DNA from: Ricordea florida
Taxonomy: Eukaryota; Cnidaria; Anthozoa; Corallimorpharia; Ricordeidae
Length of the DNA: 64,000 bases
Direction: 5' to 3'
Assembly: GCA_949710005.1 (NCBI GenBank)
Contig: OX453283.1
Span: 26,771,349 to 26,835,348, forward strand
In this document: positions 1 to 64,000 of the stretch, one piece after another
Position numbering within the stretch: position 1 is the stretch's first letter
Layout of the letters: every line of letters starts with the position of its first letter
Notes under the pieces: generated by a model
Told to the model about the DNA's origin: nothing
Seen by the model: the letters and a program-made list of their open reading frames with translations, nothing else
Database searches by the model: none
Position numbers and translations under genes: made by a program

Positions 1-2810
1 GCGAGGACAGCGTCGACGTGGCTGATAATTTGCTTTACCTTGGTTATTGTTTCTCTGGAGCCACCGATGTCATCCACGTACACATGCTGTCGGAGTTCTT
101 CTGCGGCTTCCGGGAATTCTGCTTCCGAAAGCTTGGCTAGCGTGTTGATAGCGTTAGTTGCGATGTCAGGGGCCGGTTTATCACCAAAGTTCAGTCTTAG
201 CCACTGGTAAACAGTTGGTTTGTCACATGTGTTGCTCCTCCACAGAAACCTGTGGTACACCTGATCCTCAGGATGTACCAGGATTTGGTTGAACATTTTA
301 CGAACGTCACCAGTGAACGCCACTTCGTCCCATCGCCATGCTGCCAGTACATCCAGAAGACTATTGATGAAGTTAGGTCCTTTCTCAAGGTAGTCGTTAA
401 GGGACAATCCATCATGACCTTTTGAAGATGAATCAAAGACTAGTCGAACTTTCGTTGTTCTTTCTGGCGTAAACACTGCTTGCAATAGGAGGTACCATTC
501 GGGTTCATCATGAGCAATTTGTTCAGGTGGAATTATTGTGATAAAGTTCTGGTCTAACAACTTTTGCAATTCCCCTTTTACAACCTCGAAGCAACCCTTT
601 TTCATAAACCCCCTTTCAGCGGAGAGCATCCTCTTCAGAGCGATGTCGTAGTTGCTTCGTTTTGGAGGCCCTCCTTCTTTCCAGGGCATCCTCACTTGTA
701 TTTTCCCGTCGACCAAAGTAGTTGAAGCTGCGAGGGACTTCACGAACTTGTTCTCACGTAATACGTTTTCAGTGCAAGTACAGAGTTTGGTTGGTTTGAC
801 TCCAAGGAGGTCTTGGTGGAGAAGTTTCTTGATATCTTCCTCGACACTCACTGTCCCCACTTCTATTGACTGAATTTCAGATAGGGTGGAGCCGTTTGAC
901 TTGAACTGTCCCAGAATGTACCATCCAAAGCAGTTTCTTTTCCCGATGGGCTCTCCAGGTTCTCCGGACACTGTGTGAATATCAATGAAGGCCTCTACGA
1001 AGTCTGTGCCAATAAGGAGATCTATGGTACCACCCGAGAGATGTATTTTATCGGAAACGTTCTTCAAATGGCTGTATTGTCTCACTGACTCTTTAGAAAT
1101 TGTTTTGGCACCACTGCAAGGTCTAGTTACGGTGTACACTTGAAGGGTCTTCGTAATATCTTCGTCAGAGGGCGAGGCAACCGTGATATCGATTATCTCA
1201 GAAGGTTCGCTTTTCTTCTTTCCACCTGCCAGATTCATAGTGAGACGTGTTGCTGCTCCATTTAAGCCAAGTCGACCAGCTGCACTTTTGGAGAGTAGGC
1301 TTGTGTTAGACCCGGAGTCCAACATGGCGAGAACTTCAACAAAGTTTCCATTTCCGTTCATGACTTTAACTTTTTGCACAGGGCAAAGTCCACTAACTGG
1401 TTTCAACTTGCTTTTCTGGTACACAGCATTCCCCTGGATGTTACCATTCAATGTAGGTGTGGGCCCTTGGAACTGACTTTGAAACGGTGGTGCTTTGGGA
1501 TTCAAACTTGTGTTAGTTTCTCCAGTCTTTTCGTTATGTAGGCACCGGTGATGGTTTTTTCTGCATTTGTCGCAGGTTGATCCGTCTGGTTTCTTGCAAT
1601 CGTTTGTGTGATGCGCTCTCAGACACTTGCGACATCGCCAATGTTGCTTTACAACCTCCCATCTTTGATTGACTGTTAGAATCTGAAACTTAGGACATGC
1701 AGCCAGGTGATGTTTGGTCTTACAGCCAAGAGGACATGTTTCATCGTCAGACTCCTCGCTATTAGCGGCGTTATTTTCCGTCTTTTTGGGACCTTTGTCT
1801 CGGCGAGTTTCGTTTCTTTCCACTGTGTTGGTGTTCGCTTTCCCTCGGGAGCGGATACTCGCTTCTTGATGTAACCAGGTGATTAGATTGCTCACGGTTT
1901 CTTCTTTTCCTTCTCTTTTCATTTCTCTACCAAAATCTGAGTTGTCACTTGGATCGAGTTTGGACAGAAGCTGGGACATGAGGAACGGCGCTTCAACTGA
2001 CTCCAGCACAGGACACCCAATATTATCTTCCATGTCACTTACATAACAGGCTATTGTCGTAGCAAAATGCGTTAGGGACTTCGAATCTCGTTTGACTGCT
2101 TTAAGATTATTAATCTCGGTGTGCAGTTCTTCCATTAGCTTTCGTCTGTCTGCGAACTCTGTATCCAAAATGGTCCACGCGCTGTCAATGGTTTTACAAG
2201 TTTTTACTTGGTCAGTCCAGAACGATCCTTTTGGCATTGCATTTCGAAAACGTTGCAATTGTTCATCTTTATCCTGACCGTATTTCTTCATCCAATGGCT
2301 GAACTCCTTTTTCCACGTGGCATAGGCTCTGCGAGTTCCGTCCCATACTGGTACAGGTAATCGTTGTAAACTTGAGTTTGACGGTTTTGATGCGATGTTA
2401 TCGGCCATTTTCTGCACCGCCGACGTCATGGACGACATCGATAATGTTAGCGCTTCCAGAGTTGTCGCATTGTTAGAATTTTCTGAGGAGTTTTCTTCCG
2501 TTTGATACGCAGCAAACTTTAAAGTGATTTGAAGGAAATCGGCTTTGGTTTTATCTCCAGTTTTCTTTGTTGCCAACACGCGTTCGTCTTCTGGGCTAGT
2601 GCCTTCGTCGACCAGTCTATCCAGAATTGTTTCCTGCTGTTTCTTGACCAGCCTGTACTTGGTTTCTACTAAACTGAATGCTGCTTCAAGTGTTTTTAGT
2701 TCCGGTTTTACGGAGAAAATTGTTTCGAATTCTTCCATTAATTCGTACAAGAGTTTGACGGCATTGTCCAGTTTTCCCGCGAGAGTTTTCACGTCTACCT
2801 TCGGCGGCAT
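1..2810 (-). CDS. BEL/Pao-type LTR retrotransposon gag-pol polyprotein, 3' part cut by window edge
   Basis: One open minus-strand frame begins with ATG at 2810-2808 (MPPKVD) and runs about 936 codons without a stop to the left edge. I read its domains directly. A gag-like region of the DUF1759 type lies near residues 148-260 (LPVPVWDG, then WKKEFSHWMKKYG). Cys/His knuckles lie around residues 350-425 (CPLGCKTKHH, CRKCLRAHHTNDC, CDKCRKNHHRC). An aspartic protease of the DUF1758 type carries MLDSGSNTS near residue 496. Reverse transcriptase follows, with KVRLVFDSSS near residue 785 and the catalytic YVDD at residues 911-914. The order gag, zinc knuckles, protease, RT is that of BEL/Pao elements. 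RNase H, integrase and the 3' LTR would lie left of base 1. The intact frame suggests a young insertion. I could not find a convincing 5' LTR or primer-binding site to the right. Confidence 0.9.
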   Translation of the reverse strand, partial: MPPKVDVKTLAGKLDNAVKLLYELMEEFETIFSVKPELKTLEAAFSLVETKYRLVKKQQETILDRLVDEGTSPEDERVLATKKTGDKTKADFLQITLKFAAYQTEENSSENSNNATTLEALTLSMSSMTSAVQKMADNIASKPSNSSLQRLPVPVWDGTRRAYATWKKEFSHWMKKYGQDKDEQLQRFRNAMPKGSFWTDQVKTCKTIDSAWTILDTEFADRRKLMEELHTEINNLKAVKRDSKSLTHFATTIACYVSDMEDNIGCPVLESVEAPFLMSQLLSKLDPSDNSDFGREMKREGKEETVSNLITWLHQEASIRSRGKANTNTVERNETRRDKGPKKTENNAANSEESDDETCPLGCKTKHHLAACPKFQILTVNQRWEVVKQHWRCRKCLRAHHTNDCKKPDGSTCDKCRKNHHRCLHNEKTGETNTSLNPKAPPFQSQFQGPTPTLNGNIQGNAVYQKSKLKPVSGLCPVQKVKVMNGNGNFVEVLAMLDSGSNTSLLSKSAAGRLGLNGAATRLTMNLAGGKKKSEPSEIIDITVASPSDEDITKTLQVYTVTRPCSGAKTISKESVRQYSHLKNVSDKIHLSGGTIDLLIGTDFVEAFIDIHTVSGEPGEPIGKRNCFGWYILGQFKSNGSTLSEIQSIEVGTVSVEEDIKKLLHQDLLGVKPTKLCTCTENVLRENKFVKSLAASTTLVDGKIQVRMPWKEGGPPKRSNYDIALKRMLSAERGFMKKGCFEVVKGELQKLLDQNFITIIPPEQIAHDEPEWYLLLQAVFTPERTTKVRLVFDSSSKGHDGLSLNDYLEKGPNFINSLLDVLAAWRWDEVAFTGDVRKMFNQILVHPEDQVYHRFLWRSNTCDKPTVYQWLRLNFGDKPAPDIATNAINTLAKLSEAEFPEAAEELRQHVYVDDIGGSRETITKVKQIISHVDAVL

Positions 2811-3410
2811 TGTGAGCGGAATTTAAATGCGAAGCTTGGCGGTAGTTAGTAACTCGGCGTAATCTTCTACAACAAATTTTGACTGATTCGCTCCTGTGAC
2901 TGAAGGGCTACTTTACGTTGAAGATTTCACTACTAACTGATGATTTTCGCGTACATGACCGTACATGGAATTTATTTGCACTTGTTGTAGTATAGTCAAC
3001 TGAAAAGTTAAATTAAAGAAGGTTATTACATATGTCGATTTCGGTTGAAGCGACAGGCAAATATAATACTTACAATTTGTGTTCCTTATACAGCTAGTAA
3101 GCTTCGATTTGCGATCGGTGCTGACACTTTTGAAATGTACCTTGCCTAACGAATTTCTGGCTTTTTAAATGATTAGTCACCTGACCAATTTTTGCCGCGT
3201 TACGCTAAGATAATTAAATATTCACAAAACTCGACAAATTGCTTGAAAAATGCAAATTATGTTTGAATTTTGAATTTCAATGAATTGCGGTTTGTTATTA
3301 TGTTTTCAATTAGTCTTTCCCAACAACTATTGTTTTAAAGACTTTATGTAGTGGTCTCAGAGGTATTCCGCGCTACACATGCACATGCTTGAAAAATGCA
3401 AATTAACCGG
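2811..3410. other. AT-rich stretch, possible retrotransposon leader or LTR, no gene seen
   Basis: This sequence lies upstream (minus strand) of the BEL/Pao start codon, so it should hold the element's untranslated leader and 5' LTR. I found no matching LTR pair, since the other LTR would be off the window, and no clear tRNA primer-binding site. No coding exon of the neighbouring ILVBL gene is recognisable here. Confidence 0.4.
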
Positions 3411-3545
3411 TACCACATGGTTGTGTGTGTGAATCCCATTCAAACCAGAATTTCTTCAGCCCTTATCTTTGCAACTGCTTAAGTTGCATACAAACCTGCA
3501 AGGATCTTTCACTTGTAAAATCTTACTTTATTTAGTAAATGTACA
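3411..3545 (+). repeat. tRNA-derived SINE, 3' part
   Basis: The sequence 'gaatcccattcaaaccag' followed by 'cttatctttgcaactgctta' matches the body of the SINE seen in full context at 44378-44480 and again at 60618-60740. The A-box half is missing. Three copies sharing the same tail identify it as a dispersed family. Confidence 0.6.
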
Positions 3546-3647
3546 TTTATGGGCTGAAGAAACATTTACCTCCTGGACAATAAAGCACAAACTGACCACA
3601 TTTTTGCATGCAGTATAAAATTATGGTTTATGCTCCTAGACACCAAC

Positions 3648-6600
3648 CTTTAAACCAGACTCTTTTTTGACCAATGGATATGGATAAAGAGTGTCAATAG
3701 GAAACTCCACAAAAACAGGACCTGGAAGAATGACAACACCCAGATGATTAACAAGAAAGAGGACTAGCAAAATAAATTGATCAGATGTTACTAATACAGT
3801 AAGAGTTCTTTTGTTTGACCTGGGGTTCCTGACTGGGCAATCTGCATGGCTTTCCTTAGAATCGGCACAATGTCTGCTACTCTGTTTAAACAGAATAATG
3901 AATATTAATAATAATAATAATTCAATAATTAATAATTTCATATGTAATGTGAAGTTGGATGACAGTTATTTTTACTGTAGGTTAATAGCCCTAGAAATAA
4001 ACTTCAGTATATGTAATTTCTTCTTACATGCACCATAATGGTTCAGTCAAACTTCAATTATCTTAAAAGATTCCAGATAATTGAGAGTCCTGGTAATCAA
4101 AACTATTACTATTGATAAGTCATAATGTAAACAATGGAAAAAAAGGAAACAGACTTTTCTAGTGAAAGACTAGATGTGATGCTGTGACGATTTAAAAAAC
4201 ACCTTGACAGTTCTTGATTGCAAATTCCTCCAATTGAAAATCTAGGTGTACATGTACTACTGAATAACAGGTTTGTTAGTACGTTTTGTTACTTGGGTAA
4301 GAAAAGATTAATTAAGTACGTAATAATCTTGTTCTAAGAGCACGATGGATTCGGATAAACACAGCTCCAGTAAACAGCATCCAAGTCCCGGTACAATGCG
4401 CATGTCTGTACTCTGTACTAATACGAAATACCGCTGATCATTACAAAGTACACATTAAATTACTCACTTAAATAATGAGTGACTTGTTACTCCTTAAATT
4501 TGGTGCAAAATTTCAGCGTTAATATATAATTTCACATGTGAAATTACAATGTTGTTATAATGGCAACTTCTCCTATCGTGCCAAAATGGCATCTTGGTTT
4601 AATTAAGAATGTTAAGTTATTTGTCACCCATGATCTTACAGGTGAGGGAAATTATTAGAATTTGGACAAAACACAAGTGAAATTTAATTCCCTAATTTCA
4701 CGAGTATACCAATTGATTAAACATACTAATACTTACCTTGTAACTGTGACACAGTACTTGCATAAAGGCTTGAATAAAGACATTTGATCAATATCTTGCA
4801 AAGCTCCACGTCCCTGAGAAGTAATGTCATAAATAAAGCTACCAACATTCATAACAAGCTAACTTAATTTACAGTATATTCATTCAATGTCACATGACCT
4901 GTCTACAGGACAATATGCAACAGTCATATGACAGTTTTTGATCGGCTTTTTAACAAACTGCTTTGGATCTGCAATCTATTATTATTAACCCTACATGTGC
5001 TATTGTAGGTGGCCTAAAACAAAATTAGCAAACCTTGAGCAGTGTTGCCGCAGCCCCACCCAACAGCAACACAGGAGACTCTGCCATTTGTGCATTTTTG
5101 ACGGCAGTTACTGTATTCGTTAATCCTGAAATAAAAGAAAGTTCAATGTCTTTATCTTCAATAATGTACAAATAATTGGTTTGTGTCGGAGACTTCATGT
5201 TACGTGACAATATAGTGACACTGATGTTCAAATTAGGTCTGGAGTTTATGAGACAATGAACACTTTAGCTGCAAGAATTGATTGACCTTTTTCTGATTAT
5301 CGCCTAGCAACAACCAATCATATCTAATGTATGCTAGTATGAAATTGAGCGTTCTTTTCCATGTTTAAGAGAGTAGCTCTTGCACAACTGCTGTAACGAG
5401 TGAATACAAGTGAGCCAAGTGATTAAATACAATCGAATCTACTGATTGTCTTAGTGTAGTTTTCGTTGATCTGAAAACCCTAGTGAACGGGGCAAAGTTC
5501 TCAACATTTGCTGACAATGTAAGTTATTTGGTTTGGAAACTAAGAATTGTTCTTTAAGTTGACTGACATTTTGACAACCTGAACAAGAGTCATCATCATA
5601 GTCACTTGAGAACTACTAGGACTTCTGGGTCAAATCACTTACAGTTCAACAACATAGAGTACCTCCATTCCAATAAATATTACTATGCTTTCTAATGGTT
5701 ATGACAATACATGGCCACACCTGGACCAGCAGTGACTGCTGCCACGCCAACAACTCCAGATAACCTTGCAACTGCATCTGCAGCAAACACTGCTGTGACC
5801 TAAAAAATTTGTTAGGAACAGGTAACCTTTCCAATATTGTGTATATAGTGTAAACAGCATGATCAACAAACACATCAAGAAACATCCGCACAGAAAGGAA
5901 AACAATGTTGAGCAACAGAGAGCACTATGGCACCTCACTGATATGTAAGCTTTGTGAAAGAAGATGTGCTTCCAACATAGGCAGAATCAGTCATGAAAGA
6001 AGTTGCAGGGCGAGAAAGATGTCTTAACTATGAACCAAAATGACAGACCATTCTGATTCAGTCTACTAGCTGCAAGACCATCTGCATAGATGAAAAGAGC
6101 CATACATACATACATGTATACAGTTCAAATTATTAGTTAATTCCAAAGACTGGATGGGAAAGAACTTTATGGAAACATCAAACAAGAAATAAGAAATAAA
6201 GGAGAGAGAACAAGACATGAAAATTCTACCTCATGTCTAGTGTCTATGACTCGTATTCCCAGGTTCTGACATGACACCAAAATTGGAGAAATGTGACCAC
6301 CACATAATGTAAACAAAAACTTTACACCATGGGCCTGCAATGCAAGAACAAAATTAGGTCACTCAATTTATGTCTCAAATTATTAATAAAAATCATATTG
6401 AACATTTTAATGGACATTTTATTTGTTAAATGAAGTTAACTGCTTGAGCGCAGTGTGCTTTCATGCATGTTCTGGCAAAGCTTCTATTTGTTCAACCAGT
6501 AACTGTCAGATAATTTAGTTCTCTTCAATCAGAACTTGCATTACAATCTCATCACTGCAACAGAGACTACGTAATTTAAAGCATATACCTGCATGAATAT

Positions 6601-8612
6601 TGCCTTTCCCAACACAGGTCTGCTTTATCCAGTATATAATAGATATGTATAGGTATTTTCTTATCAGCCTATACAAGCCGTGATCTCAGTTATTTTAACA
6701 TACAAACATGCTGTACAGTGTTATACTGTTCTAGTACTCTTAGTCTGTCATTTCTCCTGCCTCACTCTGCCCTTGTTTCAATAAAGCTGGACTACTGGTA
6801 TGGGTGCACAGCTGCAACTTTGCATTGCATGTAGCAGGCTGGGTGTATCATCCCAAGGGTGGGTTGCGTCACAGTTGCAGGCTCATCCATGTTGCTAGGT
6901 GCATTGCTACCACCCTTATTCCAATGCGCAATATTGTTTAGGGTGTGTTGCTGCCACCCTTACATCATTGTCATTATTGCTCAGAGTGTGTTGCTGCCAC
7001 CCTTACATCATTGTCGTTATTGCTCAGGGTGTGTTGCTGCCACTTATGTCATTGTCATTATTGCTCAGGGTGTGTTGCTGCCACTTATGTCATTGTCATT
7101 ATTGCTCAAGGGTGTGCTGCTACCACTTACGTCATTGTCATTATTGCTCAAGGGTGTGTTGCTGCCACCCTTATATCATTGTCATTATTGCTCAAGGGTG
7201 TGTTGCTGCCACCCTTACATCATTGTCATTATTGCTCAGGGTGTGTTGCTGCCACTTACATCATTGTCATTATTGCTCAAGGGTGTGTTGCTGCCACCCT
7301 TATACCATTGTCATTATTGCTCAAGGGTGTGTTGCTGCCACCCTTATAACATTGTCATTATTGCTCAAGGGTGTGTTGCTGCCACTTACGTCATTGTCAC
7401 TATTGTTCAAGAGTGTGTTGCTGCCACCCTTATACCATTGTCATTATTGCTCAAGGGTGTGTTGCTGCCACTTACGTCATTGTCATTATTGCTCAAGGGA
7501 GTGTCGCTGCCACCCTTTTTGCTACTGGTTGGTGTGTTGCTGCCACCCCACCCCCCCCCCCATCCCCTTACACATTCACTCACAGGGTGTGTTGCTGTCA
7601 CCCTTCATGCTAGGGAGTACCCAACAACTGTAGTCCCATTTACTGCCAAAGTTTTGTGTAATGTTGTTGTTTTGTATTTACGTATATTTAGCAACAAAGC
7701 TGTTAATGAAATAAATTGACTGATAACAGTACTTCTAGTATACTATACCTTCAAAACCTCGCCAACTAGCTCACCACCATGTCTGTTAGAGTGTTCATCA
7801 ACCTAGGAAGGAGTAACAAAAAAACAAAACAGTAGGATTTGGAAATTAGTTTATCATCATTACTACTTTTCCTGAATGCAGCTTGAAACTGTGGATTAAA
7901 TTTCCTTTTCAAAGGGTAGCTGAGCTAAGCCAACACTTTGCATCTACAATAGCATCTCTAAGGGTTGGAGATGGGTAGGGTAGGGGGAGGGAGATGGGTA
8001 GGGTAGGGGGAGGGAGGTGGGTAGGGCAAGTTTTTCATTATTCCACCCTAAATCTCTCCACCATTTTCAATAAGCACAAGCCTTTAATTCAAAACAAAAG
8101 GGTTTGGAATATATTCTACTATTTTTTAAATTACTTTCTCCAATGTTTCAATGGCATTTTCAACTGCTAGGAAAAGAATCACCAAAATACCAATTAAAAT
8201 AAATCACTGAGCGTTTACCACATGACAGAATAACAACAGCACGTTTACAAAACCGTTGGTATAACATTTAGCTTTTTCTGCACGTCGGAAAAAAAACTAC
8301 ACTGACCAAAATATGCGTGACCTGGTCTCGCTATAATCATGTGATCAACAGCTGCTGAAATCATGGAAAAACAAGAGTTTTTTTACAGAATGCTCTATGA
8401 AAACTGTATGAATTGCTAACCTTGTAGATGTATTTATGAAGGATTCTTAATCTGTAAACAAAATACGCCAAAAGGGTGAGAATTCCGAGAAATAAGCACG
8501 CTGCAATTTCAACCAGAACTGCTAGAACCGCCATTACTATAGACGAGAGCAGCGACTGGAACGAATAATACTGGTTTAGGTTCCAGGTTACATTGCGGTA
8601 AACGGTCAACAT
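3648..8612 (-). CDS. ILVBL: ILVBL/HACL2-like ThDP-dependent 2-hydroxyacyl-CoA lyase, N-terminal 245 residues (partial)
   Basis: Eight minus-strand coding exons join in phase: 8421-8612, 7749-7802, 6230-6334, 5721-5799, 5034-5125, 4737-4813, 3820-3881 and 3648-3721, all with GT-AG borders. The product starts [10 protein letters not shown], has a membrane segment at about residues 24-52 ([20 protein letters not shown]), then the ThDP-binding N-terminal domain: [19 protein letters not shown], the RHE glutamate at residue 117 (the cofactor-activating Glu of this family), [20 protein letters not shown], and [16 protein letters not shown]. This follows human ILVBL closely. In mammals the protein is an ER-membrane enzyme that cleaves 2-hydroxyacyl-CoA. 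Human ILVBL has about 632 residues, so roughly 60% is missing. The remaining exons should lie to the left, beyond or in place of the BEL/Pao element. It shares a short upstream region with TRMT12. Confidence 0.88.
6940..7540 (+). repeat. 43-bp minisatellite in ILVBL intron 2, about 15 copies
   Basis: A unit of about 43 bp containing 'gtgtgttgctgccaccctta' and 'tcattgtcattattgctcaa' repeats about 15 times with small length changes (the 'cacccttacatc' and 'cacttacgtc' forms alternate). It produces long Cys/Leu/His-rich ORFs in all plus frames; these are repeat artefacts, not proteins. It lies inside the intron between ILVBL exons 2 and 3. A C-rich tract follows at 7545-7560. Confidence 0.9.
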
Positions 8613-8718
8613 GGCGGTCCAGAGGTGATTTTAGATCTGGGAAACAAAGGAGAGAACGTATTTCAGTTATAGATTTAAACATATCTTTGCTTGTAACTAG
8701 AGATATCCACTATTCCTG
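8613..8718. promoter_or_regulatory. Divergent intergenic region, probable bidirectional promoter of ILVBL and TRMT12
   Basis: Only 106 bp separate the ATG of ILVBL (minus) from the ATG of TRMT12 (plus). The interval must hold both 5' UTRs and the core promoter elements unless one gene starts inside the other's transcript. I see no TATA box placed to serve either gene. The bidirectional role is inferred from spacing alone. Confidence 0.55.
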
Positions 8719-11327
8719 ATGGCCTGGGTTCTTATAACGCCCAAATGGAACGCACATTTAGCGAAGTAAGGAATCATTTTTTTTATCTTTGTGAAGGCTC
8801 ATTCGAGCAAATGTAACTTATCATCAGAAAATTATACTAGATTTCCATATCACACCATACGTCACTATGCATGCCATAGCTGCATTATTTTACTCTTCAG
8901 AAAAAAAAGAAACAAACTGCACGTTCTTTAACTTAACACAACATATGCATGTAAAATGAAGTATAAAATTTACACATGTATTTATAGAAATCTTACTCTT
9001 TTTTCTGCCATGCCTTCTTTCTCTTTGCTTAATTTCCTACAAGGAAATACTTGCAAGAAAAGAATATGTATGATAAGACAAGAAAAATAAAAGAATTTAC
9101 TGAGGGAGAAGTTATAATTCCCATCAAACAAGAAGCAACTGAGCAGCTTGAATGGGAGAAACTCATCAAAGGAACAGTATTTCCTCTGGAGGGTAGGGTG
9201 GAGTGTCTTGACATCTCTTGTGAAAGAAAGCACAGAATGTCCCCACAGGAGAAGCTGAAGTCTGTGGTATGCAACATGTTATCAGAAAGAGGGATCACAC
9301 CTGAAGGTGTACTACTTGAAGATGTTCCTTCTCATTGGGATAGGCATGGTGATATGGTTATTTTATCAGAAAAAAGTTTTACTTCAGAGCAGTGGAAAAT
9401 ATTTGGAGATGAATTATGGCAGTTAGTTGCTGAAAGTCTTGGTGCTTCAAGACTTGCAAAGAAATCAACTGTCTTGAATGACAATTTCAGAACACCTCAA
9501 ATAAATCTTCTTCTGGGTGATAGTGGATGGGTGAAGCATATTGACAATGGGATCACATACACATTTGATGTCACAAAATGTATGTTCTCATCTGGGAATA
9601 TAACGGAAAAGATCCGTATAGGTGACTTTAATTGTGAGGGACAAACTGTTGTAGATCTCTACGCAGGGATTGGTTACTTTTTGTTGCCATACCTTGTTCA
9701 TGCCAAGGCAAGCAAAGTTCACGCTTGTGAATGGAACACACATGCTGTTAAGGCCTTAAAGAAGAATCTGGAGTTGAATGGTGTGGATGATAGATGCGTC
9801 ATACATGAAGGAGATAATCAAAATGTAAGTAAATGAGATTGGCTAAGGGTGTGTTCCTTTGGTATGATCCAGATCTGAATTTAGAATCTGAGATCACAGG
9901 GATCACGGCACATCAAAGGAACTGATAAATCCTTGTCCAGAATAAACTCATCAGTTTCTTTGATGAGCCGTGATTCGTGTGATCTTGGATCACAAATCCA
10001 GATGGGGATCATTCCAAAGGAATGCACCATAAGATTAACCCAGCTTTAATTCTTTCAAATAATCAAATATTAACTGGCAAAACAAAATACAGGGCAAATG
10101 TTTACCACACATAAAAGCCTGTATTTTAAAAATCAGGAAGTTTGGCTCAAGGGGATTCCCTTGCCCCAAAATACCTCCTTACTGTACTCTTGCTTGTGAA
10201 TATACCATATTTTTACACCAAGCCCTGCAGTCATATTTATTAATATTCAATAATTGTAATTGTTATTATTATATCTGTCAGTTAGTATGTGCACTGTGAT
10301 TGGTCAGTTTAGCAGGATGCAGTTTGCTATACAGCCCACTAAATTCAAAAGTTTATTTTGGTCGCCAAAATGTCTCCAGAGATGTAATAACTTTTGGTCA
10401 GTACTGTAAGTTACGGATCCTTGTTTTTTGCTCGCATTTATGGCCTGCACACTTCCCGCTTGGGCCATAAATGTGAGCGGAATAAACTTTGTCTGTAACT
10501 TACAGTACAGACCTCAAACCTGGTTAGTAAGAGGTATTTATTTTTGCACACAGTTTCCTCTCCAAGATGTAGCAGACCATGTAAATCTTGGGCTCATTCC
10601 GTCCAGTGAACCTGGGTGGCCTGTGGCATGTGCTGCCTTGCGGCATGATCAAGGAGGTTGGCTACATATACATGGAAATGTGTCATCTGGATTAGGATTT
10701 TCTAGAAGCAGAGAGTGGCAAAGAAATGATGTAGAAACTCTGTTCAAACAGAAAGAAATGTCCACCTCACCTGCGCTGATGAGAAATATCATTGAAAAGA
10801 TTAATTCAGAAATTGCTGATACTGAAGGAATGAACAACAGACAGGAATTAGCATGTTCATTGGAAAGGAAAAATTCTTTAGATTTATGTGAAAATAATAG
10901 TATAAAAGAAAAGAATAGTGATAATGTCCATTTTGGTTTAGTTTTGGAACAAACGTCAAAAATGACAAATACTGACCATAAACCAACTGTACATTCTTCA
11001 GAGGGAGATACCATCTGTAACGTTTCACATACATGTAATGATTGCCAAACAAGTGTAAGAGAAATTTTTATTCAAGATTGTGATGGGTACAGACACTCCA
11101 TTCCAACTGAGAACAGTCTTCCAACTTGCAACAGGATACTTAAGCGAGAGTGGTTAGATTGGGCAAAATATGTGTCACATACCCTTATGCGATTGCTAAA
11201 GAAATCGCACAGTAACAAAGACTGGGAAGCCCAGATAAGACATATTGAACATGTTAAGTCATATGCTCCTCACACTGATCATATTGTATTGGATGTGGAA
11301 TGCCTACCAGTGAGCGACAGTTTGTGA
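8719..11327 (+). CDS. TRMT12: tRNA wybutosine-synthesizing protein 2 (aminocarboxypropyltransferase), complete
   Basis: Three exons, 8719-8765, 9044-9824 and 10554-11327, join in phase to give 533 residues plus a TGA stop. The tiny first exon encodes MAWVLITPKWNAHLA. Its Trp and the following KKYLQEKN align with the human N-terminus (TEPWFTQRYREYLQ), which decided the start. Exon 2 carries the Rossmann-type SAM-binding core: FDVTKCMFSSGNITEKIRIG, VVDLYAGIGYF and VHACEWNTHAVKALKKNLEL. Exon 3 has ADHVNLGLIPSSEPGWPVA, LHIHGNV and the C-terminal VKSYAPHTDHIVLDVECLP. TYW2 moves the aminocarboxypropyl group of SAM to the tricyclic base of tRNA-Phe in wybutosine synthesis. An insert of low conservation (about 125 residues, rich in Asn/Ser/Lys) before the C-terminal block makes the protein longer than the human one (448). 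A palindromic repeat lies in intron 2. Confidence 0.93.
9846..10030. mobile_element. Palindromic MITE-like element in TRMT12 intron 2
   Basis: The two ends are inverted copies: 'ggtgtgttcctttggtatga' on the left mirrors 'ggggatcattccaaaggaat' on the right. The interior also folds back ('gatcacggcacatcaaagga' against 'tttctttgatgagccgtgat'). There is no coding capacity. I could not fix a target-site duplication with confidence. Confidence 0.65.
10240..10545 (+). mobile_element. Palindromic repeat in TRMT12 intron 2, inverted relative of 14625-14910
   Basis: This stretch shares its blocks, in opposite orientation, with 14625-14910 in ACAA2: 'tggtcgccaaaatg' against 'cattttggcgacca', the 'gattggtca' motif, a hairpin around 'catttatggcc'/'ggccataaatg', and 'tactgtaagttacgga'/'ctgtaacttacagtac'. 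Its right end lies about 8 bp before the acceptor of TRMT12 exon 3. Confidence 0.65.
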
Positions 11328-11699
11328 CATGCAGAGAAGTAGCGTTTATTTATTACTGTATTGTTTTACAGTGGACAAGGACATAATGCATAAAACTTTG
11401 ATAAGGTGTGGAATATAACCAAACTTCTAGCTCAGTCAAATTAAATTTATGTGACTATGTCTTATGCCCATTCACACCAACTAAACATGTTAAGTTTAAC
11501 CAGGTTTTGAAATGTGAAAATTGGTAATTAAACACTGGAACACAGGCTTTTACACAGGATTCAAATAAACTTTAACATGTTCTTTCTATTTGTGCTTAAT
11601 TTGTAGTTGGCAAAGTTAGTAAGCAGTTTTTATAAAGGAAACAATTTTAATCCATATAACCCTAAACAGCATTTAAACATGTTTAAGCTTTGGTGATGA

Positions 11700-12085
11700 T
11701 AGCAGCTACAACCTACTGATCAATCCATTTTTCTTTAAGTTTTCATGGAAAATAAAGAAGAAAGTTAACGGAGATTTCTCTTTTTCCACACTTGCTTTGA
11801 CTTTATTGGGGATATGACAAAATTGTGCCCCTCCATAGCCCTCTATAGTAGATCTTTGACTCAACTACCCACCTCCTTGATGAACAATTATTTAACTATT
11901 TTCTAGTAGCTACTACCTACTGATCAATTTGTCTTCCTTGAAATTGTAATGGAAAATAAAGAAGAAAGTTACAGCAGTTTTCTATTTTACCCACTTGATT
12001 CGACTTTGCTGGATTTGACAAAATTGTTCCCTTCCCTGCCCCGCTAGGGTAAATCCTTATCCCAACAACCCAGCCCCTTGACCAG
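11700..12085 (+). repeat. Diverged tandem duplication, about 206-bp offset, between TRMT12 and ACAA2
   Basis: Two adjacent copies share 'acctactgatcaat', 'atggaaaataaagaagaaag', 'gactttattgg'/'gactttgctgg' and 'gacaaaattgt', at about 11700-11895 and 11906-12085. The rest of 11328-12206 is TRMT12 3' UTR with an AATAAA near 11564, and the ACAA2 upstream region. No further gene is seen. Confidence 0.6.
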
Positions 12086-12206
12086 CCTCCTTAAACGCCT
12101 CCTTCCTGACATAAGGCTTGGCGACTTTGCAGTTACGCGGCACTTTCCTCAGCACAACATACCGTCTTCCTGTCAACTGTAAAAGAACAGCCAAACAGTT
12201 TTGAAA

Positions 12207-15200
12207 ATGTCCCTCACTCGACCTGTGTACATCATTGCCGCCAAAAGAACCGCTTTTGGTGCGTTCGGAGGAAAGCTTAAAAACATGACGGCTACGGTTA
12301 TGGGGGAGCATGCAGCCGTGGCGGCATTGGCTGCGGGAAAGGTTGACCCAGCTACTGTGGATTCCTCTATTTTTGGTAACGTTATACAGGTTCGTTTTTA
12401 TCGAACATTACATGAAAGAACTGAATTTTTTATGACTGCTTGGAACGTTAGGAGTGAAGGAAAACAACGTGCAGTAAATGAAATCCTCCTTTTTTCCTGA
12501 ATTTTTCGCCAAGTGGATTGCGTGTACAAGTTGGACTTTGGTCCCATTCTGCAATTCAATTTTTGTAGAAAGAGCTGTACGCCATATTTGATCGAATTTC
12601 TACATTAATCTATGGGTCATTTCGTATGTCATCTAAAAGGTTTTACATGGTATTTAAAAACAGCTTTATGAAAAGTTTTTGTTGCAGGAAAAAAATTCCC
12701 AAAATAGTTTGTTGTGATTGATAGGTATGTACGCACCCGGGAAATGTCACAGGGGATTCCCTTCGCCGGAAATAGAATTAACAGAAAAGAAATGGACCAC
12801 TTCTACTTAAGACTAATGCTCAACTGATTGAACAGACTGAGACAGAAGTATTTAAGTCAAGGTTGAGGAGAATAATTTGACATTTAATTTCTTGGAATGA
12901 TTTCCGCACAGGTCCCTACCTCATTATGCATGCTGAAGCTGCCTTGTCTGGTGTAATGCACATGCAAATATTTCTTGTGTTCGAAGAATGAAATAGTATA
13001 GTTACAGAATGCATAATGAAGTAGGGACCTGTGCGGAAATCTTACCAATTTCTTTTTCTACCCTCTAAACCTTGGCTGTGATCCTTTGTTTGGGATCAGA
13101 GGTGTGTAAGCTAATAACTTGTAATTTGCCTATTAAAGTTTAGAGAAGTACAAGTTTTTTTTTTTTGCAACTACTTGAATCTATTTTGTTTCACTCTACA
13201 GAGTGCATCAGATGCAGCTTATCTCTCAAGACATCTTGCTTTAAGAGCCAAGGTTCCGGTAACAACACCAGCACTAACTGTCAACAGACTGTGTGGGTCT
13301 GGATTTCAAGCTGTCGTAAGTGCTGCACAAGAGATTCAGCTAGGGGAGAGTGACATTGTCCTTTGTGGAGGCTCTGAAAATATGAGTCAAGCACCATATG
13401 CATTGCGTGATGCCAGATTTGGGACCAAGTTAGGTTTAGATCTAAAGGTAAGACTTGAGCATGACTAAATAGCTATTTCTTTGGTAGATGTAGACCACAG
13501 GTAGGACAATACACATGGTTTGCATGGGCCTAGAATACTCCTTGAAAAAACCAGAGATACTTGAAATCTCCTTGAATATGATTTTCTCCTTGAAAACGCC
13601 TTGAATTTGCGGAAGCAGTGCTTGAATTTTATTTGGAGATTTCTTGAATACTCTAAAATACAGCAAAATAAGTATATTTTGACATCAAAAGATTGAATAG
13701 ATTTTCTGAGCATCTAACCTCTGTTGAGAAACAGGTATATAGGATTAAAAGCTGAAGCTTTTTATGGCTGGACAATTCATTGATTCTTATTCAAAGTGTC
13801 GAAGTAACCGTGTCTTCAGTGGGGTTTCCCATGTGTCCTGTGTAGCCTTCCCTCTAAGCAAACAAAACACAAAATCACAAAGGAAATGTGACTGGAAGTG
13901 TGAAATATATTCCACTTTGGTCCTATTTAAAAAATCTTAAACGGTACGAGAAATACATTGGTCAAAAAATGCAGAAGAAAAAAGTGAACAGAAATGATCA
14001 AAATGAAAGTGTTTGCTGGAAGAGATTGACGAAGCCAAAAATTAGAAGAGAATTGATGCCTAGATTAAATCGAAAGCAGAGGCTATAGCTAAGTTAACAT
14101 TAAATGTCCTGCAGGCAAACACTCTAAGGCGATCTGCAGAGGACAAACTTAATGATCGTGCTGCCTTAGACAAAAAATTAACTTTCATGTTGGAAAGGCT
14201 GAAGGAATGAATGATTGTTATAGTTTTGTTGTCCAACATTATTTGCTCTTACAGGTACTGCTTTTTTCCAGTGACTGTGGAAAATATGTAATATTGCGCC
14301 TGAGGAAATAGACTCCTTGAATATTGTTAAGAGTTCTTGAAAAGTCCTGGAAATGTCCTTGAATAAAATGTTATCAAGCCTGTGTGAACCATGATAGACT
14401 ACAGGTAGCACTATAGACCACATGGACCATAAAAGACCACAGGTTGCACAAAAGACCACAGGTTGCACAATAGACCATAGGACTGGGACAATAGACTACA
14501 AGTACTGGTAGCACAGTAGACTACAGGTGGCCCAAGTTCTTAATTTGTGAAAGGTTTATTGGGAATAAAGCATTTTAGATCATCAAAATAGTGTATATTT
14601 GAGGAGGTGATCATACATACCTCTTATTAATCAAGTTCGAGGTCCGTACTGTAAAATACGGACCAAGTTTTTTCCCGTCGATTTATGGCCCAAGCGCGAA
14701 GCGTGCGGGCCATAAATCGACAGGAAAAAACGAGGATCCGTATTTTACAGTACGGATCGAGAAAACAAGGTTAATAAGATATTTATTGTATCTCTGGAGT
14801 CATTTTGGCGACCAAAACTAACTTTAGTGGGCCGTACAGTGAAGTACGGCCCGCTAAATTGACCAATCACAGCGCGCGTACTAACTGAGAGATATAATAA
14901 ATATCCAGTATTTTGGTTTTAGCTTGAGGACACATTGTGGCAAGGACTAACAGATTTTCATGTCAAACTTCCAATGGGTGTGACAGGTGAAAACCTGGCA
15001 CAGAAATACAACATCACTCGACAGGATTGTGATGAATTTGCCATTCTGTCCCAACAGAGATGGGCTGCAGGTAAAAATATTTAATAATTAGCTTTGACCA
15101 ATGTGACCCCAGCAAGGTGATTTTCCAAGTTATTAATCCCTAACAACTACAATTATGATGGACATTCACAGCAAACATAGTGAATTAAATATATTGTGAT

Positions 15201-17896
15201 ATGCTGAATTAGACGAAGTAAAGTTTTCTCGAAATAGACAGAGTTTGTTTGGTAACTTCTGATCAAAGCATGCTCTGTGCTAATTACATGGTCATGTGTC
15301 ATTTAAATAATTGCATCATTGTCTATGGTATCTACCATGGTTATTCAGTTATAAGACCCACGCAGTTTTAAGATGCACCCCTAACTGCAACATAATTTTT
15401 GTGTCAAGTCAAGAAGTGAAAATTTTACTAAAACATACATTACTACAACAACCACTTGCTTAGAAATCTAGACATATGTATTTTTTCATCTTATTAGCCA
15501 ATGAGGATGGTCGATTTAAGGAGGAGATTGTTCCTGTAACAGTAAAAGGGAGAAAAGGCCCAGAGGAATTCAAGATTGATGAGCACCCTAAACCAGACAG
15601 CACAGTAGAAGGCATAGGCAAGCTACCACCGGTTTTCAAGAAGGATGGAACTATTACAGCTGCGAATGCATCGGTCAGTGTGCAGCAAAAAATACTAAAC
15701 ATAATTGAAGATAAGACTGTAATAACTTCAGATAAAGGGACTCTAGTCTGAGGCTATCAGCGTGCCGTTTATTCTCCGTCTGGTGGGAAGTTCCTGTAGG
15801 TCTAAGTATGATTCGAATACATAAGTGTGTACACATGAACGTCAATTGGGATGAAGTAACAAACTGGTGAAAGATATATTGCAGTGACCCTTGCAGTATA
15901 AATACAATAATTTTAGAGGTTGCTATTTAGCCAGAGAGGAGGATAGGTTGAAACTGGCTTGAAACTGGCTTATCAAGGCATTTTTCACTAATTGCAATCC
16001 AAGCCCTAATGGGCAGGCCAGTCATATCAAACAGGTCTACAGTGAAGACGTTTGTTTATTGTTTAATGATGAAGATGGCGAATTTTGAACCTGGAAAATT
16101 TGTGATCGAGGTACATAACTTAGATCGTTGAAGTGAAAGGTTTAATGTTATTGCTTTCTCTGCTACCTTTTTCACTGCCATATTGCATTGAATCTGATGG
16201 GTTTGTCTTTAATTAATCTGGTTCAGAATGAAAGCTAGTCAAGCTATTTTACATTCCTGCTCCACTTTTAAGCATAGTGCTTTTCTCATGTCATTAGGGT
16301 ATCTGTGATGGTGCTGCTGCACTTGTTATTGTCAGCGAGAAAGCGCTTAAAGAACACAACTTCACTCCATTGGCTAGGATTGTTTCATATTCAGTTGCTG
16401 GGGTTGACCCCACCATCATGGGGATTGGCCCAGTTCCTGCTATTAATCAAGCACTTCATAGAGCTGGAAAGAGTCTTCAAGAAATGGAGCTTATAGAGGT
16501 ATTAACCGTTCAAGTCTCAGTTGTGGTCAACCAGCATCCACTTTCTCATTACAATATTCACTGTTCATCAACCATTCAGGTTATGAGTCTGGGAATAACG
16601 AAAATGATCACCAATAGAGTTGTATTATAGAAATAAAAAACGCGCCCGAGTGCATTGTTGAGTTATATAAGCACGCAGGAATTTTTAAGAACATGAGAGA
16701 AGTGCATAGAGAAGCACCACATTAACATAAAGACATATTAAACAAGAAAAGGATTGCGAATTTTTATTAATCACAATAAGTATTCTCCTTACATGTACAT
16801 GCTTTCTTTTTATTGGCTTAAATGCTGAATGAAAAGTAAAACCGTTCCCTTTGTGGCAAGAAACAAACGTTTTCTTATTTCGTGACGTAGCTTGCGTGCA
16901 TATGTTGAGTTATAATGCACGCGCGTGACGTAAGCAGAGTGCTTTATGGAGCTATAATGAACTCGACCTGACCAACCACAGCGCGTGCAATTACTCGAAC
17001 ATTTTATAATGATATTTAAATAAATTCTCCCCACTAGTACCATAACAATACAAGAACAGTTAGGAGAAACTTATTATTGATATTAAGGCTTAAAGGGTTA
17101 AGATCCAATATGGAAAGTAGAATATTGCTCCTGAACTGTCTTCACTAGCTGTGTCTTCCTTGTTCTGAGAGTTTTGGTCCTGCAAAATAGTCTCCCTCAT
17201 TAGCTGTTGCAAATTCAAACTTCTCATTTTGATCCAGCTGCATAAAAGTACCCCCAAAACAATCAATAGTCCTTATAATCCACAGCATCAATGCATATTT
17301 TAGTAGTAGTACTAATAATTTTCAGAGTTTTTATTAGCATTTGGCATTAATTCTTAATACAATTCTGTAATAGTATAATTTTTCGGCCCGCTGCTTTCTA
17401 CCGTTGATACATAAAGTTATTGTTGTAATTAATTACTGGAGGCAGTGATGGTTGGTTTGGAGAAAATTGCTATCACTGATTGTTCTTTTCATTTTGTGTA
17501 AAAGAAGACACTGGTTATATTGTAAGGACAAAATACCGTTTAAGTGAGTAGCATAAGAACGTTCACTCTAAGCAACCAGCACACTGAATCCCATACAAAA
17601 ATCTGGAGCAAGAATTCTCTTTAAAGCCTGTAGCTTATTACATTATTGTTTGTCAGGTCAATGAAGCCTTTGCACCACAGTTCCTCGCAGTTCAAAAGGA
17701 GTTAGGTCTAGACATGGATAAGACAAACACCAATGGAGGTGCCATTGCTATGGGACACCCCGTAGGGACATCTGGAGCAAGAATTACTGGGCACCTTGTC
17801 CATGAACTACGACGAAAAGGGGCAAAATATGCTGTGGGATCAGCTTGTATTGGAGGAGGACAAGGCATTGCTGTCGTTCTTGAAAATGTACAATGA
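12207..17896 (+). CDS. ACAA2: 3-ketoacyl-CoA thiolase, mitochondrial, complete
   Basis: Six exons (12207-12389, 13202-13447, 14923-15070, 15498-15673, 16298-16498, 17657-17896) join in phase into 397 residues, exactly the human ACAA2 length. The fold is the two-domain thiolase. The nucleophile Cys92 lies in NRLCGSGFQ, His352 in [11 protein letters not shown] and Cys382 in [10 protein letters not shown], all at the human positions. [20 protein letters not shown] and [13 protein letters not shown] are typical loops. It cleaves 3-ketoacyl-CoA with CoA in the last step of mitochondrial beta-oxidation. The N-terminus [20 protein letters not shown] matches the uncleaved start of ACAA2 and there is no C-terminal peroxisomal SKL. 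The ATG at 12207 lines up with the human start. An AATAAA follows about 15 bp after the stop. The gene converges with MZT1. Confidence 0.97.
12894..13046. mobile_element. Non-autonomous hAT-like MITE, 153 bp, 8-bp target duplication
   Basis: Ends GGAATGATTTCCGCACAGG and (reverse complement) GGTAAGATTTCCGCACAGG are near-perfect terminal inverted repeats. The flanking AATTTCTT occurs on both sides (12886-12893 and 13047-13054), an 8-bp duplication as left by hAT transposases. Sister copies are at 20008, 57411, 63870 and, split, at 21683. It is located in ACAA2 intron 1. Confidence 0.9.
13500..14530 (+). pseudogene. Degenerate repeat with remnant coding fragment in ACAA2 intron 2
   Basis: The flanks are full of 'ccttgaa' and 'agaccacaggttgcac' short repeats. 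Between them, 13888-14230 shows broken coding sequence: a frame reading [19 protein letters not shown], then after frame changes [20 protein letters not shown] and [14 protein letters not shown] with a stop. The Lys/Glu/Leu composition suggests the coiled-coil C-terminus of some repeat-borne or retroposed gene. I do not recognise the family. Frameshifts and stops show it is dead. Confidence 0.4.
14625..14910 (-). mobile_element. Palindromic repeat in ACAA2 intron 2, inverted relative of 10240-10545
   Basis: The core hairpin is 'gtccgtactgtaaaatacgg' against 'ccgtattttacagtacgg', enclosing 'gatttatggcccaagcgcga' and its mirror. A second palindrome, 'ccgtacagtgaagtacgg', and the 'gaccaatcacagcgcgcgta' motif follow. 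It ends about 12 bp before the acceptor of ACAA2 exon 3. A similar 'accaaccacagcgcgtgc' motif appears at 16972-16990, probably a related fragment. Confidence 0.65.
15071..16297 (+). other. ACAA2 introns 3 and 4 apart from exon 4, no additional gene
   Basis: Apart from exon 4 (15498-15673), I see only unremarkable AT-rich intron sequence. The open frame running past exon 4 is ended by the GTCAGT donor after Ala-Ser. Confidence 0.6.
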
Positions 17897-18577
17897 ACAT
17901 TTTAATAAAAAATTCCACACACTGTAGCTGCTAGTAAATGTTACTCAAGGTTTTTGAAACTTGTCAAGTCAAGATGTTTGGATGTCAAGAGTGGTTATAA
18001 CTTTGGCAGACTTATGCATGCTGAGACTGAGTCCAGTAACTTTAACTTCAGGTTTTGGAATGCATGTAAAGATTTCCATTAAGCTCCCTTGTGGAGATTA
18101 CAGTGATACAGCAAAAAAGTGCACAATTCTCTTCTTTGGCCGTGATTGCTTAACATTTATTCACTACAAACCCATTCTTCCCTCATAAACTAACAGTTTA
18201 ATCCACTCTATATTGATCCTGAATTGTCCTTGTATTTACTTACATCCCAAAATATTTACATCTGTTCAGACATTTCAGCAAGAGAGACTTTTTACTAAAA
18301 ATACAAATGCTTTAAACTTCCCTTTTTAGCCTACATACAATGTTCTGCGATCTGCTTAGGACTAAAAAGCAATGGTTTGAAATTGCTCAGTAAATACATG
18401 TTGCAGATTAAAACTGCTTCTTTGATTTGGTGTTCACTGTCAGACTTCATACAGAACGAAAACTGTGATGCTATATTCAATCCACAGTTTTCACAACAAA
18501 AAGTTGCATATAATCCACTAGTGGGATTTTCTCCACCGCAATTCCAATCCAATTTGGCTCCAAAAGGTACTTCCTGG

Positions 18578-19397
18578 TTATCTTTCTCCACTGTCTGTTC
18601 CCTACATAGGATAAACAACAATACCAGTAGGTAATAGTCATTGTCATCATTTCTGTTATTACTCAGGGGCCGGTTGTTTGAAGGCCAATTAGCACTAACC
18701 CAGGGTTAAATTTTAACCCAGGTTTCTTTTCCTCTTGTTAAAAAGCATTTTCTCTGATAACTTTATCTATTTTATTCAGAGCATACAATTGTCAAATTGT
18801 GTTCAAAAAGAATTATACTGAATGTGCTTTTTAAACTCTCATATCTGCATTTAAATTTCACACTAACCCTTGGTTACCTTAACCTTGCTTCAAACAACCT
18901 GGCCCAAGGCTTTCATTTGCCTTAATAGGACAGTTTAATTGGACAGTACGCATCATGCCTAAGTAATTGGACTGTTCAGGCCATCACGCGCGTGCCTAAA
19001 TGGCTTTTTTTTTTCTCACTTCAAGCAAAAAAAAAAACTTGGAATTTGTGTTTTGATTCTTAAAAGAGCTTTGTATATCACAAGTTTCGTTAAAGTTACA
19101 ATTGATTGGTAACAGAACTTCATGTCTTCCAATTCAGTCCATAGGTAATCATACTCGTGATTAAACAAATCAGACTCCCGCTGCACGGTCAGCCAATTTT
19201 GTTAATCACTTGTATGATTAAGGAGATAGTTTTTAAGCCCTGAGGGGTCTCCCTGTGACGAGTAAAATGGTCTGGCATTAGCCAGATTAAAATCTCTAAA
19301 GACCCTATTGGACTCCACTCAGTCCTGTTACCATTACTAATATTATTATTAGTAGCAGTAGCAGTAGAAGGAGGAGGAGGAGGAGGAGGAGGAGTAG

Positions 19398-19441
<44 letters not shown>

Positions 19442-19442
19442 A

Positions 19443-19484
<42 letters not shown>

Positions 19485-19612
19485 TGGTAGTGGTAGTGGT
19501 AGTGGTAGTGGTAGTGGTAGTGGTAGTGGTAGTGGTAGTGGTAGTGGTAGTGGTAGTGGTAGTGGTAGTGGTAGTGGTAGTGGTAGTGGTAGTGGTAGTG
19601 GTAGTGGTAGTG

Positions 19613-19646
<34 letters not shown>

Positions 19647-20675
19647 TAGTGGTAGTAGTTGTAGTTGTGGTAGTAGTGGTAGTAGTGGTAGTAGTGGTAG
19701 TAGTGGTGGTAGTATATCAGTTACCTGTAGGGCTGATGCCTCTCTTCTTAGTTCCTGTACCACTGATGCTAGCGCTTCAGGGTTCACTCCAGCTTCACAA
19801 AGTTTCACACAGATCGCCAAGGACTCTGGATCAAGCCCTGTGTTCAGTAGTTTGGACATCTCAACTAATGCTAAAATGGATAAAAGATTGTTCCTTTCAT
19901 GAGTCCTGCTAAATTTCACCATTAGTAAAACTGGTATAAAAGTTTCAATAGAAACTCCACAGAATATATAATGCAAAGGATATAGAGTGGCAATCCAGGG
20001 CATGTACGGAATGATTTCCGCACAGGTCCCTACTTCATTATGCATGCTGAAGCTGCCTTGTCTGGTGTAATGCACTTGCAAATATTTCTTGTTCGAAGAA
20101 TGAAATAGTATTAAGTTACAGAATGCATAATGAAGTAGGGACCTGTGCAAAAATCTTACAGCATGTACTACTCTTCAGTCTCTTACACGCCTTTCCATTG
20201 CAACAGAGTCAATTATCTTTTTTGAGGTGGAAGGGCGTCTTGGCGTTAGCTCACATTGCAAAAAGAAGCCATCGTATTAATTTCGGTTCAGCGGGGGGTG
20301 GGTGCGTACACGTAGGATTAAGCACTGCCCAGGGTGATTGAATTGCAAAACTTTGTACTGTAAAGAATCGAGCTGTCTCAAAATATTTCGAGTTGCTAGA
20401 TTCAGAATTGTATCAGAAACAATCAGAAGTTTGTTTTCTGGTAAAGTAACTTAAATCCCAGAGAGCAACGACTTCAAACACGTCAGTTAATTATCGAATT
20501 TAGGTGAGAAAGTTGATGACACTACACTGCAACACTGCTGAAAGAATAAACTAGCAACTGCCCAAAAACCTGCTTAAAATGACCATAGATATGAAATCTC
20601 AAAATCAAGCAAAACAGTACCTTCCATAGCTTCTCGAGCCGAAGCAACTTTCGAGTTTGCCCTGTTTTCTGCCAT
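18578..20675 (-). CDS. MZT1: Mitotic-spindle organizing protein 1 (MOZART1)
   Basis: Exon 1 (20621-20675) encodes [18 protein letters not shown]. Exon 2 (19725-19870) encodes [20 protein letters not shown] and [20 protein letters not shown], ending REASALQ. These are the signature helices of MZT1 (human [20 protein letters not shown] and INPEALSSVIKEL). The most likely last exon is 18578-18601 (acceptor after 'cctatgtag'), giving GTDSGER and a stop, 74 residues in total; the human protein has 82. This short third exon is the weak point, because the C-terminal tail is not conserved. MZT1 is a small subunit that binds the N-termini of gamma-tubulin complex proteins and helps recruit gamma-TuRC to spindle poles. 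An AATAAA lies on this strand at 18161-18156. It is head-to-head with BORA. Confidence 0.85.
19350..19712 (+). repeat. Compound microsatellite (AGT)n / (GGTAGT)n, about 360 bp
   Basis: The tract passes through GAGGAG, then pure AGT repeats, then about 20 GGTAGT repeats, then mixed AGT/GGT. It lies in MZT1 intron 2 and ends about 12 bp from the exon 2 splice donor at 19724. It creates poly-Val and poly-Leu open frames that are not genes. Confidence 0.95.
20008..20160. mobile_element. hAT-like MITE copy, 153 bp
   Basis: It has the same ends as the element at 12894. The 8-bp duplication GCATGTAC is perfect at 20000-20007 and 20161-20168. It is located in MZT1 intron 1. Confidence 0.92.
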
Positions 20676-21084
20676 TTTGAATTGTTGCGCCAGGATTTAG
20701 CGGGCAGCGGGCTTCACTGTAGCCATACTTTATAAGAAAATATCAAACGATCGCCATTGTAAACTACTTAATAAATCTCATACAGCACTAAAACCTCCTC
20801 TAGCACAAAATAATTCAGAGCTTACAAATTAAGATGGAAAATAAAAATTAGGATGATTCTTACAGGGAATATTTCATACTTGGTTTTCACCTATTATCAA
20901 TGCTTAGTATGCTAATTCTCCTTAACAGTTACGTCAGCTTTTTTCGCTCAGCGGTAGAGCGCGAGCGGTAGATTCAAATAGAGTTTACGACCAGTTCGAT
21001 TTAATTAGCTTTTCGATCAAGTGTTTTTGTTGTAAGATTTTTTATCTATTTTATTGATTTAACGTTTGTGGAACGTAATCAGAA
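20676..21084. promoter_or_regulatory. Bidirectional promoter region of MZT1 and BORA
   Basis: 409 bp lie between the two opposed start codons. TTACGTCA at about 20929-20936 is a CRE/ATF-like site. Next to the MZT1 ATG there is TTTGAA followed by TTGTTGCGCC, which resembles a CHR element beside a CDE/E2F-like GC box, though in unusual orientation. The regulatory reading is inference; the spacing and orientation are directly seen. Confidence 0.6.
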
Positions 21085-24000
21085 ATGGTAGACACGATTT
21101 CTACGTTATCTTCTTGGCAAGTAACGAAAAATCCGTTTGAAAACGGCTTTGAAGAGCGCACAAATTATCCGGATTTCAGTCCTTCAATGTTTAGAAAGCA
21201 AGATACTCCAGCAAGCGAAAAGGTGAAGTATCATAGAAATTCAATTAAATATTGCTTTAGAACTTCTATGTTTAAGCTTTAAGTACGTTGGTTTTTACGA
21301 TGATGAGTGAGTTTTCAAAAACAGAAAAGCCTAAATCTGGAAAGGGTTTTTTTTTCATATTCTGATCGTTAATTTAGTTAGTTTTTGTTTCATTGTTGAT
21401 TCTACCTACAGAAGAAGCGGACTTTTAGATGGTCCATAGAGCAGATATCTCGTCTGGTAAGTACAATTTATCCTCCGTCGTTACTGATTTAGTCTAGATT
21501 TCCGTATCGCGCCGTATCTCATTACGAATATTTTAGCTGTACTGTTCAGTCGTATACTTAAAAAACAATAACTGTTTTTACTTGCAATGCCCTAAAATCA
21601 TCCTGCTCTGTATCTGTATAGAATCCTGCCGACATTGATGAATTTCCAAACCAAGATTACAGCAGCACTTTTGAAAGGTGAGGGAATGATTTCCGCACAG
21701 GTCCCTACTTCATTATGCATGCTGTAGCCGTACGGTTTCGCTCTCAGAAATAGGGACTTTAAGCAGCGAGAACGGCAACGGCGACGGCGACGGGAGAGGC
21801 CTCCGGGAAAACCCAAATCTCATAATGCGCATGTCTGCCGGAAAATATCTTGCCGTTGCCGTCACGTCGGAACGTGAATAAAGGCAATCTCCGGTTGTGT
21901 GAAAACGTGAGTACTAAAATCCTATTTTCTTTGCTATTTTGTCGTACGTAATGACATTTAAGCAATGAGTGACTACTAAAAAGTCTAAATATACTTTATA
22001 ATCATTTTTTATCAGAAAAGTTTGTCCCCCTGGTAAAGGGGAAAGCGCAACTGAAGACCAAAGCAAAGCAAATTAAGCTCTTTGTTTGAAAATGCAATTA
22101 CCCGTAGAGAATTTTTCTTGTTTGTTTGGCCTAGCTACATAACTGAAGTTATATGAAGTAAGCAGTCATTAATTGATTAAAATGATTTTACATAAAAGCC
22201 AGAACCTTTCTGTCGCTGTCTAGACCAAGTTCCAAGGAGATAACAGCGTCGCTTGGCCCATTTTATTTTCAGTTAATGTGCAATCGTAGGAATTCAATAC
22301 ACTGAAGCGTCTTTGAAAAATTTCTGATCTAACTTTATAATGTGTGCTACGAATACATGTTACATTTGACAACAGACCTGATCTAAAAATATAACTTCGA
22401 TAATTCTCACGTGAGAACTCGTGTTGTTGTTGTTTGTAAACTTTATATTTCGCTGTTATTTATTTCGTGTATGTGTAGATGTGATTGAAATAAGGACCGA
22501 AAGAATTCTCTGTTCTCTAAAATGGAATTCGGAAACACATTCATCATCCTCAAGAACATCGAAATCAAAATACTTGAATGAATTGTATGGTAAATCCAAA
22601 TTTTCCGAACTGTTTGGGTCGTACAGCAAGAGAATATCGTCATCGCTAATCAAAAGCTGGTTTCTTGCCGATTTAAGCGAAAAACAAGACAGACAAACTT
22701 AACTGGTTAACTGGCGTGCCATGACTGCCGTCCCAGTTTCGCGGTAGCGTGCTTAACTGCTTTAAAGCTCGCCCCACGACCGCGTTCTCTCCCCAGTCTT
22801 TTCGCTGTTCCGACGTCGCCGTTCCCGTTCCGGTTCTCGTTGCTTAAAGTCCCTAGTGTTTGCACGCGCACTTCCCAAGACAATTCAACTACAGCATGCA
22901 TGATGAAGTAGGGCCCTGTGCGGAAATCTTACCAAATTCAGTCATGTTTTTACCGGTATTTACAAACTCTACCCCCTCCCATCCTACCCAGGGTGGTTTA
23001 ATCTGTTATCAAGAAGATGGTAAGGTGGCACTCAACATAATAATTACAGAAAAAAGGGCTAGATTTCCGTATCACCCCATACTTTATTATGCATGTTGTA
23101 CCTGTATCGTCTAGGATAAAGAACTTGCTGAAAGTTTTTATTTTTGAAGAATGAAACAGTGCAGCTACAGTATGCATAATGCATAATTAAATATGAGGTG
23201 ATATTGAAACCTAGCCAAAAAGGACCCTTAAGTTGAAAAGGCTATGTTGCTAATCCCTTGGTTCTATTCCGTGATTTTATTTAAGAGAGGAAGATGAAAT
23301 TGAAGCTCAGAAGGCCATTGACGAGGTCAGTATTGCTATTATTATTATTATAATTATTATAATTTATATTACTGGTCATTAATTATTACCACTTTTATCT
23401 GTATTTTTTAACTGCATGCCTATTGTATTTAAAAAATATATTTTTCGTGAAGTATGTTTAAAATTTTGCTGTGTCATGTTGAAATAAGCTTAACGTTTAA
23501 AATTGTGGTCTTTAAGGCAGAATTGCGTGTATTTTTTAAACATTGATATTATACTGTACATAATAATTAGTGTTGATAGTACCATGTATTACATCATGAT
23601 GAAAAGATGTTTAATTAAAAATGATTGAAGTGTGCACCAACCTGTCAATGATTTATTAATCTATTGTGTTTCAGTATTTTTCACAAAATCTCATTGTTCC
23701 ATCCCCATGGACACCAGATAATCCAGCCAAACATGTAAAATTCTCACCTTTGCCACCAGCAACAGCCTGTAAGTATCACAGAAGATATTATGCTTATAAC
23801 AGCTATTCAGTGCTGTCATGTAATAGTATTCAAAACTTTGTATTGAAGAAGTTGTAAATTTAATAAAATATTTTTGTTTATTGATACAGGGTGTTCATTA
23901 GGCATCGGAGATCAGAGAATTCTCTGGCTACTTTGAAGAATTCTCCAGCTACTACGAAGAATTCTCGGGTCAAATGTAGATGGCCTGAGCTGGTTTTAAA

Positions 24001-24819
24001 TTCAGACATGGAGCGCTATCGGAATATTCTCCTGTTACTTTAATTAACAATTTATTATTAATAAATAATAATTTATACTAATATTAATGTAATAATTTAT
24101 TATCAGTAATAATTACTTAATTCATCATTAATTTCACCCAGTATTCACACATATTGGTGATTTAATTCTATTTGATGCCCACAGATATCGAAGTTGAAAG
24201 CTCTGTAGAGTCATACAGTTCCCCAAACTCATTAACCTGCAAACCAAAAGCAGATGGTAAGTGAACATTACTGTTTCCTGTACAACCTCCATTTGATGAG
24301 TAAAATCGTCTGGCATTAAACAGAGTAAAATCTAGAAAGTCACTATAAATTGGGAGTGAAAGGGTTAAGGGAGATAGTTTTTAAGAATTGTACCATCTAT
24401 GTATATATACAAAGTTTGTCATTGGGATACTATACACTGTAAGTGTTACACACTTTATTGGTTTACTTTACTTAAGTTTTATTAATTTTTTTTTTAAGCA
24501 AGTAGCCAAACCAAGTTGTCTCTACCCCCAGAGTTTGACCTACAGAAACTTCTGGGTAAGTTATAATTTTATATCTATGGTATCTAGCTACTGGGTTGTA
24601 TTCCTGTAATTAGTAAAGGTAATCATACGGTTTTTCTCATTCAATTTGGAATTAATTTGCATGAGTTAGTTTTTCAAAAAGCTGAAATTGGACGAGCTGC
24701 TTTGGCGAGTGCAATTTCAGCTTTTTGAAAAACACACATGTGCAAAATATTATTAATATATTATATTATATTATTAATAATATTAATAATAATAATAATA
24801 TACATGAAAAAATTACTCA

Positions 24820-24851
<32 letters not shown>

Positions 24852-27800
24852 TGTAACATCAGTGCAAATTAGACATCAAAATTCTGGATTATGACTGGCT
24901 GAAAGACAATAGTAAATTTTCTAAGGCAACATGATATCACGTAAAATGATGATGAAAATGTTCTGCGGAAACTTTGCGCTATGTAAGTTTTAATCATCAT
25001 GATGTTATTATTGATTTCTTGTATCAACCTAATACAAAATACAATACAGTTCTTTTCAGAACAAGCAATTTTAAGTGGACAACAATCCCTATATTATTTT
25101 TAGATCCAGCTTTCTATGGCCAGGAAAGTCAAGAAGGTAGCAGAGATTTATCAATTTCTTCACTGAGAAGAAAGCTTTTTGCACAAGAAGAAAAAAGAAT
25201 GAAAGCAGAGAAAGATGTTCTTGAACCACCAAGTAACATCAAGTGAGCTTTGTAAAGATGTTGAAATACTTAAAACAGAACTAACTCATTGACTGATTGT
25301 TCAGGTGATCTTGCAATCTATTTGGGTCTCTAAGGGGAACTTATCAATCAATGGATACATATAGCTCTGATGTCACACCAAAATTTATTTATTACAACTT
25401 GCATAAAATGGTAAAATCAATGTTAGCTTTTTCTTGGATAGATCAGTTAGTGGGTCATGCTAAAATCCATTCATCAATCATGGCCTGTTCGTGGTTTCTA
25501 GGGACAATTTAATCTCATTTTTTTAATTTACTTTTTGCCCTTTTTATTTTTTACAGATCCATCCTTAAGAGTCCCAAGAGCCCAATTTTGGTGAGTAAAC
25601 TACTGTGCATGTATGAAAAAATGAGAAGAATGAGTTATATCTGGTTGTCAAGATAAGAGATCCATTCCTATTATCATGTTGATAAGCTAATTGTAATTCT
25701 AGATGATTATTGCAGTCACAAAATGTAGTGAACAAAGTGACTTAATTGAAATGTAATGATGCAATGCATTAGTTAGCATGAATAAAGGCGTGAACGAACA
25801 TCCATGACTTTGGTTACTGACCCATCCTCAGACACTATACCAACATTACCAAATGCTGTATAATTTGTCAATTGCTGTTTTTCCCATTATTTTTGCCTCA
25901 AGTGTCTTCTGATAAACTGTTAGTTTCTCCTTTAAGTTACCTTGTATTCACTATTAAAATGAAAGGAGAATACAGTGTTACATCTCAAGTCACTTTAGAC
26001 CTTCTTCCAAGCACCTCTTTGTGTGACTTGGTTAAAGTCGCACAAACAAACAAAGGAAACTAAAATTCAAACCGAGGATAAAAATGAACCACAACATATG
26101 TGTTACTATTGTTAGGCGAAGTGGTGTATCAAGCATGTCCAGAGTGAATGCTTTTAACGAAAAATTTACTAATTCCAGGTGACTTCAAGTCCTGTGTCTG
26201 TCAAAGTAACACCAGGACAGAATGCAAGACGGTATTCAAGTGGCAGCACCGTGTCAAGCCCGAACATCTCTCCCATTAAACCATTGACTGTCCCAGAGAC
26301 ACCCACAGGAACTGGACGATCACAGTTTGCCAAGCTGTCAATGAGTCCAATGCACTTTTCTGCACATGTACTAGAATCTTCTGGAATCGAAGCCAGAGAT
26401 GTCATGTTCCCAGATATTTCTCCGATTAAAGAAAATGATAGTAGTGGAAGCGTTGACATCAGTGGTCATGTTCAAGAGATGGACATTGATAATGGTAGGT
26501 TGTATGTAATTTGCATGAAGTGTCTTTGTTCATTTGGCCGATAAAACCTGGTAATCACAACAACAAATAACGCGTCCTTTTTGCTCTAGAATTTTCCGCA
26601 ATTTCAGTCTTGATAAAAATTCTTGAATATTCTCAGATCGGTGCCATCTTCTTAACTTCAAGTCCGATTCAATTTCTAGAAGCCTCTTTTACTTTCTGAA
26701 ACCTGTAATCAAAGCAATTCGCCTTGTAAAAGATGGAAATCGAAGCGGAAGTCGTCTCACCAGGTGACCAAAGCTTTACACAGTAATTACAGCTAATTTG
26801 TTGTTAAGTTTACAAAGCTCTTTGTATAGAGTAGCTGCAGAATAAGATAATATTCTACCATGATTCTACTTATTGTTTCTGTTAATCTTGTTTCGTATCG
26901 AAGAGTTTTCAACTTCGAGTCGAATATTATAAACTTACAACCTCTTTTTAAGCATGGCATGGTCATTAAATATGTACACGTATTTAATAATTTATTAATG
27001 TCAGAGGAGATTGAAAAACTGCTGAACTACAATACCCCCGCGAAGTGGAATGTTTTCTATGTAGGTGCCTACAAAATACGAAAAAATCCGGAAGCCATCT
27101 TGTTATTTGAAGCGGTGACCAAACGTAGACACACTATACAATTACATGTATTATTGTTCATTCCTCGTTTCCAAAGCTTCGTCAGGCAAAATGTTAATGC
27201 ATAATATATTTACAAAGCTGCTAAGAATCTGGCAGTGCATTGTATCTGACTGCTATAAATGTCCTTTCTCTCACGAAAAGTAAGTGCACAGTTTAATGTA
27301 TCTTTATAGATAATAATGAATATGTTGCGGTTCAATTGTATCCATGTTTTAAATTTTATATTCTTTTGTTTCAAATCATTATCATATATTACCTGACCAA
27401 AAAACAAAGGAAAATGAAATTTAAACCAAGGGAGAAATTAAATTGCAACATATACAAAATAATAAGTAAGAGATTAACAATAATTACTATTATGCATCTG
27501 GATGAATTATGTCATAAAGTGGGTTTTAAAAGCACATAATGTTTAATTAGTTTTTCCTATGTAAGGACAACAAACAAATTTTTTTTTTTTAATTAATGGA
27601 TGTCCAAACATTATAGCTCATACTAAACATTCAGTTCCTCTGCATTGCAACAAATAGGTTGTTGGCTACAATGTTACATAAATAGTGCTTTTTTTATGAA
27701 AATAGCTATTGTTGCTGAATTTTGCTTTCAGGAGATTCTAAAGAGAATTCAAATGACTCCCTGGCAGATGGTGGCTCTCTGGAAGTTTCAGCATTGTCAG

Positions 27801-30426
27801 TTAAAGATGAAAATGATGAACTTCTTGAAGGAAGTGATAATGATGATGATGGGGATGATGAAATGCCACCAAAGATCACAATGGAAGACTTAGCTGATAA
27901 GTCAGATTTACAAGAAGAAGGTGTCAAGGATGAGGATGGCAATTCACCAGCCAAGAAAATGAAATTTGTTGAATTGACACCCAGAGAAGTTCAAAAACCT
28001 GAGAACCCTGTCAATGATCCCATGAAGGTAAACAACAAGAATGGTGATGCTAGAACTAAAGGAACAGACCTTTCCTCGCAATCTTTACCAAATGCAGTTG
28101 GTGTAAAAGTTGAAGATGTTGCATCCAATTTCAGTCACGATCTAGTGACGGAAAGCCATAGGCACAAAGACTGGAAACTTGGCAAGAACGATCATAGTAG
28201 GTACATGTATCACGGGTTTTCCAGTCGTGGTGTTGACTATAGAACTCAGAAAAGCTACGATAAGTTGGGTCATTTTGATGAACTTGATGGAGATCTTATC
28301 TTGATGAGGGCCAAAGCAGCATTGAAAAGAGCTGATAGATACATGTCACCAAGGGACACAAGTCTCTCATTTGGTCCACATAGTTTTTCTGAGCTGAATT
28401 TGAATGTATCATCACAACAGTGGAAACCAGTCGGCATGTCAACTCCTTTACTGCCATCATCTTCATCACCTAAGAAAACTACAAGTGTTTTCGACAGTGG
28501 CACTAGGTATGGTTACAAGTCTAGCTATGGACCTATCCAGTGGCCTGGATCATCTATCAGATATAACAGTGCTGCTTTAACATTTGGTGAAGAGTCTGGA
28601 CTTGGGAGAAGTGCTGGAGAACCTGGGGCACATTACTTCTATGGAATTTCAGGAAGGAAATCTTCACCTGTTATGGAAGACTTAGTCAGAAGTAGAAAAC
28701 ATGGAATTTCTGAAGGTAGATAGTTGTAGAATTTATTCAATTTAGCAGTGGGTCCTTTGCATATGATTAGTCAATATCGTGTGGTAGAAACCTCATGCAA
28801 GAATGCACAAATCACGAATAGCTCTACTATTATTTAACAAGATTCTTTCCTTTGTTTGTCTTTCCTTGGGGGTTTTCTTGCCCAGTTCCTGCGTGGTGGT
28901 TTTCAGCAAATTTGATTGAACTGCAGAAGATAGAACCTACTAAACAACTTTGAAGATCTTAGAGTACATTAGTCACCTTTGCAGCTGTTTTTTTGGCTTA
29001 TCACACAACGCTCTGCCAGGAGCATTGTGTGACAAGCTTAAAAATGGCTGCCAAGGAGACTAAGAGTACATTAAATTCTCAAAGAACGTATTAAGGAAGA
29101 AAAGTATACAATGAAAACCAAAACTAATCAATGTGAATGAAAACATGAAATAATTATTAATGATTTCATGTTGTTACTCTAATGTCACCCTTGCAATCCA
29201 TAACAAAAACTAACAGCAGCAAATTATATTATTTTATGAATGCCTTCATTGAATATTTTTTGTCAGGTCTGGATTATTATTTTAAAAATACATTATTACA
29301 AATACTGATAGCTTTTTTAGTCATTCGACAATAACAAAAATTATTATTTATTGAAAATTTGTGATTAACAGTCAAGTTCAATTTATGGCACTGAATCAGT
29401 TAATCTCTTTCCTATATTAGCATGCACTGCACACAAAGCTTAACATCTCTTTAAGCTGGATTAGTTTCCATCTGCAATGCAGGCTCAATATTATTATATA
29501 TATATATATTGTATTGGTCACATTCCTGTCATAGGTCACCACACACGCTCTAATTTCTGGAAGCAGCCCATTTCTCCTTCATTCAGTTCACGGTATCCAG
29601 GAAGGTGGCGCCCTTCACGAACACACCCCATGACATACCTGGAATGGAAGGCTCTCAACTGGTGGCCAACAAGAGAAGTTGAGCCATGGAGTAGTAAAAA
29701 TTACAGGCCTTATGCAGAAACATTGCAGTATGTGACAGAAAACAAAAGGTGTTACTTTGACTTCAATTCTTAAGTTTCTTTGTGTTTTGTTTGTTTGCTC
29801 CGAATTTCCAATTGACACTGTCCATGTTCATTCAGCTTACATGAAGGTAAATAGTAGCCAAAAAAGAACTCATTGCGAGGGAATGGTAAATGGGAATTAA
29901 CAAACCCACAGAAGCTTAAGAAAGTCTTTGACTAAACACATAAAAGTTCACAATATTGACTGATTCTTGGGTGCTTTTTCAGAATATTCAATATAATTAT
30001 CAGATCAGACCATGTGGTCATATTTTGGACAGTGCTTTGATCCTATTTGTCTTACTATACAGTGTAGTTTCAACTGTTCCAACCATGCAGCAGTCATTCA
30101 TTCTTTGACTATCTACTAGACTATAATACTCTACTAATAAAGTTTTTTACCATTTTTTCCACAGGTTGTCATGGCCACCATCAAAATCATCTACCAAATT
30201 TAACTATGGTTCTCATCCTCTTTCTCCCCCTGTTTTCTACCCTCCAGCAAAGGTTCCCAGAGCAGTTCCAGGGGGAAGAGTGACCAAGATTGCCTTACCG
30301 TCTTACTATGACAGTAGTGATAGTGGGTACTCGGACTGGCAGCGAAGTGTCAGCCGATGGGAAAGTGCAATCAAAAGTCAGCACAGTTTAGCTGGAAACA
30401 GCGCTGAGTTTCAAAACTATTATTGA
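21085..30426 (+). CDS. BORA: Protein aurora borealis (Aurora A / Plk1 activator), complete
   Basis: Thirteen exons join in phase: 21085-21222, 21412-21456, 21622-21677, 23286-23325, 23675-23768, 24185-24257, 24503-24555, 25104-25242, 25557-25590, 26179-26494, 27732-28715, 29535-29748 and 30165-30426, giving 815 residues. Conserved blocks in order: KNPFE, FSPSMF, KKRTFRWSIEQISRLNPADI, QKAIDEYFSQNLIVPSPWTP, KLSLPPEFDLQKLLGD and LSISSLRRKLF, followed by many Ser-Pro sites. These follow human BORA (KFRWSIDQLAVINP, IVPSPWT, SSSSLRRKLF). Ser103 in VPSPWT corresponds to human Ser112, the cyclin-Cdk site that lets BORA promote Aurora A phosphorylation of Plk1 at mitotic entry. The protein is longer than the human one (559), with a low-complexity acidic and then Tyr/Trp/Ser-rich C-terminal half (exons 11-13). 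The stop follows SAEFQNYY. An AATAAA is at 31783. Confidence 0.92.
21683..22933. mobile_element. hAT-like MITE interrupted by a second element, BORA intron 3
   Basis: The left part (21683-21750) and right part (22856-22933) are the two halves of the same MITE as 12894-13046. The left end GGAATGATTTCCGCACAGG begins 6 bases into the intron, just after the GTGAG of the exon 3 donor. I find no matching 8-bp duplication around this copy. Confidence 0.8.
21753..22853. mobile_element. Nested 1.1-kb DNA transposon derivative with TA target duplication
   Basis: Terminal inverted repeats GGGACTTTAAGCAGCGAGAAC (left) and GGGACTTTAAGCAACGAGAAC (right, reversed) are followed by GC-rich subterminal repeats ('aacggcgacggcgacggg' against 'aacgggaacggcgacgtcgg'). 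TA flanks both sides (21751-21752, 22854-22855). Removing the element restores a normal hAT-like MITE. On the minus strand it keeps a short frame starting MISDDDILLLYDPNSSENLD (about 22653 down to 22456), possibly the first exon of a lost transposase. I do not recognise the superfamily with certainty. Confidence 0.75.
23049..23215. mobile_element. Diverged member of the hAT-like MITE family
   Basis: 'ctagatttccgtatcacccc' and 'tttattatgcatgttgtac' on the left mirror 'acagtatgcataatg' and 'atgaggtgatattgaaacct' on the right. Similar half-copies occur at 8838-8912, 21495-21560 and 32772-32930. These differ from the main family mainly in the outer 20 bp, so they form a sister subfamily. Confidence 0.55.
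24805..24975 (+). repeat. Dispersed repeat, direct copy at 62150-62330
   Basis: Both copies contain 'ctgattggctgagagcagtg', 'ggattatg' + 'tggctgaa' and 'aatgatgatgaaaa'. They run in the same orientation and are clearly related across about 170 bp. There is no coding capacity. Confidence 0.7.
26051..26103 (-). repeat. Half copy of the 'tatgttgtggttcaatttta' MITE
   Basis: 'aaacaaaggaaactaaaatt' through 'gaaccacaacatatg' matches the right arm of the elements at 27321, 38695 and 44477. It lies in BORA intron 9. Confidence 0.55.
26495..27731 (+). other. BORA intron 10 with a palindromic MITE at 27321-27452
   Basis: The MITE arms are 'tatgttgcggttcaattgta' and 'aattgcaacatata', with 'aaattttatattcttttgtt' and 'aacaaaggaaaatgaaattt' inside, the same family as 38695-38842. 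The remainder is AT-rich intron without exon-like sequence. The open frames here are not supported by any recognisable domain. Confidence 0.6.
28716..29534 (+). other. BORA intron 11, nothing recognised
   Basis: This is AT-rich sequence with a small AT microsatellite near 29495-29510. A hairpin-like pair, 'gcttatcacacaacgctctg' and 'gcattgtgtgacaagct', lies near 28998-29038. Confidence 0.5.
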
Positions 30427-31993
30427 CAAAAAATGCTTTATAGTGAGATGAAACACATACACAACCAATGCCTTTGCTCCTAGAGTTTGTTTTTACTCTC
30501 AAGGTTAAGCTTTAAGTTGTACAATTAATCGATTTTGCGTTTGGCCTTCCTAGTACTTACACGGAACATGAAAATGTTCCATGTATATTTTATAACAGGG
30601 TATTGATTTTATGACAGCCACAGATCAATGGGCACTAATTTGATAGTATTAAATATTATTGTACAAACTATCCAGAAATATATTTTTTAAATGTAATTAT
30701 TCAATCATCAAAATTTGTAGAATTAAACTGTTCTAGTCTTAGCTTGTTGATCAGTGCATGTACTCATTTTAACCGTAACAGACAAGGTGAAGTTCCTCTA
30801 CAGGTTTGATTTCTCCTGTTCATTCTTTCTCATGCTCCATAGCAGGGTTCTCCTGAAAAATTTGAAGTAGAGGGAGAATAACTTTGAGTAGGCGGCAGAC
30901 GATGCCGATAGAAAGAAAGGGTGTGGTTATTAATTTATTATTATTTACTTTGAGTAGCCAGCGCGTCAAGGACTAGACAGCAAATTTCGCCGGTCGCCGG
31001 AGCTTACCGAGAACTCTGTCCATAGTCTAGATCCCGAAGTGTGGCTAGTGATCACACCTTTACATAACTAACACTATTTTTGCTGTGACAGCAATCAGTC
31101 CTTCACACTCTGCTTGCAGAGTTTTTTTAGATGGGCTGCACAGCACAGCAGTCCTAAACCTGTCTGGCACATATCTCTCTCACCTATTCCTTTCCTTACC
31201 CAATTTTTTCTGTTCCACTGAGTGAGGTTGGCTACAGTTTCTTACTACTTAGGTTTTTGCCCTTGTTGATTTATTGATAGGAAGAAGTGGAATATTGGTC
31301 TCTTCTTGAAGTCATACAACAATGCTGTATGTATAGTTAAAGAAACAAAAGAAAGATAAATAACACTAACTTTACAACAATTCACATACAGAGTGTTGGG
31401 AAAGGAGTGTGGTAAAGTAGAGCTATCTATTGTGTGGCAAGGTTTAGCAAATTTGGTAGTCTGACAAGAGTTACTATGTAGTTCTTGACATTTGTGACTC
31501 CCTTTCGTTAGAAACTTACAGTAGATTGTCACAATTTTGACTTCCCACTTTACTTATGAACAATAAGTTTTTTGTATCATATATTTTTATTTCCTGTACA
31601 GTTGATATAATTACAAGTGTATCCCTATATATTTTGTTGATTTAATGCATGATCTAAAGCTGATTCTGTTGTGTATTTATTGAATCTTCATCATTCATAC
31701 TTAAAAATTATTTGTTTACCTCTTGAAAAAGCTTAAGTCAATCTGAATATTTTTCAGTATGTTTACATTGATTTGAGAACATAATAAACTGTTTTATCAA
31801 TTGAATTATTGTTGTTTGCTATTAAAAGACAATCTCTCATCTCAAACCTCCACCCCACCTCTTGTTAATTGAAGGGATGTATGGAATAAAATCTCAAGTT
31901 ACCCCTGACAAAGTGTCAAATTCTCCCTTCAATTTCCAAGCAGATACAAGGCAAGTTGGAAGGAGAATGGTCCAGTTGATCAATAGTCACTTG
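30427..31993 (+). other. BORA 3' UTR and flank
   Basis: No further coding sequence is visible. The AATAAA at 31783-31788 is the best polyadenylation candidate. Near 30960-31025, 'gtcgccggagcttaccgaga' looks like a repeat fragment. Confidence 0.45.
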
Positions 31994-32295
31994 TGGCGAC
32001 AACAAAAAATCAGCTACTGTGTTGGGGTTAGCGGGTTTTAGACGTTTGAAAAAGTGAGAGTACGTAAGTGAAGCAAAAAAAAGGGAGGGGAGGGGTGGGT
32101 AAGTTTGGATAGGTGCAAAGCAAAACATGATCCCTTAGTCACTTGTGGCTTTATTCCAGGCACCTCTTATGGTTATGTGATGTCAAAACCTATATGATGA
32201 TCAGTAGTATTGCACAGCCTTTGCTAACCACAGTGAAAACAGGAGTAAAGTGAAAGGAAAATTCTACAACCGGTCTTCCAAAATTTATTTCATGG
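31994..32295 (+). repeat. About 300-bp duplicated segment, copy A (copy B at 33435-33730)
   Basis: Copy A and copy B are near-identical over 'gcgacaacaaaaaatcagct', 'gttagcgggttttagacgtt', 'gggtaagtttggataggtgc', 'gatgatcagtagtattgcac' and 'ccggtcttccaaaatttatt'. They are in direct orientation about 1.44 kb apart, and copy B has a deletion near its right end. No TIR, LTR or coding domain is seen, so this may be a local duplication or a dispersed repeat. Confidence 0.8.
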
Positions 32296-33434
32296 CACCT
32301 TTAGTTGCACACTACACTGTTACAATAATGTTATTCAACTTTTAAATATGCACAGGTGCTACTACTGTAATTAAAAAATTAGAAACACTGCACCAGTTTC
32401 AGGTCACACAATATGTTATCCTAGACATTAACTACAGCCCAATTCATACAATAACTACAGATATTGCATGACAGGATGTTAGATAAGCCTCAGATTTGCG
32501 CAGTGTTTATCATCATCAACTGGTGCAAAACACTTTCCTCCATTTCGCAGTTAATGTTAGGTAGCTATGGAAAACAAATAACAAGAAGTAGTACAGACAT
32601 CAACAGTGAATAAATAAAGAATTAAACAGGGTGGAACAGAATGTAAAATACTCAGTAAATTTAACGCTGCACACAACTTTGTATAGCGCTATAATTACTG
32701 TGTACCAAACAATTCAAACAAAATTCTCCTGACTAAAACACTACAGTGTATATTTAGAAAGCATTCTATCACACGAGAAGGCTAGAGTTCCACATCATTC
32801 CATACTTCATTCTACATACTGTGGCTGCAAAGTTTCGTCCTTCAAAAACAATGGTCTCTTATGTTATTCATCTGCACGTGCATAACGAAGTTTGAGTTTA
32901 TACGATAATCTAGTCTACGGAAACATACAGTAATGATAATAACATGAAGAAATGTAACATGACATTGAAAATGCCTGGGACGAAACATCTGCGTTAACTT
33001 TGTCATCACTTCAAACGTATGTTCGCGTTTGATCAGCTAAGGAAAATGTGGTCCTTCATCTGTGAATCCCAGCGCAGTATTTTAAGACAGACAAACATTC
33101 CACCAAATACAAAAGCAAAACACAGACAAACATTTCCACTAAATACAAAAACAATACAATCCTCTCAGAATGACTTCCTCTTCACTGACTCAAAGATCTC
33201 AGACTTAAACTAAATTGAGTAATAAAGATAAGGAAATAAAGTGGTCGACCACGCATCACAGAGGAAAATGCAACGACGCGCCCAACGACGCTGGAGTGAC
33301 TCAAAGGAGACTAAGTCCTAAGTTGTAAATACCGCTGGCCAATGGTATCAATTTAAGCCGCTGACCTCCCCCTCGCAGACTCTTTAAAATCCCGCAGGTT
33401 CTTATTGAAGCGGAACCCCTCGGCGTTCCCATCC

Positions 33435-33730
33435 TGCGCGACAACAAAAAATCAGCTACTGTGTTGGGGTTAGCGGGTTTTAGACGTTTGTAAAAGTGAG
33501 AGTACGTAAGTGAAACAAAAAAAGGGAGGGGAGGGGTGGGTAAGTTTGGATAGGTGCAAAGCAAAACATGATCCCATAGTCACTTGTGGCTTTATTCCAG
33601 GCCCGTCTCTAATGGTTATGTGATGTCAAAACCCATATGATGATCAGTAGTATTGCACAGCCTTTGCTAACCACATTGTACGCAGGGAAATTCTACAACC
33701 GGTCTTCCAAAATTTATTTGATGATACCTT
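33435..33730 (+). repeat. About 300-bp duplicated segment, copy B
   Basis: See copy A. The sequence just left of copy B (33235-33430) is distinctly GC-richer than its surroundings and contains CCAAT and TTTAAAA words, so it could be a promoter or a fragment of another repeat. I could not assign it. Confidence 0.8.
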
Positions 33731-36607
33731 TAATTTATTTGAAGGATCCCATGTAGCATATCCTATTTGAAGTCTAAAGTCGAAAAATGAGACCCTATTC
33801 AAGGGAAGAAAACAACAATGGACCTAAACAGTAGTTAACCGCGCACAATAAACCATAAATCCTTATAAAATCGCTTAAGAGAGACCCGAAGCGAATCACC
33901 AGACGCGTTGACTCGCTCCTGGGGATACGCACTGCAGTTTAAGCCTATAACAATTCAGATTCCCTCTTCGGCGTGATGAAATATTACATTTTATGTCGGG
34001 ATAGAGATCCTCAAAAAATCGTGCTGTATCCCGAGACACATACATGTATACATCCCCCAATATTCCCCCTACCCTCCCCTCCCCCCCAACACCTTCGCCT
34101 CCTGGGGTCTCATTACCCGAGAAATTGTATCAACTTAAAAACGCTCTTGACTTGCCTTTGACTTATGTTGGAGATTGGGAGCAGCAGTAAAACTGATTCA
34201 AAATGCGTGTCCACCGTGCAGATAAACGTGTTCTCGTGCATAATGGTATCAAAGTTATACATTCCAACCGTTACTGAAAGTTTGTTTTTGTTGTTGTTGT
34301 TGCTGTTGTTATTGTTGTTGTAGTTATAATTATAACTGGATGCGAAATGTGGAGATAGTTTGAACAAACTTTTCTTGCTTGGTTTTGATTTTCATTGGGT
34401 TTTTTCTTGTTTGTTTGTTTGTTTTCTGCTTTGTCTTTGCTTGTTTGTTTGTCGTGCAATTGGTTGCAAAGAAATTTAATAACCCCCAATTTTTCATTAT
34501 TTTGACTATCTGAGAGAAAATCTAAAAATAAGCTTAAATCAATCGGCGGCGTGCTATTGAAAAAAAAAAAAACAACACAACTATCACTGGTCAAGTCGTA
34601 AGAGAAAAATGTCGAAAATAAATACAGTACAAATTACAACAGGGAATCTACCGAGAGTATTACTGTAATTGTGTCTAGGTGCACAAAACAGCTATTCAGA
34701 TTTGGTTCTCCGATGTAGAAGATATGGTTTTCTAATGAAAAATTATGGTTTAATCAGTCGTATACAGTTTTGGATAGTTTTCTTTTCTTTTCCCTTGTAA
34801 AATAATTTTATTCATGGTCATAAATATTTGGGTAACATCTGGTCTATGAAAATTATTTTTATTTTGATAAGCCCACCTATTTGCAAATATATGACTCAAG
34901 TAAAGAAATGCAAATATCATAGCTTCTTAAAAGCTACAATGCGCTGTCTTTGAAACGCTAGTTTATTAACTTGTCAAAAATTCAATTAAACCGCTCTTAG
35001 TCGAGTGTTTGTGTGTTTTCTTGTGTTTTATTCAAAACTTTCTCTTTATTGGGAAACCCCATCACAGCTGGTCAACGAAGCCATAAATGGAGACAATGGA
35101 TTGGTAAACGGAGCATGCCCAGCGATTCATTTGCGTGTGTTTGAGCAATGGAAAATGGAGGCTAGACAATGTTGACATGAAACGAGAATACCCACGTTTG
35201 CTAGTCATCTTGCGTAGCAAAAGCTGGGGAGTATGGAATATGAAAAGATGGAAGATGAACGGTAAGTCGACTGTAAATAAAAGCGGTCAAATAGCGGCCG
35301 GTTTGTTGCGAGTTCGTTGCAGATTGTCAGCAAAATTCGGGAATATTTTAAATTGACACCGGCCGCTTGTGCGAGCCACATCCCGGTAAATTTCGCCACG
35401 CGTGTCAAGCTTCAACAGACAGTAAAACTGCTCGCCTCAAATTACAAAACAGCAATCAAAGCAGAGCTATTATCTTAGACTATGAGGACGGCCGTATTTA
35501 ATTTTATCTTTGAATTTCCTTATTTCTAAGACCCGACAAAGTTGTGTTTACCATTACGTTTCGATTCACCTGTTTACATTATTGTTTGTGAATTGAAATG
35601 GTTTCCCGACGGTGACGTCACGTTATGAGTTTTGAAAGCTGATAACTTACCGAGTTGTGGACAAAGTTACCTACTTTTTATCCGTCAATATTTTTGTACC
35701 TTTGCAGATTTTTAGTGCTAATGGCCAAGGTTTGTTTAATTTCATGCAGTTGGCAGACTTACCTGCAAAATAGTTCGGTTGGAGATGGACGGTTTTTGCA
35801 TGTGTAACTCGTCCGCATAGATATTTAATTTTGTCAAAGCAGATGCTAAATTTATTACAAATTATTTTTAAGAGCTTGATATCCTCGTAATTCGCGCGAT
35901 GAAACCTCGGAAGATTTTATTACTCCTAATTCATGCAGCGGTCGCATGCATATGTTCTCACTCGCAGGAATCATTTCTTGCAAGTCAATTGCAAATGTAC
36001 ACTCTTTGACACACACTGTCTCAAACAATACCGTTCTTAATATTTCTTAAAATGATTGCTGGTGCACGATAGAGAAATCTTAGCAGACCAGCCTAATAAA
36101 CCCACGCATATAATTCACTCATGCCTGAACGAACGACATTGACCTAAGTGGATTTTCATAGACAACAATTTGCATGTTAACTGGAAGCTCTTACGAAACA
36201 TGCAAATTATAGAACGAGACGAATAACGTTAAAATTTGCCTTCCCATCCATTTTAAAACAGATGACTTCTGAATTTTGCGAGTACAATACATTATACAGT
36301 GATTATTTGTTCGCCGTATCGCAGGAAGTTTGAATGATATCGAACGTTTTGCCAGGCGCCCACGGTTTTCGTGCTGATTACACGGGACGCGCTTGATTAG
36401 CCAACCGCTTGGAAATGTACACAGATATCACAACCTGCTACATTTTGGCGGGAAAAAAGGGTTCCTTCGCGGTAGTGAAAACGTTTTGTCTTAACTTAGC
36501 CGGAAAGAGAAACAGAACGAAACTAAAGGGAAACTCCAAGTATTTTTTCTTTTATTTTTTGTTTTTTCACAATTTTGTTATTGAGGGTCCTGAAGGTGTA
36601 AAATGGG
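33731..36607. other. Intergenic stretch, no gene recognised
   Basis: I saw simple C-rich runs (34050-34090), TTG/TTGT runs (34285-34325, 34405-34455) and a TGACGTCA at about 35613. The short open frames lack recognisable domains or splice-compatible neighbours. Confidence 0.45.
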
Positions 36608-37233
36608 AATAGACCATTTTACAGTTGTGTGCTAACCCGGCGTGATCAATCGATGACAATCGATCATCGGAAACAAATCGATCAATCGATATCAATCGAT
36701 AGCAATTAGTTAATTGTTATCGATTGCTATCGGCCAATCGATGACCAATCGATAATCACAAGCTCGAACATTTTCATCCCAGTTTAGTTTGTGTTAACAA
36801 TGTGAAAATTTCTTGCATTATACCCGCATTTAGAGAGATCAATAAAGTTATTCACCATATTTCTCCTGTCAAATGATTTTTTTACCTCCCCAAAAGATAT
36901 GGTAATCGATGACAATCGATGACAATTGATGACTGGTCATCGAATTCCGATATCAATCGATTAATTGTTATCGATTGATATCGATTGCCATCGATTGTTA
37001 TCGATTATCGGTTTCATCGATTGATCACGCCGGGGTGCTAAATACCCTGTTCTTTGAATAGAAGCGAGGCTGGAGGTGACCTTGTTTTGTTACAAACCTT
37101 CCTGTTCTTTATATGTAAATAATATGATTTGCACATGAAAGGCAAGGAGGTCTGTATCCAAGCAAGGTCACCTCCAGCCTCGCTTCTATTCAGAGGCTAG
37201 GTTCCTAAGGTCAAAACTGTAAAATGGCCTATT
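36608..37233. mobile_element. Palindromic MITE carrying a nested second MITE
   Basis: The outer ends AATAGACCATTTTACAGTT and (reversed) AATAGGCCATTTTACAGTT are inverted. Inside, 'gaatagaagcgaggctggag' and its mirror 'ctccagcctcgcttctattc' flank the centre. The 399-bp element 36636-37034 interrupts the left arm. Confidence 0.8.
36636..37034. mobile_element. ATCGAT-rich MITE, 399 bp, 7-bp target duplication
   Basis: The ends are CCCGGCGTGATCAATCGATG and the mirror CATCGATTGATCACGCCGGG. GTGCTAA is duplicated at 36629-36635 and 37035-37041. The arms consist of densely repeated ATCGAT-type words (ATCGATGACAATCGAT and variants), giving many short internal palindromes. There is no coding capacity. 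Confidence 0.85.
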
Positions 37234-38694
37234 GTGATATTTAAGTCACTGGGAATTGGATTTTTTTTAATTTTGCCATTTGGAATGGGATTTGAGCACT
37301 GGGAAATTGGATTTCGAAAAAATAGGGCTGGGAAATGGGATTGGTCCCCCCTAGCAGGACCTTCGTTATTGTTTCGCTTTGAATTCCCCTAACGGTTTCG
37401 AAATAGATTGAACAAATATTTACAACCAAAAATGTGCTACTCCAGGTTTTGTTTTTACGTTATTTTTTTTTTCAATTGTTCGTAACCTGAACGAAAACGC
37501 AAGCAAGCTCCATGCCTGTTTTGATAACATTTTGAGAGATTTCCGTTCTGGGAGCTCATTGAAGAATTCAGGCTGAGTCAGGAATGGGCTCCTGGGCTGA
37601 GTCTGATAAACTGGATATTGAATATGGGTTTCTTGAACGAGTTGATGAATATAGGCTCTATCACGGTAACATAAGAGGAAAGCAGGTGTTTCAAGTGTTG
37701 ACTCTTCGTCAAAGCGTGTCAGTTGTAATTTTCCACCGATGCATCAAATATTTATGTAGAAAGTAACTCTTTTCTACATGTCTAGATACATACTGGTCTG
37801 GATATATTAGATCAGAGTCCCCCCCCCCCCCCCACCTAACCACACAATTTTTTTTCTTCTGTTAATATTCTATTGTCCAAACAAAGCGACTTATTCCCTT
37901 TGACCTCCGTATAATGTCCCTGCCGAACTGATTAACAGCCCCCTCACCGTTTGTCACCCCCCCCCCCCCCCAATCCTCCAACCCCTATCTCTTCTCTCTC
38001 TTTTCCTGGGCCTTCGGCCACACACTAATCGCTTCACTTCTCGGCATTTTGGTAAATGACCGAGGTTTTTCGGAACTCACAACCGAAAATGTTTGTTAAG
38101 AATGTGACAGCCTCAGGCAGCAGCCCATCCCTCCAATCATCATTACTCAGGTATTATACAAAATCGCGCGCTCTGATTGGTTCGCTATGTGGGATTATCA
38201 CCCGATAATCACCTCGACGAACAAAATGGCTGCCAGTCGCTGGCGCGTTTTTGATGAAATAAATTTTTTTCTTGTTGTACAATGCTTTTCTTTTCTTTTT
38301 TGAAATAGTCGCCTGTGTATTTATATTACAACAAATATTCGCCTCAGGCTCAGTGATTATCGGTAAATATTCACCGAGAATCACTTCGCCATAATTATTA
38401 ATATAAATATTTGGAGTCAGTGAAGTCTCGATTTTCTCGTTAGTTATCTTCCAACCATCTTGATATACGATGTAGGTTTTTCGGAAACACAACCGACAGC
38501 CCATGGAAATGTTCGGAAATACTACTCGTTGGTCGTGAACTGAAGAAAATGACGTTCATTACACGATCGCCATTTTTATCATCGACCGATGTTTTTCGGA
38601 AACACAACCAAAGGCGCCGGCAGAGATCTCATGTACACACCCACCGCGAGCGCCATTGTACGTAATTGTTCCCTTTATAGGCAGAGATATCATG
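37234..38694. other. Repeat-rich intergenic stretch, no gene
   Basis: It contains 'actgggaattggatt' repeats (37248-37345), two long C homopolymers (37818-37834 and 37958-37971), and a family of 'gatgtttttcggaaacacaa' segments repeated at about 38058, 38470 and 38588. 38154-38504 has an open minus frame (MGCRLCFRKTYIVYQDGWKI...) lying in this repeat. I recognise no domain and do not call it a gene. Confidence 0.5.
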
Positions 38695-38842
38695 TATATG
38701 TTGTGGTTCAATTTTATCCTTGGTTTAATTATTTTTCTCCCTTTGTTTTTGGCTATGGTAATGTATGATAATGTATGATAATTAGTTTAAAACAAAGGGA
38801 GAAAAATATTTAAACCAAGGAAACATTGAACCACAACATATA
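38695..38842. mobile_element. Palindromic MITE, complete copy
   Basis: The left arm 'tatatgttgtggttcaattt' / 'tatccttggtttaattattt' mirrors the right arm 'aaatatttaaaccaaggaaa' / 'aaccacaacatata'. The same family occurs at 27321-27452, 44477-44826 and as a half copy at 26051. Confidence 0.8.
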
Positions 38843-40115
38843 TGCCCACCACGAGTCCCCTGTACGTAATTGAATGGTACGTTGTCGTTATTTGAATGGT
38901 GCATTGAATAATTTAACATGTCTAACATAGTTGGGAAATCGTGGTGGGTATATACATGTACAGGAAATCTTTCCCCAACCAACAGCCAGTAGAAATGTTC
39001 GCTAATGCGACTTTTGTCTGTCATCATCTGAAAGCTGTCTAGTCAAATAAGGTTAAGCAGGCTACGACAATAGTAGCCCTGGCTAATCCCGTCAAATTAA
39101 AACTTTTTTTTAAATCTGACAACCTTGGCAAAGAGCTTGCTTCCAAATTGTGTTATTCTATTTTATTCGACTCCTACCATGTTTAATATTTCTGTTGAAA
39201 CAATTATTTTTTCAAGATGTGGTCACTTTTTAAAACGCCCAAGTTCTATAATGTATGGATATATTCAGGGCACGTCCAGTAAATCGTGGTAACTTTAGGG
39301 TTATTTTGTATAACTTTAACAAAGAAATTTAGGTCAGTAAAAATTTAAACGACGACTACAAAATTAGAATTTATCGGAATTGATTTTGATTGCAGATTTT
39401 ATCAGATCGTTTTAAAGACTTTTGTGGTTTTAGTACTAATCGCTAAATACTCCCGACACAATGTCCTAATGACTAAAAAACTATTGTCGAGGCACCAAAT
39501 CACAACAGTCTTATGTAACTGAAATTTTAATTTCGCTTGTAGACCTTGTAGAGCCAAACGACCAGGGCCCAGCACAGAATATCTCGTAATCAGTTTTTCT
39601 GTTTAGATTGCAAGGCATGGAATCTTCGTCCTCATGGCACAACCTGATCACAACCATTCCTCATTTTCACCTAAATGTGCTATGAAAATCAATTTGCTTT
39701 TTAATCGCTTTTCGCACCGTCGTTATGATGAAAAAATCTCTAAAAACAGAACGATTTAATTTTCTTGTCGCTGCTACTAGAGGTGAATGCTACATGTGTT
39801 ATGAATAATTAATTTTTTTGATCAGCCCGAGAACTAACCTTAAGTAGTTTTTTCTTTCTTGTAATCCAGTTTACAGCAAATGAGAACAGTTTTGCATGAT
39901 TTTTCCAACGTGCGACAAAAAATATTTTTTGTTTGATTAACTTATACGCATGGTTTAATATTTTTCTTACCATTCTGCCAATGGAATGATAAAGCACGGT
40001 TTTTCATTTTAAGATAAGAAAGACTTTGACTGAAGTCATTTAGGAAATAAAATCGTCAAGATAAATAAAATTTGCCAAAAAAAATTATGAAATTATCAAG
40101 AAATCAAAAGGGGGT
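38843..40115. other. Upstream flank of DNAJC5, no gene seen
   Basis: The sequence is AT-rich without recognisable coding exons or clear repeats. Confidence 0.45.
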
Positions 40116-40238
40116 CACGTGCCCAGCGCCTCGGGAATGACCCGGATGACGTCATAGTTCGCGGGAGTTGTTGAGTGTAAAATCTTCACCGAGTGGCATG
40201 GAGTAATTATTGCACAACGGCTTGGTTTTTGCCTTGTT
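40116..40238 (+). promoter_or_regulatory. DNAJC5 proximal promoter candidate (E-box and full CRE)
   Basis: CACGTG at 40116-40121 and the palindromic CRE TGACGTCA at 40147-40154 lie 85-123 bp before the proposed DNAJC5 start codon, in a locally GC-rich patch. The sites are seen directly; their function is inferred. Confidence 0.45.
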
Positions 40239-43200
40239 ATGCCACCGTATTCTGGTGACGAAGGCAAAGAGGGAAAAGACGAAGGGAAGGATGGACATTT
40301 CACGTAAGGAGCTCCCTTTGAAATCTCGTTAATGCAATGTTTATGTATGCGAAGGAGACAAAGCTAAACAGATCTCTCCGCCCGGGTTCAGAGTACATAT
40401 GTACGCCTCTTTAGTAGTAACAGTTTGGCCCGGCGATTTCATCACGGTCGTGCCAATTCACTTTGGCGGTTTGAAGCATTTAATGTCTCTTCAAGTGAAT
40501 TCATCTCTGGTCAACAGAGGGAAATCATTAGTTGGACTGCGCCGTGGTTTGCGGTCGTAAAATTGGAATTCTCCGGTTGTAAATCAAATCTCGAACGAGG
40601 GAAATTAGGATTCAATTTCGCTCATCATCCCACTACTCATAAAACAAACTTGTAGTGATTTTCCTGCCGTGATTTCCCTGTTGTGTTAGTATTTTAGTGG
40701 AACAAAACTGCATTATCAAAGCAAGCATGTGTTTATCAGCACCGACAACTGCCGATGCGGTTTCGTTGTTCACGAGGCGTGACTTATGAGTACACTCGAT
40801 TTTATGCTGTCGAATGTGAAATGTTCCCGTGTCTTTCTAGTACAGTACGCTTATGGAAATATATTTCAGAATCGTATCACGTTAAATTGCATTCTGCGTC
40901 GCTTATGAATTCCCTGCGTTTGAGCGTTTTAACGAAAAAAACGTGGGAAAGTAGACTCAAGAGGATCTGGATGTGAACGGTTACAAAGAAAGCGAACAAA
41001 CACGTATAGTATGTTTGTATGGTGTCGCGATGAAGTTATTATTGCAACTTCGTCATTTTCTTGGCAACAACAAGCTGGAATCTTGCCAGCTGTTTTAATT
41101 CGCCCCTAAACGTTAGTTGAAACCAGCTTTCACTATTTTCCAAAAATAGACATGCCTTAAGAGTCGTTCAAGCGTTTTGAAAATTCGATTTCAGAGCATG
41201 AACTGACTCGTGTACTGCAGAAATTTACACTGTAATGTGTTTTACACACGAACGTTTTCCGCTCACGTTATTTATTTATTTCTCTTGCCCCTTGATGATT
41301 GCATTAAATCTCGGTGATTTAATTCTATAGTTCTGTTTCAAGGCCATAAAAGATTCCGGCCTTGAGTCTGATTAGCATCTATAGATTCCTTTTGAAGATA
41401 GATTAGAGAAACAAAACTAGAACAAAACATCTGACACATTTGTTCTTTTGTTTAAAGTATTGTTTTACTGTTTACAGTCACCAGAGAGAGTTCTTATTTC
41501 TCCACCAGACTGACTTTTTTATAGCTTTGTCCATATTGAACTAATTCTTTTCTTTTTATTTCCTTATACCACATTACATATTGTTTTCCGGGTATTAATC
41601 ATGACCAAAGGCCTTTAAAACATGATTGGCCATTTCATGCAAAATAAATCCTCAAGTTGAACCTTAGTGTACTGTGGTACTGTTTGTTTTTAATACTATA
41701 CAGTGTGGTTCTAACCTTTTCATCTGTGGTTCAATTAAACCATGCAATGTGACCATTATTTGGAAAGCTACTGAACAGTAATGTACTGTGGTACTGTTTG
41801 GTTTATCATACAATGTGGCCCTAACTTTTTCTCCTGTATATTGTACACATATAATTTGACCAGTCCTGTTTTTTCTTTTTTTTTCTTTTTTTTTTCTTTT
41901 ATTATTACAAGACAAACTGAATTTAGTTTTTTCTTCTTTCAATTTGTTTCCTCTTGCTGACAATATGTTTTTTACAATAACTGAGCGAATTCTCGCGCGC
42001 TGATTGTCACAATATTGTCTTACAAGTTCTTTATTTAATAATTACGCAACAGATGAAAACATAACACGAGCGAACAAATATGGCGGATAGCTACAGTACC
42101 GCCTTAAGCTCCCGAGGCCTGATGGGAGCACATGGCATGACGTAATTTGACACTGATTGGCTAATTTTTATCATCAATAAGAGTACAGACACATAAAATT
42201 TTAATTTAAGTCTTCATTTGACCTTTTTCGCGTTTTGTTATTGTAAAAAACAAATTGATGTCAGTTTTTTATGCGTCTGTCCGCTTATTGATGATGAATT
42301 GCATCATAACATTGTCAAAGTTTGTTGTAGATCCACTCACCTATCGGATCGTGGATCTACAACACTTTGACAATGTTATGACGCAATTTATCATCAATAA
42401 GAGGACAGACGCATAAAAAACTGAAATCAATTTGTTAAATGTACTGTAATTGTAATTGTGTGATGTGCAGTCACAAATAATGGCCTCAACAGAGTCATGA
42501 AAAGTTAATTCATTTCAATTATTAAATTTATCACAATTCAGAGTCCTTTTTCTGTGTCCTTTTATTGATAATTAGCATTTCAAAAACATCTTTCATTTTT
42601 GCAGTGTTTAGTATATTATAATTTTCTAATTTTACTATGCTAATACTCAAACCAAGGCCATCCAAATCAATTTTCGTACAAATATTAAATGTCTGTTTTT
42701 GATACTGAACAACAGATTTGTGGCGAGTTTCTACCGACTAAGATGATTCTTTTTCAATCTTGATATGTTTTGTACAGTTATGGAGCAAATTAGTTGCATT
42801 TTAAGCGAAATGTAAAGCATTTGTAGAGATTCTATTGTTTAGATAATTGATCGTGATTGGATAATTTGTATGAAAATTTGTGTGGGTGGCCTGGGTTCAA
42901 ATCATGGCACTGTAATGATCAATAAGAGAACAGTGTAATTACAAAATGGATTTGATCTTATTTTTGTAACTGTTGTTTTCTTGGAAGATATATTTCTATC
43001 TTTTTAATATTAATAAAATGAATATATGTCCCAATGTGTAATAACTTAGAACATGTATGTATTGATCATGCTATCTATATTTATAGAACATGCGAAAATT
43101 AAGATAAATATTAGAAACTGTATAAAACAGAATTTAACAAATGAATGACTGTAGCAAGTGAAAAAACTCAAAAATGACCAGCTCCCAGTTGGTTTGATAG

Positions 43201-46200
43201 CTCAGTTGGCTTGATAGCTCAGTTGGTTTGATAGCTCAGTTGGTTTGATAGCTCAGTTGGCTTGATAGCTCAGTTGGCTTGATAGCTCAGTTGGCTTGAT
43301 AGCTCAGTTGGCATGATAGCTCAGTTGGCGTGATAGCTCAGTTGGTTTGATAGCTCAGTTGGTTTGATAGCTCAGTTGGCTTGATAGCTCAGTTGGTGTG
43401 ATAGCTCAGTTGGCTTGATAGCTCAGTTGGCTTGACAGCTCAGTTGGCTTGACAGCTCAGTTGGCTTGGTAGCTCAGTTGGCTTGGTAGCTCAGTTGGCT
43501 TGATAGCTCAGTTGGCTTGATAGCTCAGTTGGCTTGATAGCTCAGTTGGCTTGATAGCTCAGTTGGCATGATAGCTCAGTTGGCGTGATAGCTCAGTTGG
43601 TTTGATAGCTCAGTTGGTTTGATAGCTCAGTTGGCTTGATAGCTCAGTTGGTGTGATAGCTCAGTTGGCTTGATAGCTCAGTTGGCTTGATAGCTCAGTT
43701 GGCTTGATAGCTCAGTTGGCTTGATAGCTCAGTTGGCTTGATAGCTCAGTTGGCTTGATAGCTCAGTTGGTTTGATAGCTCAGTTGGTTTGATAGCTCAG
43801 TTGGCTTGATAGCTCAGTTGGCTTGATAGCTCAGTTGGCTTGATAGCTCAGTTGGCTTGATAGCTCAGTTGGCTTGATAGCTCAGTTGGCTTGATAGCTC
43901 AGTTGGCTTGATAGCTCAGTTGGCTTGATAGCTCAGTTGGCTTGACAGCTCAGTTGGCTTGGTAGCTCAGTTGGCTTGGTAGCTCAGTTGGCTTGGTAGC
44001 TCAGTTGGCTTGATAGCTCAGTTGGCTTGATAGCTCAGTTGGCTTGATAGCTCAGTTGGCTTGATAGCTCAGTTGGCTTGATAGCTCAGTTGGCTTGATA
44101 GCTCAGTTGGCTTGATAGCTCAGTTGGCTTGACAGCTCAGTTGGCTTGACAGCTCAGTTGGCTTGACAGCTCAGTTGGCTTGACAGCTCAGTTGGCTTGA
44201 CAGCTCAGTTGGCTTGACAGCTCAGTTGGCTTGATAGCTCAGTTGGCGTGATAGCTCAGTTGGCTTGATAGCTCAGTTGGCTTGATAGCTCAGTTGGCTT
44301 GATAGCTCAGTTGGCTTGATAGCTCAGTTGGCTTGATAGCTCAGTTGGCTTGATAGCTCAGTTGGCTTGACAGCTCAGTTGGTTAGAACGTGGCAGTGGT
44401 GTCACATGGTCATGGGTTTGAAACGCATTTAAGCCTGAACTTTTTCAAGTCTTATCTTCACAACTGCTCAAGTTGTATATGTTGTGGTTCAATTTTATCC
44501 TTGGTTTGAATTTTATTTTCCTTTGTTGAGGGGGGTAAAGGGGGGGGGGTCCCAAGTACGATTCACAGACATTAAAATGTAGAAATAACGCATCACGTTT
44601 AATCGGAAAAACGATTTTTAAGGTTCACGTATCACGACAGGTAAAACATTCACAGTTCACAGATTTTAATTTCACGTTTTCACTGGTCACGACAATTAAA
44701 ATCACGTATCACGCAATAATCCCTTTACCCCCCTCTTTGTTGCAAACTTGTTATTATACATTACCATACCAAAAATAAAGGAAAATAAAATTTAAACCAA
44801 GAAAAAAATTGAACTACAATATATACATAACTGCAATAGTCTTTTACTTGTTGGGTTTTGCGTATTAGAACTACATTATGAAGCAGCGAGGAATACATTG
44901 GTATTCAAATGAAGCGATTATTTTATCATTAATTTTTTTATCAAAGCTTAGTAAGTTTCACTTAGTATGTTTTTTGTGTTTGACTGCTGGAACATATTGT
45001 TTTGTTTTTTTTTTTTCAACTTTTCAGACACCAAGGGGCATCATTATATGATGTCCTGGGAGTGGACAAAGATGCCACACCAGAGGAGATCAAGAAGGCA
45101 TATAGAAAGGTGAAACCTCTATTAACCCTGCCTGGCTCATTTTTCAGAAGCAAATTCTCCTTAGAGGCCCCCATATATCCTATACAGTCCTAGCGTGGAG
45201 AATGTGTAGCACAGTCGACTCTGTTCATGATTGATTATCATTCCTTTATATTGTCATTATTGGTATTCAATCAATATGACAAGGAAAAAGTAGTATTGAT
45301 CACTGTTTTTTAAACTTTGACTTAATACAACATTGAACCCTTAACTCCCACAGTCAAACCTTGAGTCATACAATATGGTTCTACCTTTTAACCCTTTCAC
45401 TTCCACAGTCAAACCTTGAGTCATACAATGTGGTTCTACCTTTTAACCCTTTCACTCTGAGTCAAACCTGAGTCATACAATGTGGCTCTACCTTTTAACC
45501 TTTTCACTGCCACAGTCAAACCTTGAGTCATACAATGTGGGTCTACCTTTTAAACCTTTCACTCCCACAGTCAAACCTTGAGTCATGCAATGTGGTTCTA
45601 CCTTTTAACCCTTTCACTCCCACAGTCAAACCTTGAGTCATACAATGTGGTTCTATCTTTTAACCCTTTCACTCTCACAGTCATACCTTGAGTCATACAA
45701 TGTGGTTCTATCTTTTAACCCTTTCACTCCCACAGTCAAACCTTGAGTCATACAATGTGGTTCTATCTTTTAACCCTTTCACTCTCACAGTCAAAGCTTG
45801 AGTCATACAATGTGGGTCTACCTTTTAACCCTTTCACTCTCACAGTCAAACCTTGAGTCATACAATGTGGGTCTACCTTTTAACCCTTTCACTCACACAG
45901 TCAAACCTTGACTCATACAATGTGGTTCTATCTTTTAACCCTTTCACTCCCACAGTCAAACCTTGACTCATACAATGTGGTTCTATCTTTTAACCCTTTC
46001 ACTCCAACAGTCAAACCTTGAGTCATACAATGTGGTTCTATCTTTTAACCCTTTCACTCCCACAGTCAAACCTTGAGTCATACAATGTGGTTCTATCTTT
46101 TAACCCTTTCACTTTCACAGTCAAACCTTGAGTCGTACAATGTGGTTCTATCTTTTAACCCTTTCACTGCCACAGTCAAACCTTGAGTCATACAATGTGG

Positions 46201-49200
46201 TTCTACCTTTTAACCTTTTCACTGCCACAGTCAAACCGTGAGTCATACAATGTGGTTCTATTATTTAACCCTTTCACTGCCACAGTCAAACCTTGAGTCA
46301 TACAATGTGGTTCTACCTTTTAAACTGTTCACTCCCACAGTCAAACCTTGAGTCATACAATGTGGTTCTACCTTTTAACCTTTTCACTGCCACAGTCAAA
46401 CCTTGAGTCATACAATGTGGTTCTACCTTTTAACCCTTTCACTGCCACAGTCAAACCTTGAGTCATACAATGTGGTTCTACCTTTTAAACCGTTCACTCC
46501 CACAGTCAAACCTTGAGTCATACAATGTGGTTCTACCTTTTAACCTTTTCACTGCCACAGTCAAACCTTGAGTCATACAATGTGGTTCTACCTTTTAACC
46601 CTTTCACTGCCACAGTCAAACCTTGAGTCATACAATGTGGTTCTACCTTTTAAACCGTTCACTCCCACAGTCAAACCTTGAGTCATACAATGTGGTTCTA
46701 CCTTTTAACCTTTTCACTGCCACAGTCAAACCGTGAGTCATACAATGTGGGTCTACCTTTTAAACCGTTCACTCCCACAGTCAAACTTTGAGTCATACAA
46801 TGTGGTTCTATCTTTTAACCCTTTCACTCCCACAGTCAAACCTTGAGTCATACAATGTGGTTCTGCCTTTTAACCCTTAACTCCCACAGTCAAACCTTGA
46901 GTCAAACAATGTGGCTCAATTTTTTTACCCTTTCACTCTCAGGGTCAAAGCTTTACCCTTTGTAAGACAATTTTATTAGTGACACAGACTATATGTCCCC
47001 TTTCTCCTTTCTCTTTTTCTTATTTCTCCTTGAAGGAACTTTATAAATTGTTGTAAATTTTAAATCAGTAAGTAAATGTGAATTGTAACACATGTAGCTT
47101 TTTCCTTCCTTGGTAAATTGTTATCTGTGTTTTTTGAATTGAAAGAAAGCAATGGGAAAATAAAAGATAAATGTTGCCTGTGTTGTAACTAGAACTATGT
47201 TTGTTCGCAGATGGCATTAAAGCACCATCCAGACAAAAACCCCAATAATCCTGAAGCTACAGAGAAAGTAAGTATAGTGTAACCATGGAAAAGCAGCTGC
47301 AGTCAGGTGATAAAAGCTAATTTATTTAAGCAATAAACAAAAGTTTCTAAGGGATTACCTGCGTAATAAATCACACAGAATGCTGGGAAAACATGAGAGG
47401 GACCTAACGACATGAGAGCCATGGGTAAGTGATTTTCAAGCCCTTCGCGTGTTCTACCAACATACCAAGTGGTTTATTATGCTGATAAATCCGTAGAAAC
47501 TGCAGTTTATTGCTTTTATAAACTAACTTCAAATAAAAACATAAATGGTGTCTCTTTTCTATGGGTTTGCCAGCACAATAACCCATGGATTTGTGACCAA
47601 TCAGTGCATGCACAGTGCATGCACAGTATCTGAGTTTTTTTATAAAAAGGTGTACCATATTTTCTCTCCCTCAACAGGTGTAAAGATGTGTTTCTAGTGA
47701 TTTGGCAGGGGTGGGGGTTAGGGGGAGTGGCAGGTGACAAAATTCAGTTAGGGGTAAATTTACGCTTCATAACCAGGACCACCAAGCATGAATGTGTGCC
47801 TCAAGTTTCATATGAAATCTTTTCATGCCATTTATTGCAGCTAACCGTTTTTCATTGAATTGGGGGGGGGGGTGTTGGGTGCAGGGGTAGACTTTATCCT
47901 TTAGGCACAGAGGAATTGTAAATGTATTAGTTCACAAGGCTTAAGTTTGCAAATGAAATACATGTTAATGATGCTGCCAAAATTAATGTTGCCAAAGAAC
48001 AGATAATGTCGTTAGCTGTGAAGGATTTAAATTCCACGTGAAAAGGGAGTGATAATGTATTTTATTTGGGATATAAGGTATTCAAGATTTTTAAGATATT
48101 ATATTTGGGATTTAAGGAACATGTATTTTATATAGGATTGGTAAAAGTATTTTTATTAATGAAATTCAAGGAGTTTGAGGTTTTTAGGGTATTTTGTATG
48201 AGATTTAAGGTACTGGTATTTAAAGTTACTTGAGACATTTTCGATGGGATTGGTAAGGCATTATATATGGAATTTAATGTATTTAAGATTTTTAAGATTT
48301 TTAAGATTTTTAAGATTTGAGGTAATTTATATGGGATTGGCATGTTGGAATTTACAATATATATTCAAATGCGCAATAACACAACCACCACGGAAGACAC
48401 ACGAGATTACGGATGTCGGTCGTTTCGCCTACAGGATGATTCGCCTACAGGATGATTCGCCTACATACAAGTCGATTCGCCTACACGTTCTGAGACGTTT
48501 CGCCTACACGTTCTGAGACGTTTCGCCTACACTGAAGTCGATTCGCCTACAATCCAATACCCTAGAAAAGTAAATTAGTATAGGACAATTATCACTTTTA
48601 GCGACTACAGTTTTACTCGCGATACACAGATGTGACATTTTCCTTTTTATGAAATAATTTCTGATAACGTTTGTTGGAGGTTTTTTGGGGGGAGGGGGCT
48701 TTTTATAGGTGTACCCCTACTCGAGAATCGAATTCCAGGTCTTCTAATTGGTTAATGTTAATGTTGTTTACGTCTTTTGTTAAAATAAACTGATTTATTC
48801 TGTTAAAAAAAAAAACAAAGAGAAAAAATCACACCTACCTTGCGCGGGGCACTAATTAGCTCTTATTGTCAAGATAGTCACAAGTATAAATAGAAGGCTA
48901 ATAACAATACGGAAAAAAAGTCACACTTTAATACCTTACCTGAGACACTAATAAATTATCTAAATTATAAACTGTCTTTTACAATTTGTAGATTGGCTCT
49001 TATTGTCAAGATCGTCACAAGTATAAGCAGTAGAAGACTAATAACAATACGGAAAAAAAGTCACTTTATACCTTACCCGAGCCATAGTCTGCGCGCTGTT
49101 TTCTTGTCCACTTCGGAGAAAATTAATCCGATAACACACATATACCATTGAGTTAAAGTAAACTTTATTCTTCTGTTCTATTTTAAAAAAGTAAGCTTCG

Positions 49201-49522
49201 ATGTAGGTGAAACACCTCAGATCGTGTAGGCGAATCGACTTCAGTGTAGGCGAAACGTCTCAGAACGTGTAGGCGAATCGACTCAAGTGTAGGCGAATCG
49301 ACTTGTAGGCGAATCATCCTGTAGGCGAAACGACCGGCTACCGAAATTACATCTTACAAGGGCCAGACCGCAACACCGGGAACTACTTCCCGTACTCTTC
49401 GCGAACAGTGTGTGGGTTCTTTAACGTCTCACGAAGTATTACGAACAAGGGTTGTGATATGGGACCTGCGGTTCATTGTCCTTATCCGAGAATACTAGAA
49501 AGTCTAACCATTCATAGATGTC

Positions 49523-49555
<33 letters not shown>

Positions 49556-52500
49556 AAAGACCCTGAGTGATGGTTCGGCCGAGGTTGGAACCCACGACGT
49601 AACCGGTCGGCGGTCAAAATTTATGTTGTTGAAATTAAAGTACAACGTTGTGCTCTTTATACTAAAATGTCCTCTTTCGTCTTTTCAGTTTAAAGAAATA
49701 AATCATGCACACAGTATACTAGCAGACCCAAGTAAAAGGGAGATTTATGATAAATATGGCTCTATGGGTCTTTACATAGCAGAGCAGTTTGGAGAAGAGG
49801 TGGGTAGTCTCGAAGATTTTGCAGTTTATTTTTAACAGGGGCACCCAACGTCAATTTTCGGAACTGAAAATATCTGTTCGGAAGACGATTGAGATCTAGA
49901 ATTTTCGGAACATTTGTTAAAAAAATTTCTTGCTTGTTTGCCTCTCCTAGGATTTTCGAACATCTAAAAATGGTATTATTGCCCATTTTTAACGGATTTT
50001 TAACGTAAAAAGGGCACCTAGAATTTTCGGGAGCCTTTTTTCTGGCTGAAATTTTCGAAAAGGTAAGTTTTGATCGCTATAATTTTCGGATCACGAGACT
50101 TTCAGCTAGGAAATCCGAACAGATTAAAAAATTTTAGGGGATAAAAATATGCTTATATCTACCTTTTGAATACTAAAACACTTTAACAATGCTGTGTTTA
50201 AGTGGTTTTGAACTACATTCTCGTTGGGTGCCCCTGTTTTAAGATAACTTCTCATCTCCTGAGAATTGTGTGAAAATACGTTAATTTAAATATGTGCTCT
50301 ACTGACCAAGCGGAGGTCGAGTTGGCTGCATGGTGACTAAGTTCTTTCTTTGCGTTGTTATTGACTGAGAAGTAGTTAATGTCAATAAACACTTAAAAAA
50401 GAACGGAAGCTTGGTCAATAACGGATTTATTTTATGTCAATTTGTTTTGTTTTGCGGGATTGGCCCTTCTTGGCCGCGCAGGTAGCCAATCAGAACTCAG
50501 GATTCCCTTCATTTCGCCCTGTCGCGGAACCAGCCATAGTAAACCATCTTAATCACCACCGTAGGGTAAAAGAAGGGGGTGCTGACGTTTCGAGCGTTAG
50601 CCCTTCGTCAGAGCGAAAGATTAACGCTCGAAACGTTATCCCCTCCCTCTTTTACCTTACAGTAGTACAGATTACTTTATCAACTGGTTTGATTATCCCA
50701 ATTTCTTGTGTTTCAATTCCCCACCGACACAGCATCAGTTTCTTTAGAAACTACCTCAAAAATACATCTTAATCACCAGCGACTTTCTCCCGTTTGTCCT
50801 CCAGCTGTAGAGAATGATCAAAATTTTTGTTTGATTTGTCATTATTATTATTTATTTTTATTTTTTAGTGGTTTCTCATGTTGTGCCCTAAGATAAAATA
50901 TTAACCAATGCGGTTTATTTTCAAGCATTTAAGAGTCTTTTGAACCAATCGTTAGGAATGGTGAAGGAAAAATGTTTGAAGTATTCTATAATTTATAGGC
51001 ATGGTTACTAGGAATGGTTAGCGGTGTATAGAATTGTTAGAGAGAAGAACAGTTTTCACGGGTTTTTTTGTTGCGCTAACCAGGTAATTAAGGAAAAAGT
51101 GTTGCAACAATGTCTTCTTTCGAAATGAAAGGAACTTCCTCCGCGGCTTACGACCGTTCTTTAGCCATGCGTTGGAATCAAGTGCAACGGAACACAATGG
51201 TTGATGAACGATTTGTCGTTAAACCTTCCGTTGCCGATTTGCCTAAAGTAACAAGCCAGTCTCGACTTGTGGTAGCTGCGCGAGGTAAAATTCGCCACGA
51301 GAAAGAGAAATTAGAAGCTGAGAAAGAAACTTTGGTCAACGAACAAATTCCTCAGTGCAATTCCTGTGAAGGTGATGTAGTCGGAGAGGAGATAATTATC
51401 AAATCTTCAGCTTTACCTGCTCAGAGCGAAAGAACAGAAGTTTTTGAATTTTTCAAGAGCCGTCGTTTTGATACCGAAGTAAATTTAAACGAAAGAAATC
51501 TTGGTCCAGTGAACGCGTCTGAGATTTCTTTGGAGTTATTTCCGTCTATGACAGTGACGCGTCTTCACCTTGCGAACAATCTTCTCAGGAACGAAGGAGG
51601 GAAAGCTATCGCGAAGGCCCTTGAAGATAATTTCTCTGTAAAAGAACTCGACTTGTCTGGAAATTTTCTCGGAAGAAGCGCTCTTTCCAGCGTTGGAGAA
51701 ATGTTGAGAAAAAACGGAACCTTAGAAAAACTGAATTTGTCGCAAAACCACCTCATAGATCAAGACATAGAAGTTTTGATGGAAACGCTTCGCGAGAAAA
51801 CTGTTGTAAAAGAATTAGATTTATCACACAACATTTTGTGCGACGAATTCGCGAAACAAATGTCCCTTGTCTTACAAAGCAATACTTCTTTGGAAAAGCT
51901 TAATCTAAGTTCAAATCAAATTGAAGCGAGCGGTTTGCGGGCTATGCAATTGGGTTTGCAAAAGACCTTAACATTACGGTCTTTCTGCGTTTCTTGGAAT
52001 TATCTTTACGATATTGGGGCAGAAGTTCTGGGTGACATTATAGCAGCTAACCGAAGCCTTGTTGAAATTTCAGCTTGTGGAAATCTTTTCACCGCTCAAG
52101 CTGCAAATTTTCTTGCTGAAGCTGTTGTTAAGAACGCTAATTTGAGAGTCCTTCGCTTAGGGCAAAATTTGATAAGAAATTTGGGGGCGTATGCATTTTT
52201 AAACGCCTTTTGCGAGAGTGCGAGCGAGTTCGCGCTAGAGACCCTAGACATAAACGGTACAATTGTCGACAAGGCATTTGAAGAGAAAGTTTTCACAAAG
52301 CTACCCGAAATTTCTCGCTCTTTAAAGATTACTAATTTCACTGTCGTTGAAGAAGTGAAAATTGTTTTGGAAAATCGTTCCATCAAATCTAGATAGTTTT
52401 GCCATTTTCTAAGATGGATATATTTATTATTTATGAGGCTTTCTTTCTTTGGGAATTCTACTTTTTTGTATTTTTGTTAACCGTGTAACCGTGCGCCATT

Positions 52501-55358
52501 CTTTGAAATTCTTTTTACTTGTTGGCGTTTATTTATCATGGAGTATTAGACCATAATTTTATATCTAAGCGAAATGACACTAAACAATTTTTACTTCTTT
52601 TGAAAATCAGTTTTTAGCCTCTTAGGCCCATTCCTCTAGGTATGACCTCTACTTGTACAGAGTGTAACAATTTTTTTTAATTGAAATTGCTCTTCCGTAA
52701 GTTTTTATCTTCATTGTTGCTTATCTTGTATTTTAAAGGGTATTCTGGGCAAAGTGCCATTAAATTTAGCCTTGAAGGTATCCTTTTGGGTTGCACAATA
52801 TTACAAATACACATTTGATATGTATATTTCAAATATATGAATCGAGTAAATTAAACGAATTACTCGATTCATATAATCAAAGTTTTCTATAACATCAATA
52901 CCTAAAGAAAACTTTAACGTGGTCTCTTAGGAGTCAAAAAAAGCTGGACCACGCCCATATCGGTCTCCTTTAGGGGTTTAATTCAAAATTTCCGACGAGC
53001 ATCCCCGTCCCTTTCATATGCGATTCCCCCCCCCCCCCGCTCCACCTTTGTGCTGATATGTTAAGGAGAAGGTAGGCGTAGATCGCGCTTGGAGCTGAAA
53101 AGGGCAAGGGGTGGGACGTTAGGGACGGACCATTAGAAAAGTGATGGGGGGGGGGGGGAATTTTCAGCTTGCACGAATTTTTTTTCTCGCTCACTGCTTG
53201 TGCAGGAATTTTTTTTCAGGTGAACCCCTCTGCACGAATTAATTTTACTACGTGTGAAAAAGTCACAATTGGACCGTCCTTCTGCATGATTTTTTTTTTA
53301 CCTTCTTTGCATGAATTTTTTTTCTTGGCATTTTCCCTTGCATTAATTTTTTGTTTTTTTTTTTCCCACCCCCACCCCCCCCCCCATCACTTTTCTAATG
53401 GTCCGTCCCTTAATACATTGAATCCTGAGTAACATTTTTTTTTTCCGTTCAATTTTTGCAGAATGTGAAACTATACTTTAGGCTTAACAGTGGCTGGTGT
53501 AAGGTAAGATTTCTTATTCAAACTGCAGGGCTGCAAATAACAATCGGTCAGCGGTCATTGTCAGACCAAAATTAGCTCATGTCCGACGAAATCCCAACTG
53601 TGGTAGGCCATGATGTCCGGGCAATTTTTTATCATGTATTGTTTGATAGTAAAGATGAATAAAATTCAACCGTCTTCGCTTTTTGTTGTGATGTCCGACT
53701 ACATTTTTGTTTTGTCCGACCAAAATGGTCACTTATTCGGACATATGTCCTTTCAAGGGAAAAAAAATTATTTGCAACTCTGAACTGTAAAATGTTATAA
53801 TTGGCTGCTTTCCCTTGATACTTTCCTTTTGAAGCAAGTACTGGCAAGTTCACTGCGTAAAGGTATCGACTTAAACCCACAAAAATCGCTGTGATATACG
53901 TCTCACTTTGCCTCTCTAAACCAAGTTCCAGTTCCCAGCGTGCATGGCGGGCAGCTCAGTTGGTAGAGCATCGCACCGGTGTTCTCGAGTTCGCAAGTTC
54001 GAATTCCGTTCCAGTCTATTCTTTTCCCGGTTTTATTCAATAGACGTGAGTGTTTAACTGAGAATTGCACCACTCGTAAAATTCATACGAAACTACATCT
54101 GGGACCATAGTGGGGTCTTTTCTGTGGCGTATTTTCCTCGCCAGTGAGGATATGGATGACGTCATTTCTCGCCTGGCACGATTCAGTTTGTGTACGAAAC
54201 TGGCAAACGCATGTCTTTTTTTGTTTAAGTCTATATAATAAAAAGAAAATTACACGTTAGCTCGAAGATATTAATTTTATGTTCTTGCCACTAAAATTCA
54301 TATCTTCTCGCCACCTCTATATACAAACCTCGGTTATGTTACAGTTGCTAAAATTTGTGTTGATTCTACTAGGGTAAAATTTTTTATTTCTTTTTTAACC
54401 GCGATCCAGATATGTGATATATTTCCGATATACTAGAGTCATTGCTCCCGTTTCTTTTTGTATGAGCTTACTTTTCACCAATTTTTCAAGCTCAAAATTC
54501 ACCATCTTCACTATTTATCATCCCTTTCAGCTCTTTGACATTCAATCCTTGCAGTGTAGTTTAATGACCTTGCTCCCACGATTCTCCTATAACACAGTCG
54601 TAGAGCGTCCGAACTAGTAATCGGAAGGTCGTGAGTTCGACTCCTATCGGGAGAACTTGAATTTTCTTTTTAGTAATCGGAAGGTCGTAGGTTAGACTCC
54701 TATCTGGAGAACTCGGATTTGCTTTTTCGTAATCGGTAGGTCGTAGGTTAGACTCCTATCTGGAGAACTCGGATTTGCTTTTTCGCAATCGGTAGGTCGT
54801 AGGTTCGACTCTTATCGGGAGAACTCGGATTTGCGTTTTAGTAATCAGAAGGTCGTAGGTTGGACTCCTATTGGGAGAACTCGGATTTGCTTTTTAGTAA
54901 TCGGTAGGTCGTAGGTTAGACTCCTGTCGGGAGAATTCGGATATGCTTTTTAGTAATCGGAAGGTCGTGAGTTCGGCTCCTATCGGGAGAACTCGGATTT
55001 GCTTTTCCGAGTTTGCCTGTCACTGTGCCGAAAAAGACATCATTCAGCTTACTGTGTGTTTTGTTTTGTTCGTCAGGCTTTGTTTATGTTCTGTGGCGTC
55101 ATCACCTGTTGCTACTTCTGCTGCTGCTGTTTTTTCTGTTGTAATTTCTGCTGTGGAAAATGTAAACCTGTTCCCGACGAACAGTGGGAAGACTTCGCTT
55201 ACGAAGATATCAAAGACGACGACGAGCCGGTCACGACTCAGCCCGGAAGCGTCGGTAACAATACGAGCAGCCACGACCCGGCGCCGAAGTCTCCAGGTGT
55301 AGATAGCGCGACAAGCAACAGCACAACAACTTCCGCTATCCCCATGTCCTCGTCGTGA
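40239..55358 (+). CDS. DNAJC5: DnaJ homolog subfamily C member 5 (cysteine-string protein), complete
   Basis: Six exons join in phase: 40239-40303, 45028-45109, 47211-47267, 49689-49799, 53462-53503 and 55077-55358, giving 212 residues (human 198). The J domain starts at [20 protein letters not shown]; the HPD motif is in [18 protein letters not shown]; then [20 protein letters not shown] and [20 protein letters not shown]. The palmitoylated cysteine string follows, [19 protein letters not shown], then an acidic and Ser/Thr-rich tail. It is a co-chaperone for Hsc70 on secretory vesicles. The first exon ([20 protein letters not shown]) is inferred from the in-frame join, the GTAAGG donor and the upstream CRE; it could be a different exon. 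Introns 1-5 hold tandem arrays, MITEs and a nested LRR gene. Confidence 0.93.
42249..42436. mobile_element. Near-perfect 188-bp hairpin, MITE-like, DNAJC5 intron 1
   Basis: Two arms of about 87 bp are almost exact reverse complements, from 'aacaaattgatgtcag' to 'ctgaaatcaatttgtt', including 'tttttatgcgtctgtccgct' and 'gttgtagatccac', around a loop 'tcacctatcggatc'. A related arm fragment, 'catcaataagagtacagaca', lies at 42171-42192. Confidence 0.85.
43184..44385 (+). repeat. 17-bp tandem array, about 70 copies of an RNA polymerase III A-box unit
   Basis: The unit is TTGATAGCTCAGTTGGC. The 12-base core TAGCTCAGTTGG fits the tRNA A-box consensus TRGCNNAGYNGG. Variants change only the spacer (cttgat, catgat, gcgtgat, ggtttgat, cttgac, cttggt). 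A block of variants starting 'gcatgatagc' at 43311 recurs at 43566, exactly 15 units (255 bp) away, so longer blocks were also duplicated. The right end flows directly into an intact SINE body, showing where the unit came from. It lies in DNAJC5 intron 1, sense orientation. Confidence 0.95.
44378..44480 (+). repeat. tRNA-derived SINE body at the end of the A-box array
   Basis: 'agctcagttggttagaacgt' (A box) is followed by 'ggtcatgggtttgaaacgca' (degenerate B box) and the tail 'caagtcttatcttcacaact'. The tail is shared with 3411-3545 and 60618-60740. Confidence 0.75.
44477..44826. mobile_element. 'tatgttgtggttcaatttta' MITE split by a second MITE
   Basis: The left arm is 44477-44528 and the right arm 44743-44826 ('aaaataaaggaaaataaaat' ... 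'ttgaactacaatatata'). The insertion is the 206-bp element 44529-44734 plus one copy of its target duplication. Confidence 0.8.
44529..44734. mobile_element. Nested 206-bp element with 8-bp target duplication
   Basis: The ends AGGGGGGTAAAGGG and CCCTTTACCCCCCT are perfect inverted repeats of 14 bp. CTTTGTTG occurs on both sides (44521-44528 and 44735-44742). The interior is rich in 'tcacg' words ('gttcacgtatcacgaca'). The 8-bp duplication suits a hAT-type mobiliser. Confidence 0.85.
45345..46940 (+). repeat. 55-bp tandem array, about 29 copies, DNAJC5 intron 2
   Basis: The unit reads 'ccttttaaccctttcactcc' + 'cacagtcaaaccttgagtca' + 'tacaatgtggttcta'. In the right part (46320-46780) three unit types (taaaccgttcactccc, taaccttttcactgcc, taaccctttcactgcc) cycle, giving a 165-bp higher-order repeat. 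Partial relatives ('tcatacaatgtggccctaac') sit at 41690-41835 in intron 1, perhaps an ancestral form. Confidence 0.95.
48412..49338. mobile_element. Foldback-type element with tandem TTCGCCTACA arms, about 0.93 kb
   Basis: The left arm (48412-48552) and right arm (49200-49338) are inverted and each is built from repeated 'gtcgattcgcctaca', 'gacgtttcgcctaca' and 'gatgattcgcctaca' units of about 15-20 bp. Outer tips are 'gtcggtcgtttcgcctacag' and mirror 'ctgtaggcgaaacgaccggc'. The interior has a direct duplication of about 85 bp ('ctcttattgtcaagat' at 48862 and 48992; 'aacaatacggaaaaaaagtc' twice). It has no coding capacity and lies in DNAJC5 intron 3. Confidence 0.8.
49345..49617 (-). repeat. 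tRNA-derived SINE, minus orientation, A-box region deleted
   Basis: It matches 58475-58770 over 'gtgtgtgggttctttaacgt', 'gaacaagggttgtga', 'gggacct' and 'gcagcactttctcctcagt'. The B-box part ('ggttggaacccacgacg') remains, but the A-box segment present in the other copy is missing. Confidence 0.7.
49836..50236. mobile_element. 401-bp inverted-repeat element (CAGGGGCACCCAACG ends), DNAJC5 intron 4
   Basis: The ends CAGGGGCACCCAACG and CGTTGGGTGCCCCTG are perfect 15-bp inverted repeats. TTTTAA flanks both sides. The interior repeats the word 'attttcgga/g' many times. It starts 36 bp after the donor of DNAJC5 exon 4. Confidence 0.75.
50525..50760. mobile_element. Foldback repeat, family with 58850-59065
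   Basis: 'accgtagggtaaaagaaggg' and 'ccctcttttaccttacagt' form outer arms; 'acgtttcgagcgttag' and 'taacgctcgaaacgt' form inner arms. A tail, 'ttactttatcaactggtttg', is shared with 58850-59065. Confidence 0.65.
51110..52396 (+). CDS. Intronless leucine-rich repeat protein (RNase-inhibitor type, LRRC74-like), nested in DNAJC5 intron 4
   Basis: A single 428-residue ORF starts at the ATG of [10 protein letters not shown] and ends at TAG. Residues 1-110 are polar and carry a charged helix ([18 protein letters not shown]). From about residue 148 to 390 there are 28-residue leucine-rich repeats: [82 protein letters not shown] and [19 protein letters not shown]. The 28-residue spacing is the ribonuclease-inhibitor class, as in LRRC74 proteins. 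The role is unknown; such repeats usually bind proteins. It lies on the same strand inside a DNAJC5 intron with no intron of its own, so it may have arisen by retroposition. Codons look intact throughout, suggesting selection. Confidence 0.85.
   Translation: MSSFEMKGTSSAAYDRSLAMRWNQVQRNTMVDERFVVKPSVADLPKVTSQSRLVVAARGKIRHEKEKLEAEKETLVNEQIPQCNSCEGDVVGEEIIIKSSALPAQSERTEVFEFFKSRRFDTEVNLNERNLGPVNASEISLELFPSMTVTRLHLANNLLRNEGGKAIAKALEDNFSVKELDLSGNFLGRSALSSVGEMLRKNGTLEKLNLSQNHLIDQDIEVLMETLREKTVVKELDLSHNILCDEFAKQMSLVLQSNTSLEKLNLSSNQIEASGLRAMQLGLQKTLTLRSFCVSWNYLYDIGAEVLGDIIAANRSLVEISACGNLFTAQAANFLAEAVVKNANLRVLRLGQNLIRNLGAYAFLNAFCESASEFALETLDINGTIVDKAFEEKVFTKLPEISRSLKITNFTVVEEVKIVLENRSIKSR
53122..53409. 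mobile_element. PIF/Harbinger-like MITE, 288 bp, TTA duplication
   Basis: The ends GGGACGGACCATTAGAAAAG and mirror CTTTTCTAATGGTCCGTCCC are perfect inverted repeats continuing into G- and C-runs. TTA is duplicated at 53119-53121 and 53410-53412, as expected for PIF/Harbinger. The interior is a series of 'cacgaattttttt'/'gcatgattttttt' words. It ends 52 bp before DNAJC5 exon 5. Confidence 0.85.
53945..54040 (+). repeat. tRNA-like SINE head
   Basis: 'gggcagctcagttggtagag' gives a D-arm with A box, and 'gcaagttcgaattccg' a B box. The T-stem does not pair well and the 3' part runs into unrelated AT-rich sequence, so this reads as a SINE rather than a functional tRNA gene. It lies in DNAJC5 intron 5. 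Confidence 0.55.
54587..55012 (+). repeat. 56-bp tandem array, 7 copies, each with a B-box-like motif
   Basis: Units start 'agtaatcggaaggtcgt' at 54615, 54672, 54728, 54784, 54840, 54896 and 54952. Each contains a version of GAGTTCGACTCC (pol III B box GGTTCGANTCC) followed by 'tatcgggagaactcggattt' and 'gctttt'. The first unit is preceded by 'cagtcgtagagcgtccgaac', the remnant of a tRNA-like A-box half. The array ends about 65 bp before the last DNAJC5 exon. Confidence 0.9.
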
Positions 55359-56115
55359 ATGACGATGTTTTAGTGTTTAGTCAAGGGACTGGGTAAAAAG
55401 TTTTTTTGTTCCTACTGGCGGCAAAGTTTGAACATTAAGGAGCGGCTTTTGTCGGCCAATTTATAAACGTTTTGTATGAAATATAAATTATGAATTTGTT
55501 CTAGTATTTGAGGGAGAACATCTACGTTTGTTTTCCTCTGTGGTTAAGTAAGTGATAAGAAAAACTGGTAGTGCATTCATTAGCTGAACAAGGTTTTTTT
55601 TTGAATTGGTCGTGTTAGGAAGTACTGGGTTAAAAAGATTCAAGTGTGTTATGCTCGCACTAGAGAGGGAAATTCGTCAACGAAGACTAGATATTTGTTC
55701 CGTAATTCCCCTTGCTTATTTAATGTTGCTGCCAGTACGCTAGCTTAATAGTAATTCGCGAAATCTTTTTTCCGCGCGAAAATAAGCGGAAGCGCGTAAT
55801 TCAGCGGGACGCGCGAGGTCCCACGTGTTCATCCACGGCCACCCGCGAATTTTCGATCTGCAAAAAGAACGCCTGATCGCCTATTTTCCTCAAAGGGTGA
55901 TGCTTCGAATTCATGGAAGGGCTCTCATTTGAAATTCTCGGTATTCGTCGCTCGTGCTGGACTTCGACTTCGGAGATTACAGGCTCAGCGGTTAGTTGAA
56001 GATCCTCCATGTTGAATTTCGTTGCTGAGCGTTAGGCGATCAATTAGGGACATAGAATTATAGCTAATGCATGTGAATTACCGTCATAGTCGATGTTTCA
56101 ATTTTAAGCATTTTT
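55359..56115 (+). other. DNAJC5 3' UTR and flank
   Basis: No recognised gene. 55740-56010 is GC-richer and has an open minus frame (MEDLQLTAEPVISEVEVQHE..., 69 codons). It could be a short first exon of an unseen gene, but no domain supports it. Confidence 0.35.
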
Positions 56116-56247
56116 GGCTCATCTCCGGTGTAATATAATTTATTCATTTTCTTTGTTAGTAAGGGTTAGGTACATTGTTAAGAATGTTTTGTGTCCTTTG
56201 TTTTACGTCAGTTGTGTGAATAAATTATATTACACCGGAGATGAACC
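56116..56247. mobile_element. 132-bp MITE with 8-bp target duplication
   Basis: The ends GGCTCATCTCCGGTGTAATA and (reversed) GGTTCATCTCCGGTGTAATA are inverted. GCATTTTT is duplicated at 56108-56115 and 56248-56255. The right arm supplies an AATAAA that could serve the upstream DNAJC5 transcript. Confidence 0.88.
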
Positions 56248-56284
56248 GCATTTTTGTCCTTAAACAAATGAGGTTCATTCTTAT

Positions 56285-56285
56285 A

Positions 56286-56325
<40 letters not shown>
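56285..56325. repeat. (AT)n microsatellite
   Basis: About 20 dinucleotide repeats of TA. Confidence 0.95.
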
Positions 56326-57410
56326 CTCTGTTCATTGTAAATGTCCATTTTGTTCTAGGCTTACCTTCTTTGCTGTGAATAGCGAGCTTTGAAGTTTGCA
56401 ATACTTGTTTTGAACCAAAACTTTTTCTCCGCATGAAGTCGAAATTGGTTTAGAAAAGAAGGCTTTTGCTCCATTGCTAGAAAACGTGAGGTCTTTTTCT
56501 TGTATTTTGCTTCCTTTATTTTTTTATACGAATTTCTTGCTCCGTGAAGCAAGTATTTATTCGCTAGAAAATTTTGCGGTGACTCTACAATTTGATGTCC
56601 AATTTTATTGTTCGGTAAATGATCAGTTATTGTCAGTTATCTCCTTCACTCTATGAAGGATTTATCTCGAAACAATTTCTCCAGAATGAAAACAATATTC
56701 GTGCAACCCTTTCAGCCCCAAGATCCAAATTCTCCTGAATGCTCTCCATACATTTGTTAATGAATCAGTCGTAATTTCCTTAACACCGTAAATGTTGACG
56801 ATTGTTTTGCGGAAAAATACCTTATTGCTTAGTTTTATTCTAGTCCTGTAGTAGGTTACAGTATGAACGGACCTCGTTGGTTTTCCAATTACGCCGCCAT
56901 CTTGGAACTGATAGTAACACTTCATATTGAAGAAAAATACATTTTTGAATCATCGAGTTAATTCACGCGCTTTTTAACACGCCCAACGCTTTCAGCTTAC
57001 TATGCGAGAATATTAATTTGTTTAAGTGTCCACTAAAATGTAATCTATGATTACACCACATGTTTCCTTACATGAGGAATGTACACCCCAGTTAAAACTG
57101 GATGGGAGCATGCGCCACAGGCATGGTTATAACCACATACGGAAATTTTTCTTAGCATGCAATGCGCACCTCACGTGTACTGAATTAGTATGCAAGATGG
57201 CAGTGCAAGGAAAGATCCGTAACATAAAGACAGTTTTTGACAATTGATATAGTCTAGTAAGGAGAATGTGTTGGAATATCAACAGACTAATCAGTAGTGA
57301 TCATCCTCTATGTACTCACCTCTGGAATTCTCTATAGTATATTAATACCGCTAGGAGAAGTTGGATGGTGATCACTAATGGGACTTGAAGGGTTAACGTA
57401 GAAAATCCTT

Positions 57411-57562
57411 GGAATGATTTCCGCACAGGTCCCCACCCATTATGCATGCTGAAACTGTCTTGTCTGGTGTAATACACGTGCATGTATTTCTTGTGTTCAA
57501 AGAACGAAATAGTATTATTACAGAATGCATAATGAAGTAGGGACCTGTGCGGAAATCTTACC
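57411..57562. mobile_element. hAT-like MITE copy, 152 bp
   Basis: It has the same ends as 12894-13046. AAATCCTT is duplicated at 57403-57410 and 57563-57570. Confidence 0.92.
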
Positions 57563-57570
57563 AAATCCTT

Positions 57571-58474
57571 TATCGAGTGTTGAGTTTTGTACTGGAATAT
57601 GATAAGTTTAAGTCTGTAAATCTCAAGAATTCCTTCTATCTTTAGGTGGCAATATTGGCTTTTCAAATGAATGTAATTTATATCATTGTATCCTACAATT
57701 TTCTGCCGAAATACTTGGTTCTGAATATTTTAAGAGGGCCTAGTTTTTAGGAAGGCAAAACCTGTTTATCCGGAACACATCAGCTGGGGTTAAGCCCCGG
57801 ATGAGCTAGTGCTTATTGGCTTTCTAGAAACTCAGCCCAGATCTCAACGTAGATGTATAGCTTCAAACAGTTTATTGGGTGTATAGTCTCTTTCGGCCCA
57901 GCCTAATTTGAAAATTCTCCTAAGACCTTGACTACAATTAAACAAAGGGAACTATGTGCCTCATGTGCTGTATTAGTCTGTAAAGTCCTCAAAGGTCTTT
58001 ACTACGTTCTGAATTTAGAGCCTACACGGGAGTACACCTCTTACGTGCCTTGCTCCAAGAGCGGGGTCAATTGGGCAGAGACTGAACTAGAGTTAGCTAC
58101 CCGAGCGGGCGGGATCCGGTTCTTTCGGTAAATCCCGCGGGTCTTGTTTTGACTTACGGCATGTAGCTAATTCCGTTTCAGCCGATTTTTGTTTTCTTTG
58201 TGCTTTCTATGAAATCATGTGCCATATTTAATCCTACGCTTGGTTATCAACTCGTATATATCTGACGCTCTATTGTCGCTGTACTGTTTAAAGCCTGTTA
58301 CCAAAAAAGGTACAAAATACCGCCTAATACTTGACTGACACCGCGGTAAGCTGACCAGCTACAAGTGAGCAACTTTAGGACAGACTGACTGAACATAGAA
58401 CATACTTATTTTTCTTGGAGAATTCTGTCCAAGGGGAAAAGGCGCAAAGAGGTTATCCCCATGTAAAGCACCAA
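57571..58474. other. Intergenic, nothing recognised
   Basis: Short open frames only. No repeat partner is seen within the window. Confidence 0.4.
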
Positions 58475-58770
58475 ACCAAAGGCCAGACCACAACACTGGG
58501 AACTACGTCCCCTACTCTTTACGATCAGTGTGTGGGTTCTTTAACGTCCAACTAAGTTATCATGAACAAGGGTTGTGAGACGGGACCTACGGTTTATCGT
58601 CCTTAGCCGAGAAGACTAGAGAGTCTAACCATATGCAGATGTCATTACGAAGGCAGCATTTTCTCCTCAGTTATTTAAAGATTGAGTGTTGGTCCGGCCA
58701 GGGTTTGAACACGCGACCTCCCGCATGGTAATCCGATGCTCTACCAACTCGGCCAACCGGTTGGCGGTTA
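58475..58770 (-). repeat. tRNA-derived SINE, full-length copy, minus orientation
   Basis: Read on the minus strand it starts with 'ggttggccgagttggtagag' (A box TGGCCGAGTTGG) and 'ggtcgcgtgttcaaaccc' (B box), followed by a conserved body ending near 'gtgttgtggtctggcc'. It is homologous to 49345-49617. Confidence 0.8.
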
Positions 58771-58849
58771 CTGGGTGACTGACTATGACGAGCCTACTGA
58801 CTGACTGGGTGGCTCATTGACTCACTGACAAACTGACCAATTGACTATG

Positions 58850-59065
58850 GGGTAGTTTCAAAAGAAACCGGTGATGCGTCGGTGGGGAATTAAAACACGA
58901 GAAATTGGGATTATCAGACAAGTTGATAAAGTAAGTTATACCACCGTAAGGTAAAAAGAGGGTGCTAGCGCTTGAAACGTCAGCACCCCCCTCTTTTACC
59001 TGACGGTGGTATAACTTACTTTATCAACTTGTTTGATAAGATCCCAACTTCTTGTGATCGACTGA
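58850..59065. mobile_element. Foldback repeat, family with 50525-50760
   Basis: 'attatcagacaagttgataa' and 'ttatcaacttgtttgataag' arms enclose 'accaccgtaaggtaaaaag' and 'cctgacggtggt', with an inner 'cgcttgaaacgtcagcaccc'. 'gcgtcggtggggaatt' matches, inverted, 'aattccccaccgaca' at 50717. Confidence 0.75.
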
Positions 59066-59127
59066 CTGAACTAACTTTTCACTTTCCTGTTCGGTTTGGG
59101 ACTGACTGATTCAAGGCCGACTTGACT

Positions 59128-59275
59128 GGCTGACTAACCGACTGAATGACTGACTGACTAACTGACTGACTGACTGACTGACTGACTGACTGTCTGACTG
59201 ACTGACTGACTGACTGACTGACTGACTGACTGACTGACTGTCTGACTGACTCAATAACTGACTGACTGACTGACT
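59128..59275. repeat. (CTGA)n tetranucleotide microsatellite
   Basis: About 35 imperfect ACTG/CTGA units; looser units extend left to 58779. The Ser/Gln-rich minus frame over it is an artefact. Confidence 0.92.
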
Positions 59276-59579
59276 GGTTAGGCTAAATGGCTTGCCGATA
59301 CAACTGCCTGTATTGAAAGACTGACAGGTTTGTTGGGCTACGAAACAGCAATGACAGCAATGGTTTCCTGCACTCATCAGCTGTAAGGCCATATCGCCCC
59401 TTCCATATACGAAGATAAAAGGTTGGACACTAAAACTATTCTTATTTGGATCAACTACGTCAAAAAATTAACCGCTGAATTTTCCTGAGCCCTCGGTTAT
59501 ACGTGTCTTGCTATCATTTTCTCAGAGTGAATGTTTTCTGTCACGCATTTGGAAGATTTTTTCGGATAAATTAGAATTG

Positions 59580-60879
59580 ATGGAGAACAGCGTAGAGACC
59601 ATTGGTGAGGAAACACTTGATGAACCTCCAAGATCACTGCATTCAAGATTAGGATCTCCAGTTCGTTTTGTCAATCATACTGGACGAAACGTCAAAATGA
59701 TTTGGTTAAACTACTCAGGGGAAGAAGTTTTCTACGCAAAACTTTCTGGATTTGGGACAAATTCCTTATCCAACGGACACTTTTTCGAGGCAAATACTTT
59801 TGTGACACATCCATGGATTGCTGTGGATGAAGACACAAACGAAAGAATGTTATTAAACTTTAAGAAAGTGTATTTTCCATCAGTGCCAAGAATTCGTCGT
59901 GTAGATTGCCAACGACGAAGAGCTTTGGTTGTTAGAACCGAAATTATCATCACAACTCCAGGTAAATATTTAGAAACAAATCTGTCAATAGTTTTTTGGC
60001 TTTTTCAGGACGAAGTGTAACAACATGTTGAAAGCCATTTTCTGAAATTACGAAGAAATCATGATATAAACAACAATTAAAAAAGAAACATTAAATACGT
60101 ATGGAGATAAACTTGAGCAACAGCTCAGTTTGTTTTAAGGTGGTTCACATATTACATTAGTTTACACCAACTCAGCAATGTTAGCATTTTGAGCAGTCTG
60201 ATTGGTTCACAATCTTGGGATATTCATTACTTTTTACCTCTTGAAAAGTGAATACTGCTGGGGATTTTGTGAAATCATTGTGCTATAGCTAGTGAATGTT
60301 TTTTTGAAAAACAAAGGGAGCAACTACAGAATACAGGGCCACCTTGGTCCACCTCGTTTACAGGTGTCGGAGGCTTTTGTAGAACGAAGCAGATAACAAT
60401 GGACACTGTTGTTATTCAGTGGTATGTAAATAAGTGGCACTGTATTCTGTAGTTTAGCCAAACAAAAACGTTTGTGTTTGAATGTATTTGTGTGAAAATT
60501 TCATATATGTGCACTGTGGTAGAAAGATACTTTATAAATGAAAGATCCTCACAGTTACCAGTATGTAAGCAGCATAGTCAGTTGCCGAGACAAGACCTCA
60601 AAAAATGCAGACTTGAATGGGCATTGCAAGGTCATAGGTTCGAATCCCATTCAAGCCTGAATTTTTTTCAAGTCTTACATGTATCTTTGCAACTGATTAT
60701 GTTGCTTACATATCTGATAGGATTTTTCATTTGTTAAATATTTGTGTTTCTTATCTTTTGTAGTTCACACTCTAGAGGAGTACTGCAAAAAAACATTGAG
60801 AAAATTTGTCGTGGCAGAAGACTTCCACAAACTTCCTCTTCCACCGAGAATCATAGAAGAACTGTCCCAAACTCTTTGA
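59580..60879 (+). CDS. VHL: von Hippel-Lindau protein, complete
   Basis: Exons 59580-59961 and 60764-60879 join in phase into 165 residues. The beta domain (about 24-126) reads SPVRFVNHTGRNVKMIWLNY, GEEVFYAKLSGFGTNSL, THPWIAVDEDTNERMLLNFK and VYFPSVPRI. The alpha domain (128-165) is VHTLEEYCKKTLRKFVVAED..., matching human [20 protein letters not shown]-like helix H1. Leu131 and Cys135 correspond to human Leu158 and Cys162, which contact elongin C. Tyr in VFYAKL, and His/Trp of HPW, correspond to Tyr98, His115 and Trp117 of the hydroxyproline pocket. VHL is the substrate receptor of the CUL2 ubiquitin ligase that removes hydroxylated HIF-alpha. The chosen ATG gives a product like the short human isoform (160 residues). 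An upstream non-coding exon may join at the acceptor near 59525. AATAAA at 61466. Confidence 0.93.
60328..60458. mobile_element. Palindromic MITE in the VHL intron
   Basis: The ends 'aactacagaatacagggcca' and 'tggcactgtattctgtagtt' are inverted repeats. The interior has no coding sequence. Confidence 0.65.
60618..60740 (+). repeat. tRNA-derived SINE, B-box and tail, VHL intron
   Basis: 'ggtcataggttcgaatccca' is a perfect B box, followed by 'ttcaagcctgaatttttttc' and 'aagtcttacatgtatctttg'. It is the same family as 3411 and 44378. Confidence 0.7.
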
Positions 60880-62149
60880 GCCTTAAGGAAACCCATCACA
60901 AGATGATTGACATTTGTCAATCATGTACCTTAAGATGGATTCCTCCATCACATTGCATGGTTCATATACAAAGTGGGAATTGATGACAATGAAACCTACT
61001 ATAAGACTAGTGTAGAATCTTAATTTTAGGTTTCTGTCTCATAACCTATAAATGTCTTAGTTCACAAAGTAGATTTGAACTATAACACAAAGATTATTAT
61101 ATGAGTTATTAACCAAGCATTCATGTAAAAGCTGGAAAACCAGTACAAAGAACCCTTTTCCAAGTGCAGTATATAATCTTGTAAATATTGCTCACCCTTG
61201 AAGGATCAGTTTTAAACAAATTTCTTGCTTCTTTTTGGTAGAAAATACAGTGTATAACTAGGATTTTGTTTCCATCCCTCCAAATTTTATTGTATTTTAT
61301 TTGAACCATATTACAAAGGCTATTACATCTCGGTTACTGACCAAGTACAAGATCTAGATGGGTAGGAATTAGCCAAGTTTCTTTTTGCCTTTTTATGAAC
61401 TGAAACACAGCTGAGGTTCAGAATACAGAAAGAAGAATGAGACCCAGATCCAGTCATCTTGACTCAATAAAACTTGGTCAACAAAGTATTAATTTATGAA
61501 TTTATGGTAGTAATATGTGGAAAGAGGTAGGCTTGTTATCTTTATTGTATATGGCCGATTCTATGAGTAGGGGTGTCGAATGGTCCTTCAAAAACTCTGG
61601 GTCTCGCAAAATTTTAGTCGAATTTCACGGGTCTCGCAGTCTTGTTTTATAGTGGTTATGTTCGTCTTGCAGTCTTGATTTTTAAACAAAAGAATCTCGC
61701 ATTCAAAACACTTTGAAGTCTCGGTTCCACAATCTAAAAAGTCAAAATGTCTCAAGCTGGCAACAAAAAAACACTAGTCTCGCCGCCTCTCAAAGTCTTG
61801 CTTTTACAATTCGCCCCCCTCCCCCCCTTATAAGTGTGTGAGATGAGTTGAATCCTGAGTTCTGATTGGCTACCCAAACTGGGGAGACAGGTCTATCTTG
61901 CCAACTTGGTATTGCCAGCTTTGTCTCCCAAAACAAAACAAAATGGACATATGATAAATCCTCTATTGACCAAACTTGCTTGTTCAAGATGGCTTCATAT
62001 TGGCATTCACTACATCTGGGTCAACAAAAGCTCAAAAATGAACTCGGCCAATATGCAACTATCTTCAACAAATAAATGTGATGACCAATAATGCTTATAC
62101 CTTGACATTTGAGGAAGTCTTGTTATCATGAAATACTGTTACATTGTTA
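60880..62149 (+). other. VHL 3' UTR and intergenic repeats
   Basis: 61590-61810 repeats words such as 'gggtctcgca' and 'cagtcttg'. 61850-61895 ('cctgagttctgattggctac') is an inverted relative of 50478-50505. No gene is seen. Confidence 0.45.
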
Positions 62150-62173
62150 ATAATATACATGAACAAATTACTA

Positions 62174-62204
<31 letters not shown>

Positions 62205-62330
62205 GTTGAAACACCAGTGCAAATTACACATCAAAACTTTGGATTATGGTTGGCTGAAGGACAATTGGGAATTTTCTAAGCCAATGATATGATGTACAAT
62301 GATGATGAAAAGTTTATGCAGAAACTTTGA
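62150..62330 (+). repeat. Dispersed repeat, direct copy of 24805-24975
   Basis: It shares 'attctgattggctgagagca', 'agtgcagttca', 'ggctgaa' and 'aatgatgatgaaaa' with the copy in BORA intron 7. Confidence 0.7.
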
Positions 62331-63361
62331 AAAAAGTTTTCTAGAGTGAGAAAAAATGGCTTCATTAAATCAAGAAAGGTTTGCTTTGGCAAATACTCTT
62401 TTTCAGCCTCTGATAATTTGAGTCAGTATGTTAATCAAATCTTATGCACATCAAACTCAACCAACTAACTTGATTTTATAGAAAAAAAAACAGAAAGTAA
62501 TATTCTGATCATGACAAACTTTTGCACCAGTTTTTGTAACCACATAAAACTGATGCAAAAACTTGCCATGATAAGAGATTGTGGAATTCCAGGGTACTTA
62601 TACAAGAAAATCGAAGTGTTGTGTTGTGTTAGATTGAAATATATAAAGTTAGTGATATGGTCAGTAAAAGGTACATTTTTATCTCTATTAAAAATCAAGT
62701 CAAAAAGAAGATTTAACTCACTTGAGGAAAATTGCTGATAAAACAGGCATTTATAATATAGCTGGTTAATTAAATTATAAGTATTGTATTTTGCTCTGTT
62801 CTGGCTGTAACCATATAAATTGTGTTTCACTCATACTTTTTGTTTTGTTGTAACTGACTTTAAGTTATATCCTGGTTATGTTCAGTAAACGTCAAAGTAA
62901 AAAAAATGAAAGAAATTGCTTATCATTACATAGAATTACGCACATAATTAATTGGCCAAAATGCTTGGTACAAGACTATCTTAAACACTCACAGAAAATG
63001 ATTTACCGCTCACAGGAAAAAAATTAATGTTTGCAATGAAATGAATATTAAAATTTAATGTATTCAAAGGTGCCAAAATTAGACATGAGTTAAGGTCATT
63101 ACAACAAAACAAGGAAAACAGTAAATTGAATCAGTTGGGATTATAAGAATAAATTGACTTTAATAGGAGCTAGGAAGTCATCTTAAGATCATGAGACCAC
63201 ATTCAAATTTAGAAAGGCAATTTTTAAGTTTACTTATTCACCAAAAAGTGATAACTTTTGTCTCCATAAATGGAAATGGAAACTGGAGTCACACCCCTGC
63301 ACCATGACGATTTCCGGGCACCTCCCACGCACCAATCATAATAAACTAACGTACCCACGTG
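62331..63361. other. Intergenic, nothing recognised
   Basis: AT-rich sequence with no exon-like or repeat structure that I can define. Confidence 0.4.
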
Positions 63362-63407
63362 ATGCCACAGTCACCCGAAACGGAATCCAACATGGTGGAC
63401 AAGCTGG
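63362..63407 (+). CDS. Possible first coding exon of an unidentified gene
   Basis: ATG at 63362 reads MPQSPETESNMVDKL and is followed by a strong GGTAAGTGG donor. A second in-frame ATG at 63392 has a better start context (CCAACATGG). The upstream 60 bp is GC-richer than its surroundings. No downstream exon is in the window, so the gene cannot be named and the call rests on start plus donor only. Confidence 0.3.
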
Positions 63408-63869
63408 GTAAGTGGAAAAATTGTACAATTTAAGCCCGAAATTCCTGGTATTTGTTTCCTGTTTAACTAGAAATCCAATCAAGTCCCTTCCTGGGCTTGC
63501 TTTGTTTTTATTTCGTGGAGTATTTAGCGGTTCTTCAGCGTTTTAACGTCTTTAATATAGCCGTGTAAAATGAACTGTGGCTTGTTTAATCGACGTGAAA
63601 GGAGTGAATCTAGTAACAGTGCTTCTTGCAGTTGAGTATTGGAGTCTAAAGTAGACATTGTTGTAGTTGGATAGTTGCCAGACGCGCCATTATCAGTTTG
63701 AACTGCATGCTGATGCCTAAAATTGCTTTTCGCGAGTGAATTCCTTTGCATGCAGTACATCTAACCACAGTCCTAAACTGATGTAAATGTTTGTATTTAT
63801 TTGGGCAAACTAAGGTTTCGTCATGGAGACAGTGTGTTTATCAGAGACTCGGAAAGTAGTAAATATATT

Positions 63870-64000
63870 GGTAAGATTTCTGCCTTGGTCCCTACTTCAT
63901 TATGCATTCTGTAACTATACTATTTCGTTCTTCGAACACAAGAAATATTTGCACGTGCATCGCATTAGAGAAGACAGCTTCAGCATGCATAATGAAGTAG
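63870..64000. mobile_element. hAT-like MITE copy, cut by the window edge
   Basis: GGTAAGATTTC is followed by 'ggtccctacttcattatgca' and the internal 'tatttcgttcttcgaacaca', ending in the mirror 'catgcataatgaagtag' at the edge. It is in inverse orientation to 12894. Confidence 0.85.

What the first reader, a model, noticed from the sequence alone, without database searches (positions are those of the whole stretch)
43184..44385. About 70 tandem RNA polymerase III A boxes inside a protein-coding intron
The 17-bp unit TTGATAGCTCAGTTGGC contains a full A-box match and the array ends in a SINE body with a degenerate B box. So one internal promoter element of a SINE has been amplified into a 1.2-kb satellite, with 255-bp higher-order duplication. 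Such an array could bind TFIIIC or tRNA-modifying machinery as a decoy, nucleate antisense or sense pol III transcripts, or be a neutral slippage product. I know of no common description of an A-box-only satellite.
Basis: partly seen in the sequence, partly recalled or inferred. Interest (0 to 1): 0.75.

Follow-up and report, generated by a model that had tools for sequence, protein, structure and literature searches.

The report
SINE promoter fragment grown into minisatellite
A 17-base piece of a tRNA-like mobile element has been copied head to tail 70 times in an apparent intron of a chaperone gene; other copies of the element show the same expansion at other lengths, so it looks like a built-in weak spot of the element rather than a working device.

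Summary
In detail: 43193-44382 holds 70 head-to-tail 17-bp units, all spacings 17; 60 of 70 fit the A-box consensus. The array sits inside one copy of a dispersed SINE-like element with a tRNA-like head (mostly called tRNA-Thr). The window's 537.8-Mb genome has 1,499 matches to that head. Of 961 exact heads, 812 are preceded by CAGTTGG, the heptamer that also ends the unit, so 24 bp of the 17-bp period is already in the parent. Twelve loci read form a ladder from 2 to about 80 units, in two subfamilies, with different variants. The window's SINE body is 79% like its relatives, its units 97%: the array is younger than the insertion or homogenised since. Nothing supports a decoy or promoter role: the window's B box has two mismatches, the C10 array has mutated cores, folds are weaker than shuffles. 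Closest known kind: SINE-derived satellites of reptiles. New: the short, A-box-only unit and the built-in seed. Interest is modest.

The parts
43164..43192 (+). 5' part of the host SINE, ending in the heptamer CAGTTGG (43186-43192) that seeds the 17-bp period; left edge judged by eye
   Evidence: Closely similar sequence precedes the head in most ordinary copies read
43193..44382 (+). Array of 70 units of 17 bp; each unit equals nucleotides 3-19 of the tRNA-like head (rest of the 5' acceptor strand, positions 8-9 and the A-box/D-arm)
   Evidence: tRNA register from ARAGORN starts in ordinary copies
43261..43430 (+). 10-unit block, first copy of the single internal duplication (lag 255 bp)
43516..43685 (+). 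10-unit block, second copy
44383..44479 (+). Rest of the host SINE: 3' part of the tRNA-like head and body; 66 of 84 columns agree with nine relatives
44415..44425 (+). Degenerate B box, two mismatches to GGTTCRANNCC
45028..45109 (+). J-domain exon of a DNAJC5 (cysteine string protein) homologue; the array ends 645 bp upstream, same strand
   Evidence: Splice signals; a J-domain peptide joined from three exons hits Pfam DnaJ 2e-30 and PDB chain 2n04_A, named DNAJC5, 9.5e-39

Best explanation
A SINE-like element with a tRNA-Thr-like head inserted in sense orientation in an apparent intron of a DNAJC5 homologue. Most copies of the parent element already contain CAGTTGG twice, 17 bp apart (just before the tRNA-like head, and at its D-loop), i.e. 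1.4 copies of a 17-bp period. After insertion this built-in repeat let replication slippage or unequal exchange add units; length then grew and units were homogenised, including one 255-bp-offset block duplication. The result is a neutral, length-unstable minisatellite. Shown: the array, its SINE junctions, the seed in ordinary copies, the ladder of unit numbers, and the contrast between a decayed SINE body and uniform units. Inferred: that growth followed insertion, the DNA-level mechanism, length instability and neutrality.
For: Seed: 812 of 961 exact heads carry CAGTTGG upstream (the 961 include a few multi-unit copies). Ladder in the same genome, 12 loci read: 81, 70, 13, 7, 4, 4, 3 and five with 2 units at the cut-off; at the stricter one L042 has 80, L047 3 and L045 2. 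Three more were seen only as pattern matches. Two subfamilies, and different unit variants (window and C10 array have 7 and 13 unit types and share 2), point to separate events. Age: window units 97.2% to the unit and 0 of 770 core bases changed, SINE body 66 of 84; at the body's divergence about 165 core changes would be expected. At zero mismatches the TTAGAG subfamily has 3 multi-unit matches against 59 single copies, the TAGAGC subfamily 4 against 937 (Fisher P 0.007; the single and multi patterns are not identical, and the window array itself is not among the 3).
Against: No population or long-read data on length variation, and no relatives of this genome are held, so growth after insertion is not seen directly. 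The ordinary-copy patterns are exact and miss decayed copies, which could inflate the subfamily contrast; the tool calls its counts lower bounds. 149 of 961 heads lack the exact heptamer, and 6 of 62 on part of C1 lack even AGTT. Slippage is not favoured by hairpins: single-strand folds are weaker than the shuffle mean. The four longest arrays lie nearer to contig ends than 34 single copies (P 0.004, n=4, post hoc), so chromosomal position may matter besides the seed.
Confidence: 0.85

Rival explanations
1. The array was amplified in a source element and spread by retrotransposition as an already multi-unit SINE.
For: Two-unit copies exist in both subfamilies; a two-unit source could give several of them.
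Against: Unit numbers differ at all four loci with 7 or more units, and the two largest share only 2 unit types. pol III starts near the A box next to the B box (established knowledge), so most of a long upstream array would not be in the RNA. About 1,370 of 1,499 head matches lie outside the multi-unit loci read.
Confidence: 0.08
2. The array is kept for function: many A boxes recruit TFIIIC/pol III, or the intronic RNA with about 70 tRNA 5'-end fragments binds tRNA enzymes.
For: 11-bp core unchanged in 70 of 70 window units; the array has no TTTT pol III stop; the C10 array has an exact B box next to about 80 units.
Against: Core invariance has P 0.055 for five random substitutions; in the C10 array 16 of 81 units have a changed core; the window B box has two mismatches; no structure beyond shuffles.
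Confidence: 0.05
3. Unrelated satellite with chance likeness to an A box.
For: The A-box consensus alone is weak: 48 matches outside the array in 62.8 kb, both strands.
Against: SINE-like sequence on both sides in register with ordinary copies, and units running into SINE sequence on the 3' side at the 11 other multi-unit loci read.
Confidence: 0.01

Closest known systems
SINE-derived satellites (sSat) of squamate reptiles, Vassetzky et al. 2023, PMC10702118 (abstract, Background, Results parts 1-2 of 3, Discussion read)
   Same: Tandem units cut from part of a tRNA-related SINE, SINE sequence left at the array ends, longer loci more uniform, recurrent origin in several SINE families and taxa; long sSats prefer subtelomeric regions and the four longest arrays here lie nearer to contig ends.
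   Different: sSat units are about 70-290 nt; the main snake unit includes the B box. Here the unit is 17 bp and covers only the A-box end. SINE sequence flanks both ends of the window array, which the paper calls a minor variant. Different animal group (my guess: anthozoan; no call names it).
tRNA-like tandem repeats of amphibians (newt PolIII/TAN, Xenopus OAX, Rana/polIII), as summarised in PMC10702118
   Same: Tandem repeats with tRNA-like sequence.
   Different: Units of about 360 nt (newt) and 250 nt (Rana), OAX said to be long; the paper finds no confirmed parent SINE. Here the parent is identified.
Ordinary minisatellites seeded by short direct repeats (general knowledge, recalled)
   Same: Short unit, seed repeat, range of lengths, block duplication.
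   Different: The seed is carried around the genome by a mobile element, so the same minisatellite can start at hundreds of places.

Membership tests
SINE-derived satellite (sSat) | Repeat unit is a portion of a SINE | tested here: met
   Unit equals tRNA-like nucleotides 3-19 of the ordinary element; that the element is a SINE is itself only partly shown, see below
SINE-derived satellite (sSat) | At least four tandem units with SINE sequence beyond the array end | tested here: met
   70 units, SINE-like sequence on both sides
SINE-derived satellite (sSat) | Unit about 70-290 nt | tested here: not met
   17 bp; range from PMC10702118. So filed as a variant of this kind, not as a plain member
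SINE-derived satellite (sSat) | Preference of long loci for subtelomeric regions | tested here: inconclusive
   Four longest arrays at 0.02-0.11 of contig length from an end; 34 single copies have median 0.20 with 6 of 34 at or under 0.113, and 2 of 10 shorter arrays are that near; P 0.004, n=4, post hoc; contig ends not shown to be telomeres
tRNA-derived SINE (the parent element) | tRNA-like head with A and B boxes | tested here: met
   ARAGORN calls a tRNA in 14 of 18 loci given, 13 Thr and 1 Ser; B box exact in 6 of 15 copies examined, 4 mismatches in the worst. The head does not stand at the very 5' end: about 60-75 bp upstream of it are also shared
tRNA-derived SINE (the parent element) | Target-site duplications | tested here: inconclusive
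   28 copies: 13-bp repeats abut the element in L004 and L010; L117 has a 16-bp repeat further out; the rest have none, or shorter, distant or element-internal ones
tRNA-derived SINE (the parent element) | 3' end shared with a partner LINE | not tested
   No LINE library searched
tRNA-derived SINE (the parent element) | pol III transcription | not testable with these tools
   No expression data

The most novel reading that the evidence does not exclude
Stacked A boxes beside an intact B box, as in the roughly 80-unit array on contig C10, form a multi-A-box pol III/TFIIIC platform in which the start point can shift along the array, making a repeat-length-tunable promoter; the window copy is a relic whose B box has decayed.
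Probability: 0.05. Interest if true: 0.65.

Novelty: new variant of a known kind. Interest (0 to 1): 0.33.

Why it matters
It gives a clear worked case of how a mobile element can seed minisatellites: a heptamer repeat inside the element sets the period, and a ladder from one to about 80 units can be read in one genome. Such arrays are candidate length markers. If pol III used them, promoter strength by A-box number would become testable in nature.

Tried and rejected
Viral collection scan with the head pattern: 0 matches. Prokaryote contig scan: 3 matches, all at tRNA-Phe genes with a chance upstream AGTT. Rfam at gathering scores: 0 in the window. ARAGORN on the window: 0 tRNAs. Literal search of papers for the unit: 0. 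Literature: 9 searches of the 10 allowed; in the titles and abstract starts shown I saw no A-box-only satellite, but two listings were cut (20 of 58 papers, 10 of 226). Only PMC10702118 was opened; other papers were seen as listings. Selection on the core: not significant and not borne out by the C10 array. Hairpin-driven growth: folds weaker than the shuffle mean. Candidates L092, L093 and L094 were fetched as possible arrays and gave no run of two or more units. C6:11477318 and C5:10085756 are doubtful and not counted. That the genome is a stony coral or other anthozoan is my guess from recall; no call names it.

Full report
What is there. The window holds 70 units of 17 bp at 43193-44382, all 69 spacings exactly 17; Tandem Repeats Finder gives 43186-44382, 70.4 copies, 96% matches and 0 indels. 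The 11-mer AGCTCAGTTGG is unchanged in 70 of 70 units; variation is confined to four of the other six positions. 60 of 70 units fit the A-box consensus TRGYNNARNNG (recalled) and 10 have a C for its first T. The consensus itself is weak: 48 matches elsewhere in 62.8 kb, both strands. The 255-bp feature is one duplication of a 10-unit block, not a repeating higher-order unit.

Where it sits. The array ends 645 bp upstream of an exon at 45028-45109 with a splice acceptor and donor. Three exons joined by eye give an 83-residue peptide that matches Pfam DnaJ (2e-30) and, best in the PDB, chains named DnaJ homolog subfamily C member 5 (9.5e-39); a cysteine-string exon ends at 55358 (my reading). 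So the host gene looks like a cysteine string protein homologue and the array is in the sense direction. The upstream exon was not identified.

What it came from. The window is G000:C12:26771349-26835348 in a 537.8-Mb genome of 48 contigs. The pattern AGTTGGYTTGRTAGCTCAGTTGG occurs 830 + 669 times there, with 0 matches of the pattern read backwards; 130 of these fall in the multi-unit loci read (sum over). In most ordinary copies read, AGCTCCCAGTTGG or a near variant is followed by one unit, then TAGAG or TTAGAG, a B box and a body. ARAGORN calls a tRNA in 14 of 18 loci given, 13 as Thr and the C10 array locus as Ser; in ordinary copies the call starts at the GG before the unit. The unit is therefore tRNA-like nucleotides 3-19, and its length is the distance between G1G2 and the D-loop G18G19 (tRNA numbering recalled).

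Why 17 bp. The heptamer CAGTTGG stands just before the head and again at the D-loop, 17 bp apart. Of 961 exact heads searched without asking for it, 812 have the whole heptamer upstream. The parent element thus mostly carries 24 bp of the period before any expansion.

The ladder. Twelve loci read have two or more units: 81, 70, 13, 7, 4, 4, 3 and five with 2 at the cut-off; at the stricter cut-off three of them are one lower (L042 80, L047 3, L045 2). Three fetched candidates had none. Three further clear matches were seen only as patterns. Multi-unit copies occur in both subfamilies. The window and C10 arrays share only 2 unit types. The TTAGAG subfamily has relatively more multi-unit copies (3 against 59; 4 against 937 in the other; P 0.007), with the caveats that exact patterns miss decayed copies and that the single and multi patterns are not identical.

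Age and neutrality. The window's SINE body agrees with the majority of nine relatives in 66 of 84 columns, the lowest of the ten copies compared (others 0.80-0.92); its units are 97.2% to the unit. About 165 core changes would be expected in the array if it had aged like the body without homogenisation; there are none. In the C10 array 65 of 81 units have an intact core, so the core is not protected there. Five random substitutions leave an 11-bp invariant run in 5.5% of trials. The window B box has two mismatches while those of the C10 and C11 arrays are exact. DNA folds of both strands and an RNA fold of eight units are weaker than the shuffle mean.

Position. The four longest arrays lie at 0.02-0.11 of contig length from an end; 34 single TTAGAGC copies on contigs of known length have a median of 0.20, 6 of them as near as the arrays (P 0.004). 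The other 25 of 59 single copies, on contigs whose length I did not have, were left out. This is four loci and post hoc.

Comparison. SINE-derived satellites are described from squamates, with units of about 70-290 nt, leftover SINE ends and a subtelomeric preference (PMC10702118). The present case fits that kind except for its 17-bp, A-box-only unit and its ready-made seed. I saw no description of such an array in nine literature searches, of which I read listings only, apart from that paper.

Neighbours. The same gene region carries two further minisatellites: 55 bp x 29.5 (45336-46953) and 56 bp x 7 (54615-55006). By my reading the latter repeats the B-box half and tail of another tRNA-like SINE (six units have a B box with one mismatch); its junction pattern has 313 matches genome-wide, including a stretch of over 5 kb on C10 seen only as pattern matches. 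In this genome both ends of tRNA-like elements seem to have grown into tandem repeats.

Noticed in passing
window 54615-55006: Seven 56-bp units that I read as the B-box half and tail of another tRNA-like SINE, before the cysteine-string exon; the unit junction has 313 matches genome-wide (up to 3 mismatches), many at G000:C10:7273843-7279312, so it looks like a B-box SINE-derived satellite.
   Followed up: partly
window 45336-46953: 29.5 copies of a 55-bp unit in the next intron of the same gene; a 33-bp piece of the unit has 552 matches genome-wide (up to 2 mismatches), many of the listed ones at multiples of 55 bp.
   Followed up: partly
G000:C1:45886036-45898054 and pairs such as C1:19353685/19353939: The tRNA-Thr-like SINE also occurs in head-to-tail pairs 253-260 bp apart (some read, L050-L053) and in a 12-kb cluster seen only as pattern matches, perhaps a satellite of the whole element.
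   Followed up: partly
window 60527-60752: Two related SINE bodies in inverted orientation, forming a long imperfect palindrome.
   Followed up: no
window 44474-44527, 44774-44827, 26049-26099, 27317-27370, 27403-27457, 38693-38747, 38791-38842: A roughly 54-bp repeat in both orientations, next to the array's SINE body and elsewhere in the window.
   Followed up: no
window 6940-7517: 44-bp tandem repeat, 13.5 copies.
   Followed up: no
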